From NCBI RefSeq assembly GCF_007744675.1, contig NZ_CP036269.1:1999501-2063500 (forward strand): a stretch of 64,000 nucleotides of DNA, in the 5' to 3' direction. Below are positions 1-64,000 of the stretch, one piece after another. Position 1 is the stretch's first letter. Every line of letters begins with the position of its first letter. The notes under the pieces were generated by a model. The model had not been told where the DNA came from. It did not search any database and saw only the letters and a program-made list of their open reading frames with translations. Both the position numbers and the translations under genes were made by a program. Source of the stretch: Gimesia alba (GTDB taxonomy: Bacteria > Planctomycetota > Planctomycetia > Planctomycetales > Planctomycetaceae).

Positions 1-163
1 TACGTGTAATACTGTGTTTCGTTTGTACCATGTCCCAGATCCCCAGTAATGATAACGGGATCAGAGCCAGTAGTGGCCAGAAAAAATGAGGGTCTACCGC
101 GATTCCCAGGATGAAACTCAGGAAGGTCAGGATGACGGTCAGAATGAAAGCCAGATATCTCAT
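1..163 (-). CDS. FMN-binding glutamate synthase family protein (N-terminus only)
   Basis: Reading the minus strand from the ATG at 163 gives 54 residues with no stop before the window edge. The N-terminus is strongly hydrophobic, with two membrane stretches separated by the segment VDPHFF, and then reads GIWDMVQTKHSITR. This pattern (two N-terminal helices, then a D-x-x-Q-x-K-H-x-I-x-R turn) is what I recall for stand-alone GltB-like proteins that carry the FMN/Fe-S glutamate synthase central domain behind a membrane anchor. The catalytic domain lies outside the window, so the call rests on the N-terminal signature alone. It follows the cytochrome b gene by 66 bases on the same strand and may be the last gene of the respiratory operon. 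Confidence 0.6.
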   Translation of the reverse strand, partial: MRYLAFILTVILTFLSFILGIAVDPHFFWPLLALIPLSLLGIWDMVQTKHSITR

Positions 164-229
164 TGAATTCACCAGTCGGGGCAATGAAAAATGGGTTTAA
201 CAGAATTGAAAAGCACCAAATCAGGTCGT

Positions 230-1666
230 TCAGGGAGTTGTACTCTTAGGATTCTCCGGTTCTTTTTCAACTCCCCGGGTTAAGAGGAAATCGACGACGA
301 GCTGTAACTCACTGTCTGAAATCGAACTGGCAAACGCCGGCATATTGTGACCACCGTTATTAATTCGGATGATGAGATCATCACGTGTCAGCAGTTTGCC
401 GATTTCAGTCAATTCGGGGCCGCGATGACCTCCGTAGCCGCCGATATCATGGCAGTACAGACAACCTTTGATGTGCATTAACTTGGCGCCTTCGGCCAGC
501 GGACCATGATCGGTGCCCACAACGGACGCCGGTAATTCTTTCACGCCAAAATCGGGTGACCAGGGTTTTTTGTATCCATAAATGGTGAGTACAAGAAATG
601 CTACGAATCCAAAGATCACAGTGCCGCCGGCCCAGGGACGTTTGGAGGGGGCGCGGTGTCCTTTATTCGAGATCAATGGCAGGAAAAATAAAACGATGAA
701 CCCGATCGTCGGTACTCCCAGAATCACCCAGGTTTCGAGTTGAGGCGGGAGTAATGAGAGCACGGCAAAGTACCAGAGGAAATACCAGTCTGGCAGCGGG
801 TTAGCATTGATGCTACTGGGATTGGGAGGCGGATCGAGGGCCGGAGGTCCCAGAAAGATCGAACAGCCGAGAATGACGCCGACAATCAGCGTGGAAAAAA
901 TCATATCTCGCCACATGGCGTCGGGCCAGAAAGGGACTCCCGTTTTATGAATTCGTTTTTCGTAGGCTTCTTTGTAAGTTTCCGGGTCGACGGGGTCGTT
1001 GACATCAGGCATTTCTGAAATGCCGTGCCGCATGATCAACAGCATATGCAGGCCGATCCCGGCAAAGATCAGCGCCGGCATGATGAAGACGTGCATCGCA
1101 AAGAAGCGGGTGATGGTCGAACCGCCGACGGTCTCGCCGCCGAGAATAAAATGTGCCAGTGTGGGGCCGATGATGGGAGTTCTGCCCGCCATTTCTGCAG
1201 CGACGGTGACCGACCAGACACCGTTGGCATCCCAGCGTAAGAGCTGTCCGGTAAAGGCCATGCCCAGCACAACGAACAGCAGTACGACGCCGCTCATCCA
1301 GTTCATTTCGCGCGGATATTTATAGGTGGCATGCATATAAACCTGCACCATATGGATCACGGCCATCATGACCATTGCCGAGGCGCCGTAGTAATGCATG
1401 CCCCGCAGAATGCTTCCCAGGGGGGCGGTATCGGTGATGTATTTTAAACTTTGATAGGTTTCTTCACCGCCGGGCACATAGGACATGGCCAGGCAGACTC
1501 CGGTGAAGACTTGTACGATGAAGGCACAGAGCGTTGCACTTCCGAAGATGTACCACCAACGCGCATTGTCGGGCACCAGATGCACCATCAGCGGGACAAT
1601 GTAATCGGAAAAACCAATTCGATTGTCGATCCAGTTCCAGGTTCGAGTCACAAAGTTATTACTCAT
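230..1666 (-). CDS. Cytochrome b (b6-type) with fused C-terminal cytochrome c domain
   Basis: Membrane core of a quinol:cytochrome c reductase, 478 residues. The N-terminal half carries both heme-b histidine pairs: His91/His105 with 13 residues between and His192/His207 with 14 between. The 14-residue spacing is the cytochrome b6 rather than the bc1 pattern. The quinol-site motif appears as PDWYF (PEWY in most relatives) near residue 290, in the subunit-IV-like C-terminal helices. After the last helix (near residue 365) comes a periplasmic c-type domain with a CLYCH heme site near residue 405 and a plausible methionine ligand in the NMPAF segment. The three parts (b6, subunit IV, cyt c) are therefore one polypeptide. 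It lies 34 bases downstream of the Rieske gene on the same strand. The family call is very secure. Confidence 0.95.
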   Translation of the reverse strand: MSNNFVTRTWNWIDNRIGFSDYIVPLMVHLVPDNARWWYIFGSATLCAFIVQVFTGVCLAMSYVPGGEETYQSLKYITDTAPLGSILRGMHYYGASAMVMMAVIHMVQVYMHATYKYPREMNWMSGVVLLFVVLGMAFTGQLLRWDANGVWSVTVAAEMAGRTPIIGPTLAHFILGGETVGGSTITRFFAMHVFIMPALIFAGIGLHMLLIMRHGISEMPDVNDPVDPETYKEAYEKRIHKTGVPFWPDAMWRDMIFSTLIVGVILGCSIFLGPPALDPPPNPSSINANPLPDWYFLWYFAVLSLLPPQLETWVILGVPTIGFIVLFFLPLISNKGHRAPSKRPWAGGTVIFGFVAFLVLTIYGYKKPWSPDFGVKELPASVVGTDHGPLAEGAKLMHIKGCLYCHDIGGYGGHRGPELTEIGKLLTRDDLIIRINNGGHNMPAFASSISDSELQLVVDFLLTRGVEKEPENPKSTTP

Positions 1667-1700
1667 TCAGCCGGATACTCGCTTTTCATCAAAGGTGGTT

Positions 1701-2231
1701 TCAGGTCAACGTCGTTAATGTCAGCGGAGTGGGTTCGGTTTCGATTTCAACCAGGCCCTCACTAATGCGCACATTCAGTTTGTAGAGAGGTTCCGGCGGC
1801 GGTCCAGCTGCGACGGTTCCATCTTCGTAGTACACACCACCATGGCAGGGGCACATGAACAGTTTGGGATCGTCAACCCATCTGACGGGACAACCCAGGT
1901 GTCGGCAGTTAATGGAAAACGCGATAAATTCGGTTTCGCTGACGCGGCGGATCCAGGCACCTGCTTTGGCGGTAACACCGGCCCAGATCACAGGCGAAGG
2001 ATCTTCATATTGCACCAGTACAAAACCGCCGACCTTGAAGTCGTCCAGTTTGCCGACGGTTCTCCATTTATGTTTTGGTTTTCTGAAAATCGGTGCCAGT
2101 ACATATCCGACGCCGGGGATGGCGATCATGAAGCCGATAATCGTGCCTAAGATAACAGAGACGCGGGTCAGAAACGTTCTGCGCTTAAGCTGGCAGCAGG
2201 GTTGATCTGTGGGGGGCTGTTGGTCGCTCAC
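1701..2231 (-). CDS. Rieske 2Fe-2S protein of the cytochrome bc complex
   Basis: A 176-residue Rieske subunit that passes electrons from quinol to cytochrome c. One N-terminal membrane anchor (about residues 22-48) follows a KRRTF sequence suggestive of Tat-type insertion. The cluster boxes are CRHLGC (Cys109, His111, Cys114) and CPCHGG (Cys127, Cys129, His130), giving the four cluster ligands and the disulfide pair. The downstream GPPPEPL matches the proline loop of respiratory Rieske proteins. Its ATG overlaps the stop of the preceding small subunit gene by four bases, implying translational coupling. Confidence 0.95.
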   Translation of the reverse strand: MSDQQPPTDQPCCQLKRRTFLTRVSVILGTIIGFMIAIPGVGYVLAPIFRKPKHKWRTVGKLDDFKVGGFVLVQYEDPSPVIWAGVTAKAGAWIRRVSETEFIAFSINCRHLGCPVRWVDDPKLFMCPCHGGVYYEDGTVAAGPPPEPLYKLNVRISEGLVEIETEPTPLTLTTLT

Positions 2232-2443
2232 TTTGTTTCACTCCATGAACTATGAATCTCATGCATCCAGGACCAGACGGCACCCACAATGACCATGATG
2301 CCGATGACGGACATGCTCCAATGCGTCAGAATTCCCCAGCTCATGAACGTAATACCCATGGCGAGCGCGGCGGGAGCATAAGTGGGACGCATTTCCGGTT
2401 CTTCTGTTTGCTCTGTTTGAGACTCTGTTGATTCCGTACTCAT
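2228..2443 (-). CDS. Small two-helix oxidase subunit (COX4-like)
   Basis: A 71-residue protein with an acidic, Thr/Ser/Glu-rich N-terminal tail followed by two short hydrophobic segments (about residues 26-42 and 45-58) and the ending WMHEIHSSWSETK. Size, topology and position between CtaG and the Rieske gene fit the small subunit IV found in caa3 oxidase operons. Sequence similarity cannot be judged by eye, so the product name is inferred from context. It overlaps both neighbours by four bases (ATGA), which supports it being translated. Confidence 0.7.
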   Translation of the reverse strand: MSTESTESQTEQTEEPEMRPTYAPAALAMGITFMSWGILTHWSMSVIGIMVIVGAVWSWMHEIHSSWSETK

Positions 2444-3279
2444 TGACGCGCCTCCCGTAAAGAGCCCGTTGTTCCAGCGGTGTTTGGTGAAGCGATCTGT
2501 TCCATGTCAGCATACCAGCGTTTGAGAATGACCATGATCGCACTGACATAGAGTGAGCAGGGAGGGACCCACATTAACAGGCCTCCCAGTCGTTGGTCCA
2601 TTCCAGGAGTCAGTCCCTGATCGTAGAGCATATTCAGGATGCCTAACCGATCGACGGGGTTCGCAAATGCAGGGCAGACTGAAATGACAGTAAATGTGAT
2701 ATAGATGCCGAGCAGAGTGCATCCCAGGCAAGCTGAGAACAGATAAATCACTGCCTGCGATGATGGTAGATGGAACCGTTTCACAGGCGAAAAGATGGGC
2801 CACCAGAAGGCCAGTCCTGCCAGTAGAAATGTCGCATCACGAAAGATACCGAGCGCATAATTTTCAGTGGAAGCATTACAGAATGAAGGAACGTGCCAGA
2901 ACCACATCACGCCGAGGCCACTGAGCCATCCCAGAAACGGGACCGCCATCACACGACCTAAGCGGTTCATAAAGGGGTTGCGAAAGAGTTTTTCCATTGC
3001 TGTTTCAGAGAGGCTTAACAGAAGAAACAGGGGCACGATTAGTAGTAAGATCAAATGCTGAATGACGTGCGCGCTAAACAGGTAGCCGTCAGCCAGGACG
3101 CCGATCGGGGAGACATAGGCCATCGCCAGAGCAAACATGGCGAACACAAATGCCGCGATGCGTTTCCCTGAGGTTCCCTGATGAAACAGGAAATAGAGCC
3201 CGGCCAGGGGCAGGACCAGTAACCAGACTGGTGAATTCCATTTCCATAATTCGCTTGTCAGATCGAAATACGAACTCAT
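2440..3279 (-). CDS. ctaG: Cytochrome c oxidase assembly factor CtaG (caa3 type)
   Basis: Multi-pass membrane protein of 279 residues from the ATG at 3279. The open frame extends further upstream, but only inside the COX1-3 gene. The ATG at 3279 gives an exact ATGA overlap with the COX1-3 stop, as at the other junctions of this operon, so I chose it. Features typical of the caa3_CtaG family are the FSAHVIQHLILLLIVPLFLLL helix, the WFWHVPSF segment and a C-terminal GGLLMWVPP helix. The histidines in these helices are thought to take part in copper delivery to the oxidase in this family. The gene sits directly after the catalytic subunit it would serve. Confidence 0.9.
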   Translation of the reverse strand: MSSYFDLTSELWKWNSPVWLLVLPLAGLYFLFHQGTSGKRIAAFVFAMFALAMAYVSPIGVLADGYLFSAHVIQHLILLLIVPLFLLLSLSETAMEKLFRNPFMNRLGRVMAVPFLGWLSGLGVMWFWHVPSFCNASTENYALGIFRDATFLLAGLAFWWPIFSPVKRFHLPSSQAVIYLFSACLGCTLLGIYITFTVISVCPAFANPVDRLGILNMLYDQGLTPGMDQRLGGLLMWVPPCSLYVSAIMVILKRWYADMEQIASPNTAGTTGSLREARQ

Positions 3280-5504
3280 TGTAGAAGTCCCAGATAAATA
3301 ATTCCAAATACGGCCAGCCAGACCACATCCACAAAATGCCAATAGACGCCGACGGCACCGAAGACGTGTGTCTTACCGGGATTCAAACTCCCTTTGATGC
3401 CCATGATCAGCATGACACATAACGCGATCACACCTGCCGTCACGTGAATACCATGGAATCCGGTGACGGTGAAAAAGGTGGCCGAGAACAAGTCGGTATT
3501 AATGGTGATGTCATTCATCAACAGGCCCGTGTATTCCCAGGCCTGTCCTGCCAGGAAAGTGATTCCGAGTAGGATCGTCAAACTGAGTGAAAATACAAAT
3601 GCTGATTTCTTACCCGCCTTGAGAAATCGTTCGGCAATCCAGAATGTCACACTGCTGGAGATCAGGAACAGACTGAAGATTCCGGTCCGATTGACATCCA
3701 GTACGGAAGACGTCACAACTTCTTTCGAACGTGTGTTGAACACGACATATGCGATCAACAACAGGAGAAAGAACACCGCTTCCGAAGCGATGAAAGACCA
3801 GGCAGCCAGTTTCGGTAGATTCGGACGACGTCCTTTATCTTGCGGCGTCTTTTCCGTTTTCCAGTCTGCGTGCTCCGGGTGGTTCATATCCCAGACGGGG
3901 CGACGGCTTTTGATTTCTGGGAGGGACGTGAAGTTTTCCGGTGGAGGTGGTGACGTGGTGGCCCATTCCAGCGTGAAGGCATCCCAGGGATTATCGCCGG
4001 CGATTTTTCCGCGGAGTAAGCTGGCTCCGATATTCCAGAGAAAGACCAGTGTGCCGACCGCCATGAAGACCGCACCCAGTGAAGCGATTCCATTTAAGAG
4101 CGCCCAGCCAGGGTTGTCGGCATAGGTATAGACTCGCCGCGGCATGCCCATCATACCCAGGAAGTGCTGCACCATGAATGTCATATTAAAGCCCAGCACC
4201 CACAACCAGAACTGCATGATTCCCAGACGTTCATTCAGCATGCGGCCAGTCATCTTCGGGAACCAGTAATAAGTGGCTGAGAACAACGCAAACACAAGCC
4301 CGCCAATCAGCACATAATGAAAGTGAGCGACGACGAAATAGGTATCGGTCAACTGCCAGTCGATGGGGACGGCGGCGAACATGATCCCCGTTAAGCCACC
4401 GATCACAAACTGCAGCAGAAAGCCTACTGCGAAGTGCATTGCCGTGTTGAATTGAAGTTCCCCGCCCCAGAGCGTGGCAGTCCAGTTGAAGACCTTGATA
4501 CCGGTCGGAATGGCAATCAGCAGAGAACCGACGGCAAAAAAGATGTCGGCATACATTCCCAGGCCCACAGCAAACATATGGTGTGCCCAGACGCCGTATC
4601 CCAGGAGGACGATGGCGACTGATGAGGCAGCTACGAACGTGTAGCCGTAAATTGGTTTTCGAGAAAAGACGGGGATGACTTCAGAGATCATTCCGAAGCC
4701 TGGTAAGATCAGAATATAAACTTCGGGGTGTCCGAAGATCCAGAAGTAGTGTTGCCAGAGCACGGCGGAACCGCCGCGCGTCGGATCAAAAAATGCGGAA
4801 CCGAGCCAGCGGTCGATTAACAACATCGCCAGTGCCGAGTTGAGGGCCGGCAAGGCCAGGATGATCAGAATCGCCTGCATCAGCATCATCCAGACGAACA
4901 GCGGAACCCGTTGTAAACTCATTCCCGGTGCCCGCAAACTGACAATCGTGGCAAAAATATTGATCGCTCCGGAAACAGAGCCGATACCCATGATTAACAG
5001 GCCGATGATCCAGTAGTCCACACCTTGCAGTGAGCTGTAGGCTTTGGTCGAGAGTGGGACATAACTGAACCAGCCCGCGTTGGGCGCCGATCCGGTCAAG
5101 AAGCTGAAGTGCAGCAGCAAGCCGCCAAAAAACAGCATCCAGAACCCGAATGCATTCAGGCGGGGAAACGCCACATCGCGGGCGCCGACCATCAGGGGAA
5201 CGAAATAATTGGCAAAGCCGGTCAGTACGGGCATCCCCACCAGGAAGACCATTGTAGTACCATGCATGGTAAACAGCTGATTGAACATTTCTGGTGAGAG
5301 AAATGTATTATTGGGGAATGCCAGCTGGATTCGCATCAGTAGCGCTTCAAAGCCGCCAACTGCGAGATAAAATACGGCGGTCAGGATATACATGATGCCG
5401 ATACGCTTATGATCGAGCGTGCTGACCCAATCCAGCATCGGGGTCGGAGTGACCCGGGGCTCGAGTGATGTCAGTTCAGATTGATCGATGGATCCTGTCG
5501 TCAC
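3276..5504 (-). CDS. ctaD: Fused cytochrome c oxidase subunits I and III
   Basis: 742 residues. The first 510 or so form a heme-copper oxidase subunit I: low-spin heme ligand His81 in TMHGTTM, the Cu-B/proton-path motif GHPEVY (His259, Glu261) and the paired histidines in VVAHFHYVL. The Glu in GHPEVY marks an A1-type enzyme. A hydrophilic linker of about 50 residues rich in Pro and Lys leads to a second domain starting near residue 565 (WSFIASEAVFFLLLLIAY), which is subunit III with its HGIHVTAG and YWHFVDVVW motifs. Subunit I and III fusions are known in caa3 oxidases, for example in Thermus. The gene overlaps COX2 upstream and ctaG downstream by ATGA. Confidence 0.95.
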   Translation of the reverse strand: MTTGSIDQSELTSLEPRVTPTPMLDWVSTLDHKRIGIMYILTAVFYLAVGGFEALLMRIQLAFPNNTFLSPEMFNQLFTMHGTTMVFLVGMPVLTGFANYFVPLMVGARDVAFPRLNAFGFWMLFFGGLLLHFSFLTGSAPNAGWFSYVPLSTKAYSSLQGVDYWIIGLLIMGIGSVSGAINIFATIVSLRAPGMSLQRVPLFVWMMLMQAILIILALPALNSALAMLLIDRWLGSAFFDPTRGGSAVLWQHYFWIFGHPEVYILILPGFGMISEVIPVFSRKPIYGYTFVAASSVAIVLLGYGVWAHHMFAVGLGMYADIFFAVGSLLIAIPTGIKVFNWTATLWGGELQFNTAMHFAVGFLLQFVIGGLTGIMFAAVPIDWQLTDTYFVVAHFHYVLIGGLVFALFSATYYWFPKMTGRMLNERLGIMQFWLWVLGFNMTFMVQHFLGMMGMPRRVYTYADNPGWALLNGIASLGAVFMAVGTLVFLWNIGASLLRGKIAGDNPWDAFTLEWATTSPPPPENFTSLPEIKSRRPVWDMNHPEHADWKTEKTPQDKGRRPNLPKLAAWSFIASEAVFFLLLLIAYVVFNTRSKEVVTSSVLDVNRTGIFSLFLISSSVTFWIAERFLKAGKKSAFVFSLSLTILLGITFLAGQAWEYTGLLMNDITINTDLFSATFFTVTGFHGIHVTAGVIALCVMLIMGIKGSLNPGKTHVFGAVGVYWHFVDVVWLAVFGIIYLGLLQ

Positions 5505-6466
5505 TTGAGTGTCTCCAGGTAGGCTACGAGTTGTTTGATATGCTCATCACTCAGCTTGAAGTTGGGCATTTTACATCCTGGTTTGAGGGCTTGCGGATCT
5601 TTCAGCCACAATGCCAGGTTTTCCGGTGAATTCTCGATGACCCCGGCGCCAATTTCTTTGCGGCGGGCGAAGTGGGTCAAATCGGGGCCAATGGTCGCTT
5701 TGGCAGGAGTTCCATAAATCGTATGGCACTGCGGACAGGTTGCATTAAAAAAGTACTCTTTCCCGGCAGAGGCCAGAGGGGATAGTAGTTTGGGTTGTTT
5801 CGTGGCGAGTTTTTCACTGGCCACCCACTTGTCAAACTCGGCATCCGAGACGGCATACACTTTAAAGTTCATCCAGGCATGTTGCGCGCCGCAGTATTCG
5901 GAACAGCGCCCCTGATAGGAGCCTGGTTCGCTGGCTTGGAGCCAGATGTAGTTTTCGCGACCGGGAATCGCGTCAATCTTTCGGCCCAGTTGCGGAACCC
6001 AGAAGCAGTGGATCACGTCAGCAGAAGAAACCTGCACGCGCAGTTTTTTATTTTTGTCAGCCGGGATGTAAATCTCATTGGCGGAGATCACACCTGATTT
6101 GGGATATTTGACTTCCCACCACCATTGATGGCCCGTCACAATCAGATCGACGTCTGTATTCTCTGTCTGTCCGTCGGGATTGATTTTGGGAAACGCATTG
6201 AGTGTGATAACCAGATGGGCGCTGATCGCTACCAGCCAGATGACGATGACCACAGGACCGACCATCCAGTAGATTTCGGCTTTTTCACTACCAAAGTCCT
6301 GATCGGGTAAAGTCTCTTTGCGCCGTCCGCGTGAAATCGCGACCAGGATTAAACCCGCCACGATAGCAAAGATAATGGCACTGATAAGTAAAACCTGAAG
6401 AAAGAGATTGTTAATGGCCTCTGCCTGCGGAGACGCGGGGTCAAGAACAGGAATCACAGAGTTCAT
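5501..6466 (-). CDS. ctaC: Cytochrome c oxidase subunit II with fused cytochrome c (caa3)
   Basis: 321 residues from the ATG at 6466. The frame can be extended to a TTG at 6493, but the ATG start places the first helix normally. Two membrane hairpin helices (about 20-45 and 66-90) precede a cupredoxin domain with all CuA ligands: His153, Cys188, Glu190, Cys192, His196 and Met199 in CSEYCGAQHAWM, plus the aromatic GHQWWWEV entry patch. A C-terminal class I cytochrome c domain has CPQCH at 244-248 and a Met ligand in GCKMPNF. This is the electron-entry subunit of a caa3 oxidase that carries its own cytochrome c. It is the first gene of the operon. Confidence 0.95.
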   Translation of the reverse strand: MNSVIPVLDPASPQAEAINNLFLQVLLISAIIFAIVAGLILVAISRGRRKETLPDQDFGSEKAEIYWMVGPVVIVIWLVAISAHLVITLNAFPKINPDGQTENTDVDLIVTGHQWWWEVKYPKSGVISANEIYIPADKNKKLRVQVSSADVIHCFWVPQLGRKIDAIPGRENYIWLQASEPGSYQGRCSEYCGAQHAWMNFKVYAVSDAEFDKWVASEKLATKQPKLLSPLASAGKEYFFNATCPQCHTIYGTPAKATIGPDLTHFARRKEIGAGVIENSPENLALWLKDPQALKPGCKMPNFKLSDEHIKQLVAYLETLK

Positions 6467-6541
6467 AATCAATGCCTGGAATCTGATATTCAAAGAGGTT
6501 TACTTCGCACTGAGAGAGCAGCTAAGTCTGATTGGATACGT

Positions 6542-6569
6542 AGTATAGTGCAATAGTCTGATTAGTGAA
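6542..6569 (-). promoter_or_regulatory. Candidate promoter of the respiratory operon
   Basis: On the minus strand TTCACT (6569-6564) and TATACT (6547-6542) lie 16 bases apart, close to sigma-70 -35/-10 elements, and would give a leader of roughly 70 bases before the COX2 ATG. The stretch 6540-6660 is the AT-rich part of the 306-base gap upstream of the operon. The -35 match is weak, so this is only a candidate. Confidence 0.3.
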
Positions 6570-6772
6570 TGTGAATTGATCAATTTCTATTAAGAAAAAA
6601 ATGGGCAGGAACACAAAACTATCAAACAGATAGAACCCAGATAAACTATTTTACCTAAGTAGAGATGGAAAGGGGGCGCTGTCTTCATTTCCATCGTAAC
6701 GCGGCGCGCACAGACTTTAATTTAACAGGAAGTTCATCGACTGGTTTTCTGATCGCTGGTTCTGAATGCTGC

Positions 6773-7900
6773 TTACTGGAAAGCAGACGCAATCATATTC
6801 GACAATTGTACCAGGCGCCAGGGGGCTTTTGAGCGAATGGCGGTTGTCAGGATGATTGCAAAGCCATCACGGCGTCGATCCATCCAGACCATGGTTCCGG
6901 TCGCTCCTGTATGGCCGAAGACACTCCGGTCGAGCAGATTCCCCCAGCTTCCGGACTGACCGGGATGATTCAGTCGCCACCCCAGGCCCCACGGTTGTGA
7001 ACGGCGGATCGGTTCGGGCAGATCAGGATAATCGTTGAGCCGATTTGTGGTCGCCATTTCCATCATGGATCGAGAAAGCAGACGCTCGTCTTGCACTTTT
7101 CCATAATTCAGCATGCACTGGCAGATCACAGCCATATCTTCCGGTGCGATGAACATGCCACCCCAGGGAACTCCCAGATCCTGCCAGTAATCACTGTTCC
7201 AACCGAAATTCGAACCGATCTGGTATTCCGGCGTTTCCACACGTACCAGTCGTTCGCGCGGAAAGTCGCCACGCCCCAGCCAGGTACTTTGCAGACCGAG
7301 CGGCTTGATGATTTCGTCGCGCACATGTTGGGCGATTGTTTTTCTGGTGAGGCGCTGGACGATCTCTGCGACGATCAGTGTGCCCATGCTCTGATAGCTG
7401 AGTCCGGTTCCCGCTGGCTGGAAGAGAGGCACGGTGTCGTAGATGGCGCCGTGGATAAACTTGTCGAGTGGTGCCAGTGATTGCCGTAGCGCCACATTAT
7501 TGTCCAGCATGTCGGGCATGCCGGAAGTATGTGTAAACAGGTGATGCACGAGTATCGACTCTTTATGGTGTGCTGCGAAATCGGGAATATAATGCGTCAC
7601 CGGCAGACTGAGTACCAACTCGCCTCGTTCGACCAGTTTTAAGGCGCTCATGTAGACAATCGGTTTGGTGATGGATGCCAGCAGAAACATACCGTCGCGT
7701 CGTACGGGTTCGGCATTTTTTTCCGGTCCCTGTTTACCGAAGAATTGTGGCTCTACGATTTTTCCGTGGCGGCCGACAACAATTGCTGCTCCGGGCATGG
7801 TGCCTGCGTCGGTCCATTCTTTCAGTAGTTTTCCTGCCTGTTGCAGACGTTCTCCATCAAGGTCGATCTCCTGTGGTTTGACAAGGGGCAGTGAAGTCAT
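6773..7900 (-). CDS. Beta-lactamase-family serine hydrolase
   Basis: 375 residues from the ATG at 7900, chosen because CAGAGGA precedes it and the longer open frame to 8011 runs into the divergent gene. The fold is the class C beta-lactamase/D-aminopeptidase/esterase family (PF00144). The catalytic SITK (Ser-x-x-Lys) lies near residue 75 in LLASITKPIVYM, the Tyr motif is YQS near residue 167, and HTGATG near the C-terminus replaces the Lys-Thr-Gly triad. No signal peptide is visible, so it is probably cytoplasmic and more likely an esterase or peptidase than an antibiotic-resistance enzyme. The substrate cannot be told from sequence. Confidence 0.85.
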   Translation of the reverse strand: MTSLPLVKPQEIDLDGERLQQAGKLLKEWTDAGTMPGAAIVVGRHGKIVEPQFFGKQGPEKNAEPVRRDGMFLLASITKPIVYMSALKLVERGELVLSLPVTHYIPDFAAHHKESILVHHLFTHTSGMPDMLDNNVALRQSLAPLDKFIHGAIYDTVPLFQPAGTGLSYQSMGTLIVAEIVQRLTRKTIAQHVRDEIIKPLGLQSTWLGRGDFPRERLVRVETPEYQIGSNFGWNSDYWQDLGVPWGGMFIAPEDMAVICQCMLNYGKVQDERLLSRSMMEMATTNRLNDYPDLPEPIRRSQPWGLGWRLNHPGQSGSWGNLLDRSVFGHTGATGTMVWMDRRRDGFAIILTTAIRSKAPWRLVQLSNMIASAFQ

Positions 7901-8029
7901 AGGGGAAATCCTCTGAAAAGACGGTCTGTGTTGACTCTGGCGAACCCATTCACCATGATCGATATGATGGCGTTCGTCAAGCGATCGAGCGTTGACGCAA
8001 AGAACTTTCAATCAGACAAGGTCGAACTT

Positions 8030-9103
8030 ATGTTGAAACAATTGATTGCCATTCTGACGGTCTTTGTTCTGGGGCTGGGGATCACCGGTTTAAACGCTGC
8101 AGAGTTGCCTGATCGAAATGGAACCGTGTCAATTCAAACTCAGGAATGGCCGTTTCAGCCGGGACCTCGCTCGGTTAAAGTTTATATCTATTACCCGGGT
8201 AACAAACTGGAAAATGTGAACGCGGAGACGGGCTTGATGCTCAATCTGCATAACTGGGGTGGCACGAATACATCAGGTGCCGGGAACCCGGCGGTGCTCA
8301 CGAAAGAACTGAATGTGATTGCCATCTCAGTCGACTATCTGCAAAGCGGTTCCTGGAAAGAACAGGCAAAGACGGGGGCGCCCTATGATTATGGTTATCT
8401 GCAGTCGATTGATGCGTTACGGGCGCTGTCGTATGTGTATCATGGGTTACAGGAGAAGCAGATTCCGTTCAATTCAAAACGCATCTATTCCACCGGCGGT
8501 TCGGGGGGCGGGAATGTTACGCTGATGTGCAATAAATTCGCACCGCATACCTTTACGTGTGTGATTGATATCTGCGGCATGCCGCGACTTTCAGATGATA
8601 TCGCGTTTCATTTACCCGGTGGCAGTAGCCTGAATGCCCGTTATAGTCAGGACAAAAACGCAAAGAATTATCTCACCCCGGGCGCACAGGAGATTCGATA
8701 TATCGGCAATCCTGAGCATTTAAAATTAATGAAAGACCAGGGGCACGCGACAAAGATCATCGTCATTCATGGTACGGGAGATACCACTTGTCCGTATGCC
8801 GATGCGAAAGCGATGGTTCAAAATATGAAAGCCGCACAACTGGATGTCGAAGCGAAATTTGTTACGCCCGCGGACATTGATAATGTCGTTTTTACAAACA
8901 CCGGCCATTCACTCGGCGATCGCACGAAGATGATGATCAAATACGGCGGAGAATATGCGATTCCCGGACGTGAAAAATTTCGTCTGCGTACGACTCCCAC
9001 CGATTTTGAATTGAAGCAGGACGTGATTTATCCGACTTCCGACGGACGCTATGTGATCTCGTATGCAGACGGCGTACCAACGATCCGTTTTGAATCCAAG
9101 TGA
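8030..9103 (+). CDS. Secreted alpha/beta hydrolase (DUF2920/S9-like)
   Basis: 357 residues from the ATG at 8030, which gives a clean signal peptide (MLKQLIAILTVFVLGLGITG, cleaved near NAAE). The upstream in-frame starts to 7928 would add an unlikely tail. The mature protein has the alpha/beta-hydrolase order: an early LMLNLHNWGG oxyanion region, a nucleophile elbow GGSGGG near residue 156, an Asp in GTGDTTCPYADA and a His in TNTGHSLGD near the end. The layout resembles DUF2920 or prolyl-oligopeptidase-like esterases; I cannot decide the family. It is divergent from the serine hydrolase, with about 130 bases shared between the two starts. Confidence 0.8.
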   Translation: MLKQLIAILTVFVLGLGITGLNAAELPDRNGTVSIQTQEWPFQPGPRSVKVYIYYPGNKLENVNAETGLMLNLHNWGGTNTSGAGNPAVLTKELNVIAISVDYLQSGSWKEQAKTGAPYDYGYLQSIDALRALSYVYHGLQEKQIPFNSKRIYSTGGSGGGNVTLMCNKFAPHTFTCVIDICGMPRLSDDIAFHLPGGSSLNARYSQDKNAKNYLTPGAQEIRYIGNPEHLKLMKDQGHATKIIVIHGTGDTTCPYADAKAMVQNMKAAQLDVEAKFVTPADIDNVVFTNTGHSLGDRTKMMIKYGGEYAIPGREKFRLRTTPTDFELKQDVIYPTSDGRYVISYADGVPTIRFESK

Positions 9104-9126
9104 TTTTGATTACCTGCGGTGTGAAA

Positions 9127-11022
9127 TCAAACCGTTGAACCCGGTGTGAAGTCAATCAACGCTTTGGGAGGGAGTGCGACTCGTAACGCATTCAGCACGG
9201 CCAGAACGTCAATCACTTCCTGAGTCAGCGCCCCGGCGACTGGGGGCAAATATCCCGCGGCAGCGAGTAGCATTCCCAGCATGCTCAAGCCCATGCCGCC
9301 GATCGCACTTTGCAGAGCGATGTGTCGCATGCGACGGCTGATGTGCAGAAATTCGTCAATTTTTTGCAGCGAGCTATCCATCACAATCACGTCGGCTGCT
9401 TCCGTAGTGACATCGCTGTTTTGGCCGAAAGCAACCCCCACGCTCGCCGCGATGAGAGCAGGCGCGTCGTTGATTCCATCACCGACAAAGATCGTGTTGG
9501 TCTGCGCCGTTTCTTCATTGACGATTTCCAGTTTTTGTTCGGGACTCTGGCTGAAGAACACATTTTCGATGCCAACCTGATCGGCGAGGTACCTTACTTC
9601 CGATTCTCGATCGCCGGAGACCAGCATCGTACGTTGAATCTGGTGTTGTGGTGAGAGATGTGTGATGAAAGAGAGACCATCCGTGCGTGGCGTATCCCGA
9701 AAACGATATGTGCCCGCGTATTGATCGTCAATCAGGATCAGACATTCCAGGCCACCCGCCTGTTCGGGGAGTTGGCTTTCGACTTCCGGCTGCTGTTTGA
9801 GAAGTTTCTTGCGGCTGGTAATCTGAATGGAATGTCCATTGACGATTCCCTGAAGACCTTGCCCGGGCGGCTCGCTGATTTCGGTGGCTTCGTGCGTGAT
9901 GGTTTTCTCTGCCTGCACTGCACTCAGAATGGCCTGTGCCAGCGGGTGTTTGGAAAATCGTTCAATACTGCCGACGAGCGAGAGAACTTCTTCCAGCTGG
10001 AAGCCGTTGGCATAGATTTGTTCGGTGAGATGCGGCTCTCCATACGTCAGCGTACCTGTCTTATCGAAGATGATTGTGCGGCAGGTGTCCGCGGTTTCCA
10101 GTGCGGTCGGGTCACGAACAATGATCGCTCTACGGGCGGCCAGAGAGATGGAGCCAATGATGGCTACCGGGATTGCAATTAAGAGCGGGCAGGGGGTCGC
10201 GACCACCATCACCGCCAGAAAACGGACAGGATCTCCCGAGATGATCCAGGCGATGAGTCCGATTAAAACAGCAAGCGGCGTGTACCAGGCGCCCAGTTTG
10301 TCTGCCATCCGTCGCATGCGGGGGCGATGTTGTTCCGATGTCTGCATGACCTCCATGATTTTGGCGTAGCGCGAATCAACGGCCAGTTTCTCTGCACGGA
10401 TTGTTAAAGCCGACTCGCCGTTTATCGCTCCCGAAAGTACCTGAGAGCCGGGCGTCTTGGACATCATATAAGGCTCACCCGTCAGATATGATTCATCCAT
10501 CACGCCATGACCTTCCAGCACAGTTCCATCGATGGGACAGATCTCGTGAGGAAATATCACAAGCGTATCGTTAACGGCGATCTGATCCAGGGCAACATCC
10601 TCGATGCGCGAATCGATCTTGCGATGGGCGATTGAAGGCATGCGTTTACTTAATGCCTGTAGCACCGAGGAAGCGCTGCGGACGGCGTAGGCTTCCAGCG
10701 CTTCACCGCCGGAAAGCATTAACACGACCAGCGATCCCGCCAGATATTCATCGAGTAGAATCGAGACGACGATGGAAATGCCGGCCAAGAGATCCGAGCC
10801 GAATTCCCGGTGAAACATTTTGACCAGCAGCCCCCAGACCAGCGGCGTCCCCCCCAAAGCTAAGACAGCCCAGAGCGGGAAATTCTGCACTGTTTCTGAG
10901 GTCACGAATGCAAAACGCAAGATCAGATGCGCGGCGATCATAATGATCGTGAACACGGCGATCAAAGTTTCAAGAGATTTCCAGACAGGTGAACCCGGTT
11001 TCGACGGATTGGAGTTCGACAC
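9127..11022 (-). CDS. Heavy-metal-translocating P-type ATPase (P1B, CPL motif)
   Basis: 631 residues starting at the GTG at 11022, which is preceded by AAAGGA at good spacing. The frame also opens from a GTG at 11082. Conserved P-type features: actuator TGEP near residue 180, the intramembrane metal site [12 protein letters not shown] near 277, phosphorylation site DKTGTLT near 319, the P1B His-Pro in SKHPLAQAI, and [10 protein letters not shown] near 514. There is no N-terminal CxxC metal-binding domain. The CPL version of the membrane motif differs from the CPC of copper pumps and CPx sites of zinc pumps, so the metal is not predictable. Its upstream neighbour is a ZIP permease, which suggests divalent-metal homeostasis. 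Confidence 0.9.
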
Positions 11023-11227
11023 GCTGATTCCTTTTGTGTTTGAAGCCGAGACTGTTTGATTGGAGCGTGTTACCGGAATCACTCGGCAAATGTGATACCG
11101 TAACGGATTTGAGTTAGTTTAAAGGATAGTGGGTGAGACGAGTTTATTATAGCGGTTTCATGCATTAAGGGGAGTGCTAATTGTCTCTATCGGCAGATGG
11201 GAATTTAGACTGTTGGACAAACGGCAA

Positions 11228-11941
11228 TCAGGCGACCACCATCTGCGCAATCAATCCGAAGACAAATCCGAGTACAGCTCCTAATGCAGGAGCCCAGCGA
11301 CGTTCCAGTTTGGCCTGGGGGGCGATGTCCTGAAATGTCAGGTAAAGAATTCCGCCTGCTGCGAACAGCATCGTTAGCCCGACCATTTGGGGCACCCGCG
11401 ACAATAAATAATATCCAATGAGACCAGAGAGCGGACCCAGCAGGACCAGCAGGCAAAACCCCGGCAGGATCATGTGTTTCTTCATAGTGACCGAGCTTCT
11501 TAATTCTCGGTAGGCGTTAAAACCTTCCGGCAAATTCTGCAGGCCGATTAAAATAGCGAGCAACATCCCCACTGAGCCTCCATTTGCAAACGTGGCTCCC
11601 AGTGCCAGCGATTCCGGCACGAAGTCCAGCAGCATGGCGATCAACTGCGAAGCGGAATTCTGGTGCGTTGCCAGAATCCGATCAATGATCATAAAGCAGA
11701 CGCCGCCACAGAGAATGGCTGCGGATGCAATGAGTGGATTTAATTCTTCAATCCCCACCGGAACCAGTACCAGGGCGACCGCGGCCAGCAATACGCCACC
11801 TCCAAAGGCAATGATGGAGTGCCGAAATTCTTCTTCGAGCCAGCGCGGATGAATCCGTTCGATTTTCGCAAGGAACCCACCGATGGGAATGGTGCTTCCT
11901 GCCAGAGTCGTCAGCACAATGACTTCGAGTACGCCCGACAA
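11228..11941 (-). CDS. ZIP-family divalent metal transporter
   Basis: About 237 residues, starting at the TTG at 11941 preceded by AAGGA; the frame also allows a TTG six codons upstream. Seven to eight hydrophobic helices are visible. The two family motifs sit in consecutive helices: LDFVPESLALGA, where the usual HS/HN-xPE becomes DFVPE, and LQNLPEGFNAY with the normal NxPEG. Replacement of the first metal-site His by Asp is seen in part of the family. It probably moves zinc, iron or manganese across the inner membrane. The gene lies 205 bases upstream of the P-type ATPase start on the same strand. Confidence 0.85.
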   Translation of the reverse strand: MSGVLEVIVLTTLAGSTIPIGGFLAKIERIHPRWLEEEFRHSIIAFGGGVLLAAVALVLVPVGIEELNPLIASAAILCGGVCFMIIDRILATHQNSASQLIAMLLDFVPESLALGATFANGGSVGMLLAILIGLQNLPEGFNAYRELRSSVTMKKHMILPGFCLLVLLGPLSGLIGYYLLSRVPQMVGLTMLFAAGGILYLTFQDIAPQAKLERRWAPALGAVLGFVFGLIAQMVVA

Positions 11942-12090
11942 TGTTGTTCCTTGAAACAAAATATAAACGTAGGGAATGGAAAAGCAGGCTTTTCGCGGAA
12001 GAGTTGAACCGCTTTATACGTCACAGGATAGCAGTATTTCTGAAAACGCACAGCAGAGAAACGACCTGATTCCTGATCAGAAATAAAAAT

Positions 12091-12112
12091 AGCCCGGTCG
12101 TGAAACCGGGCT
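12091..12112 (-). terminator. Rho-independent terminator of the cytochrome c peroxidase gene
   Basis: Perfect 8-bp stem AGCCCGGT/ACCGGGCT with a 6-base loop. On the minus strand it is followed by ATTTTTATTT. It begins about 30 bases past the stop codon at 12142. Confidence 0.85.
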
Positions 12113-12141
12113 ACGAGAGTCATCATTAAAAACGGGACAGA

Positions 12142-13407
12142 CTATTGAGGCAGTCGTCCGGTTTCTACTTTCGGGAAGGGACCCGAGCAGGCTTTCATGA
12201 ATGCCACCAGATCTTTTTTATCCTGATCGGAAAGATTCAGTTTTTTCACTTTTTCGCTCAGGTAAGGGTTCGGCGTCCCCCCTTTGTTGTAGTGTTCGAC
12301 GACTTCTTCAAGTGTTTTCTGAGAACCATCGTGCATGTAAGGGGCGCTGAATTCCACATTGCGGATCGTGGGGGTCTTGAATGCACCTTTATCTTTTTCC
12401 TGTTTGGTGACTTCATAGCGACCGAGATCCGGCTTTTTCGCATCCATTCCAACGCCGAGGTTATGGTATTTTTCGTCCGTCATATTCGGACCTACGTGAC
12501 AGGCAGCACAGTTGACTTTTTCACTGAAGAATAAATCCATACCACGCAGAGCACTTTTTGACATCGGATGTTTTTTGGTCTGTGCCAGAATTGGCTGATA
12601 AACGTCCTCTAGATCTTCGAGGTCTTCTTTGTCCATTTTCAGGAATGGTTTCAATTTTTCCTGATAGTCAAACGGCGAAGGTCCCGTGACGAGCGTGCGC
12701 TCGAAGGCAGCAATTGCTTTACCGACATTATCAATGGTGATGCCGTCTTTGAAAATTTTCTTGAACTGCATCTGATAGCCGGGAATCCCTTTGAGCGTTT
12801 TCACGGCAGCTTCGTGTGTGTTGGCCATTTCGATGGGATTGGCAATTGGGCCGACTGCCTGTTCTTCCAGCGTGGCGGCACGGCCATCCCAGAACTGAGG
12901 GCCACTTAAAATGCGGTTATAGCTGATGGGAGAGTTGCGGCCTCCTTCCTGATCTCGTACACCGATACCAAACTGTGTATGTCGTCCGTAACCTTCATCG
13001 GGATGGTGGCAACTGGCACAACTGATGGTATTGTCAGAGGAGAGTCGCGTATCAAAATAAAGCTGGCGGCCCAGTTCGACTTTGGCGCGGGTGAGGGGAT
13101 TCTCTTTGAGTCCTACCATCTGTGCGGCGCCGGCACTCAAGCCGAGCGGGAGCGTCACTTCCAGGATCTCATGATTCTCGGGCTGGCTGAGCCATTCCTT
13201 GATTTCTTTTTTTGTGAGCGGCCCTTTACCGGGAATACCGGAAGTCAGCTCGGGGGTACCCAACAGTACTTTGTTCGTTTTTTTCGCGGAAGCATTCTTC
13301 TCGGCAGCGTGAGAAACCGCTTGAGTCTGGACGGTCGCGAACACAACTCCACACGCGATACTGAGTTTCAGAAGCAGTGTGCTTCGGCCATGTTTCAATA
13401 CGTTCAT
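12142..13407 (-). CDS. Diheme cytochrome c peroxidase (CCP/MauG family)
   Basis: 421 residues with a signal peptide (cleavage after AVSHAA, near residue 35). Two c-heme sites, CASCHHP near residue 130 and CAACHVGP near residue 300, fit the N- and C-terminal heme domains of bacterial di-heme peroxidases. Supporting motifs include RQLYFDTRLS before heme 1, GRNSPISYNRI and FWDGRAATLEEQA between hemes, and PTIRNVEFSAPYMHDGS after heme 2, whose Met-His segment is typical of the family. It acts in the periplasm, reducing hydrogen peroxide with electrons from cytochrome c, although some members oxidise other substrates. It is a single-gene unit with its own terminator. Confidence 0.92.
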   Translation of the reverse strand: MNVLKHGRSTLLLKLSIACGVVFATVQTQAVSHAAEKNASAKKTNKVLLGTPELTSGIPGKGPLTKKEIKEWLSQPENHEILEVTLPLGLSAGAAQMVGLKENPLTRAKVELGRQLYFDTRLSSDNTISCASCHHPDEGYGRHTQFGIGVRDQEGGRNSPISYNRILSGPQFWDGRAATLEEQAVGPIANPIEMANTHEAAVKTLKGIPGYQMQFKKIFKDGITIDNVGKAIAAFERTLVTGPSPFDYQEKLKPFLKMDKEDLEDLEDVYQPILAQTKKHPMSKSALRGMDLFFSEKVNCAACHVGPNMTDEKYHNLGVGMDAKKPDLGRYEVTKQEKDKGAFKTPTIRNVEFSAPYMHDGSQKTLEEVVEHYNKGGTPNPYLSEKVKKLNLSDQDKKDLVAFMKACSGPFPKVETGRLPQ

Positions 13408-13647
13408 ACTACTAATTCCCGGTTTTGTCTTTTGGAGATTACGAAATTTTGATTTAACATGCGTTCTGAGCAGTCAGAACTAAGGTGTGATTCAACAGAT
13501 TCCAGCGATATGGAACTGTTGGGTGATTTTTTGAGGAAGGACTCATATATCAAATTGTAAACATGCGATGGAGGCTTTTCAATTTCGAAATGTGAGTATC
13601 GTGAGGCATAAATGAAAAACGAATGTGCACGTGGCAGGCGCGATCTT

Positions 13648-15540
13648 TTAGCTGACTTCAGCAGGACTGGTTTGCAGCAGAACCATTTCGTGGTATTTGC
13701 CCCCCGCTGCCATCAACGCATCATGAGTTCCCGTCTCGGTGATACGACCTGATTCGAACACGACAATCCGGTTAGCGTGGGTAATCGTACTTAACCGGTG
13801 TGCGATCACAAAACAGGTGCGCCCCTGCATTAAAGTCGTCAGGCTGTCCTGAATCAGTCGTTCACTTTCCGTATCCAGATTACTGGTAGCTTCATCAAGA
13901 ATTAATATGCGTGGATCTGCCAGAATGGCCCGGGCAATGGCCAGCCGTTGCCGTTGTCCACCGCTCAATTTCACACCCCGCTCACCAATGATTGTTTGAT
14001 AGCCGTCTGGAAGAACTTTGATAAACTCATCGGCATTGGCAATTTCCGCCGCCTGTTGAATTTCTGCGAGCGACGCATGCCGATTTCCATAGCCAATATT
14101 CTCAGCCACACTGCCATCGAATAGAAAGACATCCTGTTCGACCACACCGATGTGATTGCGATAGCTTTCGACATCCAGCTCGCGCAAATCGCGGCCATCC
14201 AGCAAAACGCGGCCCGATGTTGGATCATAAAAACGTGCGACCAGATTGCAGAACGTGGTTTTACCCGCACCGCTGGGGCCGACGAGGGCAATGGTTTCGC
14301 CAGGGTCGACATCCAGTGAGACTTCCTCTAAAGCAAACTGTTCAGAGCCCGGGTACTGGAAGCCGACATTTTCGAACGTAATTCGCCCCGTGATTTCCGA
14401 TTTGCTGATGTTTTTTGCGGTCGACGATTCCATCTCGCGTGGTTCATCCAAGAGATCCAGCACACGGTCAAAGCCTGACAGGCTGTTTTGAAACTGGGCG
14501 GCACTTTGTGCGAGAACCGCCAAAGGGCCCAACAACATTAACAGATACGCCAGAAACATCACCAGTTCACCCAGCGTCAGCTCTCCCTGCAGAACTTGCC
14601 AACCGCCATATAAAAGCAGACAGGCAGAAGCGATGGGGATCAACGTTTCCCAGGCGATTTCAATGAGCCGTGACCACCACCAGGCATATAGCTCCTGACG
14701 CCCCATCAGATGATTGCTGCGCAAGACGCGGCTGGTTTCAGAACGCTGTCTGCCGAATGCTCGTACCACGCGCATGCCGCCGAACGATTCGGTTGCCTGT
14801 GCATCAACGGCGGCGCGCTGTGCACGAATGCGACGGTGCTGCGGTCGAATACGGCTGATCCAGGTGCGATGAGTCAGATAAACCATTGGTCCCAGGAAGA
14901 TCGCCCCCAGCAGCAGTCGCCAGTCGACCCACGCCAGAATAATTAAGCTGCCCAGCAATTGAATAATCGCGCGGCAGGGATTGTATAACATGCCAAACAC
15001 CAGTTCGCCCACACTGCCGGCATCCTCACGCAAGATACTCGTCGCTCCCCCGGATTTGAGTTCCTGAACTCGATGCAGAGGCAGGCGCACGGCCTGGGCG
15101 AAGACAGCCTTACGGACTTTCATTTGAATCATTTTTGTAACCCGGGTCGCGTGCCAGCGGCCCCAGATTTGCAGGGCTACACGAATCATCGAAATTACGA
15201 TCACGGCGATGGTAATGGAAACCAGCAGTGGCCAGGGTTCATGTGGAATCCACTCAGGTAAAGAGGCCGGCAGCGGTTTTTTATCGAGTACGTTATCGAC
15301 GACAAATTTGGTCGCAATCGGGGGGATTAACGCCAGTAGAGTGGCGATGGTTAATGTCAACAGTGCCAGAATCATCGACCGGCGATGAATTTTCAATAAG
15401 CCGAGAAAGCTGCGCACCAGTTCCCAGGAAGAACGCTCCCGCTTTGTCGATTTCTTGCCTGGTTCCGGGCCGTGCTTTTCATGAAACTCGGCTTTGTATT
15501 GTTCAAATTGCTGGCGACTGGAGAGCGGATTCGTACTCAT
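13648..15540 (-). CDS. ABC exporter, fused permease and ATPase (ABCB/MsbA-like)
   Basis: 630-residue half-transporter that would work as a homodimer. A 45-residue charged N-terminal tail precedes six membrane helices (about residues 55-340). The nucleotide-binding domain carries Walker A GPSGAGKT near 422, signature LSGGQRQR near 526, Walker B ILILDEATSNLD near 545, and a switch His in VIAHRLST. The family exports lipids, peptides or drugs; no accessory gene here points to a substrate. It is transcribed alone. Confidence 0.92.
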   Translation of the reverse strand: MSTNPLSSRQQFEQYKAEFHEKHGPEPGKKSTKRERSSWELVRSFLGLLKIHRRSMILALLTLTIATLLALIPPIATKFVVDNVLDKKPLPASLPEWIPHEPWPLLVSITIAVIVISMIRVALQIWGRWHATRVTKMIQMKVRKAVFAQAVRLPLHRVQELKSGGATSILREDAGSVGELVFGMLYNPCRAIIQLLGSLIILAWVDWRLLLGAIFLGPMVYLTHRTWISRIRPQHRRIRAQRAAVDAQATESFGGMRVVRAFGRQRSETSRVLRSNHLMGRQELYAWWWSRLIEIAWETLIPIASACLLLYGGWQVLQGELTLGELVMFLAYLLMLLGPLAVLAQSAAQFQNSLSGFDRVLDLLDEPREMESSTAKNISKSEITGRITFENVGFQYPGSEQFALEEVSLDVDPGETIALVGPSGAGKTTFCNLVARFYDPTSGRVLLDGRDLRELDVESYRNHIGVVEQDVFLFDGSVAENIGYGNRHASLAEIQQAAEIANADEFIKVLPDGYQTIIGERGVKLSGGQRQRLAIARAILADPRILILDEATSNLDTESERLIQDSLTTLMQGRTCFVIAHRLSTITHANRIVVFESGRITETGTHDALMAAGGKYHEMVLLQTSPAEVS

Positions 15541-15900
15541 GGATGATCTTTAATTTTGAACGATATCGCGAAGTGCATACCGATTCTGTTGAGTCACGGG
15601 ATAATGTGATTAATGGCGACCTGCTTCTAGCTGTATTATAGAGAGTCATTCAAAGTAGCAAGCCACACTTTTAGTATATCCGTGTGCATTCGTGATTGCG
15701 AACAAGAGGTGGCCCGGCGGTAGAGGCCTTTAATGTCTTCAGCTGTTTTTGTTCTAAATCATCTGGCTTGTTTCAGACAGTTGGGCAGAGTGAAGAACAA
15801 TTTGACTGGTAGAAGTGCCTGATCGGAGAGAGACTGAGGGAGAAAAAAACAAAATGCGCTTGCAGCACCGGTTGAATTCCCGGTGCTGCAAGGCGGGCTT
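15541..15900. other. Intergenic region with no gene seen
   Basis: 360 bases upstream of the ABC exporter, which presumably hold its promoter. The far end contains the terminator of the lipoprotein gene at 15901. No convincing reading frame on either strand. Confidence 0.6.
15859..15892 (-). terminator. Rho-independent terminator of the lipoprotein gene
   Basis: Perfect 13-bp stem CTTGCAGCACCGG/CCGGTGCTGCAAG around an 8-base loop, followed on the minus strand by GCATTTTGTTTTTTT. It starts a few bases after the stop of the gene at 15901-16392. Confidence 0.9.
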
Positions 15901-16392
15901 TTAATTTGTTGCTTTGGGCTTGTCATCTGTCAGAGGGAAGTCGATCGTATTCTCTTTGTCTTCTTCCACCATCACGAGCAGTCCGGATTTTTCCATATCA
16001 CCATACCATTCCGGAATCACGGAGACGGGCCCTGCATTTCCATCTACGGCGTCTTCGGGAAGTCCTGATCCGCCCGGGCTGGTCAATGCTGTGATCATCA
16101 CTTTGTATTTACCAGGAATGACCCCATCATCTTCATCAAAGGTTCCCATTTCATAGAATCCCTCACGATTGATTTTTCCCTGTGCCGGAGGACCGCCGCC
16201 AACGGGGATGAAAACCAGCGAACCGATGCTCAATGGTTTTCCATTATAAGAGACTGTCCCGGTTACCAGTGACCGTTTGGGGTGACCATCACCACATCCC
16301 CAGGTCGAGAGAAGTATAAAACAGAGCAGGATCGAAACAAACGGGGAGCGATTCAGTCGTCGCTCAACGAGAGATGAAAGTTGAAAAAACAT
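15901..16392 (-). CDS. Small lipoprotein with carboxypeptidase-regulatory-like fold
   Basis: 163 residues. A type II signal peptide ends in LSTWGC near residue 33. The mature part begins with the pattern TGTVSYNGKPLSIGSLVFIPV, a transthyretin/carboxypeptidase-regulatory-like beta-sandwich of the kind many planctomycete lipoproteins carry. An AAGGAAAT sequence sits upstream of the ATG. It follows the DUF1559 gene by 63 bases on the same strand and ends in its own terminator, so the two form a small operon. Function unknown. It resembles the lipoprotein at 32710 (shared G-T/S-V-x-x-NG-x-PL start). Confidence 0.8.
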   Translation of the reverse strand: MFFQLSSLVERRLNRSPFVSILLCFILLSTWGCGDGHPKRSLVTGTVSYNGKPLSIGSLVFIPVGGGPPAQGKINREGFYEMGTFDEDDGVIPGKYKVMITALTSPGGSGLPEDAVDGNAGPVSVIPEWYGDMEKSGLLVMVEEDKENTIDFPLTDDKPKATN

Positions 16393-16455
16393 TACATTTC
16401 CTTAGAAGACTGGGTTTTGAGAGGCAATCTAAAAACGGATTTCTTAACACGGTGA

Positions 16456-17412
16456 TTACCACTCGCCAAGAATTTCTCCTTTGGCCCGGGTTCCCAGCCC
16501 TTTGAACAGCCCTAGATCAATATTTTCGCTGATGAAGTGAACCGAACCATCGGCCATCATGAAATGGGCGCCCCCTTCGTGATAGCTGGTAAAGGGCGTA
16601 TGATTCGTTCCAAAGTCCCCACGGTAATTAATCGGAAACTGAATATTTTTGCTATCGAGGGTCAACCGACGCGTATCAGTGTACCAGTAGATTCCCCATG
16701 TCCAGGGCTGGATACCTCCCCAGCCTTTTTTCATTGCTGCAGACCAGCCATTCGAAGAGGAAGATTCCCCCAAAAGAATGGTGTTTGTCTGGCCGTCTGT
16801 GATATCACGGAATTTTGTATTGCTAAGGGGGTACATCAATCCGGTGTTCGCCCAGCGCCAGTTATTACCGTCTGACGGATTTGTAACGTCGTCAACGCGT
16901 CCGGCACAAGCGCGATAATGCAGTGCACCTTGTGATACGATCCAGGGAAGAGTGGAGTTGACAATATCGGGAGAACGATTACCTAACGCCGATGAAGGGC
17001 AGGCAAGCACAGCGATCGGTCCCCAGATTTCGTTCGCGCCATTGTGTGGTGACGTATCTAATCTCCAGGGGCCCAACTCTGTGACCGGGTTTTTAGAGAA
17101 TCCCTCCATGGCATGCAGCCGCGTTGCTTCATCGATATAAGGGAATATTTTCGGTGCCCATCCCATGTGATAACCACCGCCAGGATAACTGGGGGTGGGG
17201 TGACTGCCGTTGGGCAAACTGCCAAAGGTGTCGTGATAGTTGTGGAAGGCAATTCCCAATTGCTTGAGATTATTCTTACATTGTGAACGCCGGGCTGCTT
17301 CCCGGGCTTGTTGGACTGCCGGTAAGAGCAGGGCAATCAGAATCGCGATGATGGCGATGACAACTAACAGCTCGATCAGGGTAAATGCTTTTCGTCTAAA
17401 ATATCTGCTCAT
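16456..17412 (-). CDS. DUF1559 pseudopilin-like protein
   Basis: 318 residues. A prepilin-type N-terminus ([26 protein letters not shown], with cleavage expected before Phe of FTLIE) is followed by the [18 protein letters not shown] helix and a long C-terminal domain ending in the family signature [18 protein letters not shown] and [14 protein letters not shown]. This is the classic planctomycete DUF1559 architecture, a large paralogous family thought to use the type II secretion/pilin processing route. AAGGAAAT precedes the ATG. It is the first gene of a two-gene operon with the lipoprotein. Confidence 0.93.
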
Positions 17413-17807
17413 GATCTCATTTCCTTAAATAAAACGAATATTTGGAAATATGGAATTAGTGAGCGTCTTGATTTAGTTTAGACTGAAGAATTATTAAGTT
17501 AAGATGATTAATAAATAGTAATTGTGTAAATCTGTATGTCAATGTTTTTTATACAAAATGACATTGTTGCTATGCTGAAAGACCAGGAAACCAAGTCTGT
17601 TTGTTTAAAAAAAGACTTAATTTCCAAGTAATCTTTATTTATGGATAAAATCCCTCAATTTCAAAATTTAAGACATTCCTGTTGAGAGTGAGTGGGTTAG
17701 TTTCTCTGGTATGTCTGGACCTGAGGTATTGTCGAAAGTACTATGAATTTAGATACGATGATGCATTTTCCTTCCGTTTTAATTCCTGCCCCGAATGAAG
17801 GCCTGTT
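17413..17807. other. AT-rich divergent intergenic region
   Basis: 395 bases between the divergent DUF1559 and PSD1 genes. It is clearly more AT-rich than its flanks, with many short A/T runs between 17440 and 17660. It must hold promoters in both directions, but I see no strong -35/-10 pair and no gene. Confidence 0.5.
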
Positions 17808-20800
17808 TTGAAATTCACGCCTGATTATTACAAGCTGGTTGTCATAAACGTCGCGGTATTACTGGGAGGGAGCGTCTGCGCGGCAGATGAGGTGAACTTC
17901 AGTCGCGAGATCCTGCCGATTCTTTCCGATCGCTGCTTTCACTGCCACGGCCCTGATCCCGATCATCGTGAAGCCGATTTGCGGCTCGATTTACAAGAGG
18001 CCGCGACCGCGGATCGGGATGGAATCGCTGCCATTGTGCCGGGGAAACCGGAAGCGAGTGAATTGCTGACCCGGATTACCACCAGTGATGCCGATCTGTT
18101 AATGCCGCCGGCCGATTCGCATCGCAAGCCATTAACGAAGAAGCAGACAGATCTGATCAGGCAATGGATTGCTGAAGGTGCCAAGTGGGGCAGGCACTGG
18201 TCCTTTGAGCCACCGGCGAAAGCAGAATTCAATCCACAAGAGAAGCAACAAAATCCGATTGATGTGCTTGTTCAACGCAAGCTGGCGGAAGCAGGCCTGT
18301 CACTTTCACCGGCTACCACAAAGCAGACACTGCTGCGGCGCGTCTCATTTGATCTGACCGGACTGCCCCCCACGCCTGAGGAAGTCGACGCGTTTGTGAA
18401 CGATCCGTCTCCCGATGCCTTTGCAAAAGTCGTTGACCGATTATTAAAGTCAAAACATTATGGCGAGCGAATGGCGATGTGGTGGCTGGATCTCGCCCGT
18501 TATTCTGACACGGACGGATTTCAACAGGATTCCACACGTACGAACTGGCCCTGGCGGGACTGGGTCGTTCAGTCGTTCAATGAGAACAAGCCCTTCGATC
18601 AGTTTACCATCGAACAATTCGCCGGTGACTTGTTGCCTGAGGCGACACCAGAACAGAAACTGGCGACCTGCTTTCATCGCAATCACATGACCAATGGAGA
18701 AGGGGGCCGCGATCCGGAAGAATCACGTATCGATTACGTGATTGACCGGGTCAACACGACGGGAACTGTCTGGCTGGGATTGACGCTTGGCTGCTGTCAG
18801 TGTCATTCGCATAAATTCGATCCGATCTCACAGGCCGACTATTATAGTCTGTTCGCGTTCTTTAACAGCATTGATGAAGATGGCAAAGCGGGCCGCGGTG
18901 CGAAGCCGTATCTCAAATATAAATCGCCGCTGGTGAAGCGTGCCATTCAGGAAGCACAACAGGTGGTCGACGAACGCCGGCCGTTAGAAGCACAGGCCCG
19001 CAAACAGGCCGAGCAAGAGTTTGAGCCGTGGTTGGCCGAGCAGCTGCAGGTTGTTCAAAAAGGATTCACTGCCTGGCATCAGCCACAGATCAGGTCGCTG
19101 AATTCTGTTGAAGGAACCATTTTGAAACAGGAAGCGGACGGCATCGTTCAGACAAGCGGACCCAAACCTCGCCAGGATGATTATCGCCTGACAGCAGCTA
19201 CGAAGTTACCGCGTGTAACCGGCATCCGGCTGGAAGTCTTCCCTCACGCTTCGCATACTGAGGGCAAGTTGAGCCGGGGAGCGAATGGGGAATTTATTCT
19301 GACCGACGTCAAACTGCAGGTACGCCGTCAGGGGAGTTCCCAGTTGCGGGATATTGAGTTCGCGACCGCAGTGGCGGATGTTGAGAAAACAGCCAAAGGC
19401 CGCAACTACGGAAAAATCAAAGACACGCTTGACGATGATCCCCGTAACGGCTGGACTACCGAAACACACGATCCGAAGCAAAAACATACCGCTGTCTTCG
19501 CGTTAGCGGAACCCCTGGTTCTGGACGATCTGGAAGAGTTGATCTTCGTGATGTTGCATCGTTCGACCGAGGGGAACGCGAACATCGGCCGGTTTCGCGT
19601 GATGCTGACGGACCAGCCGGGACAAGCGGTACGCTCACTCGCGCCGATGCCTCTGGAAGCGCTCGCAAAAACCAAAGTGAGTGAGACATCGAAGGTTAAC
19701 CCCAATCTGAGGAAGCATCTGCTGGAGCAATTTCTCATTGATCACAGCGCATATCAGAAGAGAAAAGCCGAACTGGATCGCGCGAATACACAACTGGCTC
19801 AAGTCAAAAAGGCGGCCGGGGAATTATCCGTGATGGTTTTATCCGAGCGAAAAGAGCCCCGCAAAACGTTTGTCTTGGAACGGGGAGTCTGGGATAAGCA
19901 TGGTGCCGAAGTCCCCCGTTCGGTTCCTGAAGCGATATTCCCATTACCGAAAGAAAAAACAAAAGATCGTCTCGATCTGGCACGCTGGCTGGTGTCCGAA
20001 AAGAACCCGCTCACGGCGCGCGTGGTCGTCAATCATTTGTGGCAGATGTGTTTTGGAGTTGGGCTGGTTCGCACGCCGGGCGACTTTGGTCTACAGGGAG
20101 AACGCCCCACGCATCCGGACGTTATCGACTGGCTGGCCGTCGAACTCATGGAACACAATTGGGACCTGCAGCATATACAACGTTTAATTGTGACCAGCCA
20201 GACGTATCAGCAGCGCAGCGAAGTTTCGAAAGCATTGTTGGCCCGCGATCCGGAAAACCGCTTACTGGCGCGCGGCCCTCGATTTCGTTTACCCAGCTGG
20301 ATGATTCACGATTCAGCCCTGCAGGCGAGCGGCTTACTCAACCCGGCTCTGGGAGGTCCTCCGGTGATGCCGTATCAGCCGGCGGGAGTCTGGGCCGAAA
20401 TGTTTATGGGCCGTTTTCGTTATGAACCGAGCCAGGGGGCGGCCCAGTATCGACGGAGCCTGTATGCATTCTGGCGACGTTCGAGTGCGCCGACATTTTT
20501 GTTTGATAGTGCACAGCGACGTGTGTGTGAAGTCAAACCACGACGCACGAATACGCCTCTGCAGGCGCTGACGTTGCTCAATGATTTGACTGTTCTGGAA
20601 GCCTCCCGCGAACTGGCACGCATGGCGATTCAACAGAAAACGACCGTACCAGATCGCATGGATCTGTTGGCACGCCGCATTTTGTCCCGTTCGTTAGACG
20701 ACCGGGAACGCGTGGTACTGGAGCGGGAGCTACAGATGGTACACGCCCATTATCGAAAACAGCCCGAGGATGCGTCAAGCCTGCTTGATGTCGGACAGCC

Positions 20801-20897
20801 GCCGATCAAAAACAACGTCCCACCGGACGAACTTGCCGCCTATATGATCATCGCCAGCATGGTCTTCAACCTGGATGAGGCAATCACCCATGAATGA
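17808..20897 (+). CDS. PSCyt1/DUF1549/DUF1553 (PSD1) planctomycete cytochrome protein
   Basis: 1029 residues. The start is a TTG: an in-frame TGA lies four codons upstream, no ATG is available, and the TTG gives a good signal peptide ending near VCAADE. Domain order: PSCyt1 with heme site CFHCH near residue 45; DUF1549 with DLTGLPPTPEEV and YGERMAMWWLDLARY near 180-230; a second CxxCH as CCQCHSHKFDP near 328; an inserted discoidin-like beta domain (about 440-620); and DUF1553 with the NPLTARVVVNHLWQ core near 730. Extracytoplasmic, presumably redox-active, substrate unknown. It overlaps the DUF1501 gene (ATGAATGA). Confidence 0.92.
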   Translation: MKFTPDYYKLVVINVAVLLGGSVCAADEVNFSREILPILSDRCFHCHGPDPDHREADLRLDLQEAATADRDGIAAIVPGKPEASELLTRITTSDADLLMPPADSHRKPLTKKQTDLIRQWIAEGAKWGRHWSFEPPAKAEFNPQEKQQNPIDVLVQRKLAEAGLSLSPATTKQTLLRRVSFDLTGLPPTPEEVDAFVNDPSPDAFAKVVDRLLKSKHYGERMAMWWLDLARYSDTDGFQQDSTRTNWPWRDWVVQSFNENKPFDQFTIEQFAGDLLPEATPEQKLATCFHRNHMTNGEGGRDPEESRIDYVIDRVNTTGTVWLGLTLGCCQCHSHKFDPISQADYYSLFAFFNSIDEDGKAGRGAKPYLKYKSPLVKRAIQEAQQVVDERRPLEAQARKQAEQEFEPWLAEQLQVVQKGFTAWHQPQIRSLNSVEGTILKQEADGIVQTSGPKPRQDDYRLTAATKLPRVTGIRLEVFPHASHTEGKLSRGANGEFILTDVKLQVRRQGSSQLRDIEFATAVADVEKTAKGRNYGKIKDTLDDDPRNGWTTETHDPKQKHTAVFALAEPLVLDDLEELIFVMLHRSTEGNANIGRFRVMLTDQPGQAVRSLAPMPLEALAKTKVSETSKVNPNLRKHLLEQFLIDHSAYQKRKAELDRANTQLAQVKKAAGELSVMVLSERKEPRKTFVLERGVWDKHGAEVPRSVPEAIFPLPKEKTKDRLDLARWLVSEKNPLTARVVVNHLWQMCFGVGLVRTPGDFGLQGERPTHPDVIDWLAVELMEHNWDLQHIQRLIVTSQTYQQRSEVSKALLARDPENRLLARGPRFRLPSWMIHDSALQASGLLNPALGGPPVMPYQPAGVWAEMFMGRFRYEPSQGAAQYRRSLYAFWRRSSAPTFLFDSAQRRVCEVKPRRTNTPLQALTLLNDLTVLEASRELARMAIQQKTTVPDRMDLLARRILSRSLDDRERVVLERELQMVHAHYRKQPEDASSLLDVGQPPIKNNVPPDELAAYMIIASMVFNLDEAITHE

Positions 20898-22347
20898 GCA
20901 AATCCAACAACGTGCATTCGAAATATCCCGCCGTTATTTTCTGGGACGCGGTGCCGGCGTCGGTTTAGGCGCGATGGCGCTGGGACTGTTGGAAAGCACG
21001 CTTCGTGCTGAGACAGAGAAACCGAAGGCGATCGGTTTGCCGGATTTACCACATAAACCGCCTCGCGCCAAGAATGTCATTTTTCTGACACAGTCGGGTG
21101 GCCCATCACAGATTGAACTCTTCGATGATAAACCCGGTTTGATGAAATGGGCCGGTAAGGAACTGCCGGAAAGTGTGCGGCGGGGACAACGATTGACCAC
21201 GATGACGGCCAATCAGAAGCAGTTGATCATGCCGTCGCGAACCAAATTCAAACGTTACGGCGAAAGTGGTGCGACCTTAGGAGAATGGCTGCCTTATCAC
21301 GGCGAGGTGGCTGACGAGCTTTGTTTTATTAAATCGATGGTCACCGATCAGATCAATCATGCCCCGGCGATGACCAAATATCTGACAGGCCATCAACTGC
21401 CCGGGCGACCGTCGATTGGTGCCTGGTCGAGTTACGGACTGGGGAGCGAGAATCGGAATCTGCCCGATTATCTGGTGTTGATTTCCAAAATGAAGAGACC
21501 CAGCGATCAGCCGCTCTATGATCATTACTGGGGGAGCGGTTTTTTGCCCTCGCGTTATCAGGGGGTGAAGTTGCGAAATGCGAAAGAGCCCGTGTTATAT
21601 CTGCGCGACCCGGATGGTCTGCCCCGGAATGTGAGACGGGGTATGCTGAATGGCATCGCCGAGCTGAATCAGATGCGCCTGGAACAGACGGGCGATCCAG
21701 AAATTGAAACACGCGTTCGTCAATATGAGATGGCCTGGCGGATGCAATCCAGTATTCCCGAGCTGAATGATCTGAGCGATGAGCCGGAATCCACGTTCGA
21801 ACTGTATGGCCCCGATTCACGGCGGCCCGGCAGTTATGCCGCCAACTGTGTTTTAGCGCGACGTTTGATTGAACGCGGCGTGCGGTTCGTGCAGTTATTC
21901 CATCCCGACTGGGATCATCACAGCCGCCTGGGTTCGTGGTGTGTCGCGCGCTGTCGCGATACCGATCAGGCGAGTGCTGCGCTGGTGAAAGATCTCAAAC
22001 AACGGGGCTTACTGGATGAGACGCTGGTGATCTGGGGCGGCGAGTTTGGTCGCGGCGTCGCCGGTCAAGGAAAGTGGGACAGTCCCGAAGGGGGCCGCGA
22101 TCATCATCCGCGCTGCTTCACCACTTGGCTGGCAGGGGGCGGCGTCAAATCAGGCATGACGTATGGTGTCACCGATGAGTTCAGTTATAACGTGGCCGAA
22201 AATCCGGTTAATGTCCGCGATCTACATGCGACGGTACTGCATCTATTGGGGATCGACCATGAACGATTTACATTTCGACATCAGGGACTGGATTTCAGAC
22301 TGACGGGAGTCGAACCGTCGAACATCATCAAGGAAATATTAGCATGA
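20890..22347 (+). CDS. DUF1501 twin-arginine protein, PSD1 partner
   Basis: 485 residues from the ATG at 20890, whose first bases overlap the PSD1 stop. The N-terminus has a twin-arginine motif (SRRYFLGRG) and hydrophobic stretch, so folded export is expected. DUF1501 signatures are KNVIFLTQSGGPSQIELFDDKP, a middle RRPGSYAANCVLARRLIERGVRFVQL segment and VIWGGEFGRG...GRDHHPRCFTTWLAGGGVK, which resemble the metal-binding core of the alkaline phosphatase/sulfatase superfamily. These proteins are nearly always encoded directly after a PSD1 cytochrome. Enzymatic activity is unproven. Confidence 0.92.
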   Translation: MNEQIQQRAFEISRRYFLGRGAGVGLGAMALGLLESTLRAETEKPKAIGLPDLPHKPPRAKNVIFLTQSGGPSQIELFDDKPGLMKWAGKELPESVRRGQRLTTMTANQKQLIMPSRTKFKRYGESGATLGEWLPYHGEVADELCFIKSMVTDQINHAPAMTKYLTGHQLPGRPSIGAWSSYGLGSENRNLPDYLVLISKMKRPSDQPLYDHYWGSGFLPSRYQGVKLRNAKEPVLYLRDPDGLPRNVRRGMLNGIAELNQMRLEQTGDPEIETRVRQYEMAWRMQSSIPELNDLSDEPESTFELYGPDSRRPGSYAANCVLARRLIERGVRFVQLFHPDWDHHSRLGSWCVARCRDTDQASAALVKDLKQRGLLDETLVIWGGEFGRGVAGQGKWDSPEGGRDHHPRCFTTWLAGGGVKSGMTYGVTDEFSYNVAENPVNVRDLHATVLHLLGIDHERFTFRHQGLDFRLTGVEPSNIIKEILA

Positions 22348-23276
22348 GACGGTTTACAGTCATGGCGTTTTTGATCGTGGGAATGTGTGCGAGCCTGCTT
22401 TGCAGCGCCGAAGCACGTGAGCCGGATGCAGTAATTGATATTTGGCCGAGTGCAGCACCGGGGGAAACAACGCGTCATACAGGCACGAAACTGGCCCGAC
22501 GTGCCAATGAAAATCCACCGGCGACACGCGTGAAAGACATCACCCGCCCGCAGTTGCAGGTGTTTCAGCCGCCTGCTGATAAACGAAATGGTGTGGCGGT
22601 TTTGATCTTTCCTGGCGGCGGATACAATTATGTTGTGACAGATAAGGAAGGTTCGGAAGCCGCGGAATGGTTGAATGAGTTGGGGATTACCGCGTTTGTC
22701 GTGCACTATCGGACGAAACAGAAATCTCCTTCTATGCAGAAGAATGCACAGTTACCTCCTGCGTCGGAACGACCTCTGCAGGATGGTCAGCGTGCCTTGA
22801 GTCTGGTTCGCCAGCGGGCCGCTGAGTGGGGCGTCAAGCCGGACCGGATTGGCGTGATCGGCTTTTCCGCAGGAGGGCAGGCGGCTGCATTGGTCACCAC
22901 GCGATTTGATGAGCGGTCTTACAAGCCCAATGATGCGATTGATCAAGTTTCCTGTCGTCCCGATTTCAGTCTGCTGGTTTATCCCTGGCGACTGGTTGAC
23001 GACAAAACGGGCGCACTGAATGAAGTCTTCACGGTTTCAAAGTTGACGCCTCCCACGTTTCTGGTGCATGCTCACAATGACGGTGCCACGCCTCTCAGCA
23101 GTATTTTGTTCTATACGGCGCTCAAGAAAATTGGTGTCGGCAGCGAGTTGCACATCTATGAAACGGGCGGACACGGCTACGGCATGCGCCCCGTTGAAAA
23201 TTCTGACGTCGATACCTGGACCGATCGCGCAGAAGACTGGCTGCGTCAGCGGTCGTTGACTTCTGCTAAGAAATGA
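22344..23276 (+). CDS. Secreted alpha/beta hydrolase (acetyl-esterase/BD-FAE-like)
   Basis: 310 residues, ATGA overlap with the DUF1501 stop. Signal peptide to about residue 24 (CSAEA). Conserved hydrolase features are the oxyanion segment FPGGGYNYV near 90, the nucleophile GFSAGGQAA near 173, Asp in HAHNDGATPL near 245 and His in TGGHGYGM near 275. The same architecture is found in bacterial carbohydrate de-esterifying enzymes (acetyl-xylan or feruloyl esterases of the BD-FAE type). It is the third gene of a tightly overlapping operon, which suggests that the PSD1-DUF1501 pair works on an esterified glycan; this is inference. Confidence 0.82.
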   Translation: MRRFTVMAFLIVGMCASLLCSAEAREPDAVIDIWPSAAPGETTRHTGTKLARRANENPPATRVKDITRPQLQVFQPPADKRNGVAVLIFPGGGYNYVVTDKEGSEAAEWLNELGITAFVVHYRTKQKSPSMQKNAQLPPASERPLQDGQRALSLVRQRAAEWGVKPDRIGVIGFSAGGQAAALVTTRFDERSYKPNDAIDQVSCRPDFSLLVYPWRLVDDKTGALNEVFTVSKLTPPTFLVHAHNDGATPLSSILFYTALKKIGVGSELHIYETGGHGYGMRPVENSDVDTWTDRAEDWLRQRSLTSAKK

Positions 23277-24395
23277 TCAATCGGCGGCTGGCTTTGTTGG
23301 CTCACAATGTTTGAGGGCCAACAAAGTATAGGCGGTGACCAGATTCGGGTCGCCTTCAAACCAGCGGTTGGATTTCGAGTTGACCCAGCTGCCGTTTTTC
23401 TGCTGTAGCGAAAAGAGATGGTCGGCAAGCTCTTTGCGCCAGTCATGTTCTTCTCCCTGGCTATCCTTGACCTGCGCCTCGTTCAACGTCGCGAGGGCTT
23501 TGGAAAAGAGCTGGTAATAGTAGTATAGACCGTTGTCGCCCATGCCGGGGTTGTTTTCGACGGTGTAGTTTTTCTGAATCCAGTCGATGGCCGCTTTGAC
23601 GCGGGGATCTTTCGGAGTAAGTCCCGCATAGATCATACTTTTCAGACCCGCGTACGTCATACTGCCATAAGAACGGAGCCCTTGTTCTTTCGTTTTTCCT
23701 GCGGGAGAAGCACCACCGGCTGAGACGTTGTAATAGAAGCCGCCATCGTTCACCTTGGCGGCAGCAGGCGACGTATTATATTCGCTTTCGAGATTTTGGC
23801 AGCGGGAGACGAACGTGAGTGCTTTTTGAATCGCGGGATCGTCTGATTTCGCACCCGCGGCTTTCAAGGCTTCTATCATGAAGACCGTATTGGACAGGTC
23901 GGGGCGGCTTTTACCAGGGCCGTAACCGACGCCGCCATATTCGAGATCGCTCGGTTTGACATCTTTCGATTCATCGAACTGCAGGCCACGTAGAAACGTT
24001 TCCGCTTTTTTGATCTGCGGTGTGTATTTACCTGATTGGTTCGCGTCCTGGAGCGCCATCAACGCGACTGCGGTTTCGTAGCCCGAGTGTTGGCTGCGGG
24101 CCGAGCAGATGCGACCGTCTTCCTGACAGAAGGACACCAGTTTCTTTAGTGCTTTTTCGATTGTGGGATCCGTGACGGGAACACCCGATTCAATCAGAGC
24201 CGAGGTGACCAGTGCCGAGATGCCGGCAGCTTCATTAAAGGTCCAGGTGCCGTCTTCGTTTTGTGAATTTTTCAGAAACGTAATTGCTTTTTCACGCGAA
24301 GCTTTGAGCTTTGCCGGTGCCGGTCCTGCAGCTAAGACGAGTGAAGAATTCCAGCAAACGAAACCGAGTAACATGAGACGCAGAAAACAGCACAT
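23277..24395 (-). CDS. Secreted prenyltransferase/squalene-cyclase-repeat protein
   Basis: 372 residues from the ATG at 24395, which is preceded by AAGGAG at 9 bases; the frame opens further upstream but without support. A signal peptide (MCCFLRLMLLGFVCWNSS) ends near LAAG. The body consists of repeated alpha-hairpins with the QNEDGTW- and NDGGFYY-type motifs of the squalene-hopene cyclase/prenyltransferase alpha-alpha toroid. The cyclase DXDD catalytic motif is not evident, so it is unlikely to be an active cyclase. Such proteins are common in planctomycete envelopes with unknown role. It is convergent with the esterase gene; the two stop codons share a TGATCA palindrome. Confidence 0.8.
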   Translation of the reverse strand: MCCFLRLMLLGFVCWNSSLVLAAGPAPAKLKASREKAITFLKNSQNEDGTWTFNEAAGISALVTSALIESGVPVTDPTIEKALKKLVSFCQEDGRICSARSQHSGYETAVALMALQDANQSGKYTPQIKKAETFLRGLQFDESKDVKPSDLEYGGVGYGPGKSRPDLSNTVFMIEALKAAGAKSDDPAIQKALTFVSRCQNLESEYNTSPAAAKVNDGGFYYNVSAGGASPAGKTKEQGLRSYGSMTYAGLKSMIYAGLTPKDPRVKAAIDWIQKNYTVENNPGMGDNGLYYYYQLFSKALATLNEAQVKDSQGEEHDWRKELADHLFSLQQKNGSWVNSKSNRWFEGDPNLVTAYTLLALKHCEPTKPAAD

Positions 24396-24590
24396 CGATG
24401 GACGCTCCTTGAATTGAGGGGATTGTTCTCGATTCAGGAGCCGCAAAATATGTTCCATATTTGTTGCAGGTGGGGAATGGCTAAATCAAAGGATGATTTT
24501 GCATGGCATGACAATTAATTTTCAGGAGTGGTTGAAAAAACCGCCAGTGCTGTCGAAAAAAGCGTCACGTTCGGATGGGCTTAGTTGTTC

Positions 24591-25979
24591 CTATGCTTTG
24601 AGGATTTCTTTGACAACGTGGCCGTGAACGTCGGTCAGGCGGAAGTCGCGACCGGCGTGGCGGTAAGTCAGTTTTTCATGATCCAGCCCCATGATATGTA
24701 AGATCGTGGCATGGAAATCATGCACGTGAACCATGTCTTTTACGACATAGTTTCCAATGTCGTCGGTTGCGCCGTGAATCACACCGCCGCGCACATTGCC
24801 GCCGGCAAGCCAGCAGGAAAACGCGTTGGGGTGATGCGTGCGTGATTTGGTTCCTTTGCCGTCCTGTGCCCAGGGAGAACGGCCGAATTCCGTACAGAAT
24901 ACGAGCAGCGTGTCTTCCAGGAGGCCCCGCTGTTTCAGATCCGTGATCAGTGCGGCGATCGGCTGGTCGACGCGACGGGCGTATTTTTCATGCGAGGCGA
25001 TATCGCGGTGGGCGGCATCCCAGTTATCGCGGCAGGCTCCGACGGCGTCGATAATTTCAATAAAGCGAACGCCCCGTTCGACCAGGCGGCGGGCCATCAC
25101 ACACTGGGCGGCGTAACTCGATTGATCTCCCTGATCCACTCCATAGGCGGTCAATGTTTCCTTTGTTTCTTTGGAAAGATCAAGGGCTTCGGGTGCCTGC
25201 TGTTGCAGACCTGTGGCGGCGGTAAAGGAGGCGACGCGTCCGGCGAGTTGGCTATCCTGCTGGCGTTGTTTTAAGTGGCGTTGATTCATTTTTGACAAGA
25301 GAGAGAGTTCCAATTGCTGTCGCTCCCTTGAGGTTGGCGACTTCAAAAATGGAATCGGATCATTGCCGGGTACAACCTGCACACCACCGTTCACAGCAGG
25401 TAGGAAATTAGCGTCCCACAATTGGGGGCCGTTGTACGGACGATGTTCGGAAATGACGATGTGTGAGGGCAGATTCTCATTGAACGATTTCAAGCCGTAA
25501 CTCATCCAGGCGCCGATGCCCGGCATGGCGGTGGTGGTGCTGCCGGTGTGCAGTTGCAGCGTGGCTTCGCCATGATCGCGGTGATCACAGCTCATGGAGC
25601 GAATCAAGGCGACTTCATGCATCTGCTGGCGAATGTGGGGGAACAGATCACTGACTTCCGTCCCGCATTCTCGGTTCGGCTGGAATTTCCATAACGGGGC
25701 TTTTAGATATCGTTTGATCGTTGGCTGCCCGGAGACCGCTGCTTTTGCTTCTTCACCGATTGACTGATCGTGTCGTTTCGTCAATGCGGGTTTGGGGTCG
25801 AAGGTGTCAACGTGCGAATATCCGCCCGACATGTAGAGCATGATCACATGCTTGGCCTGGGGCCGATGATGAGGCACGCTATCGCTTGCGGGCAACATGG
25901 AAGGGAGTAAGAGCCCCGCCGTCGTTCCCAGGCCCGCCTGCAGCAGGCTTCTGCGATGAATGTGTTTGGAATTGTGCAT
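24591..25979 (-). CDS. DUF1501 twin-arginine protein
   Basis: 462 residues from the ATG at 25979 (TGAGGA upstream; a TTG seven codons earlier is possible). N-terminal HRRSLLQAGLG signal of the Tat type. Core DUF1501 features: KHVIMLYMSGGYSHVDTFDPKP, SSYAAQCVMARRLVERGVRFIEI, VFCTEFGRSPWA and KSRTHHPNAFSCWLAGGNVRGG, followed by a terminal YRHAGRDFRLTDVHG that matches the end of the paralogue at 20890. It follows its PSD1 partner by 33 bases in the LacI-headed operon. Confidence 0.92.
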   Translation of the reverse strand: MHNSKHIHRRSLLQAGLGTTAGLLLPSMLPASDSVPHHRPQAKHVIMLYMSGGYSHVDTFDPKPALTKRHDQSIGEEAKAAVSGQPTIKRYLKAPLWKFQPNRECGTEVSDLFPHIRQQMHEVALIRSMSCDHRDHGEATLQLHTGSTTTAMPGIGAWMSYGLKSFNENLPSHIVISEHRPYNGPQLWDANFLPAVNGGVQVVPGNDPIPFLKSPTSRERQQLELSLLSKMNQRHLKQRQQDSQLAGRVASFTAATGLQQQAPEALDLSKETKETLTAYGVDQGDQSSYAAQCVMARRLVERGVRFIEIIDAVGACRDNWDAAHRDIASHEKYARRVDQPIAALITDLKQRGLLEDTLLVFCTEFGRSPWAQDGKGTKSRTHHPNAFSCWLAGGNVRGGVIHGATDDIGNYVVKDMVHVHDFHATILHIMGLDHEKLTYRHAGRDFRLTDVHGHVVKEILKA

Positions 25980-26012
25980 TTTGTCATTCCTCAGTGGCAA
26001 CTGCGGTTGGCA

Positions 26013-28577
26013 TCAGTCGATGAAAAAGAATTCGTTACTCGTCAGCATTACTTTGGCGAGCCCTGTCCAGGCTGCCTGGTTTGCTGTCGCAGAATTCTGC
26101 GATTGTTCTTTCAGAATCTGCGCACGGTATGCGTGCAGAGTTTGTAAAAAATCAGCCTGTTCTTCCGGTGTCGGATTGCGAGACAAGGCAAGTTGAAACG
26201 CGGTCTGGATCTGTTTTTCTTCTGTTGTGTTCGATTGTAAAATTCGTTCTCCGAATGCCTCTGCGCGCTTGGGGAGAAAGGGTGAATTCATTAGGTACAA
26301 AGCCTGTGTCGGAAGATTCGAACTGTTACGTGTTCCCGTCGTTTCGTTCGTGTCCGGTCCGTTAAACAGGCCGAGGAACGGGTGTTTAAACAGGCGTTGC
26401 GTCATCAGATACACGCTCCGTTTTTGGGACGGGTAGACCTGATGAAAGGGGCCGTTCAGACTGTAGCCTTTTTTATGCCAGGGAATGAAAGGATGCGGCC
26501 CGCCCGGTTCACGATCGAGTTCGCCGGAAACAAACAGCATCGCATCGCGGATCGATTCCGCATCGAGTCGTCGGCGGGCATATTTCCAGAGATAAACATT
26601 TTCCGGATCGCGCTGGCTGTTGTCTTTGATGTCATTGCTGTCCAGTCGGTACACGCGGCTGAGCATCATCTGGCGGTGCAGCGCCTTGAGCGACCATTGT
26701 TGTTCGATCAGTTGATTGGCCAAATAATCGAGTAGTTCGGGATGCGAAGGGGCAGCTCCCAAGACGCCAAAGTTATCGACCGTTTTGACCAGACCTTGGC
26801 CAAAGTGGTGATACCAGAGTCGGTTGACCATCACGCGGGCCGTTAACGGATGCTCGGCTGCGGTAATCCAGTTGGCGAGTTCTTCGCGCCCGGATCGTTT
26901 CTGATCTAAATCGGGTTTGGTTTTGGAGATCACGCTGATGAACTGGCGGGGGACAACATCGCCGGGAGTCTCCGGATTCCCGCGGCGATGCAGTTTCGCA
27001 TGGTGCGGTTTCCCGTCGATGACGGCATACAACATCTCTGCCGGGGGCTGTTTGACGAGTCTGGCTTTTTCTTTTTTCAACCAGGGTAAGCCATGGATCA
27101 TCAGTTCGCGGAATTTCCCTTTATGCGAGGCGAGGAGCTTCTGCCGCCGCGCTTCGAGTTTGTCGGTCGGTTGCCCGTTTTTCTTTGCCTGTTTGATTTT
27201 CGCCGCCACCTGTTTGTATTCTTCAAGCGTCGGTTTAAGCCAGGGGCGGAAGTGATTTCGAATCTGATGTTGATAATAGCTGAGCAGATCCCAGTATTCG
27301 TTAATTTTCTGTTGTGAATCCGGATCATTTTCCGCGGCGACGAGTTGTGTGGGGGAGGGCTCGTTGGACGCGCCCATGGTCGGGTAGAGTGTGCTTTCAA
27401 AGATGCCGTACAAGCCGTAATAATCGGTGGCGAGCATCGGATCGAATTTATGATCGTGACAGCGGGCACATTTGAGAGTGACGCCCATGATGCCGCGGCC
27501 AATGGTGTCGATCGTGTCGTCAATGGTCAGGTGCTGGTCTTCATACCGCGTATTCCCGAACCGGCGGGAGAGGGCGATGAAGCCGGTCGCAATTTTGAGC
27601 TGCCGGGCACGCTCTGGATCGTCTTCCTGTTTCGCCAGAATATCGCCGGCCAACTGTGCCTGCAGAAACTGGTCGTAAGGCAGATCGGCGTTGAATGCAT
27701 CGATCACCCAGTTACGGTAGAGATAGGCATCCGGTATCGGAAAGTCTCCGACATCGCCCTGGGTGTCGGCGTAGCGTGCGACATCCAGCCAGTGACGGCC
27801 CCAGCGTTCTCCGTAGGGGGTGGATGCCAACAGGCGATCGACGACTTTGGAAAATGCATTCAGATCGGTGTCGGGATCGTTAAGAAAATCGGTTACTTCC
27901 TCTGGAGTCGGGGGCAGGCCGGTCAGGTCGAAGGTAGCCCGCCGGATGAGAGTGCGCCGGGACGCCAGGGGGGCGGGCGTGATTATTTCTTTTTCCAGCC
28001 GCTGATAAATAAAGCGATCGATGGGCGAATCGGCCCACTCTTGATTGTTGACTTCTGGCGGCGCAACCGACTGACGCGGCAGAAAACACCAGTGCGATGT
28101 GGTCAGCGGCTTGGTTTTCTTCGCCTGAGATGTGGTCAATGGTTTGACCTTTTCCGCAGGCCAGGGAGCGCCCCATTCGATCCATTGTTTGAAATGCTGG
28201 ATCGTTTTTGCACTCAGTTTATCATCCTCATCAGGGGGCATTTTGAGTGCTTTGTGCGTGCGTTGGATGGATTGATACAAGAGACTTTCTTGAGGTTTAC
28301 CGGGGATGATGGCTGGCCCGAATTCGCCCCCTTTGATGAACGCCGATCGGGAATTGACGGCGAGACTGTTTTCCGCGTCGGCGTCGCCGGTATGACAGTC
28401 GGCGCATTGTTCAATCAGCACAGGTCGAATATGCAACTCAAAAAATTCGATCTGATTGGCGGGGGGCTTCGCTGGTTCGGCTGCAGAGAGCGCGCTTGGC
28501 AGGCTGAAGAGTGCCGCCAATGCCAAGAGGAAACGTTGAATTTGACTTCGATGATGATCGATCATGGTTGAACTCAT
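26013..28577 (-). CDS. PSCyt1/DUF1549/DUF1553 (PSD1) planctomycete cytochrome protein
   Basis: 854 residues with signal peptide (to SALSAAEP, about residue 33). PSCyt1 heme site CADCH near residue 57; DUF1549 with DLTGLPPTPEEV and YGERWGRHWLDVARYADTQG near 220-270; second heme-like CARCHDHKFDP near 368; DUF1553 core HPLTARVMVNRLWYHHFGQGL near 580. It lacks the discoidin-like insertion of the copy at 17808 and is about 175 residues shorter. It follows the isomerase gene by 28 bases and precedes DUF1501 by 33 bases. Confidence 0.92.
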   Translation of the reverse strand: MSSTMIDHHRSQIQRFLLALAALFSLPSALSAAEPAKPPANQIEFFELHIRPVLIEQCADCHTGDADAENSLAVNSRSAFIKGGEFGPAIIPGKPQESLLYQSIQRTHKALKMPPDEDDKLSAKTIQHFKQWIEWGAPWPAEKVKPLTTSQAKKTKPLTTSHWCFLPRQSVAPPEVNNQEWADSPIDRFIYQRLEKEIITPAPLASRRTLIRRATFDLTGLPPTPEEVTDFLNDPDTDLNAFSKVVDRLLASTPYGERWGRHWLDVARYADTQGDVGDFPIPDAYLYRNWVIDAFNADLPYDQFLQAQLAGDILAKQEDDPERARQLKIATGFIALSRRFGNTRYEDQHLTIDDTIDTIGRGIMGVTLKCARCHDHKFDPMLATDYYGLYGIFESTLYPTMGASNEPSPTQLVAAENDPDSQQKINEYWDLLSYYQHQIRNHFRPWLKPTLEEYKQVAAKIKQAKKNGQPTDKLEARRQKLLASHKGKFRELMIHGLPWLKKEKARLVKQPPAEMLYAVIDGKPHHAKLHRRGNPETPGDVVPRQFISVISKTKPDLDQKRSGREELANWITAAEHPLTARVMVNRLWYHHFGQGLVKTVDNFGVLGAAPSHPELLDYLANQLIEQQWSLKALHRQMMLSRVYRLDSNDIKDNSQRDPENVYLWKYARRRLDAESIRDAMLFVSGELDREPGGPHPFIPWHKKGYSLNGPFHQVYPSQKRSVYLMTQRLFKHPFLGLFNGPDTNETTGTRNSSNLPTQALYLMNSPFLPKRAEAFGERILQSNTTEEKQIQTAFQLALSRNPTPEEQADFLQTLHAYRAQILKEQSQNSATANQAAWTGLAKVMLTSNEFFFID

Positions 28578-28605
28578 ACCATTGGGGGATCAGAAAAATT
28601 GCTGA

Positions 28606-29544
28606 TTAGCCGCGTGCGATTCCTGCCTGCTGAAAGGCGGGGGCGATATTTTGATAACAGGTTTTGGCGGCTGCGACGGGATCGTAGCCTTTCTGTTTGA
28701 AAACCATGCCACTGACTTCACAGCAGATGTCGCCTCGGTAGCCGTCTTTGACCGCCAGTTTGAGTAACTGGACATAGTCGATGTCGCCACTTTCGCCGGG
28801 GAGCACAAAGCGGGCTTTGTTGTCTTTCAGGACCGTATCTTTGATCTGAATGAAACTGGTGAAGGGCATCATGATTCGCATCGAATCTTCCAGGGAAATG
28901 TCCCGGTGAGTAAAGTGACTGTAATCATAGTTCAGGCGAATCCAGGGACTGTCGATCTGCTCGACCAGCCAGACGCCTTGCTCGGGACGATCAACGACGC
29001 CGCCCCGATGCGGTTTGACAGCGATCACCGTTTTTGTGCTCGCGGCGACCTTGGCCCACTCTTTGAGGTTATCGCGCATTTCATTTTTACGCTCATCCCA
29101 TTTTCCGCTGCCGGCCGTGGTTTCAATCAACGGTGGTTGTTCCGGTTTCAAGGCGTGTCCCAGTTCGGCAGCCCGCTTCAGTCGTTCGAGGACTTTCTGC
29201 TGGCTCGCTTTCGAGCCGGTCAGGTCGCAGTGTTCCATGAGTGAGGTCAGTTTCAAGCCGGTGGCATTCAGTTTTTTCGAGACCTCGGTACGCCGCCGGG
29301 GATTGAGCTTGAGCGGCGTCGCATCCCAGGCATCCATCAGACAGAGTTCGACAGAATCGTATCCGACGTCTGCGACAACCTGCAGCGCCTGTTCGGTTTT
29401 CATATGCGGCATGCCGTACAGGCTGAAGCCGAGTGTTAATTGGGGCTTGGCTGGTTTTCCTGCCTGTACGCTGTTGACGCCCGCCAGACAGATGGCGGCG
29501 GCACTGGTGGAATAAAGAAACTGGCGACGTGTGAGCGGCTTCAT
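28606..29544 (-). CDS. Tat-exported sugar phosphate isomerase/epimerase-like TIM barrel
   Basis: 312 residues with a twin-arginine leader (TRRQFLYSTSAAAICLAG). The mature part is an AP endonuclease family 2/xylose-isomerase-like barrel: LGFSLYGMPHM start, YDSVELCLMDAWD strand, LTSLMEHCDL, VIAVKPHRGGVVDRPEQG, LNYDYSHFTHRD and GDIDYVQLLKLAVKDGYRGDICCEVSG, carrying the Glu/His/Asp metal ligands of the family. Export by Tat suggests a metal-loaded periplasmic enzyme acting on free or released sugars. AGAGGAA precedes the ATG. It is the second gene of the LacI operon. Confidence 0.85.
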   Translation of the reverse strand: MKPLTRRQFLYSTSAAAICLAGVNSVQAGKPAKPQLTLGFSLYGMPHMKTEQALQVVADVGYDSVELCLMDAWDATPLKLNPRRRTEVSKKLNATGLKLTSLMEHCDLTGSKASQQKVLERLKRAAELGHALKPEQPPLIETTAGSGKWDERKNEMRDNLKEWAKVAASTKTVIAVKPHRGGVVDRPEQGVWLVEQIDSPWIRLNYDYSHFTHRDISLEDSMRIMMPFTSFIQIKDTVLKDNKARFVLPGESGDIDYVQLLKLAVKDGYRGDICCEVSGMVFKQKGYDPVAAAKTCYQNIAPAFQQAGIARG

Positions 29545-29579
29545 ATCTGATGTTCCTCTGTCAGGATCATTGGTTGGTG

Positions 29580-30677
29580 TTAGCTGTTGAGATGGCGAAC
29601 CGATTCGCCGGGTGTCAGGTGCGGTTCCAGGGTTAAGTCGACGTTGGCAATGGTGTTGCCCATGGTCAGGCGGGTTTCCAGTTGACGCACAGCCAGGCGA
29701 CCGATGTTATGGGCGTGAATGTCAAACGTGGTGAGTTGTGGATAGAGGCCGGTAATAAAGGCATGATCGTTGTTACCTGAAATCACGCTGATCTCTTCAC
29801 CTACTTTGATTCCTCGTCGGGCCAATGAACCATACACGACCGCTGCGACACTGTCGGCACCGGCGAACAATGCTGTGGGGCGTGTTTTGGCTTTCAAGAG
29901 TTGATCGACCAGATGTTGCACGGCTTCCGTTGAGAGGGGTGGTTTGACAGGCAGAGTCCAGCCTTTCGAGGGAGGATCGACAAAACGTTGCACGTTGAGT
30001 CCGCGTCGTACGGCTTGGGAAACGAAGCCCGTTTCTCGGTTTTGCATAATCAGGTGATCGGGTTTGGGGCTTAGGAAGGCGACGTTGTGGTGCCCGTGAT
30101 CGGCCAGGAAGTCGGCGGCTTTCGCGCCCAGGAGCACATCATTCGCACCGACACAATCGCCCCAGCAACCTTCAGGGCGTCCCAAGAGCCAGACCGAAGG
30201 GATCTGCGAGAGACGGTTCAGGAGAGTGCTGTTTGATTCGATCAGCATTTTTCCCTGGAGTGCTCCGATGAGAAACAGACCATCGATCTGGTCAAAATCC
30301 AAATGAGCGGGAACGGCCTGGAGATCCGGAATATGTGCGACTTGAAAACGGACTCCGAGTTCGGAAAAGGCGTCTTCAACGCCACTGATGGCAGAACTGA
30401 CAACGGGGAGTGAGATGAGCGATCGATCTAACCCAAGAGAGAGAACGAGTAGCTGTTTTCCTCTGAGGATACTGGCTGTGCTCTGGCTGATTTCATTTTT
30501 GGGACGCCGCTTACGAAGCGGGCGGTAGTCCAGCGAGGCGGCGACTTGTCGAATGCGTTGTTTGGCCGCTTCACTGATACTCGGGTCGTCTCGCAAGGCA
30601 CGGCTCACAGTACTGACAGCACAGTCGGCGGCTTTGGCGACGGTTTTGACTGTGACGAGTTCGGCAGTTTTGCTCAC
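29580..30677 (-). CDS. LacI-family transcriptional regulator
   Basis: 365 residues from the GTG at 30677, preceded by GAGG. The frame also opens from a TTG at 30707, with no ribosome site. N-terminal helix-turn-helix VKTVAKAADCAVSTVSRALR with hinge ASLDYRPLRKRRP, then a periplasmic-binding-protein-like sensor domain (LVLSLGLDRSLISLPVVSSAISG..., DGLFLIG, DHGHHNVAFLSP, PTALFAGADSVAAVVYGSLARRG). It heads an operon with the isomerase, PSD1 and DUF1501 genes (gaps 35, 28 and 33 bases), so it probably represses its own operon and responds to a sugar. Repeated ACGCAA/TTGCGT half-sites occur upstream. Confidence 0.92.
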   Translation of the reverse strand: MSKTAELVTVKTVAKAADCAVSTVSRALRDDPSISEAAKQRIRQVAASLDYRPLRKRRPKNEISQSTASILRGKQLLVLSLGLDRSLISLPVVSSAISGVEDAFSELGVRFQVAHIPDLQAVPAHLDFDQIDGLFLIGALQGKMLIESNSTLLNRLSQIPSVWLLGRPEGCWGDCVGANDVLLGAKAADFLADHGHHNVAFLSPKPDHLIMQNRETGFVSQAVRRGLNVQRFVDPPSKGWTLPVKPPLSTEAVQHLVDQLLKAKTRPTALFAGADSVAAVVYGSLARRGIKVGEEISVISGNNDHAFITGLYPQLTTFDIHAHNIGRLAVRQLETRLTMGNTIANVDLTLEPHLTPGESVRHLNS

Positions 30678-31069
30678 AGGGGCCTCGTTGGTGTATTCGT
30701 CATTCAATGACGGGTTTAACGCAAACTAATGCATATAGCAGGAAGTTGCGTGTTATAGAAATACGTTTCTGGTTTGCTTCAATCTTGTTGATAAACAATC
30801 GAGTCATAGATGTAAAGTGGAATTGGGTTATATGTAACAAGATTGATGGAAATCGAGAGCACAGTGAACTAAAAGCGATTTACGCAAATAGATGTTATTT
30901 GCGTGTTTTGATGTGATCAGGTTCTGGAGACTGCTTTGGGGCCGTCGTCGTATTGAGGCTCAATTGAACGGGAGCCTGTATTGCTCTTTATCAGTCTTCC
31001 AATTTGAGTGATAGTATGCTGGAAGTGAGGCTGTTACGAATCATGAACAGGAATCCTTAGGTAGGAAAT
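30678..31069. other. Divergent intergenic region between LacI and MgtC genes
   Basis: About 390 AT-rich bases separating the two divergent genes. It contains the operator-like repeats described separately. A 69-codon plus-strand open frame here has no coding character. No RNA gene recognised. Confidence 0.5.
30719..30904. promoter_or_regulatory. Two candidate LacI-type operators (ACGCAA...TTGCGT)
   Basis: Two inverted half-site pairs lie upstream of the LacI gene: ACGCAA at 30719-30724 with TTGCGT at 30746-30751, and ACGCAA at 30882-30887 with TTGCGT at 30899-30904. The second has perfect 9-bp arms around GATGT. Inner spacings are 21 and 11 bases, a difference of one helical turn. The half-site equals that of the E. 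coli PurR box. In the proximal pair one half-site directly follows TATAAC on the minus strand, a possible -10. Confidence 0.5.
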
Positions 31070-31546
31070 ATGGATTGGAAATTAGAGTTAATGTTCGCAG
31101 TACGTGCTCTCGTCGCTGCGGTTTTGGGTGGTTTTATTGGTTGGGAACGCGAATGGCATGGACGCGAAGCCGGTATGCGGACTTACGCCGCGGTCGCGCT
31201 TGGCTCGTGCGTCTTTGCCTTGGTCTCGTCGCATATTCCCGGAGCGGAGCCGTCACGACTCGCTTCAAACATTGTGACCGGCATCGGTTTTTTGGGGGCT
31301 GGCATTATCCTGCGTGACCGTGGCCGGACCGTGGGACTGACGACTGCGGCGACCATTTGGTCGACTGCCGCCGTGGGGACTGCCGTCGGTTTTGGGATGT
31401 ATCTGCTGGCGACGCTCACGTCCCTGATTATATTTGGCGTTCTCGCATCGCATCATGTTCGCGGCTGGAAAAAGTCCTCAGGAGAAGGTGTCGAAGGTAC
31501 CTCAGCCGCCAATGAATTTGACAACAATGATTCTATTGAACGTTGA
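31070..31546 (+). CDS. MgtC/SapB-family membrane protein
   Basis: 158 residues. Four to five hydrophobic helices with the family motifs GGFIGWEREWHGREAGMRTYA and the glycine-rich NIVTGIGFLGAGIILRDRG, then TTAATIWSTAAVGTAVGFGMY. The C-terminal soluble domain of true MgtC is missing, so this is the short SapB-like form. Family members affect magnesium or acid homeostasis. The gene is alone, convergent with the sialidase-like gene 27 bases further on. Confidence 0.9.
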   Translation: MDWKLELMFAVRALVAAVLGGFIGWEREWHGREAGMRTYAAVALGSCVFALVSSHIPGAEPSRLASNIVTGIGFLGAGIILRDRGRTVGLTTAATIWSTAAVGTAVGFGMYLLATLTSLIIFGVLASHHVRGWKKSSGEGVEGTSAANEFDNNDSIER

Positions 31547-31573
31547 AAGACTACTGCTAAGGTCGCAGGTTCT

Positions 31574-32641
31574 TTATTTTGCGATGAAATCCGCTTCCTT
31601 CAGTGACAAACGAACGGGGCCTTGCATAGTGGTGATCCAGAGCTCTCCTGGTTTGACTTCTGTCACATAGGGATAGGAGACCCGGTTTTCTCGTTTCTGT
31701 CCTGCGGGAGTTAAATCGCGGGCGATGATGACGGGGTCGCTCCAGGTTTTGCATTCGTCATCGGAAAACGCGAGGGACAATTCTTCGCGGCGTCCGCGCT
31801 TTCGCTTGGGATCACGAAAGCGATTCCAGAGCATCACGATCCGGCCGCTTTCCAGTCGTTGCAGAATTGCGGGGGAACTGCTGGCAGGAATTTGGGACGG
31901 ACGAATCGTGCGCCACGAAGCGCCTTCATCGGTAGAGAAGGCTTCCCAGAAGCGTCCGAATCGGGTGCGGATCAATGCATAAATCCGGCCGTCTTTCAAT
32001 TCGACAATCGTGCCTTCCATTGCACCGTCGTGATCGCCGGAACCGCCCAGATCGATCATATTACTGTGATTCCAGGTGGCGCCTTCATCGTCTGAATAGT
32101 AAGTCTGCATCACGTGCCGTCCCGGGTTGGCGATGGCTTTGGAAACGGCGACAATGATGCGCCCCGATTTGGTTTGAATCATGCTGCGAATGGCGCCGCA
32201 CCAGCTATGATCCTGAATAATCTGCGGAGGCAACCAGGTTTGACCGCCATCGGTACTGCGCACAATATAAGCGGGAAGGTAGCAGTCGGATTGCGGCCCT
32301 CCTTTGCTGTCATCCCAATGGAATTTTTTCTCGGCCAGATTCATGAAGGCCAGGATGATGGTTCCGTTGCGCGTTTTGATGATGGCGCGCTCCCGGCTGG
32401 TCTGGAACTGATCGGGGTTGGCATACAGCGGTTTTGCGTTCCACGTTTTGCCGGCATCCTGGCTGATCAAAACCTGTTTATCATCGGGCGCCAGCAGGCT
32501 GTCTTTTGATAATTTCAGAAAGGGACCCAGATGTTGATGCGGCAGCTTTTGTGTCTGCGGATGATTCCATTCTGCGAGAGACAGATTCGTCGCAAGTAAC
32601 GCTGTGGTGATAGTGCCGATGAAAAGTAAAAGTGGCTTCAT
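31574..32641 (-). CDS. Secreted BNR-repeat sialidase-like protein
   Basis: 355 residues from the ATG at 32641 with signal peptide MKPLLLFIGTITTALLATNLS. At least five Asp-box (BNR) repeats are visible: SQDAGKTW, STDGGQTW, SDDEGATW, STDEGASW and SDDECKTW, one per blade of a six-bladed propeller. An Arg in VRSTDGG and RSMIQTKSGR could belong to a sialidase-type active site, but the arginine triad cannot be verified by eye. Probably a periplasmic or outer-surface glycosidase or an inactive glycan binder. It lies just downstream of the lipoprotein/DUF1559 pair. Confidence 0.8.
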   Translation of the reverse strand: MKPLLLFIGTITTALLATNLSLAEWNHPQTQKLPHQHLGPFLKLSKDSLLAPDDKQVLISQDAGKTWNAKPLYANPDQFQTSRERAIIKTRNGTIILAFMNLAEKKFHWDDSKGGPQSDCYLPAYIVRSTDGGQTWLPPQIIQDHSWCGAIRSMIQTKSGRIIVAVSKAIANPGRHVMQTYYSDDEGATWNHSNMIDLGGSGDHDGAMEGTIVELKDGRIYALIRTRFGRFWEAFSTDEGASWRTIRPSQIPASSSPAILQRLESGRIVMLWNRFRDPKRKRGRREELSLAFSDDECKTWSDPVIIARDLTPAGQKRENRVSYPYVTEVKPGELWITTMQGPVRLSLKEADFIAK

Positions 32642-32709
32642 TTCTCTCTGCCTTATTTTCAAAAATGTGGATTCTAAAGTGGTATCTGTCCATCGTCAGA
32701 TCGGGTATG

Positions 32710-33132
32710 CTATTCTTTCAGCTCAAAATCGACAAAGAAGGGTTCACTTCCGGCTTCAATGGTTGCTTCCAGTTCTGATTTTGAATGATATTTGTCCGGA
32801 ATGGGGATCGCAGGTTTCGTTGCTGCATCAATTTCTCCCAGTGATTTGCCTTCGGTGTCAGCGGGAAGAATCGGTGTGCCTTTGATTTCGACGCGATGAT
32901 TTCCCAACGGGACGCCGCCTTTGTTCGAGATTTCATACATGCCATTGATGATCTTCCCAGCGGCAACCGGCCCTGCAGGTTGAGGAAGAAACCGAATCAC
33001 GGCCCCTTCGAGTGGTTCTCCATTTAGGGTGACGCTACCTTTGACAATGCGGCGGTCCGGTGCATCACTGACGCCTCCGCAGCCGAAAGTCAATAATAAC
33101 ATCCCCCAAAGAATGAATTGTTTTCCAGGCAT
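32710..33132 (-). CDS. Small lipoprotein with carboxypeptidase-regulatory-like fold
   Basis: 140 residues from the ATG at 33132, set by a full AAGGAGG site upstream. Lipobox LTFGC near residue 18, then a short linker and RIVKGSVTLNGEPLEGAVIRFLP, the same beta-sandwich opening as the lipoprotein at 15901. It ends with acidic strands. It follows a DUF1559 gene by 89 bases on the same strand. Function unknown; probably surface-anchored. Confidence 0.8.
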   Translation of the reverse strand: MPGKQFILWGMLLLTFGCGGVSDAPDRRIVKGSVTLNGEPLEGAVIRFLPQPAGPVAAGKIINGMYEISNKGGVPLGNHRVEIKGTPILPADTEGKSLGEIDAATKPAIPIPDKYHSKSELEATIEAGSEPFFVDFELKE

Positions 33133-33221
33133 CACAGCCTCCTTCTGAGAGCACTGACCGTTTCAAACGAGTCAGTGCAAAATGATACTTGATAAATCAT
33201 GACAGTAAGAAGAGAGTGAAG

Positions 33222-34133
33222 TTAAAACTCGCCGACCACTTCTTTCCCGGAGCGGGTGGTCAGGGCAGACAGTGTACCCTGATCGATATTTTCCGAGAGA
33301 AAGCGGACGGAGCCATCGCATAAGGTGAAATGGCAACCGCCGACGTGGTAGCTGGAAAAGCCCTGGGGTCTGAAGGCGAACGTGCCACCGCCGGGAACGG
33401 TGTCGATACTATTAATCCCACTGCTGGTGTCAAAGACATCATAGCCCGTATAGGAATTGCCGTTCAGTCCTGTCTGCGAAAGGGAGCCGGTGATTTCGCC
33501 CACGAGCAGCGTACTGCTGGTGCCATCAATGATGTCCCGCATTTTGACGCTGGAGATGGCATAGAGCACGCCGTTGCCGACGGAGGTTGGACGCACGCCT
33601 GAGCCACTGTTGCATTTCCAACTGACAGAATCAGCAACGCCTCCAATATCGGTTCTTCCCATTCCATCTGGCAGGGCGCCCGCGAATGCGCCTGCTTTAT
33701 TGACGATGGTATCGGGTTGCGGATTACTGGGACACAGAAAAGGCTGCACGGGGGAAAGGCATCCGCTGGAAGTGAAGTTTGCGGGAACGAAGGGAGTTGA
33801 GCCAGAGAAATTGAGATTGTTATAGATATTGGCCTGATCGATATAAGGCAGAATGTGCACACCCCAGGAAAACATGTGGCTGCCTGAGTAGCCGCTGCAG
33901 CCTCCACTGATGGCGGCACCCATCGGGAAGACACTGTGTGTATCGTGATAGTTATGCAATGCCAGGGCCACCTGTTTGAAATTGTTTTTGCAGGAAGAAC
34001 GGCGTGCCGCTTCGCGCGCCTGTTGCACTGCTGGTAGTAAAATGGCAATCAGGATGGCAATAATGGCAATCACCACCAGCAATTCAATCAGTGTAAATCC
34101 ACGCGCTCTTTTCTCTGAGTTGATCTGTAACAT
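33222..34133 (-). CDS. DUF1559 pseudopilin-like protein
   Basis: 303 residues from the ATG at 34133; the frame continues upstream for 22 codons of unlikely sequence. Prepilin N-terminus [20 protein letters not shown], then the [27 protein letters not shown] helix, a cysteine-containing middle domain and the terminal signature [30 protein letters not shown]. First gene of a DUF1559-lipoprotein unit, second of three in this window. Confidence 0.93.
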
Positions 34134-34346
34134 AGCACCGTCTCCATCAAACTTAGCAATAAACAAATACGAAAAGAATATCTCGGCACAAAGATACAAC
34201 GTTCACCCTGTGCAGGGTTTTGATGATCACTTTCAAACTATTTTTCGGGTCGAGCAGTCTTATTTTAAAATCAGAGACAGGGGCGTCTTGCTGATTGAAA
34301 TCGTATTTTGACGGAATTCGTTTTTGTTACTTACTGTTGCTCTATG

Positions 34347-35066
34347 TTATTCACAGGGGGCTTTTAACTGTGGTTTCAAATGGTCTGTCAGGAGTTTGGT
34401 TGCTTCGTCGTTGTCCCGGTCTGCAATGGCATTGGCGATGAGTTCGTGATCCCGCAGCCCTTTGCTGGTGGGAGGGTGGCCGTACAAATCGCCTGCATGG
34501 AAGTAATCCAGTAGAACGCCATGGAACTGTTTCACAAAATTGCCGTGCGAGGCGGCCAGAATGGTCTGGTGGAACAGACAGTCCAGCTCCTTGTAAGTTT
34601 TACTGGTGCCGGTGGGATCCTGATTGATCTTCTGCATGACCCGTTGCATCTCGACGACGATGGTTTGCAGCCGAATAATTTCTTCGGCAGTAATCAATTC
34701 TACTGCCAGTGAGATCGAACCGATTTCGATGACGGCTCGCAGCTGTTGTAATTCGCTCCATCCCTGGGGACTGGCGACTTGAGGTACGAGTGCTTTTCTC
34801 AAAACGGAAGAAAAGTTATCGGCTTCTGCAACACAGAGTCCAAGTCCCTGGCGTCCTGTCACCACGCCCAAGCCTCTGAGTGACCCGATGGCTTCCCGAA
34901 CCACAGTGCGCGAGACGCCAAACTGATCTGCCAGATCGGCTTCCGTTCCCAGACGGTCGCCGGGGGCGAGGCGGTCGTTCCGAATTCGTTCGCAAAGGTG
35001 ATCGGCCAGTTCAGCACTTAAGGTTTTTGCTGATTCCTGGGGACGAGCATCCATCGATGTTTTCAT
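34347..35066 (-). CDS. GntR-family regulator (FadR/FCD subfamily)
   Basis: 239 residues. Winged helix-turn-helix at residues 20-85 (RLAPGDRLGTEADLADQFGVSRTVVREAIGSLRGLGVV), then an all-helical FCD ligand domain with the metal/ligand residues in ELDCLFHQTILAASHGN and a final HLKPQL, where the His is a usual metal ligand. It is divergent from the threonine-synthase-like/DHDPS-like pair and most likely controls it and itself. FCD regulators typically sense small carboxylates, sugar acids or amino acids. A 15-bp palindrome overlaps its predicted promoter. Confidence 0.92.
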   Translation of the reverse strand: MKTSMDARPQESAKTLSAELADHLCERIRNDRLAPGDRLGTEADLADQFGVSRTVVREAIGSLRGLGVVTGRQGLGLCVAEADNFSSVLRKALVPQVASPQGWSELQQLRAVIEIGSISLAVELITAEEIIRLQTIVVEMQRVMQKINQDPTGTSKTYKELDCLFHQTILAASHGNFVKQFHGVLLDYFHAGDLYGHPPTSKGLRDHELIANAIADRDNDEATKLLTDHLKPQLKAPCE

Positions 35067-35213
35067 TGTAAAACTGCTTTCGTGTGAGCGTCATTTAAAA
35101 TGGCAAACAGGGCTCGCGTGGACAAACCACAGAACACCAGTTTCTTGAATCGGCTTCCCAAAGAGTGGGATCAATTCGTTGCCAGCAAACTGATTTTGTA
35201 TTATAAGATGTGA

Positions 35214-35228
35214 GATTGTATTACAATC
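35214..35228. promoter_or_regulatory. Candidate GntR operator (15-bp palindrome)
   Basis: GATTGTATTACAATC is a perfect inverted repeat around a central T. Its core TTGT-n3-ACAA fits the TnGT/ACnA geometry of FadR-subfamily operators. Relative to the minus-strand promoter at 35238-35265 it lies at about +3 to +17, where bound repressor would block the GntR gene. Confidence 0.5.
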
Positions 35229-35237
35229 TGGAGTATT

Positions 35238-35265
35238 ATCATATAACTGTAAGCGTGGACGTCAA
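35238..35265 (-). promoter_or_regulatory. Predicted promoter of the GntR gene
   Basis: On the minus strand TTGACG (35265-35260) and TATGAT (35243-35238) are separated by 16 bases. Each matches 5 of 6 consensus sigma-70 positions. The predicted start is near 35231, giving a leader of about 165 bases. Confidence 0.5.
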
Positions 35266-35390
35266 GAAAATTAGTGACGTTTTGCACAAGTTTACTGATG
35301 TTTTGAATAAGGCTCTGATAGAAATCATGTGTGTTTGATGTTTTGTTGCTGGCATCAACGAATGACTCATTTCTGATCAGGGACTGGTAG

Positions 35391-36443
35391 ATGGATACGA
35401 ATCGTTTCACATTAGGTGAAGGGCAAACGCCTCTCTTGCGTTCTCGTCATATGGGGCCAAGCGCGGGCCTCGATCATTTGTATTTCAAACTGGAAACAAT
35501 CAATCCGACGGGGTCTTATAAAGATCGTTTTGCTGCTGCCGCGATTACCGATATGCAGGCGCAGGGCAAAACACGCATGGTGACTTCGTCCAGCGGGAAT
35601 GCCGGTTCCGCGCTGGCGGCTTACAGTGCTGCCGCCGGTATGGCGTGCCAGGTGGCTGTGTTTATTGGCGCTCCAGAAAATAAGTTGAAACAGATGCTGG
35701 CCTACGGTGCTCAAATCTGGAAGATTCAGGATTTTGGAGCCGACCCGGAAATTACCCGAGAGGCCTTTGAGTATCTCAGGCACGTAGGTTCGGCGGCGGA
35801 TGCGCAGCTTCAGATCAGCAGTTATCAATATAGTCCCGTCAGTATGATGGGAGTGGAAGCCATTGGTTCAGAACTGGTAAGTCAATCGGAGTCGATGTCG
35901 CGGTCGATCGATCATGTCTTCTGTTGCGCTGGGGGCGGGGGACTACTGCTGGCGATTGTGCGGGGCTTTGAATCTGCGCTGCGGGAGAAAAAAATCGAGT
36001 GTCTGCCTGCCATGCACTGTGTTCAGCCGGCGGGAAACAATACGATCGCTGGTCCGTTACGCGAGGGATTAGATCAGGCGCAGCCCTGTCACAGTACAAC
36101 GGCAATCGGTGGACTGCAGGTGGCCAGTGTACTTGACGGAGACGCTGTGATAGCCGCCTGCCGGCAGACGGGGGGCACCGGTTATCTCGTCGACGATGAA
36201 ACGGTTTTTGAGGTGCAGTCCCAACTGGCACGTCAGGAAGGCATCTTCTGTGAACCGGCGGCTGCGGTTTCCCTGGCAGGCGTTCTGCAGGCGGCCAAAG
36301 CAGGCAAAATTCAACGCGAGGAGACAGTGGTCTGTGTCGTAACAGGGACCGGGTTTAAAGACCAGGCTGCCCTCGATCGTATGTTGGCTTCGACAGTTTG
36401 TCCGGTCGTCACACTGCCTGAATTTATTGATCTGACTACTTAA
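35391..36443 (+). CDS. PLP-dependent threonine-synthase-like enzyme
   Basis: 350 residues of fold-type II PLP enzyme. The PLP lysine is in NPTGSYKDR (about residue 43), the substrate loop is SSSGNAGSALAAY, the phosphate-binding glycine loop is CCAGGGGLLLAI and the C-terminal segment is CVVTGTGFKDQAAL. The last of these is typical of threonine synthase relatives rather than cysteine synthase. It lacks the long N-terminal domain of housekeeping threonine synthases and sits with a DHDPS-family aldolase under a GntR regulator. It may therefore be a catabolic ammonia-lyase or beta-replacing enzyme for a hydroxy- or diamino acid; the reaction is not certain. Confidence 0.82.
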   Translation: MDTNRFTLGEGQTPLLRSRHMGPSAGLDHLYFKLETINPTGSYKDRFAAAAITDMQAQGKTRMVTSSSGNAGSALAAYSAAAGMACQVAVFIGAPENKLKQMLAYGAQIWKIQDFGADPEITREAFEYLRHVGSAADAQLQISSYQYSPVSMMGVEAIGSELVSQSESMSRSIDHVFCCAGGGGLLLAIVRGFESALREKKIECLPAMHCVQPAGNNTIAGPLREGLDQAQPCHSTTAIGGLQVASVLDGDAVIAACRQTGGTGYLVDDETVFEVQSQLARQEGIFCEPAAAVSLAGVLQAAKAGKIQREETVVCVVTGTGFKDQAALDRMLASTVCPVVTLPEFIDLTT

Positions 36444-36474
36444 ATTCCCATTCAAAAGAAAGTCGATTTCTATC

Positions 36475-37386
36475 ATGAGTTCAATCAAGATGATTACTGC
36501 ACTGGGAACACCATTGACGCCCGAGGAAGAATTGCATATTCCGGGGCTGGAAGCGCATATTCATGATCAGTTGGCACATGGCATCAATGGATTCTTAGTC
36601 GCCGGGACAATGGGGTTGATGCAGTTGCTCACGGAATCGACGTATCGGCAACTGGTCGAACAGAGTGTGCACTTCAATGCCGGCAAAGCGGAATTACTGG
36701 TGGGGGTCGGCGATACGAGTTTCGTGCGGACTCGCGATCGCATTCGTATGGTCGAGCAATTTGATATTGATGGCGTGGTCGCATTGGCTCCTTTTTTCCT
36801 CAAATACAGTCAGGAAGATCTGGTTGATTATTATCTGTCACTGGCCGAATTGAGTTCCAAACCGCTGTATCTGTATGACCTGCCTCAGACAACGGGGACG
36901 AAGCTGGAAGTGGAAACGGTGTTGAAGTTGGCAGAGCATCCGAATATTCATGGCATCAAATGTTCGGATCATTTTGTCACGATTCGGCCCGTGCTGGATA
37001 TGATGGGAGATGAGTTTCGCGTGATTGTGGCACAACCGAATTTAATGGATGTTCTGTTGCGGTCCGGTGTCCGCGAACATCTGGACGGGATTTATGGTCT
37101 GGTGCCAGAATGGATTGAAAAGATGGTCGCGGCGACTGAGACAGAGAACTGGACCGAGTTGGCGTTGATTCAACAGGACCTGTCGGCACTGTTGCGACTT
37201 CTGGTCACCCCTCCCGCACCGCTGTTTTCGACAGTCACGGCGATTTTAAACATGCGGGGCATTCCCGGTAATTTTGCGCCTCGTCCGATGCGTCCTTTGA
37301 CCGCGGGTGAGCAGACTCAGCTTGCCGAACATCCTCTCATTCAGAAGGTCTTCGCCGGGAAAACCATTTCTTCTGTCGATGTTTAA
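36475..37386 (+). CDS. Dihydrodipicolinate synthase/N-acetylneuraminate lyase family aldolase
   Basis: 303-residue class I aldolase TIM barrel. The Schiff-base lysine is in IHGIKCSDHF (near residue 163) and the partner tyrosine in LYLYDLPQTTG (near 135). The carboxylate-binding motif, normally GTTGE or GSTGE, reads AGTMGLMQLLT here, so the substrate is probably not the one used by lysine-pathway DapA. Relatives cleave or form 2-oxo acids such as N-acetylneuraminate, 2-keto-3-deoxy sugar acids or hydroxy-oxoglutarate. It starts 31 bases after the threonine-synthase-like gene, in the same operon. Confidence 0.85.
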   Translation: MSSIKMITALGTPLTPEEELHIPGLEAHIHDQLAHGINGFLVAGTMGLMQLLTESTYRQLVEQSVHFNAGKAELLVGVGDTSFVRTRDRIRMVEQFDIDGVVALAPFFLKYSQEDLVDYYLSLAELSSKPLYLYDLPQTTGTKLEVETVLKLAEHPNIHGIKCSDHFVTIRPVLDMMGDEFRVIVAQPNLMDVLLRSGVREHLDGIYGLVPEWIEKMVAATETENWTELALIQQDLSALLRLLVTPPAPLFSTVTAILNMRGIPGNFAPRPMRPLTAGEQTQLAEHPLIQKVFAGKTISSVDV

Positions 37387-37414
37387 ACCAGAATCTTGCT
37401 CTCAGATGAGACCT

Positions 37415-38836
37415 TTAATCTGCTTGTGGATCAACCTGTTTGACCAGCTTATGAACGGAGGCGGAGATCAGATCTTCCGTATCAGGTCCCCAGCGATAGG
37501 CGGGGCGTCCGTATTCATACAGATTCGAACCCCCTTCGTAGCCTCCTTCCAGCCAGACGCGTTTGGAAGGGATGTAGGAGATCATGTCGTCTGCGTAGCC
37601 GCAGACCCAGGTGCCCGGTCCGAATTCGCGTTTGAAGCGGAGCGAGTAATCGACCACGGTTTCTGCGCCCATCCCAATCATCAGCATTTCCGTGCCGAGC
37701 CGCCAGGCATGGATCGGATAAGGATAAGCGGCGGGAAAGGTTTCGCCCTGGTCCAGTTTTTTCAGTAAGCGCGCTGCCCAGCGTTTTTTGATGGCACTGC
37801 CGCTTTTGGTGTCGGCTTCCAGATCAGCGCGGGTGACGACTTTCAGATAAGGGAGTTCGACATACTCAAATGCAGTTTTCAAACCGGGAGAGATCGGCTC
37901 AAGTGGTTTCTTCAGAACTTTTTCGACGGCGACCGCCAGCATGTGACCATATTTTTCACAGAGTTCGACTTTTCTGCGCGGGAGCGGATTCTGATCTCCG
38001 CCGCAGGTGTTAACGAACATGGCGGTGACACCGGGATGATTCTTTTCGAGTTCCAACTGGGCGAAGCCGGGATAATCGCCGCAGATCTTGGTAAAACTGA
38101 GGGTCGTCGGGTGGCAGGCATAACCAAACAGGACGGCGTCGAGTTTTCCGTCAGGACGCGTGACGGTCATGACGGGAACCGCGTGATCTACGGGGCCGAC
38201 CAGTGCTTTTCCTGATTTGAGGAGATTAGGGATATCCGCTTCCCGGTTATTGCGACGATTGACGGCGAACGTGGTATGGCCGGTTCCCCTCTGCAGACGA
38301 GCAGGGGACAGGCTTGCGAGAGACTGGCCAATCATCTCCACGGTTTTGACAACCATGAGGTCGGTATATTCTGCGACGAGTTGGTCTTGCTGGGGAGTGG
38401 TGGGATAGTAGTCGTAGAGATCGTCACCCAGCCGGGGACCACAGTGGTTGTGCGAGAACGTAAACATGATCTGTTTCCGTTCGAGTCCATATTTGTTTTT
38501 GATCTGTGCGAAGACCCGGTCGCTCATACTTTTGGGAACGCCTTGAAAATCGCTGGAGATCAGCACGGCGCGATTTCCGTTGTTGTCTTCCAGCGCGAGT
38601 GCTTTCATCCAGATGTCGTGCAGCTTCGCGTCGGGTGCCCGTTTCGATCCGTAGCCGGCCAGCCAGACTCCGGTTTCCGGGGTGATCACTGCTTTGGCAA
38701 GCCCCGCTTTCCAGGTCTCAGCGGCATCGACTGTTCTGTCCGTCAATCCACACAGGCCAATTACAAGCAGACTGAAAGCGGCTAAAAAACAGCGAGAAAA
38801 AACAGGAGTAGATTTTGGTTTCGAGACCCGGTTCAT
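37415..38836 (-). CDS. Secreted neutral/alkaline ceramidase-like protein
   Basis: 473 residues with AAAAGGAG upstream of the ATG. A signal peptide follows a basic N-region and ends near DAAET (about residue 40). The mature part matches the N-terminal domain of neutral ceramidase: KAGLAKAVITPETGVWLAGYGS, ALVLxSxD-like VLISSDFQGV, the zinc-ligand segment FTFSHNHCGPRLG, and FVNTCGGDQNPLPR. The C-terminal immunoglobulin-like domain of full ceramidases is missing. Planctomycetes encode many such single-domain paralogues and their substrates are unknown. It is convergent with the aldolase gene. Confidence 0.85.
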   Translation of the reverse strand: MNRVSKPKSTPVFSRCFLAAFSLLVIGLCGLTDRTVDAAETWKAGLAKAVITPETGVWLAGYGSKRAPDAKLHDIWMKALALEDNNGNRAVLISSDFQGVPKSMSDRVFAQIKNKYGLERKQIMFTFSHNHCGPRLGDDLYDYYPTTPQQDQLVAEYTDLMVVKTVEMIGQSLASLSPARLQRGTGHTTFAVNRRNNREADIPNLLKSGKALVGPVDHAVPVMTVTRPDGKLDAVLFGYACHPTTLSFTKICGDYPGFAQLELEKNHPGVTAMFVNTCGGDQNPLPRRKVELCEKYGHMLAVAVEKVLKKPLEPISPGLKTAFEYVELPYLKVVTRADLEADTKSGSAIKKRWAARLLKKLDQGETFPAAYPYPIHAWRLGTEMLMIGMGAETVVDYSLRFKREFGPGTWVCGYADDMISYIPSKRVWLEGGYEGGSNLYEYGRPAYRWGPDTEDLISASVHKLVKQVDPQAD

Positions 38837-39056
38837 GATGCTGCGCTCCTTTTGCCTGGGCAGGATTTGATCGGTGAGTGCTATTTTCTAATGTAAGTTT
38901 ACAAAAGTGAAATAGCAAGCATGATTCAATTTCTGGGAGTCTCGGAACCGGAATTCGATTTGTCTTTCGAGAACGAGTGCCTGAAGCTGGGGTCGGATCG
39001 TTTGAATCGACCTTGGAGAAAGAGTAACTCATCATGAATGATGGCAGAACCGCCGG

Positions 39057-40625
39057 TTAAGCAGTCTGTTTGCTACTATCATTGTGGTTGTTTGAGGCTT
39101 GTCCGATCCGGGCGGCGATTTCAGGAATGAAAACATTGCGGTCGATGGGTTTGGATAAGTAGGCATCACAGCCTGCCGTCAGGCAGCGTTGGTCATCACC
39201 TTTCATTGCATGCGCGGTTAATGCGACGATTTGTCCTGTGTATCCGAGTTCACGAAGTGTCTGGGTTGCTTCATAACCATCCATGACGGGCATTTGCATA
39301 TCCATCAAAATCAGATCGAACGGGTCATCCGATTCCTTCGCGGCCAGCGCGAGTTTAATACCTTCGACACCATTTTTGGCAATGGTGACTTCGGCACCCG
39401 CTTTATTTAAAATAAATCTGATCAAACGCTGATTGTCTGGCCCATCTTCCACCAGCAGAATTCGACCTTTAACCGGACTATTGACGGAATATTCCAGTGG
39501 CGTTGATCGGGGGGCCGATGAGTCATCGATGGAAGTCAGCATGGGGGTGTCGGGGGGGATTGAGGCTGCAATGCTCAGCGTGAACTCACTGCCTTTGCCA
39601 TATTCACTTTTGAGGCTTACGTTACCCCCGAGCAGTTCCGCAATCCGTTTGGTGATGGTTAATCCCAACCCTGTTCCACCGTGCTTGCGTGAGGTCGAAG
39701 AATCTGCCTGACCAAAGGGTTGAAAAATGTGGTGCATTTCAGCATCAGAAATACCCATGCCTGTATCGCTGATTTGAAAACAGAGCAATTGACTCTGGGG
39801 ATGATATTCGATTCTGATTCGAATTGTACCATTGCTGGTGAATTTGATCGCGTTTCCAGTAAGATTAACGAGTGCCTGTTTCAGACGCGTTGGATCAGTC
39901 TGGATCACAGCAGGTACTTCACCGTGGAGTTCCAGGTGTAGTTCGTTCTGATTTTCTTTGGCGCGGTCCTCCAGCAGCGTTTGGACATCAAGTAATATAT
40001 GGACTGGATTGAGTTTTCGTTTTTCCAGGTCGATTCTTCCGGATTCAATTTTGGAAAGATCCAGGATATCGTTGATGATATCCAGTAAATAGTGCCCGTT
40101 GCGCTGTATTGTCTGAGCCGCTTTTGACCGGTCTGTTTCGGAAATCTCTTCATTCTGCAGAATCTCGCTGAAGCCCAGAATGGCCGTCATCGGCGTGCGA
40201 ATTTCGTGGCTCATATTTGCCAGGAAAATACTCTTGGCATGTGTGGCAGCCTCTGCAGCTCTATGGGCATTCTTCAAGCGCTCCCGGGTTTCCTCCAGTT
40301 CATTAATGATTTGCGCCGAGTTGACAAGTGCATTCGCCTGAGTATCAGTAAACTCCCGGCTTTTTTGCCGGTTTTCGTCAAATCTATTGCGAAGATTGAC
40401 CAGTGTCTGTTTGATATCAGCGATTGTCGTTTGCAGATCACTTATTGCCAGTGTGGCATTGGAAATTGCTTCAATGGGCGGGAGCGATTCGTCTTCTCTT
40501 CGGTATGTTTCGATGATTTGCGCACTGACCTCAGAGAGCGCCTGATGTAATTTTGAGACAACTGACTGCTCAAGTTGTTCGGTCAGTTTTTCCAGCTTGA
40601 GAAGCGCGTGATTTGATTTGGTCAT
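39057..40625 (-). CDS. Cytoplasmic hybrid sensor histidine kinase with receiver domain
   Basis: 522 residues with no membrane segment or signal peptide. An N-terminal helical/coiled-coil region (about 1-130, heptad-like Leu/Ile spacing) leads into HisKA with the phosphoacceptor His140 in ANMSHEIRTPMTAILGFSEIL. HATPase_c follows with N-box LVNLTGNAIKFT, G1 ISDTGMGIS and G2 RKHGGTGLGLTI. A linker leads to a C-terminal receiver domain with acidic pair VEDGPDN, phosphorylated Asp in LILMDMQMPVMDG and Lys in YLSKPID. With no PAS or periplasmic domain, the signal must be internal or come from a partner protein. It is transcribed alone and no output gene is nearby. Confidence 0.93.
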   Translation of the reverse strand: MTKSNHALLKLEKLTEQLEQSVVSKLHQALSEVSAQIIETYRREDESLPPIEAISNATLAISDLQTTIADIKQTLVNLRNRFDENRQKSREFTDTQANALVNSAQIINELEETRERLKNAHRAAEAATHAKSIFLANMSHEIRTPMTAILGFSEILQNEEISETDRSKAAQTIQRNGHYLLDIINDILDLSKIESGRIDLEKRKLNPVHILLDVQTLLEDRAKENQNELHLELHGEVPAVIQTDPTRLKQALVNLTGNAIKFTSNGTIRIRIEYHPQSQLLCFQISDTGMGISDAEMHHIFQPFGQADSSTSRKHGGTGLGLTITKRIAELLGGNVSLKSEYGKGSEFTLSIAASIPPDTPMLTSIDDSSAPRSTPLEYSVNSPVKGRILLVEDGPDNQRLIRFILNKAGAEVTIAKNGVEGIKLALAAKESDDPFDLILMDMQMPVMDGYEATQTLRELGYTGQIVALTAHAMKGDDQRCLTAGCDAYLSKPIDRNVFIPEIAARIGQASNNHNDSSKQTA

Positions 40626-41124
40626 GCTGATGATGCTCCTGCATCTTTGTGGTATTTCATCGATACGATCGACTTACTGGAATTTCGAACTGAATTTGAT
40701 TGAGTTTCCGGGATATCCTTGATTTCACCCGAATTGTGACACGAACGGTTTTGGAGAATTGAGAGTAGACTCAAAAATGCAGGCAGTCGGAAGCTGCATT
40801 GTTGTATCTTGAGTTTCACCTCATGGAATACGAATTTGTGAGTGGAAATATGATTAATTTTGTCGATTTTCTTTGAGGTGAGAACGAAGCTGGTAGTTTC
40901 GTTTGGTCTAAGAGACACTTTGTAAAAACGGTGTTGAATCGAAATCTGAGGTAGATTTCATTCTTTGTTTCGAGGGGACAGCATTCAAAGGATTTGGAAG
41001 TTGATAATGTCTGAGTTGATGTGCCTGAATCAGATCTTTAGCATAGTGCAAACTTTTCAGGAAAGAGATAAAAACCTCCTTTTAAAGAATTATGAGCATT
41101 CCTTTCTCCAGTGATTGTAAGGGG

Positions 41125-41470
41125 TTATCTGGTTTGGATCATTTCTGTAAGTTTGATTCCAGTGTGGAGGGATTTTGCTATTTGAGAGGCGCGGTAAATT
41201 ACTTCAGAATGGAAGATGCAAGACCGAATTGGGAGTGCAAGTTGAGAGAAGAGGTTTTCCTCTGCTAATGAAACAAATTTGAAATGAGGATTGTCAAGTT
41301 CCTTGAACTCTGACTTCACTTTCCATTCATACTTTGAAACGAGCGCTTCAAATAGGCCTGCAGATTCTTTGATTTTTCTTGAGCCAGTCTGTTTAAAGAA
41401 TCACGAGAGGGATCCAGATCGGTTGCCGTATTTGATCAAATTCATGTGGAAGGGCACTCATCATTTTCCT
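41125..41470 (-). pseudogene. Probable decayed gene, family not recognised
   Basis: Coding-like sequence on the minus strand is split over several frames. From an ATG near 41463 a frame reads MSALPHEFDQIRQ; a second frame gives LDPSRDSLNRLAQEKSKNLQ and stops near 41310; a third, open from 41400 to the stop at 41125, gives FKELDNPHFKFVSLAEENLF and a C-terminus ending in TEMIQTR. A TGA at 41401-41403 interrupts the third frame. The pieces read in order as one polypeptide of about 110 residues with frameshifts. I cannot name the family, and chance frames cannot be excluded. Confidence 0.3.
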
Positions 41471-41472
41471 GA

Positions 41473-41665
41473 GTAGCGTTTATTAATTTGATTGGTCCTT
41501 ACCCATGACGTATAACCGGGGCTAACGCTCTGCGGCTAATGGGCCTTTTCTGCGGTCATCGTCCAGTAAACAGGGGCAACAACACACGGTCGGCTACAGT
41601 GAATTCTTACATCGCGAACTCTGTAGACCTCAAAATCAGGATCAGAACTATTAAATAAACGCTAC
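41473..41665. mobile_element. MITE-like element, 193 bp, no transposase
   Basis: The ends are inverted repeats: GTAGCGTTTATTAAT at 41473-41487 against ATTAAATAAACGCTAC at 41650-41665 (one base insertion). Both termini carry the TA dinucleotide just inside the outer base, so the element could be read as inserted at a duplicated TA, as in IS630/mariner-type MITEs. The interior is more GC-rich than its surroundings and contains short GCTAACGC/GCGGCTAAT-type inverted segments. No reading frame. Confidence 0.4.
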
Positions 41666-42140
41666 CTAGGGCAGACATGCACGCAACCAGAGGTTGTCAG
41701 ACGAAACGCGCTTTGCTTTCTGTATCATCACAGGGCTCAATAATTAAAGAGGTTTCTTGCATCTGATTGTATAGTATTCTGTGCAGTTTTTTTATGTGCA
41801 TATGTTTTGGCGGGTCTGACTGTTTGTCTTTGTTTTTGCTGATCATACTTCGGTTACTACCCACAAAACGTGTCATTTTTCTGTCTAACCGGATGAAAAA
41901 AATATTCTAAATATTGTCAGTTCTCATAAATAACCTAAAATTTACAGAACATTAACGTAATAAGAGTGTTTCTTATCTTGCCAACAACGTGATAGTGTCG
42001 GTTATCCTTCCCCCCACCGCTGTTCTTAATTCTCAGGGCCTGAAGTTCAATTTAAGAAACATATGAGCTGATTTTGTCAGATTCTGACAAACTTTGTTTG
42101 GGCCGCTGTTCGTCATTTACTTTTATCAGGAAATCTATTT

Positions 42141-43115
42141 ATGCGATCGAAGAACGTACACAAAAAAAGAGGTTTTACGCTGATCGAATTGCTGGTGGTG
42201 ATTGCCATCATTGCGATTCTGATTGCACTGTTACTGCCGGCCGTGCAGCAGGCACGTGAAGCCGCCCGTCGCAGCACCTGTAAAAACAGTCTAAAGCAGA
42301 TGGGGATAGCATTACACAACTACCACGATACGCACCGCACGTTTCCTCCGGGAGCTGTCTTCTATGGAACTGGTTCTGCTCCTGCCAACGGGCGTTCTGC
42401 AGACTGGGGAACCACCTGGGTTGTACAAATTCTGCCCTTTATGGACCAGGCCCCGTTGTACAACAAATATAATATGTCGTTAAAAGCACGGAGTGCCAAT
42501 GCAAGTGCTGCTGACAGTCCCTTGCGTACCAAACTCACGCTTTTGCGTTGCCCCTCTCAGCCAGGGGTGGACCGATTTTTGTTGACTCAGGACTTCACCG
42601 GGTTTTCAAAAATCACCTATGCCGGTTCTGTCGGCTCAGGTTCAACACTGGATATTGCTGACTTCAACGATAACTCCCGTCGTGGGATCTTCAGTGCGAT
42701 CGCACAAAACGGTGCAAAAATTCGTGATATCACCGACGGAACGACGAATGTGATTATGGCGAGTGAAATCGTAACCGGTACCAATACCGGCGATGACAAG
42801 GGAGCCTGGGGCTGGTGTACCGGGGCATTGTTTAGCGGAACCAACGAAAACGGTGTGTTGACTCCCAATACCAGTCTGGTGACCGACCGGACTCCTTATG
42901 CGTCCAATAATACTTCAGACAAGAACTATAATCGACGCAACAATCCGGATGACACCAATGCAGGATCAGGTCAGGCAGCACGTAGTTTCCACGTAGGCGG
43001 CGTGCATGCATTACTGGGTGATGGTGCTGTCCGATTCATCTCTGAAAATATTGATCAGACCACCTATCTGAATCTACTGGCAATTGGTGATGGAAACGTG
43101 ATTGGCGAGTTCTAA
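42141..43115 (+). CDS. DUF1559 pseudopilin-like protein
   Basis: 324 residues, AGGAAAT upstream of the ATG. Basic N-region MRSKNVHKKR, then prepilin segment [20 protein letters not shown] and [27 protein letters not shown]. The C-terminal signature is ARSFHVGGVHALLGDGAVRFISENIDQTTYLNLL. Third DUF1559 of the window and the only one on the plus strand. It is followed by its own terminator and then a small lipoprotein gene. Confidence 0.93.
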   Translation: MRSKNVHKKRGFTLIELLVVIAIIAILIALLLPAVQQAREAARRSTCKNSLKQMGIALHNYHDTHRTFPPGAVFYGTGSAPANGRSADWGTTWVVQILPFMDQAPLYNKYNMSLKARSANASAADSPLRTKLTLLRCPSQPGVDRFLLTQDFTGFSKITYAGSVGSGSTLDIADFNDNSRRGIFSAIAQNGAKIRDITDGTTNVIMASEIVTGTNTGDDKGAWGWCTGALFSGTNENGVLTPNTSLVTDRTPYASNNTSDKNYNRRNNPDDTNAGSGQAARSFHVGGVHALLGDGAVRFISENIDQTTYLNLLAIGDGNVIGEF

Positions 43116-43150
43116 GGTGCAACTGATCTTCGATCGTCAATAAGGGTTTG

Positions 43151-43184
43151 CAGCTCCAATCATTTCCATTGGAGCTGCTTTTTT
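43151..43184 (+). terminator. Rho-independent terminator after DUF1559 gene
   Basis: Perfect 10-bp stem CAGCTCCAAT/ATTGGAGCTG with a 7-base loop, followed by CTTTTTT. It lies 35 bases after the stop and before the lipoprotein gene, so transcription of the latter depends on readthrough or its own promoter. Confidence 0.9.
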
Positions 43185-43209
43185 ACTTCAATACTAAAGG
43201 CAAAGAGAG

Positions 43210-43575
43210 ATGAACAGTAAAATCGGATTTGGAAAGCAATTGCTTTGCTGTTTCACTGTGATTTTGATGACGGCCGTTTTAGCTGCCTGCGGTGGTCGAG
43301 AGGCCCCCCCACAGTCTGAGCATACTCGAAATGAGGTCGCACAAAAATCAGTCGAAGAATTTGTGGCATCTGCTAAAAAAAGCCCCAAGGAAGCAGCCCA
43401 GAACCTCTCTGTTCTAATGGAGTCACTCGAAGCATATGCCAGCGAGTTTCAGGGGCCTTACATCCAATTACGAGACACGGCCAAAGAACTGCAGTCACTC
43501 TATCAGAGTTCAGCTGCGAAGGACAAAATTGAAGCGCAGCTGGATACACTCAAGCAGCAGGCGGAATCTTTATAA
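43210..43575 (+). CDS. Small helical lipoprotein, unknown function
   Basis: 121 residues. A type II signal peptide ends in VLAAC near residue 27. The mature protein is short, highly charged and predicted helical (KSVEEFVASAKKSPKEAAQN, DTLKQQAESL), without the beta-sandwich of the other two lipoproteins here. AGAGAG precedes the ATG. Bounded by terminators on both sides. No family recognised. Confidence 0.75.
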   Translation: MNSKIGFGKQLLCCFTVILMTAVLAACGGREAPPQSEHTRNEVAQKSVEEFVASAKKSPKEAAQNLSVLMESLEAYASEFQGPYIQLRDTAKELQSLYQSSAAKDKIEAQLDTLKQQAESL

Positions 43576-43602
43576 ACAAGAGACAATGCCGAATTACGAT
43601 AG

Positions 43603-43640
43603 AAAAGTGATCGCATGAGGTCGTTCATGCGATCACTTTT
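43603..43640 (+). terminator. Rho-independent terminator after lipoprotein gene
   Basis: Perfect 16-bp stem AAAAGTGATCGCATGA/TCATGCGATCACTTTT around the 6-base loop GGTCGT. The T-tract forms the distal end of the stem and continues, so it may act in both directions and also shield the convergent EF-hand gene. Confidence 0.9.
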
Positions 43641-43660
43641 TTGTCTCTGTATTTTCTGCT

Positions 43661-44653
43661 TCAGTCTTCAATTGTAAGAGATCGAATCGTGCCGTTCGTG
43701 TTGAGATTTTTGCCGAACGAGAGTGTGGCTGTGAGACGCAGGTCAGGATAACCGGCGATCGTTACCGTGGGCGGAGTTAAATATCCAGCACCTGGATTGA
43801 GAATCTTGATTTCGGTTACCTTTCCGTCTTTGATGATGGCTGTCGCGCTGGCAGGAGTGTGCTTCCAGAGATTCCCTCTTCCAGGCTGGTAGCGGTAATA
43901 ATTCGAGACTTCATCCAGCCGTTCGTTGGTGATGCCGTGTTTGCCCAATGCGTCCAGCAGCACTTTTTTATTCGCACGGGCTCTGGCTTCAGTGGGATGT
44001 CCGTTTTGTGCCGGTTTCACATTGCTGAAGGCATCTCGAAAAACTTGTGCTTCGACACCCAGCGCTGCAGCGATGAGGGCCACTGGTCGCCCGTGATCGC
44101 GGGGATCGGTTTCGTATCCGCCGTTGAACAATACAGTGCCTGCAGGGGCATTTGGGGAAACGGGAGGTCGTTCGGGACCTTCGAATCGATCTTCACCAGG
44201 ATGTGGTGCGGGACGTGGCGGGCGACCTCGTTCTGGACGGCGGTGATGGTCGTCTCCTGGTCTCCGCCCCTGTTCGTGTCCTCGTTGATGATCTGGTCGA
44301 TGACCATGTCCACGGTCGTGTTCTGGCCTGCGTCCTCGCTCGTGTTCTGGTCTGTGACCTCGTTCGTGATGTGGACCGTGCCCCCGTTCCTCTTCAGGGC
44401 GCGGGGGGCGTGGCAGTTCCTCACGCGTCAATTTTCCGTCCTTGTCCCAATCCAGTTTTTTCAGAACTGCTTCCGACTGTTCGAGTTCCTGAGCAGAAAT
44501 CTCGCCATTCTGATCGGTATCAAATAAACTCAGGATTGGATCGGGAGGCGGGGAACCCGGACGACCGCAATTCCGGTCACTACGTGATTTTTGAGATGAG
44601 ATACCAGTGGTGACTAAACCAGCGATGGCAACAAAGGCAATAAAAAACTTCAT
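43661..44653 (-). CDS. Secreted EF-hand protein with His/Arg/Gly-rich repeat
   Basis: 330 residues from the ATG at 44653 (AGGAGAG upstream). Signal peptide MKFFIAFVAIAGLVTTGISS. Two EF-hand loops in tandem, DTDQNGEISAQE and DWDKDGKLTREE (about residues 43-80), with the 1-3-5-12 ligand pattern intact. Then about 75 residues of degenerate hexa- to octapeptide repeats (units like ERGHRPEH, DRGHGHRPDH), and a C-terminal domain of about 150 residues with FNGGYETDPRDHGRPVALIA and GAGYLTPPTVTIAGYP. Calcium binding by the EF-hands is expected. The His-rich linker could bind transition metals or polyanions (inference). It makes long false frames on the opposite strand. Confidence 0.85.
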   Translation of the reverse strand: MKFFIAFVAIAGLVTTGISSQKSRSDRNCGRPGSPPPDPILSLFDTDQNGEISAQELEQSEAVLKKLDWDKDGKLTREELPRPPRPEEERGHGPHHERGHRPEHERGRRPEHDRGHGHRPDHQRGHEQGRRPGDDHHRRPERGRPPRPAPHPGEDRFEGPERPPVSPNAPAGTVLFNGGYETDPRDHGRPVALIAAALGVEAQVFRDAFSNVKPAQNGHPTEARARANKKVLLDALGKHGITNERLDEVSNYYRYQPGRGNLWKHTPASATAIIKDGKVTEIKILNPGAGYLTPPTVTIAGYPDLRLTATLSFGKNLNTNGTIRSLTIED

Positions 44654-44841
44654 CTGGATGACTCTCCTATTGGGGAGAATAGGGACTTGATTCATCACTG
44701 TTCCGCCAATGCCGTTTGCCGATATTGGCTGGAATAATGACCCGCTGCAGAAACTAACGGGGGCCGCGGGAGATCGCTACCAGTTTTTTTGAAGATTAGT
44801 TCAGAGAATCTAGAATTGGAAGCAGATTTGAAAGAAACCAG

Positions 44842-47800
44842 TCATTCGCTACCTTCCAGTGCAAACCAGGCCTGCATCTGGTAAGAGCAGTTGCACTGCG
44901 ATGATCCATCAGGAACGAGCACCAGACCGCCGGCGGGGATGGCGTTGATGTAGCACCCCAGGCGGATGCCACCAAAGTTTTCGACGCCTGCCTTACGGGT
45001 CAGGTCCACATATCCGAGGGTAGCCGAGCGGAAGACCATCATGTGTTTGCTGGCGGAGATCTGTCCGCAGCCATAGGAACGATCGAATTTGAAATCGAGG
45101 GGAGTCCCCGTCTTCAAGTTCCAGGCGCCCCCTTGGGCATAGATCTTGTCGCCGTTGATCACAGGATGTGACTGATATTCGGCTTTGATATCCCAGATCC
45201 GTTTGCCTGTTTTTGCATCGATGGCCGCCATGCGTCCGCCGACTTCAGAAGGGAGTCTGAAGAATTTGTGCCGGATGCCCTGATAGAACATCAGCAGGAT
45301 TTCGTGATCTTCGGAAACCGCGAGCTGGGTGCCGAAGACGTCTTGATCGTCTTCCCAGAGATCTTTGCCCGTTTTGGCCTGGAAGGCTTTCAGCTTGCCT
45401 TTGCGATGCACATCTTCCGGCAGTGGGGGATTGGGACGGCCGTTCCGTCTGGCTTCTTTGATGTGATCGGCTTTGGCGATTTCGCGGTCAACAAGATAGA
45501 CGCTGTTGTCGCCAATCGTAATCGCGTTATTGCGGATGGAGTATTCAGGTTGATAGGTCCAGAGCACATTGCCCGTGTTGGCATCGACGGCGAAAAACAG
45601 CACCGATTCATTCCGCAGCTTGAGTCCTTTGTAGCGCGGGCTGGTGTAATGTGCGTCGTTGCTGACGGTGCCATAAATCACACCCTGATGATAACCGAGA
45701 TAACCCCAGTTCTGATTCGGATCGTCGCGGCTGACCGGCGTCGAAATCTTTCGCACCAGCTTGCCGGTTTTCAATTCGATTTGATGGCAGAATGAATCTT
45801 TACAGACAAAGGCGTAGTCACCGCCCAAACAGAAGTTACTGCCGACTTCTGCTGTGCTGACATCATGGTGAATGCCATTCATGTCGATGAGATTATTTTT
45901 GAGTTGGTATTTCCAGAGGGTATGTCCGTTGTAGGCGTCGAGCCCACACAAACCATGCAGGCCGCCGACGACCATCACGCCCCGATTGACCAGCGGCGCG
46001 GGACCCTGGCCGTGACGATTGGGGATCTGAAAATCAACATCGCGATACCAGTACATGCGGAGCGGTCCTTTGACGATTTCGTCATCCGAGTTGACCGTGT
46101 TGGTCGAATTGGAATACTGGTGCGTCCAGCTGCCTGCCCCTTGCAGGTCGGCCTTGGTTTCCACCTCTAACTTTTCAACAGGTCCCCAGCAGAGCTGACC
46201 GCCGTACGGACGCTGAATCCGGCGGGCTTCCTGTAACAGAGCCGGACTCATTTCTCGCTCCAGCGACGCCGAACAGATCACCAGATTCGCAAAGTTCTTC
46301 GAATAGGGAACGTGCTCCGGATCCGCAACATGCACGGCGACACGTGAACCATACACGCCGGCATCAGCTAACATTTCGTGTGCTTCATTGGCTTTGGCTT
46401 TATCTGGCATGACCAGATAAATCTGAAACTCTGACTGCCGGGCCAGTGCGAGTGCCAGATTCGCATTCTCGGCTCCCAGGTCGACGCAGATCCCTGTTTT
46501 GACATCAGTCTTATTAGTGATGGCTTTTGCCGCCTGTTGATAAAGTGGACTGACAATGACCGGTTTTTCTGGGGCGTTTTGAGTTGCTTCCGGTGGTTTC
46601 GCATTCGCAAAGCAGCAGATCACGCCCTGGTCGGTGCTGGCGACGAGACATTCCTCGGCGGCCGCCAGTCCGCGAACGGTGCCTTCAATTTCGTGTGACC
46701 ACCAGGTGTTGGCTTGCGCTTTATAATCGACGCCGGTGACTTTGTTGTGAGAACCGCAGTACGCATCGCTACCGGCAATGATCACATCGGTGATCGTATA
46801 ATCCAGCGGGATCAGTCGTTTCTCTTTGAGCTGTCGGACCGATATCGGCGTGCCTTTGCGGTCGCGGGTTTTCTGGTCTGACCATTCACTGTAAACCAGT
46901 GACGGACCACTGCCGCGTAGAATGCCCCGGGGTGTTGCAGCCATCGGTCCGGTTCCCGGTTGTTGTGACAAGTCACCCGTTTTCTGATCAAACAGGCAAC
47001 CGGCGTTACAGAAAAAACGATCGGCGAGCATCACATCGGAACCGCCGCGCTGCTGGTTTTTCTGCAGATGATAATATTGAAATTTGCCGGTCGTGCGTTC
47101 GAAGGCCGCGGGAACTGCGCGCCCTGTGGGCATGAAAATCTGGTCTGCACTGGCAGCCAGATAACCCTGCGACGAGACGCCGCTTTTCGCACTCGCACCG
47201 CCATGCGGCTGATTCATGAGTAACTGTCCCGAGTCCTGATTGCTCCAGATGACCTCTCCGGTTTCCGCATTGAGGGCATACAGATAAACGCCATCCGAAG
47301 GCCAGACACCGGCGGCGAAATAAACCTGGTCGCCCACGACGACCGGGCCGCCTCGACCCGGCCAGTGTGAGATCAATCGATCGTTGCCCATGATGAATTT
47401 CCGTTTTGGTCCGCCCTGTTTTTTCCAGAGCAGGGAACCGTCTTTGATCGATAATGCATAGAGGTTGCCGTCATCGCTGGCGACAAATACGCGGTCCTTC
47501 CAAGCAGCCGGTGCAAAACGGATCGGGCCTTCAGTGAAAAACTTCCATTTGAGGACGCCCGTTTTCAAATCGAGTGCATAGAGTTGGTCGTCGGTCGAAC
47601 TGCCAAATAGCACCGTCTGATTCACAATGATCGGCTGAAAGACTTCGTCGAATTTGATACGCGTGTGTGTGGGCCAGGCAGGCATTGGTATTTGTTTGGT
47701 GCGATACGTCCACTGCAGCTCCATCCGTGTGGGCAGGGGATCTTCAGTAAAGCCGCTGCGGGCTGCATCGCCCCGATATTGCGGCCAGTCGGCCTGGGTC

Positions 47801-47856
47801 GTGCAGGGGAAGAAATAAAGAGCAAACAGGAAAAGAAAAGCCGGCAGGGTTTTCAT
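44842..47856 (-). CDS. Secreted PQQ-like beta-propeller protein with methyltransferase-like insert
   Basis: 1004 residues from the ATG at 47856, which starts a clear signal peptide (MKTLPAFLFLFALYFF). PQQ-type propeller repeats (YALDLKTGVLKWKF, YALSIKDGSLLWKK, YALNAETGEVIWS) fill about residues 30-420 and resume from about 600 to the end (CGLDAYNGHTLWKYQ, FFAVDANTGNVLWTYQ, AAIDAKTGKRIWDIK). Between them (about 440-570) is a Rossmann-like segment: TGICVDLGAENANLALALA matches SAM-binding motif I, followed by a DAGVYGSRVAVHVAD motif and LLQEARRIQRPYGG. This chimera is seen in planctomycete proteins; an exported SAM enzyme would be odd, so the segment may be structural. It is the last gene of the GntR operon. 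Confidence 0.85.
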   Translation of the reverse strand: MKTLPAFLFLFALYFFPCTTQADWPQYRGDAARSGFTEDPLPTRMELQWTYRTKQIPMPAWPTHTRIKFDEVFQPIIVNQTVLFGSSTDDQLYALDLKTGVLKWKFFTEGPIRFAPAAWKDRVFVASDDGNLYALSIKDGSLLWKKQGGPKRKFIMGNDRLISHWPGRGGPVVVGDQVYFAAGVWPSDGVYLYALNAETGEVIWSNQDSGQLLMNQPHGGASAKSGVSSQGYLAASADQIFMPTGRAVPAAFERTTGKFQYYHLQKNQQRGGSDVMLADRFFCNAGCLFDQKTGDLSQQPGTGPMAATPRGILRGSGPSLVYSEWSDQKTRDRKGTPISVRQLKEKRLIPLDYTITDVIIAGSDAYCGSHNKVTGVDYKAQANTWWSHEIEGTVRGLAAAEECLVASTDQGVICCFANAKPPEATQNAPEKPVIVSPLYQQAAKAITNKTDVKTGICVDLGAENANLALALARQSEFQIYLVMPDKAKANEAHEMLADAGVYGSRVAVHVADPEHVPYSKNFANLVICSASLEREMSPALLQEARRIQRPYGGQLCWGPVEKLEVETKADLQGAGSWTHQYSNSTNTVNSDDEIVKGPLRMYWYRDVDFQIPNRHGQGPAPLVNRGVMVVGGLHGLCGLDAYNGHTLWKYQLKNNLIDMNGIHHDVSTAEVGSNFCLGGDYAFVCKDSFCHQIELKTGKLVRKISTPVSRDDPNQNWGYLGYHQGVIYGTVSNDAHYTSPRYKGLKLRNESVLFFAVDANTGNVLWTYQPEYSIRNNAITIGDNSVYLVDREIAKADHIKEARRNGRPNPPLPEDVHRKGKLKAFQAKTGKDLWEDDQDVFGTQLAVSEDHEILLMFYQGIRHKFFRLPSEVGGRMAAIDAKTGKRIWDIKAEYQSHPVINGDKIYAQGGAWNLKTGTPLDFKFDRSYGCGQISASKHMMVFRSATLGYVDLTRKAGVENFGGIRLGCYINAIPAGGLVLVPDGSSQCNCSYQMQAWFALEGSE

Positions 47857-47966
47857 GGAGGCCTCTGAGCGTCTGGTTTTGGTAGGGTGGTTTGGTCGGA
47901 GTGTTTTGATCCGTTCATGGTAAACCATCGGGCGGGGCTTGTCACCGATAACCGCGAAAAATCGAC

Positions 47967-49085
47967 TCAATCAACGTCGAATTTGAACCAGCGAATCAGG
48001 CTCACGTTCTGTTCGTAGCACCAGAACGTGACGAACAGACTGCCATCAGACAGACGGGCGATGTGCGGGGCACCAAATTTGAGGGCAGCAAAGTTGGCAG
48101 ACATGTTTTCGACCGTTTTTGTTGTTCCATCCAGCGACTGATGTCCCCAGAGAGGCCATTGGTCGAGATTACTCCATTCTCCCTGTGCGTTGAGTCGGGA
48201 ATGGCAGGCCCAGAGCCCGGGTTGATCCAGCCGCCGATAAACGTTAAGCAGACTGCCGTCGTCGAGTAGACAGGGCGTCAACGTCTGGCCTGCTATTTGC
48301 GTGGAAGTGGGAGCTGACCACGAAGCCCCGCCATCATCGCTGAAGGCATAATGATTGGGGCGATCTGCATTCGCACCTTCATTATAACACCAGGCAACCG
48401 CTAGCAGGCGGTCGTTGGGTAATTCAATCACCTTCGATTCCCAGAAGATCAACTGGTCGTCGACGCTATACATGATATCGAGGTATTCAGGCCAGCTCGC
48501 CCCTTGATCTTTTGAAACGAGGGCCACCATCCGGTTGCCGTTTGGTAAATTTCCGTCCCAGTCGCGCCAGGTCGAAGTCGGCCAGAGCCAGCGTCCATCA
48601 TTCAGCACCGTGATCGGACTGCACATTTCAAATTCGGGACCGACCAGCGGAGGCGTGATCGTTTCCGGTTCGTTCCATGTCTCTCCCTGATCGCGGGAAC
48701 GCATCAACAGCAGTTCCGCCGGTACCAGTCCCAGCGTCTCAGGATTACTGAGTCCTTCATCAACGTGTGTGCTGCGGTCGTAACGAATCAGGTTCGCGAT
48801 GAGTTCGCCGTTCGGCGTTGTGGCAACGCGTCCGAAGGTCGACGTCACGCGGTCCGTTGTCGGTGGATTGAGTTGTCCCTGATGGTCCCACGTTTGCCCC
48901 TGATCGTGAGACCGCGACCAGTGTACCTGAAGGTTGGTCGCTTCAAACGCTTCGCCCAGTACATACGTGCTGACTAGTGTTCCGTCGGCTAAGACGGCGA
49001 CCGAAGGAAAGTAAGCATGCACACTCTTGACGTGCGGCTTCTCGTTGCGAAACAGGATGCCGGTTTCCAGTTGGTTGAGTGGCAT
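47967..49085 (-). CDS. BNR-repeat sialidase-like protein (no signal peptide)
   Basis: 372 residues. Four Asp boxes are visible (SHDQGQTW, SRDQGETW, SKDQGASW, SDDGGASW), spaced as in a six-bladed sialidase propeller. No export signal is apparent: the N-terminus reads MPLNQLETGILFRNEKPHVK. It is therefore probably cytoplasmic, unlike the copy at 31574. It may cleave an imported oligosaccharide. It starts 26 bases after the preceding gene and ends 110 bases before the PQQ protein. Confidence 0.8.
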   Translation of the reverse strand: MPLNQLETGILFRNEKPHVKSVHAYFPSVAVLADGTLVSTYVLGEAFEATNLQVHWSRSHDQGQTWDHQGQLNPPTTDRVTSTFGRVATTPNGELIANLIRYDRSTHVDEGLSNPETLGLVPAELLLMRSRDQGETWNEPETITPPLVGPEFEMCSPITVLNDGRWLWPTSTWRDWDGNLPNGNRMVALVSKDQGASWPEYLDIMYSVDDQLIFWESKVIELPNDRLLAVAWCYNEGANADRPNHYAFSDDGGASWSAPTSTQIAGQTLTPCLLDDGSLLNVYRRLDQPGLWACHSRLNAQGEWSNLDQWPLWGHQSLDGTTKTVENMSANFAALKFGAPHIARLSDGSLFVTFWCYEQNVSLIRWFKFDVD

Positions 49086-49111
49086 GCGCTTTCCTTGCTG
49101 CTGAGAATCGT

Positions 49112-50188
49112 TTACTTTTTGTGCTTCAGTTTTAAGTCCGCCAGGTAAATCGCGGTGATCGGTTTTCCGTTCTCGTCTTTTTCGTGGCTGGAGTAATAGG
49201 AGACGCGTGCCCGATCGGGACCAAGAATCAGAATACCAGGATAAGAATTATCGCCGCCGCTGGGTAGTGATGCAAATTCATGTAACTGGTCGTTTTTGAA
49301 CCAGTAGAGTGACGTGACGTACTTTCCGTTCTTTCGTTGACGACCGCCGACCAGATAGTGATCACCCCACTTGGCCAGGAGCGGGCCGCCAATATAACGG
49401 TCGAGTTGTTTGCGTTCCCAGTGATCAAAGGGAGGCCGCGAACGCATGACCCAGGCGGGGTTGGAGCCGCTGCGCCCGATCGCCAGCAGGTCACCGTTTT
49501 TTTCAAACAGAAACGCGGTTTCGTCTCCCTGTTTTTCGTTGAACAGACTGGCGGTTTTCCAGACGAGGCCGTCATCGCTTTCCAGAATCGCGGTTTCAAT
49601 GAGCTCACGATCTTTGTTGTCTTCGGTGAAGTTTCGAATGCGGCGACCACAGAGGTAGGCTTTGTCGCCATAGGCGGCGGCCCGCCAGATGTAATGGCCA
49701 TAGGTCCCTTCCAGCATAGTCGGCTTTGACCAGTTCGAACCATCGGCAGACCAGACCGCATATCCCAGATGCTGATTGATCGTTCTGGTTTTGGGGGGCG
49801 CGTCGCCGCAGTACCAGGTGCCGGTGTAGACAAACAGTTTGTCTTTGAAAATCAAAAAGTGCGGGTCGCGGACATCGCGTCGGGGAACGGAGAATTCATC
49901 CACCTGCTTCCAGGTTTCCGCGTCATCACTCTGCATGATTAGAATGCGAGAAGACGGAAACAGCATATGCCCACCCGGGCAAGTGCGGAAGGTGAGATAA
50001 TATTTCCCTTTGAATTCAATCATATCGGTGAAGGCATTATGTTCGCCGTTATCGAAAACTTTGCGGACGTTGGTGACTTCGACTTCAGGCAGGGAACTGT
50101 CTTCTCCTGCGGGGAGAGTAGAAGTCGAGAGCAGGACACTGATGAGCAGGGCGAATACAAAAATGAGTGAGGGGGCGCGTTTGAGCAT
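49112..50188 (-). CDS. Secreted BNR/GH43-like glycan-acting protein
   Basis: 358 residues with signal peptide (MLKRAPSLIFVFALLISVLL). Five-bladed or six-bladed propeller features: degenerate Asp boxes MQSDDAETW, WSADGSNW and LESDDGLVW, and HNAFTDMIEFKGKYYLTFR near the start, which resembles GH33 or GH43-type sialidases in planctomycete catabolic clusters. Catalytic residues cannot be assigned. First structural gene after the GntR regulator, 28 bases downstream. Confidence 0.78.
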   Translation of the reverse strand: MLKRAPSLIFVFALLISVLLSTSTLPAGEDSSLPEVEVTNVRKVFDNGEHNAFTDMIEFKGKYYLTFRTCPGGHMLFPSSRILIMQSDDAETWKQVDEFSVPRRDVRDPHFLIFKDKLFVYTGTWYCGDAPPKTRTINQHLGYAVWSADGSNWSKPTMLEGTYGHYIWRAAAYGDKAYLCGRRIRNFTEDNKDRELIETAILESDDGLVWKTASLFNEKQGDETAFLFEKNGDLLAIGRSGSNPAWVMRSRPPFDHWERKQLDRYIGGPLLAKWGDHYLVGGRQRKNGKYVTSLYWFKNDQLHEFASLPSGGDNSYPGILILGPDRARVSYYSSHEKDENGKPITAIYLADLKLKHKK

Positions 50189-50216
50189 GTTGTTGAACCT
50201 CGAACAGGGGAATAAT

Positions 50217-50930
50217 TCAGTTGGTTTCCGGTGGAGAGATTAATAGATATTTCAAGTGAGACCGCATCACGGAGCGGGCACGTTCGACGTCGCGATCCTG
50301 AATGGCGCTGACCAGTTCAAAGTGCTGCCAGATGATGCGCTCATTAACGTCGTCTTCCAGCACGGGCGATTCCCGGGCGGGATACGAATTTTCAAACAGG
50401 GTTGCCAGCAGTTTCTGCATATCGGCGATTAACGTTGAGCCCGACATCTTTAGAATCAACCCATGAAACTGGCGTTCGATTTCAATCCGATGTTTGCGAT
50501 CTTCGGGGATGCGGGCCGCCTGTTTGAATTCTTCGGCGAGTGCCGCCAGTTGAGTGATCTGTTCCTCGCTGGCATTTTTGATCGCCAGTTCAATGGCACC
50601 GACTTCGAGGGCATAGCGAAAGTGAGCCAGGTCGGCCAGTTTTTCCGGTGACCGGGCCAGCGAAGGCAGACAATTTGCCCAGACCTCAATCGGGTCAGGA
50701 TGGCGGACGAGGAGCCCTTTTCGTTTGCGACCTTCGAGCAGCCCCAACGCGCACAGCCGATTGACGGCTTCACGGGCAATCCGCCGCGAGACATTGTATT
50801 CTTCGGCCAGTTCTGCTTCAGTGAGGAAGAAATCGCCATCGGTAAATTCGGCGGACTGGATCCGATGCCGAATGCGTTCAGACAGATCCAGGGCCAGCGT
50901 ATTTGTCGGTTCTTTGTCTATAAGTGTCAT
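50217..50930 (-). CDS. GntR-family regulator (FadR/FCD subfamily)
   Basis: 237 residues from the ATG at 50930. The frame opens from 50993, but that would run across the predicted promoter of the divergent gene. Winged helix (ALDLSERIRHRIQ..., LAEEYNVSRRIAREAVNRLCALGLLEGRKR) followed by an FCD domain with FRYALEVGAIELAIKN, RQFHGLILKMSG and the C-terminal SVMRSHLKYLL. It heads the operon of two BNR proteins and the PQQ protein and is divergent from the FAD oxidoreductase, so it probably controls both directions. It shares only general FCD features with the GntR at 34347. Confidence 0.9.
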   Translation of the reverse strand: MTLIDKEPTNTLALDLSERIRHRIQSAEFTDGDFFLTEAELAEEYNVSRRIAREAVNRLCALGLLEGRKRKGLLVRHPDPIEVWANCLPSLARSPEKLADLAHFRYALEVGAIELAIKNASEEQITQLAALAEEFKQAARIPEDRKHRIEIERQFHGLILKMSGSTLIADMQKLLATLFENSYPARESPVLEDDVNERIIWQHFELVSAIQDRDVERARSVMRSHLKYLLISPPETN

Positions 50931-50958
50931 TACAATGGCGTTTTCAGGGTAATTGTTC

Positions 50959-50986
50959 TTGAAAAAGGGTTGCGGTAGATTATTAT
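50959..50986 (+). promoter_or_regulatory. Predicted promoter of the FAD oxidoreductase gene
   Basis: TTGAAA (50959-50964) and TATTAT (50981-50986) with a 16-base spacer. Each matches 5 of 6 consensus positions. The start would be near 50993, giving a leader of about 38 bases. Confidence 0.5.
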
Positions 50987-51030
50987 ATGGCATTTAATCG
51001 GTGTGTCAAATTCAAAGACGGAATTTCTGA

Positions 51031-52914
51031 ATGACGATCTTGGAAGACCATGTTCTGGAGTGTGAGATCCTCGTGGCAGGGGGCGGCATGGCGGGTTGCT
51101 GTGCTGCGATTGCTGCTGCGCGGTGCGGTGCCCGTGTTATTTTGTGCCAGGATCGTTCTGTGTTAGGCGGCAATGCGTCGAGCGAAGTCCGCATGCATAT
51201 TGTCGGCGCGAACGGGACCGGGCACTTTGATCGCGGCGAAGAACTGCAGACCGAAGCCCGTGAAGGGGGGATCATTGAAGAGTTGCGGCTGGAGAACTGC
51301 GTTTGCAATCCGCAACGCTCGGCATCGATGTTCGATCTGATTCTCTATGAAAAATGTAAAGCCGAACCGAATCTGATGCTGCTGCTGAATACTTTTGTGA
51401 CAGCTGTGAGATTGAACGGTGACCGAATTCAGCAGGCGATCGCCGAGCGACAGAGTACGGAAGATCGTTTCACAATCAATGCGGAAATATTCATTGACTG
51501 TACCGGTGATGGGCGGCTGGCGGCAGAGGCGGGGGCGCTGTTCATGGAAGGCCGCGAAGGACAGGCGCAGTTTCAGGAAAAACTGGCTCCCGAAACAGCA
51601 GACAATCAGCGGCTCGGTTCCACCATTCTGATGCAGGCCCGTCGGCATGACCGGCCGATGCCGTTTGTGGCACCGGAATGGGCTCGTTCCTTTAAAAAGG
51701 AAGAACTGAAGCTGCGACTCTACGCGACACCTGGCGAAGAAGAGCCGACACACGAGTACGGATACTGGTGGGCCGAGTGGGGCGGCACGTTGGATACGAT
51801 CAAAGAGAACGAAACAATCCGCGATGAGCTGCTGGCGATTGTGATGGGCATCTGGGATCATGTGAAGAACGGTCCGCCGGGGACACCTGCGGGCGATGAT
51901 CCATTTTCCGCAGCCCACTGGGCGCTCGACTGGTTCGGTTTTCTCCCCGGTAAACGGGAGAGCCGGCGGTTCATTGGTCGACACGTTCTGACCGAAGAGG
52001 ATCTGCTCTCGTCCCGCGATTTTCCCGATGCGATCGCCTACGGCGGCTGGTCGCTCGATCTGCATCCGCCCGCCGGCATTGATGCACCAGAAGAAGAACC
52101 GTGCACGCAGCATCCGGTGCCGCACCTGTATAATGTGCCTCTCTCCGCCTGTGTTTCTGCGGATCTGAGCAATCTGATGTTTGCCGGGCGGAATATTTCT
52201 GCGACGCATGTGGCATTTTCTTCGACGCGTGTAATGGCGACCTGTGCGGTGATCGGACAGGGCGTGGGAACCGCGGCGGCGTATGCGGCTCTACATAATG
52301 TTATGCCGGCAGACGCGATTTCGAATCCCGCGGTGATGAAACAAATCCAGCAGCGGCTCATACGCGATGATGCCTATTTGGTCGGGATCAGAAATGAAGA
52401 CAAAGCTGACTTCGCACAAACGGCGCGGATCACTGCCAGCAGCGAACAAGTTGGTTATGAAGCGGTGAATGTGATTTCAGGTCAGACGCGGAGTGTGCAC
52501 GGCGATCAGGGCGCACCACCAGAGCTGTCTTTTCCCGGCGGTCATCGCTGGATGTCTGAGCCTACGGACGGATTGCCGGCGTCGTTGCTGTTGGAATGGG
52601 AGACGCCGATTGAAGTGCGTGAAGTTCAACTTATTTTCGATACGGGCCTGCATCGGCATCTGACGCTGAGTCATCATGATGGTTACACCTCGAAGATGGT
52701 CTGGGGAGCAGCACAGCCGGAGACGGTCCGGGATTATTCGATTGAAGTCTTCGATGGTACTGACTGGAAATCAATGGTTTCTGTAACAGACAATTATCAA
52801 AGACGTCGTGTGCATCCAGTGGAAACACAATTGTCTGTGAGTCAGTTTCGTGTGGTGGTGACGGCGACGAACGGGATAGATCATGCCCGGATTTGTGAAG
52901 TGCGGGTTTATTAA
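51031..52914 (+). CDS. FAD-dependent oxidoreductase with C-terminal discoidin-like domain
   Basis: 627 residues. N-terminal FAD/NAD(P)-binding motif VAGGGMAGCCAAIAAARCG (about residues 14-32) followed by DRSVLGGNASSEVRMHI, the signature of the FAD_oxidored family (PF12831). FIDCTGDGRLAAEAG and FAGRNISATHVAFSSTRVMATCAVIGQGVGTAAA complete the FAD site. The last 150 residues (TARITASSEQVGYEAVNVISG onward) look like an F5/8-type-C (discoidin) carbohydrate-binding domain. No export signal is visible. Family members occur in glycan-use loci; the oxidised substrate is probably a sugar or uronate-like compound (inference). Confidence 0.87.
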   Translation: MTILEDHVLECEILVAGGGMAGCCAAIAAARCGARVILCQDRSVLGGNASSEVRMHIVGANGTGHFDRGEELQTEAREGGIIEELRLENCVCNPQRSASMFDLILYEKCKAEPNLMLLLNTFVTAVRLNGDRIQQAIAERQSTEDRFTINAEIFIDCTGDGRLAAEAGALFMEGREGQAQFQEKLAPETADNQRLGSTILMQARRHDRPMPFVAPEWARSFKKEELKLRLYATPGEEEPTHEYGYWWAEWGGTLDTIKENETIRDELLAIVMGIWDHVKNGPPGTPAGDDPFSAAHWALDWFGFLPGKRESRRFIGRHVLTEEDLLSSRDFPDAIAYGGWSLDLHPPAGIDAPEEEPCTQHPVPHLYNVPLSACVSADLSNLMFAGRNISATHVAFSSTRVMATCAVIGQGVGTAAAYAALHNVMPADAISNPAVMKQIQQRLIRDDAYLVGIRNEDKADFAQTARITASSEQVGYEAVNVISGQTRSVHGDQGAPPELSFPGGHRWMSEPTDGLPASLLLEWETPIEVREVQLIFDTGLHRHLTLSHHDGYTSKMVWGAAQPETVRDYSIEVFDGTDWKSMVSVTDNYQRRRVHPVETQLSVSQFRVVVTATNGIDHARICEVRVY

Positions 52915-53014
52915 TAATGTGGGAATCGGTGGCTGTTTTAGCACTGTCGGGCAAGCCGACAGTGGCACTCGGTGAGTCGATAAGCATAGTTTTTAAGCTG
53001 GTTTTATACGAAAA

Positions 53015-53093
53015 GTGAGCGGAATGGCGCTAGCCACCGTTTTTGAAGCAGCGACCCTGAGCCCAAAACGGCGGCTAGCGCCGACCCGCTCAC
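53015..53093. repeat. 79-bp near-perfect palindromic repeat unit
   Basis: Nested arms pair across a roughly 20-base loop: GTGAGCGG (53015-53022) with CCGCTCAC (53086-53093), GGCGCTAGCC (53026-53035) with GGCTAGCGCC (53073-53082), and CCGTTTT (53037-53043) with AAAACGG (53065-53071). It lies 100 bases after the FAD gene. The stem is long and GC-rich with no U-tract, so it looks more like a dispersed REP-type element than a standard terminator. I found no second copy in this window. Confidence 0.7.
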
Positions 53094-53164
53094 AATAGGA
53101 ATGCTTACAATGAAGACTTTTCGATCATGGATGGCACACGGGAGTTGTTTTCTGGAAGGGTTAC

Positions 53165-54037
53165 ATGATGATTTCAGATCATTCAATTCACAAACTGGTG
53201 TGCGTGTTGGCGTTCGTGGGACTGTTGTTTGATTTCGGTTTGGCCGACGCGGCAGATCTGGAAACAAAGAGCCTCTTTCCGCGGATTGAAGCAATTTCAT
53301 TTGATAGCACTCATTTGAAGAAACAAAAACGGGCGGTCATCGTGTTGCCAGACCACTGGCAGTCAATCAAGCCAGCAGAGCGGCGCACGCTGGTGATCTT
53401 ACATGGTCGCGGGCGGCACGAGTTGACGTTGATTGATGACAAAACGATTCGGCAACAGTTGCTGGATTCCGGACTGTTTGTGATTCTGCCGGACGGCGAT
53501 GATGGCTGGTATATCAATTCGCCCGTACGCAAACAGGACGTGTATGAATCGTATCTGGAAGAAGTCCTCGATGTCGTCTCGCAGCAATATCAGTTGCCGC
53601 ACAATCGGAAACGCTGGGCGATTGCCGGCTGGTCGATGGGCGGATTTGGTTGTGTGAACTTTGCCGAACGACATCCCGAACAGTTTGCCGCCGTCAGTTC
53701 GATCATCGGACTGCTTGATTTTCCCCGCTCGGGTTTGCCGAAAGGGCAGTCGTATAAAGTGCCCGTGGAGCGATTTGGTTCTGATGAAACGGTCTGGAAG
53801 GAGTTCAATCCACTTCATCGTGCGGAAAAGCTGAAGGGGATGTCGGTACTCATCATCACCGCCGACGCCGCCTTTGACCGCACGATGAACGAGCGTTTTC
53901 GCGATCGGCTGAGCGAACTCAAGCAGCCACACCAATACATTGAGCTCAAAGGGGGGCACACGTTTCCGGTGGTCAGGGAAGCGATTCCGTATGTGCTGGA
54001 GTTTACGAAACGGGAATTGTCTGCCGATCATAAATGA
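53165..54037 (+). CDS. Secreted esterase, alpha/beta hydrolase (esterase-D/depolymerase-like)
   Basis: 290 residues; GGAAGGG precedes the ATG. Signal peptide ends near GLADAAD (about residue 37). Oxyanion region LVILHGRGRHE, nucleophile IAGWSMGGFGCVNFAERHP near residue 160, Asp in ITADAAFDRTMN and His in KGGHTFPV near 260 form a canonical triad as in esterase D/PHB-depolymerase-like enzymes. Probably deacylates a carbohydrate or a short ester outside the cytoplasm. No close operon partner; the palindrome upstream separates it from the FAD gene. Confidence 0.82.
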   Translation: MMISDHSIHKLVCVLAFVGLLFDFGLADAADLETKSLFPRIEAISFDSTHLKKQKRAVIVLPDHWQSIKPAERRTLVILHGRGRHELTLIDDKTIRQQLLDSGLFVILPDGDDGWYINSPVRKQDVYESYLEEVLDVVSQQYQLPHNRKRWAIAGWSMGGFGCVNFAERHPEQFAAVSSIIGLLDFPRSGLPKGQSYKVPVERFGSDETVWKEFNPLHRAEKLKGMSVLIITADAAFDRTMNERFRDRLSELKQPHQYIELKGGHTFPVVREAIPYVLEFTKRELSADHK

Positions 54038-54378
54038 CTTCTTGATTCATCGAGATCATCGGGTGGTACCGGATGCAATCCGGTATTGCCGCAGTCAACA
54101 GGAAGTGGAGGTGTTTACGATGTGTGGAGAGTGGCTGTGCCTCATACTGTCTGATTCAGAATGGTTGGCAGCACTGCTGTGCATTGTCTGATTGAGCAGC
54201 GACCTCCTGCTCGCTGCGCTCGGCCCGAATTGCATTCGGGCTTACCCGCTACGAGTGGTTTTCAGAAAGGGCGTGTCTTTGCTATTGCGTTCTATTATAA
54301 TAGCACAAGATACTCGTCTTTTACTGATTACAGGTCGTCAGACTATGCTCGATCATATCGTTCTCCTTGAGGTGATTG
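54038..54378. other. Intergenic region containing repeat copy A
   Basis: 341 bases between the esterase and the LRR gene. More than half is the 187-bp REP-like element. The rest (54248-54378) is an AT-rich leader of the LRR gene with GAGGTGA just before its ATG. Confidence 0.55.
54061..54247. repeat. REP-like 187-bp repeat, copy A
   Basis: Starts GGGTGGTA then hairpin CCGGATGCAATCCGG (54069-54083), and ends with hairpin CCCGAATTGCATTCGGG (54224-54240) then CTTACCC. Read inward, both ends are GGGT-n-GGTA-like tetranucleotide plus a 6-7 bp stem with a GCA or TGC loop, i.e. an inverted REP pair. Copy B at 58023 has the same length and ends. The ends are best conserved and the centre diverges. 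Confidence 0.8.
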
Positions 54379-55482
54379 ATGAAAAAGCCAATCAAGAATA
54401 AATATGTTGTGGGGCAGGAATACTATGATGTGGAGACTTGGAATGCTTCCTTCGAGGTGAAAAAGTATATTTACGAAGGGGTAGTGGCTTCAGACTGCTC
54501 TACTGCGAAATGCGAAAAACTGCTGCATCAATTTCGACCGGCCGAGTATCCCGACGCCGAATCGGTACCCGATGAGCTTTGGATTCACTATTGGGTGAAG
54601 GATATCCTGGATGGGCCTTTAACGAACCTGGAGCGGCGCAAAGCGGTCATGTCCCAACAGGCAATTGATGAAAAAAGCAAACATCTGCCCGTTGTAACGG
54701 AGCTGGATGATTTGCATGTCAGCACCGAAATTACTCCCAGTGGTTCACTGGAATATTGCGAATTGGATCACAGAGGGGACCTGGAAGCGGCCTTGAATCG
54801 CCAGGATCCGATCTGTTTATTATTTAAGTATGAACCGACGATCGAAGATCTGGAGTTGGTTGCTCAGTTTTCTCAGAATCTGGGAATCTATTTTGGTTAC
54901 AACGCGGCGCCGAAGTTTGTGGAAACTCTGGAGCCGTTGTCAGAGAAAGAAAATTTGAAGTCACTTTGTATATCGCAGTTCCCTCGCCCGGAAAGTACTT
55001 TCCTGGAGATGCTGGAAACGTTTTCGGGTTTGCAAGTTCTCAATCTGTTCTATTCCAGGATCTCTGATCAGATTGGGGGCTGTCTGATTGAACTGGATGA
55101 TCTACACTTTCTGGATCTGACCTATACGAAAATTACGGACTGGGTGCAGTATGATCTTGCAGGTCTTTCCAAAATGGACAGACTCACTCTGGATCAAACA
55201 CGGATCACGGATGATTTCTTTCGGATGGAAGATCTCTGGCCACAATTGGACTCTTTGAGTCTGAAGGGAACCCGACTCACGGATCAGGGGGTGACTTTGC
55301 TGAGGCAGTTTACTACTTTGCAAGACTTAAGTTTGGACGGGACGGACATTACGGATGCGGCGATACCGTACCTGACTCAGATGAAGAATCTAAAAAACCT
55401 GTCTGTCGAAAAAACCGCGATCACGATCCGGGGCGCTCGCGAACTGATTGAATCGATGGAAAACTCCTGGGTCCGGTGTTGA
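54379..55482 (+). CDS. Leucine-rich-repeat protein, cytoplasmic, unknown function
   Basis: 367 residues from the ATG at 54379 (GAGGTGA upstream). The first 140 residues are acidic and of unknown fold. The C-terminal half carries about six bacterial LRR units of the type DLHFLDLTYTKITD, MDRLTLDQTRITD, LDSLSLKGTRLTDQG, LQDLSLDGTDITDAA and LKNLSVEKTAITIRG, each with LxxLxLxxTxI/LTD spacing. No signal peptide or membrane segment. It is flanked by the REP-like element on the left and the SGNH gene on the right. Possible role in protein-protein recognition; nothing more can be said. Confidence 0.8.
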   Translation: MKKPIKNKYVVGQEYYDVETWNASFEVKKYIYEGVVASDCSTAKCEKLLHQFRPAEYPDAESVPDELWIHYWVKDILDGPLTNLERRKAVMSQQAIDEKSKHLPVVTELDDLHVSTEITPSGSLEYCELDHRGDLEAALNRQDPICLLFKYEPTIEDLELVAQFSQNLGIYFGYNAAPKFVETLEPLSEKENLKSLCISQFPRPESTFLEMLETFSGLQVLNLFYSRISDQIGGCLIELDDLHFLDLTYTKITDWVQYDLAGLSKMDRLTLDQTRITDDFFRMEDLWPQLDSLSLKGTRLTDQGVTLLRQFTTLQDLSLDGTDITDAAIPYLTQMKNLKNLSVEKTAITIRGARELIESMENSWVRC

Positions 55483-55628
55483 AGAACAAGTCTCATAAAA
55501 AACTTCCTCTTCATTTTTCACTTATTCTGCACAACTGATTTTGAGTTCGAAACCGAGATTGGTGTAAGATAGGAGAAGTATACCTGATTCTCTCTTTTGA
55601 ATTTGAGCCTCCGACCTGATTTCTGCTT

Positions 55629-57944
55629 GTGAGCCCCGCCGTGAAAAAAATCGTTCCCTTGTTCCTGTTTGTTGTTCTCTGTTCCCTGTTGTCTGCTGTC
55701 GTTGCTGAGGAAATGCCGCGGGAGCAGAATCTGTTGCAGAATCCGGAATTTCGATTGCGGAAAACGGCTGTAGCGGAGTCCGGCCGATCGATTCTCTGCT
55801 GGAATACGGATCACTATGGTGATGTGAGTGCGGGAGCGGAAAATGAGAAACTGAAAATTAAACCGTCGACGAAAGCGGTTGCGATTGAGCCGGGCAAGCG
55901 GTTCTGGCAGTTTGCGACGCTACCTGAACTGAAGTTGGCGGCCGGCGATGTCGTCAGTCTGTCGGTCAACGGGTATCAGGAAACCAGTGGCGCACTCAAA
56001 GCACGGCTCTGTCTGATGCTGGTTGAAAGTGCCGACGGTGAGTGGTCACCGGCGGACTTTGGTCTGTCAGACAAACGGACGTTTGCGAAACATGGGCGAG
56101 GCGAATTGATTCGGGCACCGCAGCTGGAAACATCATCGGAGCAGGCAGGGCAGGAATTTATACTGCAATTTTCCGGTCTCAAAGTTGATCCACGGTTTGA
56201 ACATCAACGCGCGTCGAATGCAGCGTTTCGGAATGTGGTGGGAGTGCTGGTCGAATTTGTGAATGACTCCGACAAACGAGTCTGGATTCATTCGCCCACG
56301 CTGATCAAAGGGGACAAGGCAGTAACGGAAACGGTTTCCTCGCGTGCCCTGCCGGACCTGTATCGACGGATTCCGCGGACGATGGAGAAACTGACCAGCG
56401 GAAAGCCGGTAACAATTCTAACACTCGGTTCCAGTATCGATCGCGGCAGTGCGAACCCGCGACTCTATTTTTATGACGAAGACCCCACCAGCCCGGACTT
56501 TAAAGAGCCTTTGACCGACGCGCGGCCACGAAAGCCGGCAGCTTTGAAACAGCTGCTGTTCGAACGCATGCAGCGGCCCGATCTGCAGGATTACGTCGGC
56601 TGGTCGCAACACTATTTCATGTATACCGGACGCATGCGGCGGGAGTTGCTGCGGAAGTTCAATTATCCGGTCGAGAAGATTCTGCTCAACGTGATGGCCT
56701 GCGATGGTTCGTCGATTGGCGAATCTCACAGCGGCTTTCTTGAATATGCGTCGCTGGAACAGTCGCCCGATCCTGGTAATAACGGTCATCCCGCCGGCAA
56801 GACGTGGCAGGAACTGTATCCAGCATTGTTTGAAAACGGAAAGAAGCCGGGACCGGATCTGGTGATCTTCGGGCACGGGCATAACGAGCATATTGACCGT
56901 CCCGATGAAATCGCCGCCTATGAAGGAGCCGTCCGCTGGTTTCAGCGGCACTATCCCGGCGTGGAATTTGTTTCGTGCATGTGGATTCGTGATAAAGGGC
57001 AGCCGAATTCAATGACCGAACCGATGCAGCAACTCTGCGCGCATTACGGAATTCCCTTTGTCGATCTGGGGCAGTTGTTGACGGATCTGAAGACAACCTG
57101 CAATCAGTACGCGCTGGCCCCCGATGGTGGGCACCCGGGAGCCGCCAGTCATTATCTGTGGTTCAAACAGTTGGAGCAGATCTTCGAAATGCCTGAGAAT
57201 CCACAGCCGGGAATCCCGCAACGACAGTTGCCCGCGCGGATGAATGATTATGCTGCGAACTGGGAAGGAGAAATGACCCGCTTCGACGTTGACAGTCCGC
57301 GGATTGTGGACGGACGGATGATGATTCTGGAAGAGGCGGCTTTCAATCTCTGGGCAGATAACAAACGGGAAATGATGCAGTTACAGATCGATGGTCAGCC
57401 GGCACAACATGCGGGACATGGGCGAAGCAGTTTCACACGTCCCAATCCACGGAATTCCACATTCGTGCATGGGCGGCTGTCGCGCGGGGATCGTCACATT
57501 ATTGAAATTCCCAACACGAGCGCGCGGCTCACGACGGTCGATTGTAAAGTGGGATTGAACCGCCGGTTCTATGGCGTTGACGCGAAAGGCTGGCGTGGGA
57601 CGTCTGCCGTGAAGACTTTCAAGTCGATGTGGGGCACTCCCTATGGAGAGCAGGCGTTTTACCTGACGCCGGGCGAAGCGATTGAAATTGAAGTCGAGGC
57701 GACCGATGTGTCAATCGCCTGGCTGGATCGTGTTGAAGGGGGCACGCTGGTGACTGAAGTCGACGGGAAAACGGTCTGGTCACAACCGACCAGCGAACCG
57801 TTTATGGATTCACAGGGACGGAAACATTTCATCGAGAACCGCCGCGGCGTAACGGGGCTACCGTTTGGTAAATATCGGATCAAATTGCAGGCACAGGAAA
57901 AACCGGTTTGGGTGCTGGGTGTGTTTGGTTATGACGAGCGGTAG
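55629..57944 (+). CDS. Large secreted SGNH/GDSL-type hydrolase
   Basis: 771 residues from a GTG at 55629. Another GTG four codons on gives an equally good signal peptide, and neither has a strong ribosome site. The signal ends near VVAEE. A beta-rich N-terminal domain (about 30-240) is followed by an SGNH core: block I TILTLGSSIDRGS (Ser near 267, GSS replacing GDS), block III FGHGHNEH near 412, and block V PDGGHPGAASH near 497 with Asp and His. A C-terminal beta domain (about 550-771) could bind carbohydrate. SGNH enzymes remove acyl groups, so deacetylation of a polysaccharide is likely (inference). It lies between the LRR gene and repeat copy B. Confidence 0.82.
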   Translation: MSPAVKKIVPLFLFVVLCSLLSAVVAEEMPREQNLLQNPEFRLRKTAVAESGRSILCWNTDHYGDVSAGAENEKLKIKPSTKAVAIEPGKRFWQFATLPELKLAAGDVVSLSVNGYQETSGALKARLCLMLVESADGEWSPADFGLSDKRTFAKHGRGELIRAPQLETSSEQAGQEFILQFSGLKVDPRFEHQRASNAAFRNVVGVLVEFVNDSDKRVWIHSPTLIKGDKAVTETVSSRALPDLYRRIPRTMEKLTSGKPVTILTLGSSIDRGSANPRLYFYDEDPTSPDFKEPLTDARPRKPAALKQLLFERMQRPDLQDYVGWSQHYFMYTGRMRRELLRKFNYPVEKILLNVMACDGSSIGESHSGFLEYASLEQSPDPGNNGHPAGKTWQELYPALFENGKKPGPDLVIFGHGHNEHIDRPDEIAAYEGAVRWFQRHYPGVEFVSCMWIRDKGQPNSMTEPMQQLCAHYGIPFVDLGQLLTDLKTTCNQYALAPDGGHPGAASHYLWFKQLEQIFEMPENPQPGIPQRQLPARMNDYAANWEGEMTRFDVDSPRIVDGRMMILEEAAFNLWADNKREMMQLQIDGQPAQHAGHGRSSFTRPNPRNSTFVHGRLSRGDRHIIEIPNTSARLTTVDCKVGLNRRFYGVDAKGWRGTSAVKTFKSMWGTPYGEQAFYLTPGEAIEIEVEATDVSIAWLDRVEGGTLVTEVDGKTVWSQPTSEPFMDSQGRKHFIENRRGVTGLPFGKYRIKLQAQEKPVWVLGVFGYDER

Positions 57945-58403
57945 GCGGACTGCGAAAGACTCGAAATGATTTCTACCACGAAAAGCACGAACATTTTCTG
58001 GCAGGAGTGCTGGACAGAAAAAGGGTGGTACCGGATGCAATCCGGTATTGCCGCAGGCAACAGGAGGTGGCTGGGTAAACGGTGCTTTGTGAGCCAGTAT
58101 GCCTTTTGATGACTGATTCAATCCGATTGGTGGCTCTGCTGTGAATTGTCTGCTTGAGCTGTGACCTCCTGCTCGCTTCGCTCGGCCCGAATTGCATTCG
58201 GGCTTACCCTTACCTGACGGATAAGTTGTTTGTATATATTGTGATGCGTCAATGTGAGTCTAATTCAATCCTGTTCTTTTTCGGCTGGAAATTATCTTTT
58301 TCAAAAATTCTGCGTTAGATTAGAGCCAGTTGATCTAAATAACTGATACGGAGCGTTGTTTTGATTGGATGTCGCCTTCACTTGCGCAGGAGAGGTTTCC
58401 GTT
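57945..58403. other. Intergenic region with repeat copy B and sigma-gene leader
   Basis: 459 bases. 58023-58209 is the second REP-like element. 58210-58403 is an AT-rich leader of the ECF sigma gene with a short TTAGAT/ATCTAA inverted pair near 58320. No gene. Confidence 0.55.
58023..58209. repeat. REP-like 187-bp repeat, copy B
   Basis: Same orientation, length and ends as copy A: GGGTGGTA, hairpin CCGGATGCAATCCGG (58031-58045), and terminal hairpin CCCGAATTGCATTCGGG (58186-58202) followed by CTTACCC. Also shared with copy A are ATTGCCGCAG, GACCTCCTGCTCGCT and GCTCGGCCCG. Roughly half of the middle differs. Confidence 0.8.
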
Positions 58404-58934
58404 TTGTCGAATCGTGATCTCGATGAAGAGTATGTGGCGTTGATTGCCGGGAGCCAGCCTGTGTTGCGCGGGATTTTGGTCGCACTGATTCGTCGGGGAG
58501 CGGATGTGGATGATGTGCTGCAGGAAACGAATACCGTTCTGTGGCGGAAGCGGAACGAGTATGACTGGGATCGCAATTTCCTTCCCTGGGCGTGCCGGAT
58601 TGCTCAATTGCAGGCACTCGCGTTTTTCAAACGAGTCAAGAACGACGGTCAGGCGGTGTTTGACGAACAGACACTGGAACAGATCGCGACGGTGGCGACC
58701 GGTCGGGCGGTGGATGCAAAATCGCATGCAGCGGCACTTGAGTCCTGTATGGAAAAACTACCTCCCGAACATCGGCAACTGGTGGAGAGCCGGTATTGTG
58801 ATGCGATGCCTGTAAACCAGATCGCATCCGAAGCAGGGAGAACAGCCGACGCGGTTTCGATGACCTTATACCGCATTCGGAAAACGCTCATGGAGTGTAT
58901 CCAAAAGACAGTGGCCCAGGAGGCACGATTATGA
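58404..58934 (+). CDS. ECF-type RNA polymerase sigma factor
   Basis: 176 residues from the TTG at 58404, preferred because AGGAGAGG lies 8-9 bases upstream. The frame also opens from a TTG at 58365 that lacks one. Region 2 is seen in DVDDVLQETNTVLWRKRNEYD (sigma2.2/2.3), and region 4 in LPPEHRQLVESRYCDAMPVNQIASEAGRTADAVSMTLYRIRKTL. The sequence is of the planctomycete ECF type. Its stop TGA overlaps the ATG of the FecR-like protein, so the two are co-translated. It would direct transcription of the polysaccharide-module genes when released by its partner. Confidence 0.9.
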   Translation: MSNRDLDEEYVALIAGSQPVLRGILVALIRRGADVDDVLQETNTVLWRKRNEYDWDRNFLPWACRIAQLQALAFFKRVKNDGQAVFDEQTLEQIATVATGRAVDAKSHAAALESCMEKLPPEHRQLVESRYCDAMPVNQIASEAGRTADAVSMTLYRIRKTLMECIQKTVAQEARL

Positions 58935-60670
58935 ACCCCGAACTTGAAGCGGTTCGCAAAGAGCTGGCGGCACTCACCAGCCGTATGCTTGAAAACAGAA
59001 TGACAACAGACGAAGACGCACGGCTTACGGAGATTCTCAATGTCCATCCCGAATTGATTGAAGAATATGCGAACCAGATTCATCTGGATTCTCTGCTTAC
59101 GTCGAACCTGTATGCTGCGATACCGGAAGAGTTCAGTCTGGAAGCACTCGTGGTGCAGGAAACGGACGAAAACATTTCCATCAATGTGGATGTGGCTACG
59201 ACAGTCGAGCCCGTATCACGAAGCCGGAATAGCTGGTTGTCCTGGATCGCGACTGCCGTGGTGCTGTTACTGGCGGGGGGATTATTCTGGTTCAATCAAG
59301 CCGAGCAACAGAAAACAGCGGAGCAGCCAAATGCAGTTGTGCCCGGCTATGCAGGAATGTTACTCGATACTGAAGATGCGGTCTGGGAAGACCGCGACGC
59401 GGAAGAGATTCCGTACGGCACCAAATTCCCTACGGGAGAATCACTGCGGTTGAAATCGGGTATCGCGCGGATTCGGTTTGATAGCGGCGCCGGCGTCATG
59501 CTGGAAGGACCGGCCCAGATTGAACTCCGTTCGCCACTGAATGCCGTGCTGCACTATGGCACGCTGTCCGCCTATGTGCCTGAAGAAGCGCAGGGCTTTA
59601 CCGTGGATACGAATAAAATCCGGATTGTGGATCAGGGAACCCGCTTCGGCGCGGTAGTAGATGCATCGGGCGAAGCGGAAGTGCATGTGTTTGAAGGTGA
59701 AGTCGGAGTGAAGCCGGTAGCGGCCGAGAATCAGGTGATTGCCAGTCTGAAAGCAAGCCAGGCGCTGCGGTTCTCCAACGGGAATGTCAAAGGGGCGGAA
59801 ATCAGAGTAACGCCGGCCAGGTTTGCTGATGCACCGACGCCCGAGCAGCTTATCGCAGCGAAATCGGGAAGCTATCCGCCTCAGGAAACACTCGATTTTG
59901 AAAAGCTGGAGCCGATGAATCAGGTCTCTCTCATTAGAGAAAATTCAGCACTGCCGAAGGGGATCAGAGTGGGGGAAGATTTCGAATATCCGACTTCTTC
60001 TCTGTATCAACAGAGCGGAGGCGTGGGTTTCAGTCATGAAGGCTGGTGGACCGATCAGAACTTTACGCGATTGATGATTCCTGAAAAACAACTGCAGTGG
60101 AGAGACCTGGATGGCGGTCCGATGATCGTACATGCCCGCGGGCATCATCATGCTTACCCGTCGCTCGCACATCGAATTGCCCGCAAACTGGAAACGCCAC
60201 TCACCGACGATTTCTACTTCAGCATGCTGGTTCAATATCATGGCGTGGACGAAGACGATTTCTTTGGTCTCTGGTTCGATAGCTCGATGGGCGGCATGGG
60301 GTCTAGCCATGCCCGGGTTCCGAGTATCGGATTCAAAGAACGAAAATTCTTTGCCCGCTTCAACGTGAAACAGGAAGCCTTTTTTGAGCAACCGGTAGAC
60401 GATGAAACGTTTCTGCTGGTGGGGCATCTTTCCAAAAAGAACTCGAAATTCTTTAATCACCTGGAATTCTGGGTCAATCCGGTGGGAGAGCGCAGTGAGA
60501 CTCCCGATGTGGTTGTCAAACGGAATAAAGAGGCCAACCTGCTGAAATCGATCAACGCACTGGGAGTGCGGATCGGTCAGTACACCGAAGTCAGCGATTC
60601 GCTTTATCTGGATCGGCTGGTGATTGGTGATACTTTTGAATCGGTGACCCGACCCGCCGGGCAGAACTGA
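58931..60670 (+). CDS. FecR-like putative anti-sigma factor with C-terminal LamG-like domain
   Basis: 579 residues from the ATG at 58931. A cytoplasmic N-terminal part with a zinc-less anti-sigma-like helical region (about 1-95) is followed by one membrane helix (WLSWIATAVVLLLAGGLFWF, about 100-120). A FecR domain comes next, with LKSGIARIRFDSGAGVMLEGPAQIEL and RIVDQGTRFGAVVDASGEAEVHVFEGEV (about 145-290). The C-terminal 240 residues form a LamG/concanavalin-like domain also found at the N-terminus of the next protein. The membrane topology places FecR and LamG outside the cytoplasm, as expected for a ligand sensor regulating the ECF sigma factor. Anti-sigma function is inferred from FecR context. 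Confidence 0.85.
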   Translation: MNPELEAVRKELAALTSRMLENRMTTDEDARLTEILNVHPELIEEYANQIHLDSLLTSNLYAAIPEEFSLEALVVQETDENISINVDVATTVEPVSRSRNSWLSWIATAVVLLLAGGLFWFNQAEQQKTAEQPNAVVPGYAGMLLDTEDAVWEDRDAEEIPYGTKFPTGESLRLKSGIARIRFDSGAGVMLEGPAQIELRSPLNAVLHYGTLSAYVPEEAQGFTVDTNKIRIVDQGTRFGAVVDASGEAEVHVFEGEVGVKPVAAENQVIASLKASQALRFSNGNVKGAEIRVTPARFADAPTPEQLIAAKSGSYPPQETLDFEKLEPMNQVSLIRENSALPKGIRVGEDFEYPTSSLYQQSGGVGFSHEGWWTDQNFTRLMIPEKQLQWRDLDGGPMIVHARGHHHAYPSLAHRIARKLETPLTDDFYFSMLVQYHGVDEDDFFGLWFDSSMGGMGSSHARVPSIGFKERKFFARFNVKQEAFFEQPVDDETFLLVGHLSKKNSKFFNHLEFWVNPVGERSETPDVVVKRNKEANLLKSINALGVRIGQYTEVSDSLYLDRLVIGDTFESVTRPAGQN

Positions 60671-60701
60671 TTTTCTTATTATTTGAACTGAAAGACTTGT
60701 G

Positions 60702-63700
60702 ATGCATCGCGCTCTGACATCTGATTTTTTTTCCTGGCGAGCCATCTCGACGCTGCTGGTTTGCGGACTGCTGTTCGGTTCTCAACAGACGTTTGCGGAG
60801 GAGCCGCCACGACTCGCGCACGGTTTAGTCAATCGGCAGATCGATACGCTGAAGAAAAATCAACCCGGGTTTGGCTGGAAGGGGGGCTGGGTGCTCTCGC
60901 AACGGCAGCCGGCGCTGTTTGTTGACGCGAAGCATAAATCATCCAACGAAAACCACAAGGCAATCGCACATGAAGCGCTGATTCAAGGTTCGGTACAACG
61001 AAATAACCCTCTGCGGCGGGAGCTGAAGGAGACGTACCAGGATCAGGAACTGTATTTGCGATTCCGCTTCCGTTATGCAGCCGATGCGAAGCAGCGCGAT
61101 GAGGGGGAGTTCTTCGTATTCTGGCTGGATCGCTACGAAGGTACTGACAACGCCGTGCATGCGAATCACACGCCCAACATCGGCGTGCATGTGGCGTCCA
61201 GTGGTCCGAATAAGGGAAAAGTCGTATTCATGGTGCGGATCGGTTCGCAGAAGACGGCCTGGAGTTCGGTGGAACTCCAGCGCGATCGAGATTATCTGAT
61301 CGTCGGACGGCTGTCGAAGCCCGAAAAATCATTGCGGGCCGGCTTTACCAAATTCGAATTATGGGTCGATCCAAAGCCCGGTGAGCTGGAACAGCCCGTG
61401 GCGACGACCGTGAATCCGCAGAGTGTGAACGGCGTGAGTTGGGTCGGCTTTGCCACCGGCTACAAAACCGAATTCGATGACCGGATCTATGTGAGCGATC
61501 TGGTCTTGAGCCGCACCTGGAGTGATGTGCTCGATCTTTCGCCTGAACAGATTCCGAAAATGGCGACGAAACAGCAGACTGCCTGGGCAGCACCAGTCCA
61601 TTTTGACAAGGATATTTATCCACTGCTCAAGTCGCGCTGTTTCAGTTGTCATGCCGGTGCGAATCCCGATTCGGGCTATCGGCTGGATGTCTACGAGGAA
61701 CTGCTCGGCTTCAGTACGGGGGAAGAGTTAATAAAGCCGGGAAACAGCGAGCAGAGTAAGCTGGTCGAACTGGTCTCAACACAAGTCGCAGAAGTACGGA
61801 TGCCGCCTGTCGATGCAGGGCCCGCACTCTCCAAACAGGAAGTAGCCAAGCTACGCGCCTGGATCGATCAGGGGGCGAAGTGGGATTACAAGTTGCTGCC
61901 GACACCGAAAACGGAGTCGGATCACTGGGCCTTTCAAACCATCAAACGGCCTGACGTTCCCAAGGTGAAAAGTAGCAAACCCATTCGCACGCCCGTCGAT
62001 GCCTTCATTGCCCGTGCCTGGCAGAAAGCGGGGATCAATCCCGCTCCCGAAGCGGTCAAAGCGACGTTGATTCGCCGGCTTTCGCTCGATTTGACGGGAC
62101 TGCCGCCGAGTGCAGATGAGATTGAAGCCTTCGTTAATAACACCGATCCGCGGGCCTATGAGAAACTGGTCGAGCGGCTGCTGGCATCGAAACATTATGG
62201 CGAACGCTGGGCGCGTTTCTGGCTGGATCTGACGCGCTGGGCGGAGAGTCACGGCTATCAGCATGACCTGCCACGACCGTATGCGTGGCGGTATCGCGAT
62301 TATGTGATTGAGAGTTTTAATGCAGACAAGCCCTTTGATCAGTTTATCAAGGAACAGCTCGCCGGCGATGAACTCAAGCCTTACGCGGACGAGCATGTGA
62401 TTGCGACCGGTTTTTTGGCGTCGGCACGCATCAGCGGGAACCAGATGGATAAGGCGGCCCAGCGGAACGACGTGCTCGTTGATATTGTGAATGTGACCAG
62501 CGGTGCGCTGCTGGGGCTGACGCTCGAATGTGCACAGTGCCACAATCATAAATTCGATCCCTTGACGCAGCGGGACTACTATCGTCTGCAGGGGTTTTTC
62601 GTGAACGGTCAACTGGGCAACCTGTCTCTCAAAGGAGACGGCCTGCCGAATCCGACTGAAATGAAAACCTGGATGCCGAAAGGGACGTTTGATTTTTATC
62701 AGCGCGAAGCGAAGAAACTGATCAATCGAAAACGATTTGCCCACACGAAGACGCCGCACACGTGGGGCTATTATTCTCCGCTGACAGGGCAAAAACAGAT
62801 CGAGCGGCTACCGGTGGTGAACCGCGATCCGATTCCTTATTCGGCGGAACGATTAAAACAGACCAAGTCCGTCATTCTGATTCGCGGAGATGTGCATAAG
62901 CCGGGACTGGAAGTGGGGAAAGGCTGGCCCGCCGTGCTCGGAGCGACGACCGTCGATTCGGAAACACTTTCGCGGACTGCGCTGGCGGACTGGCTGACCG
63001 ACCGCAAGAATCCTTTAGTGTCGCGGGTCTGGGTGAACCGGCTCTGGCAGTATCATTTTGGACGCGGCCTGGTTTCCACGCCCAGTGATTTTGGTGTGCA
63101 GGGAGAAAAACCGTCGCACCCGGAACTGTTGGACTGGCTGGCGACTGAACTGATGGAGCGGGGTTGGAGTACGAAACACATTCATCGGCAGATTGTATTG
63201 TCGTCGACGTATCGGCAGGCCCGTTCGTTCAACGAAGCGAATCTGAAACTCGATCCGGAAAACCGGTTGCTCTGGAGCTGGCCGCGACGCCGATTGGAAG
63301 CGGAAGCGATACGGGATTCGATTCTGTGTGCAACGGGCGAACTGAAACGCGAGCTGGGCGGGCCGAGCGTGCCTCAGGAACGTGAAGAAGCAAATTTGAG
63401 GCGGACGATTTATCTGTTTCAACGCCGGAGCGAGATGCCGTCGGTGATGGCGATGTTCGATGCGCCGGACAGTATTGCCAGCTGTTCGCGGCGGCAGGTT
63501 TCGACAGTAGCGCTGCAGCCGCTGTTTATGTTGAACAGTCAGTTTATGAACCGCCGGGCACAGGTGCTGGCGAAAAACATTGTTGCCGAAACAGGCGACG
63601 ATCACGGGCAGCAAGTGACACAGGCGTTTGTGCGTGTGCTGGGACGCCAACCGACGGCGCAGGAACAGAATCGGTCGCTGGCCTTTTTCCAATCAGACAG

Positions 63701-63782
63701 TTCTGCAGAGTCAGACGAACGCCGACTCTCGATGTTGTGCCATGCGTTACTGAATTTGAACGAGTTAATTTATATCCCTTAA
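60702..63782 (+). CDS. LamG-PSCyt1-DUF1549-DUF1553 planctomycete cytochrome protein
   Basis: 1026 residues from the ATG at 60702 (a GTG precedes it directly). Signal peptide to about 30 (FAEE). Residues 40-280 form a LamG-like domain similar to the C-terminus of the preceding protein. PSCyt1 heme site CFSCH lies near 315; DUF1549 with DLTGLPPSADEI and YGERWARFWLDLTRWAES near 460-510; second CAQCHNHKFDP near 610; DUF1553 with NPLVSRVWVNRLWQYHFGRGL near 770. It follows the FecR gene by 31 bases. Its partner, a DUF1501 gene, begins 14 bases after the stop. Role: extracytoplasmic redox protein, probably acting on a glycan recognised by its LamG domain (inference). Confidence 0.92.
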   Translation: MHRALTSDFFSWRAISTLLVCGLLFGSQQTFAEEPPRLAHGLVNRQIDTLKKNQPGFGWKGGWVLSQRQPALFVDAKHKSSNENHKAIAHEALIQGSVQRNNPLRRELKETYQDQELYLRFRFRYAADAKQRDEGEFFVFWLDRYEGTDNAVHANHTPNIGVHVASSGPNKGKVVFMVRIGSQKTAWSSVELQRDRDYLIVGRLSKPEKSLRAGFTKFELWVDPKPGELEQPVATTVNPQSVNGVSWVGFATGYKTEFDDRIYVSDLVLSRTWSDVLDLSPEQIPKMATKQQTAWAAPVHFDKDIYPLLKSRCFSCHAGANPDSGYRLDVYEELLGFSTGEELIKPGNSEQSKLVELVSTQVAEVRMPPVDAGPALSKQEVAKLRAWIDQGAKWDYKLLPTPKTESDHWAFQTIKRPDVPKVKSSKPIRTPVDAFIARAWQKAGINPAPEAVKATLIRRLSLDLTGLPPSADEIEAFVNNTDPRAYEKLVERLLASKHYGERWARFWLDLTRWAESHGYQHDLPRPYAWRYRDYVIESFNADKPFDQFIKEQLAGDELKPYADEHVIATGFLASARISGNQMDKAAQRNDVLVDIVNVTSGALLGLTLECAQCHNHKFDPLTQRDYYRLQGFFVNGQLGNLSLKGDGLPNPTEMKTWMPKGTFDFYQREAKKLINRKRFAHTKTPHTWGYYSPLTGQKQIERLPVVNRDPIPYSAERLKQTKSVILIRGDVHKPGLEVGKGWPAVLGATTVDSETLSRTALADWLTDRKNPLVSRVWVNRLWQYHFGRGLVSTPSDFGVQGEKPSHPELLDWLATELMERGWSTKHIHRQIVLSSTYRQARSFNEANLKLDPENRLLWSWPRRRLEAEAIRDSILCATGELKRELGGPSVPQEREEANLRRTIYLFQRRSEMPSVMAMFDAPDSIASCSRRQVSTVALQPLFMLNSQFMNRRAQVLAKNIVAETGDDHGQQVTQAFVRVLGRQPTAQEQNRSLAFFQSDSSAESDERRLSMLCHALLNLNELIYIP

Positions 63783-63796
63783 TTTCGAGGGCGTTT

Positions 63797-64000
63797 ATGT
63801 TATTTGATCCAATGGCTATGAAATCTGGTTTTTCCACACCGCCACTCAGTCGCCGTGCGATGCTGGGGCAGAGCGTGCTTGGCTTTGGTGCGCTGGGGCT
63901 GGCCTCTTTGCTGGCGGAAGAGGGATTGCTGTATGCCGGAGATGGGACGCCGGCGGTAACCGGCAAGAGTCATTTTCCTGCGACCGCGAAGAGTGTGATC
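63797..64000 (+). CDS. DUF1501 twin-arginine protein (N-terminus only)
   Basis: 68 residues to the window edge, open frame from the ATG at 63797, with CGAGG upstream. The N-terminus has a Tat leader (SRRAMLGQSVLGFGALGLAS) and continues FPATAKSVI, which aligns with the start of the DUF1501 core (AKHVI/AKNVI in the other two copies). Position directly after a PSD1 gene is the rule for this family. Confidence 0.85.
   Translation, partial: MLFDPMAMKSGFSTPPLSRRAMLGQSVLGFGALGLASLLAEEGLLYAGDGTPAVTGKSHFPATAKSVI

Follow-up and report, generated by a model that had tools for sequence, protein, structure and literature searches.

A 187-bp REPIN-type repeat of Gimesia alba and its probable tyrosine transposase

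The window, a stretch of 64,000 nucleotides from the 7.77 Mb single-contig genome of Gimesia alba, carries two 187-bp repeats in direct orientation on the forward strand. Copy A (54061–54247) lies in the gap between an esterase-type gene and an LRR-type gene (54376–55482, forward strand, 368 residues), and copy B (58023–58209) lies in the gap between an SGNH/GDSL-type gene (55629–57944, forward strand, 771 residues, with a Pfam match below the cut-off) and a sigma-factor-type gene. The LRR and SGNH genes, which are the only two genes in the 3.8 kb between the copies, lie outside the element. The copies are 81% identical overall, with the first 34 and the last 31 bases the same in both, and each of the end patterns has two matches in the window and none in shuffles. 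The sequence-only reading of this DNA, which described two direct copies of identical length and ends around exactly two genes, was correct on these points. The window also contains, at 53015–53093, a 79-bp inverted repeat with 29-nt arms (GTGAGCGGAATGGCGCTAGCCACCGTTTT) of another dispersed-looking family. In G016, the nearest relative, the site that matches an element of the G. alba genome at 1781450 is filled by a sequence (GGCGCTAG) resembling this inverted repeat.

Each copy is made up of two unlike REPs in inverted orientation. In copy A the left REP (54061–54106, forward strand) consists of GGGTGG, an 8-bp hairpin with a GCA loop (hairpin 1), a second hairpin (TTGCC/GTCAA, with one mismatch) and CAGGAAGT, and the right REP (54202–54247, reverse strand) consists of GGGTAA, the hairpin GCCCGAAT-GCA-ATTCGGGC, CGAGCGCAGCGAG and CAGGAGGT. 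The left REP of copy B (58023–58068, forward strand) has an intact hairpin 2 (TTGCC-GCA-GGCAA), and its inverted right REP occupies 58164–58209 on the reverse strand. The terminal hairpins of the copies are TACCGGAT-GCA-ATCCGGTA on the left and GCCCGAAT-TGC-ATTCGGGC on the right. The GCA/TGC loops had been read correctly from the outset, but the tetranucleotide beside the hairpin, described then as GGTA-like, is GTGG at the left end and, in the inward reading, GTAA at the other.

The same architecture is found in 66 element pairs from ten genomes, all 66 of which combine one left REP with one inverted right REP, with no same-type pairs; their lengths are mostly 175–196 bp. The left end runs in the order GGGTGG, hairpin 1, hairpin 2 (TTGCC-GCA-GGCAA or TTGTC-GACAA forms) and CAGGAGGT, and in the right end, going inward, the same foot is followed by a hairpin, CGAGCGCAGCGAG and CAGGAGGT. 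The foot is GTGG or a near variant (GTAG, GTGA, and GTAA at many right ends) followed by an 8-bp stem. The CAGGAGGT tracts of the left and right REPs pair with one another, and the inner stem exists in two forms, GGAGGTYGCAG and GGAAACTGTCAG, with both arms switching jointly. In an alignment of 42 copies that was not fitted to the structure, the structure itself having been taken from one of them, the fraction of paired cells is 95.7% (28–50% in slid controls) and the stems contain 136 two-sided changes, compared with 45 in shuffles and 8–27 when slid. Such compensatory changes point to selection on, or renewal of, the element ends.

The element is a multicopy family. A BLAST search with the element gives 45 matches genome-wide, the terminal-hairpin pattern gives 41 compared with 0 for its reversed control, and profile searches together with selected genome stretches give about 52 copies, a list that may be incomplete and that comprises 21 full elements (one of them, 343 bp long, doubtful) and 31 single or partial ends. 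None of the roughly 52 copies overlaps a called gene. The gaps that hold them are convergent in 26 cases, co-directional in 17 and divergent in five, compared with 10/68/22 for element-free gaps; the over-representation ratio is approximate, as gene calling relied on a simple script based on codon usage and the background gaps were drawn from the same stretches, but the contrast of 26 to 5 is independent of that background. The highest identity of any other copy in the genome to copy B is 81%, so recent movement is not indicated in G. alba. A different intergenic repeat of about 95 bp, unrelated to the 187-bp element and without a significant Rfam match, lies at about 7293124–7293219 (L127:7325-7420) and has dozens of copies at 85–89% in G014 and G016.

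A gene for a REP-associated tyrosine transposase (RAYT) of 171 residues is located at 1759899–1760414, 294 kb from the window repeats. Its product matches the curated model NF047646 at 113 bits (cut-off 80), contains the motifs HUH (DHVH), WQ and YMHMNP, and shows distant protein similarity to TnpAREP (PDB id: 4er8, E 1e-5). With an HUH motif, a Y---NP motif and the curated match, it belongs to the TnpAREP class (class 2 of PMC6006769); in a comparison of motifs alone, the triplet of its clade (DHVH, WQ, YMH[ML]NP) is identical to none of the triplets given there for subclasses 2.1–2.8. Copies of the element, 189 bp long and in direct orientation, lie on both sides of the gene (1759654–1759842 and 1760425–1760613). 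The link to a RAYT proposed from the sequence is thereby borne out, both by the genome-wide number of intergenic copies and by the presence of the same element on either side of a RAYT gene. At the two other RAYT loci examined closely, 6383608 and 2879562, the gene has a different palindrome, of the CACTGTCGGGCAAGCCGACAGTGGCAC type, on its flanks, and each repeat family therefore seems to own a transposase, as in P. fluorescens (PMC3116915). One copy of this second REP family (CACTGTCGGGCAAGCCGACAGTGGCAC) is found in the window itself, at 52942–52968. A different Y1-type transposase gene, also of 171 residues, lies at 2918876 (L038) and adjoins repeats of a third kind (GTAGGGGCAGGC... / ...GGTTGCCCCTACG). 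The window copies were very probably spread by the RAYT at 1759899–1760414; the copies that flank this gene have a stem subtype unlike that of the window copies, so its cognacy for the latter is something we infer.

Comparison of orthologous sites shows how the element and its neighbours have fared in the genus. Of 17 congeneric genomes, 13 have the SGNH gene at this locus, with or without elements, and the LRR gene occurs in only two genomes (G. alba and G005). In the gap between the SGNH and sigma-factor genes, elements are present in G014, G008, G010, G013 and G005. G016, which is 94% identical to G. alba at the SGNH gene and has no cognate RAYT, retains a degraded remnant there, with the left end deleted, the right end mutated and the spacer 84% alike. 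Between copies A and B, likeness is 96% over the left 46 bases, 98% over the right 46 and 66% in the middle. The sequence-only reading had noted conserved ends and a diverged middle, but its explanation by ageing fails, as ageing alone would not give this pattern: the G016 site decayed at the ends while the spacer stayed alike. The conserved ends point to selection or renewal instead. Most G016 copies at the sites compared are absent or damaged, an element remnant is kept next to the former RAYT site, and none of these sites proved to be a clean empty one with exact boundaries.

Orthologues of the RAYT with 70–73% identity occupy the corresponding locus in G001, G005 and G010, in the last as two frame-shifted pieces, and each is flanked by its own element subtype. 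In G008 the RAYT lies beyond the response-regulator and purA genes relative to the other genomes, again between element copies; four copies are found immediately upstream of it (L098, G008 C1 1679000-1688000). RAYT presence is a poor predictor of copy number: G009, G012, G013 and G014 have 55–128 ends each and no close orthologue. Sites switch between element subtypes among genomes. Two adjacent gaps of G014 hold elements whose spacers are 93% alike, whereas at one of these gaps G008 has the other subtype (41%). This implies replacement or copying and hence that these sites were renewed, the signs of turnover being indirect and read from sequence. Horizontal spread might seem to explain why G014/G008 and G005/G009 have near-identical copies at shared sites, but the flanks are equally similar and vertical descent suffices. 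Only in the G008/G012 pair is a copy at one site 97% alike next to flanking genes that are about 84% alike.

The original interpretation of the two window copies as delimiters of a mobile two-gene unit does not hold. That two direct copies enclose exactly two genes would suit such a composite, as would the G005 locus L090:9143-10850, where the LRR gene alone lies between two direct copies with an identical 12-base left flank. The bracketed content thus differs between G005 and G. alba, however, and the SGNH gene keeps its neighbours at one locus in relatives whether or not elements are present; the bracketed genes do not move or go missing together. With a conserved SGNH locus and an accessory LRR gene, the bracketing of the two is incidental, and joint carriage is highly improbable. 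The common 12-base flank in G005 suggests local duplication or recombination between copies, and recombination between copies may at most have gained or lost the LRR gene. A miniature element of a conventional DDE transposon is also extremely improbable: the termini are inverted (GGGTGG/CCACCC), as this origin would require, but the hairpins are subterminal, no target-site duplication is evident in the 66 listed flanks and the transposase gene associated with the element is of the Y1/HUH type.

A more substantial alternative, although an unlikely one, is that the elements now serve the host mainly as RNA structures that end transcription or protect mRNA at the 3′ ends of genes, selected as RNA and linked to the RAYT by history only. 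The strong bias to convergent gaps would agree with this, but it is also expected if insertions into genes and promoters are purged, and it is normal for REPs according to the text of PMC3733652. Strong covariation of the stems, the RNA fold of copy B (z −4.3), the persistence of copies in genomes with no close RAYT orthologue and the 97% likeness of the single G008/G012 copy also speak for a role as RNA; against it are the change of subtype at individual sites, the loss of or damage to most compared copies in a relative as near as G016 and the lack of any Rfam match in the window. The element instead has the combined features of REPINs and BIMEs, namely a palindrome with a foot, multiple intergenic copies, inverted REPs at a kept distance and REPs that flank a RAYT gene. 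It is therefore with high confidence that we regard the window repeats as REPINs (inverted REP doublets, BIMEs), non-coding and non-autonomous elements whose probable mobiliser is a REP-associated HUH/tyrosine transposase. Copies A and B sit in adjacent gaps as independent passengers and do not represent the two ends of a single transposon.

By analogy with studied RAYTs, which cleave next to REPs under the guidance of the tetranucleotide (in one system GTGG directs cutting at CC; PMC8266576), the REPIN might move as follows. When the region is single-stranded, the enzyme, probably the RAYT encoded at 1759899–1760414, would recognise each terminal hairpin with its GTGG/GTAA foot, and its tyrosine would cut beside them. 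The excised strand would then be rejoined at another place with no target-site duplication, which fits the flanks listed above. Copies would afterwards be mainly vertically inherited, would build up in intergenic gaps, most often between convergent genes, and would decay into single ends. We infer movement from the comparison of genomes, in which no insertion or excision event was seen.

RAYTs about 50% identical to this one are found in many genera of the class. A layout pattern (GGGT[AG][AG], hairpin, second hairpin, A[AG]G[ACG][AG] tail) searched over 600 bp on each side of the gene, or the whole locus if short, is present at 21 of 26 RAYT loci outside the genus, where shuffles predict 0.45, and at none of eight non-cognate tyrosine-transposase loci; the pattern was composed with examples already in view, which makes the test non-blind, but the excess over expectation is large. 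Despite this common layout, the REP stem sequences are unrelated between genera. In G129 the pattern identifies three 153-bp units, two of which flank the RAYT, and one single end; it was not found in five other genomes. The double-hairpin REP may be a lineage-specific, possibly new variant, as judged against the text of PMC3733652, which gives its consensus sequences in figures. A broader proposal, which we put forward tentatively and at slightly less than an even chance, is that these ends form an undescribed Planctomycetota class of REPs, with GGGT[AG]G, a main hairpin that drifts freely in sequence between genera, a second short hairpin, CARGARG and a distinct RAYT clade (DHVH/WQ/YMHxNP) whose transposase conserves layout and not stem sequence; on this proposal the RAYT would recognise the two hairpins and the tail together.

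REPs and tyrosine transposase genes have already been reported from Planctomycetes (PMC6006769 and the text of PMC3733652), so the element itself belongs to a known kind; a literature search for the 187-bp repeat in Gimesia found no report. What it offers is a clean pair of REPIN and RAYT from a phylum that has seen little study of such systems. Orthologous sites in 17 congeneric genomes, together with genomes from which the RAYT has gone and one in which it is broken, allow tests of persistence, turnover and decay, and the layout common to several genera would make it possible to ask which features of a REP a RAYT reads, given that the stem sequence can change freely.

Three known systems are close parallels. 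The REPINs of P. fluorescens SBW25 (PMC3116915) are also extragenic inverted REP doublets, show compensatory changes, have a spacer that is less conserved but kept in length, cluster at a RAYT gene and fall into several REP types with a separate RAYT for each. Unlike them, the Gimesia unit is about 185 bp long, has far fewer copies (about 52), carries two stem-loops in the left REP and always joins REPs of different type. According to the text of PMC3733652, the GTAG-tagged REP dimers, including those of Planctomycetes such as R. baltica, are usually head-to-head heterodimers in convergent or co-directional gaps, as in Gimesia. The Gimesia element shares with the BIMEs and the TnpAREP REPtron of E. 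coli (PMC8266576) the inverse pairing of unlike REPs, the tetranucleotide foot and a single repeat-flanked RAYT gene, but its foot is mostly GTGG or GTAA, not GTAG, and its main stem is perfect, not bulged.
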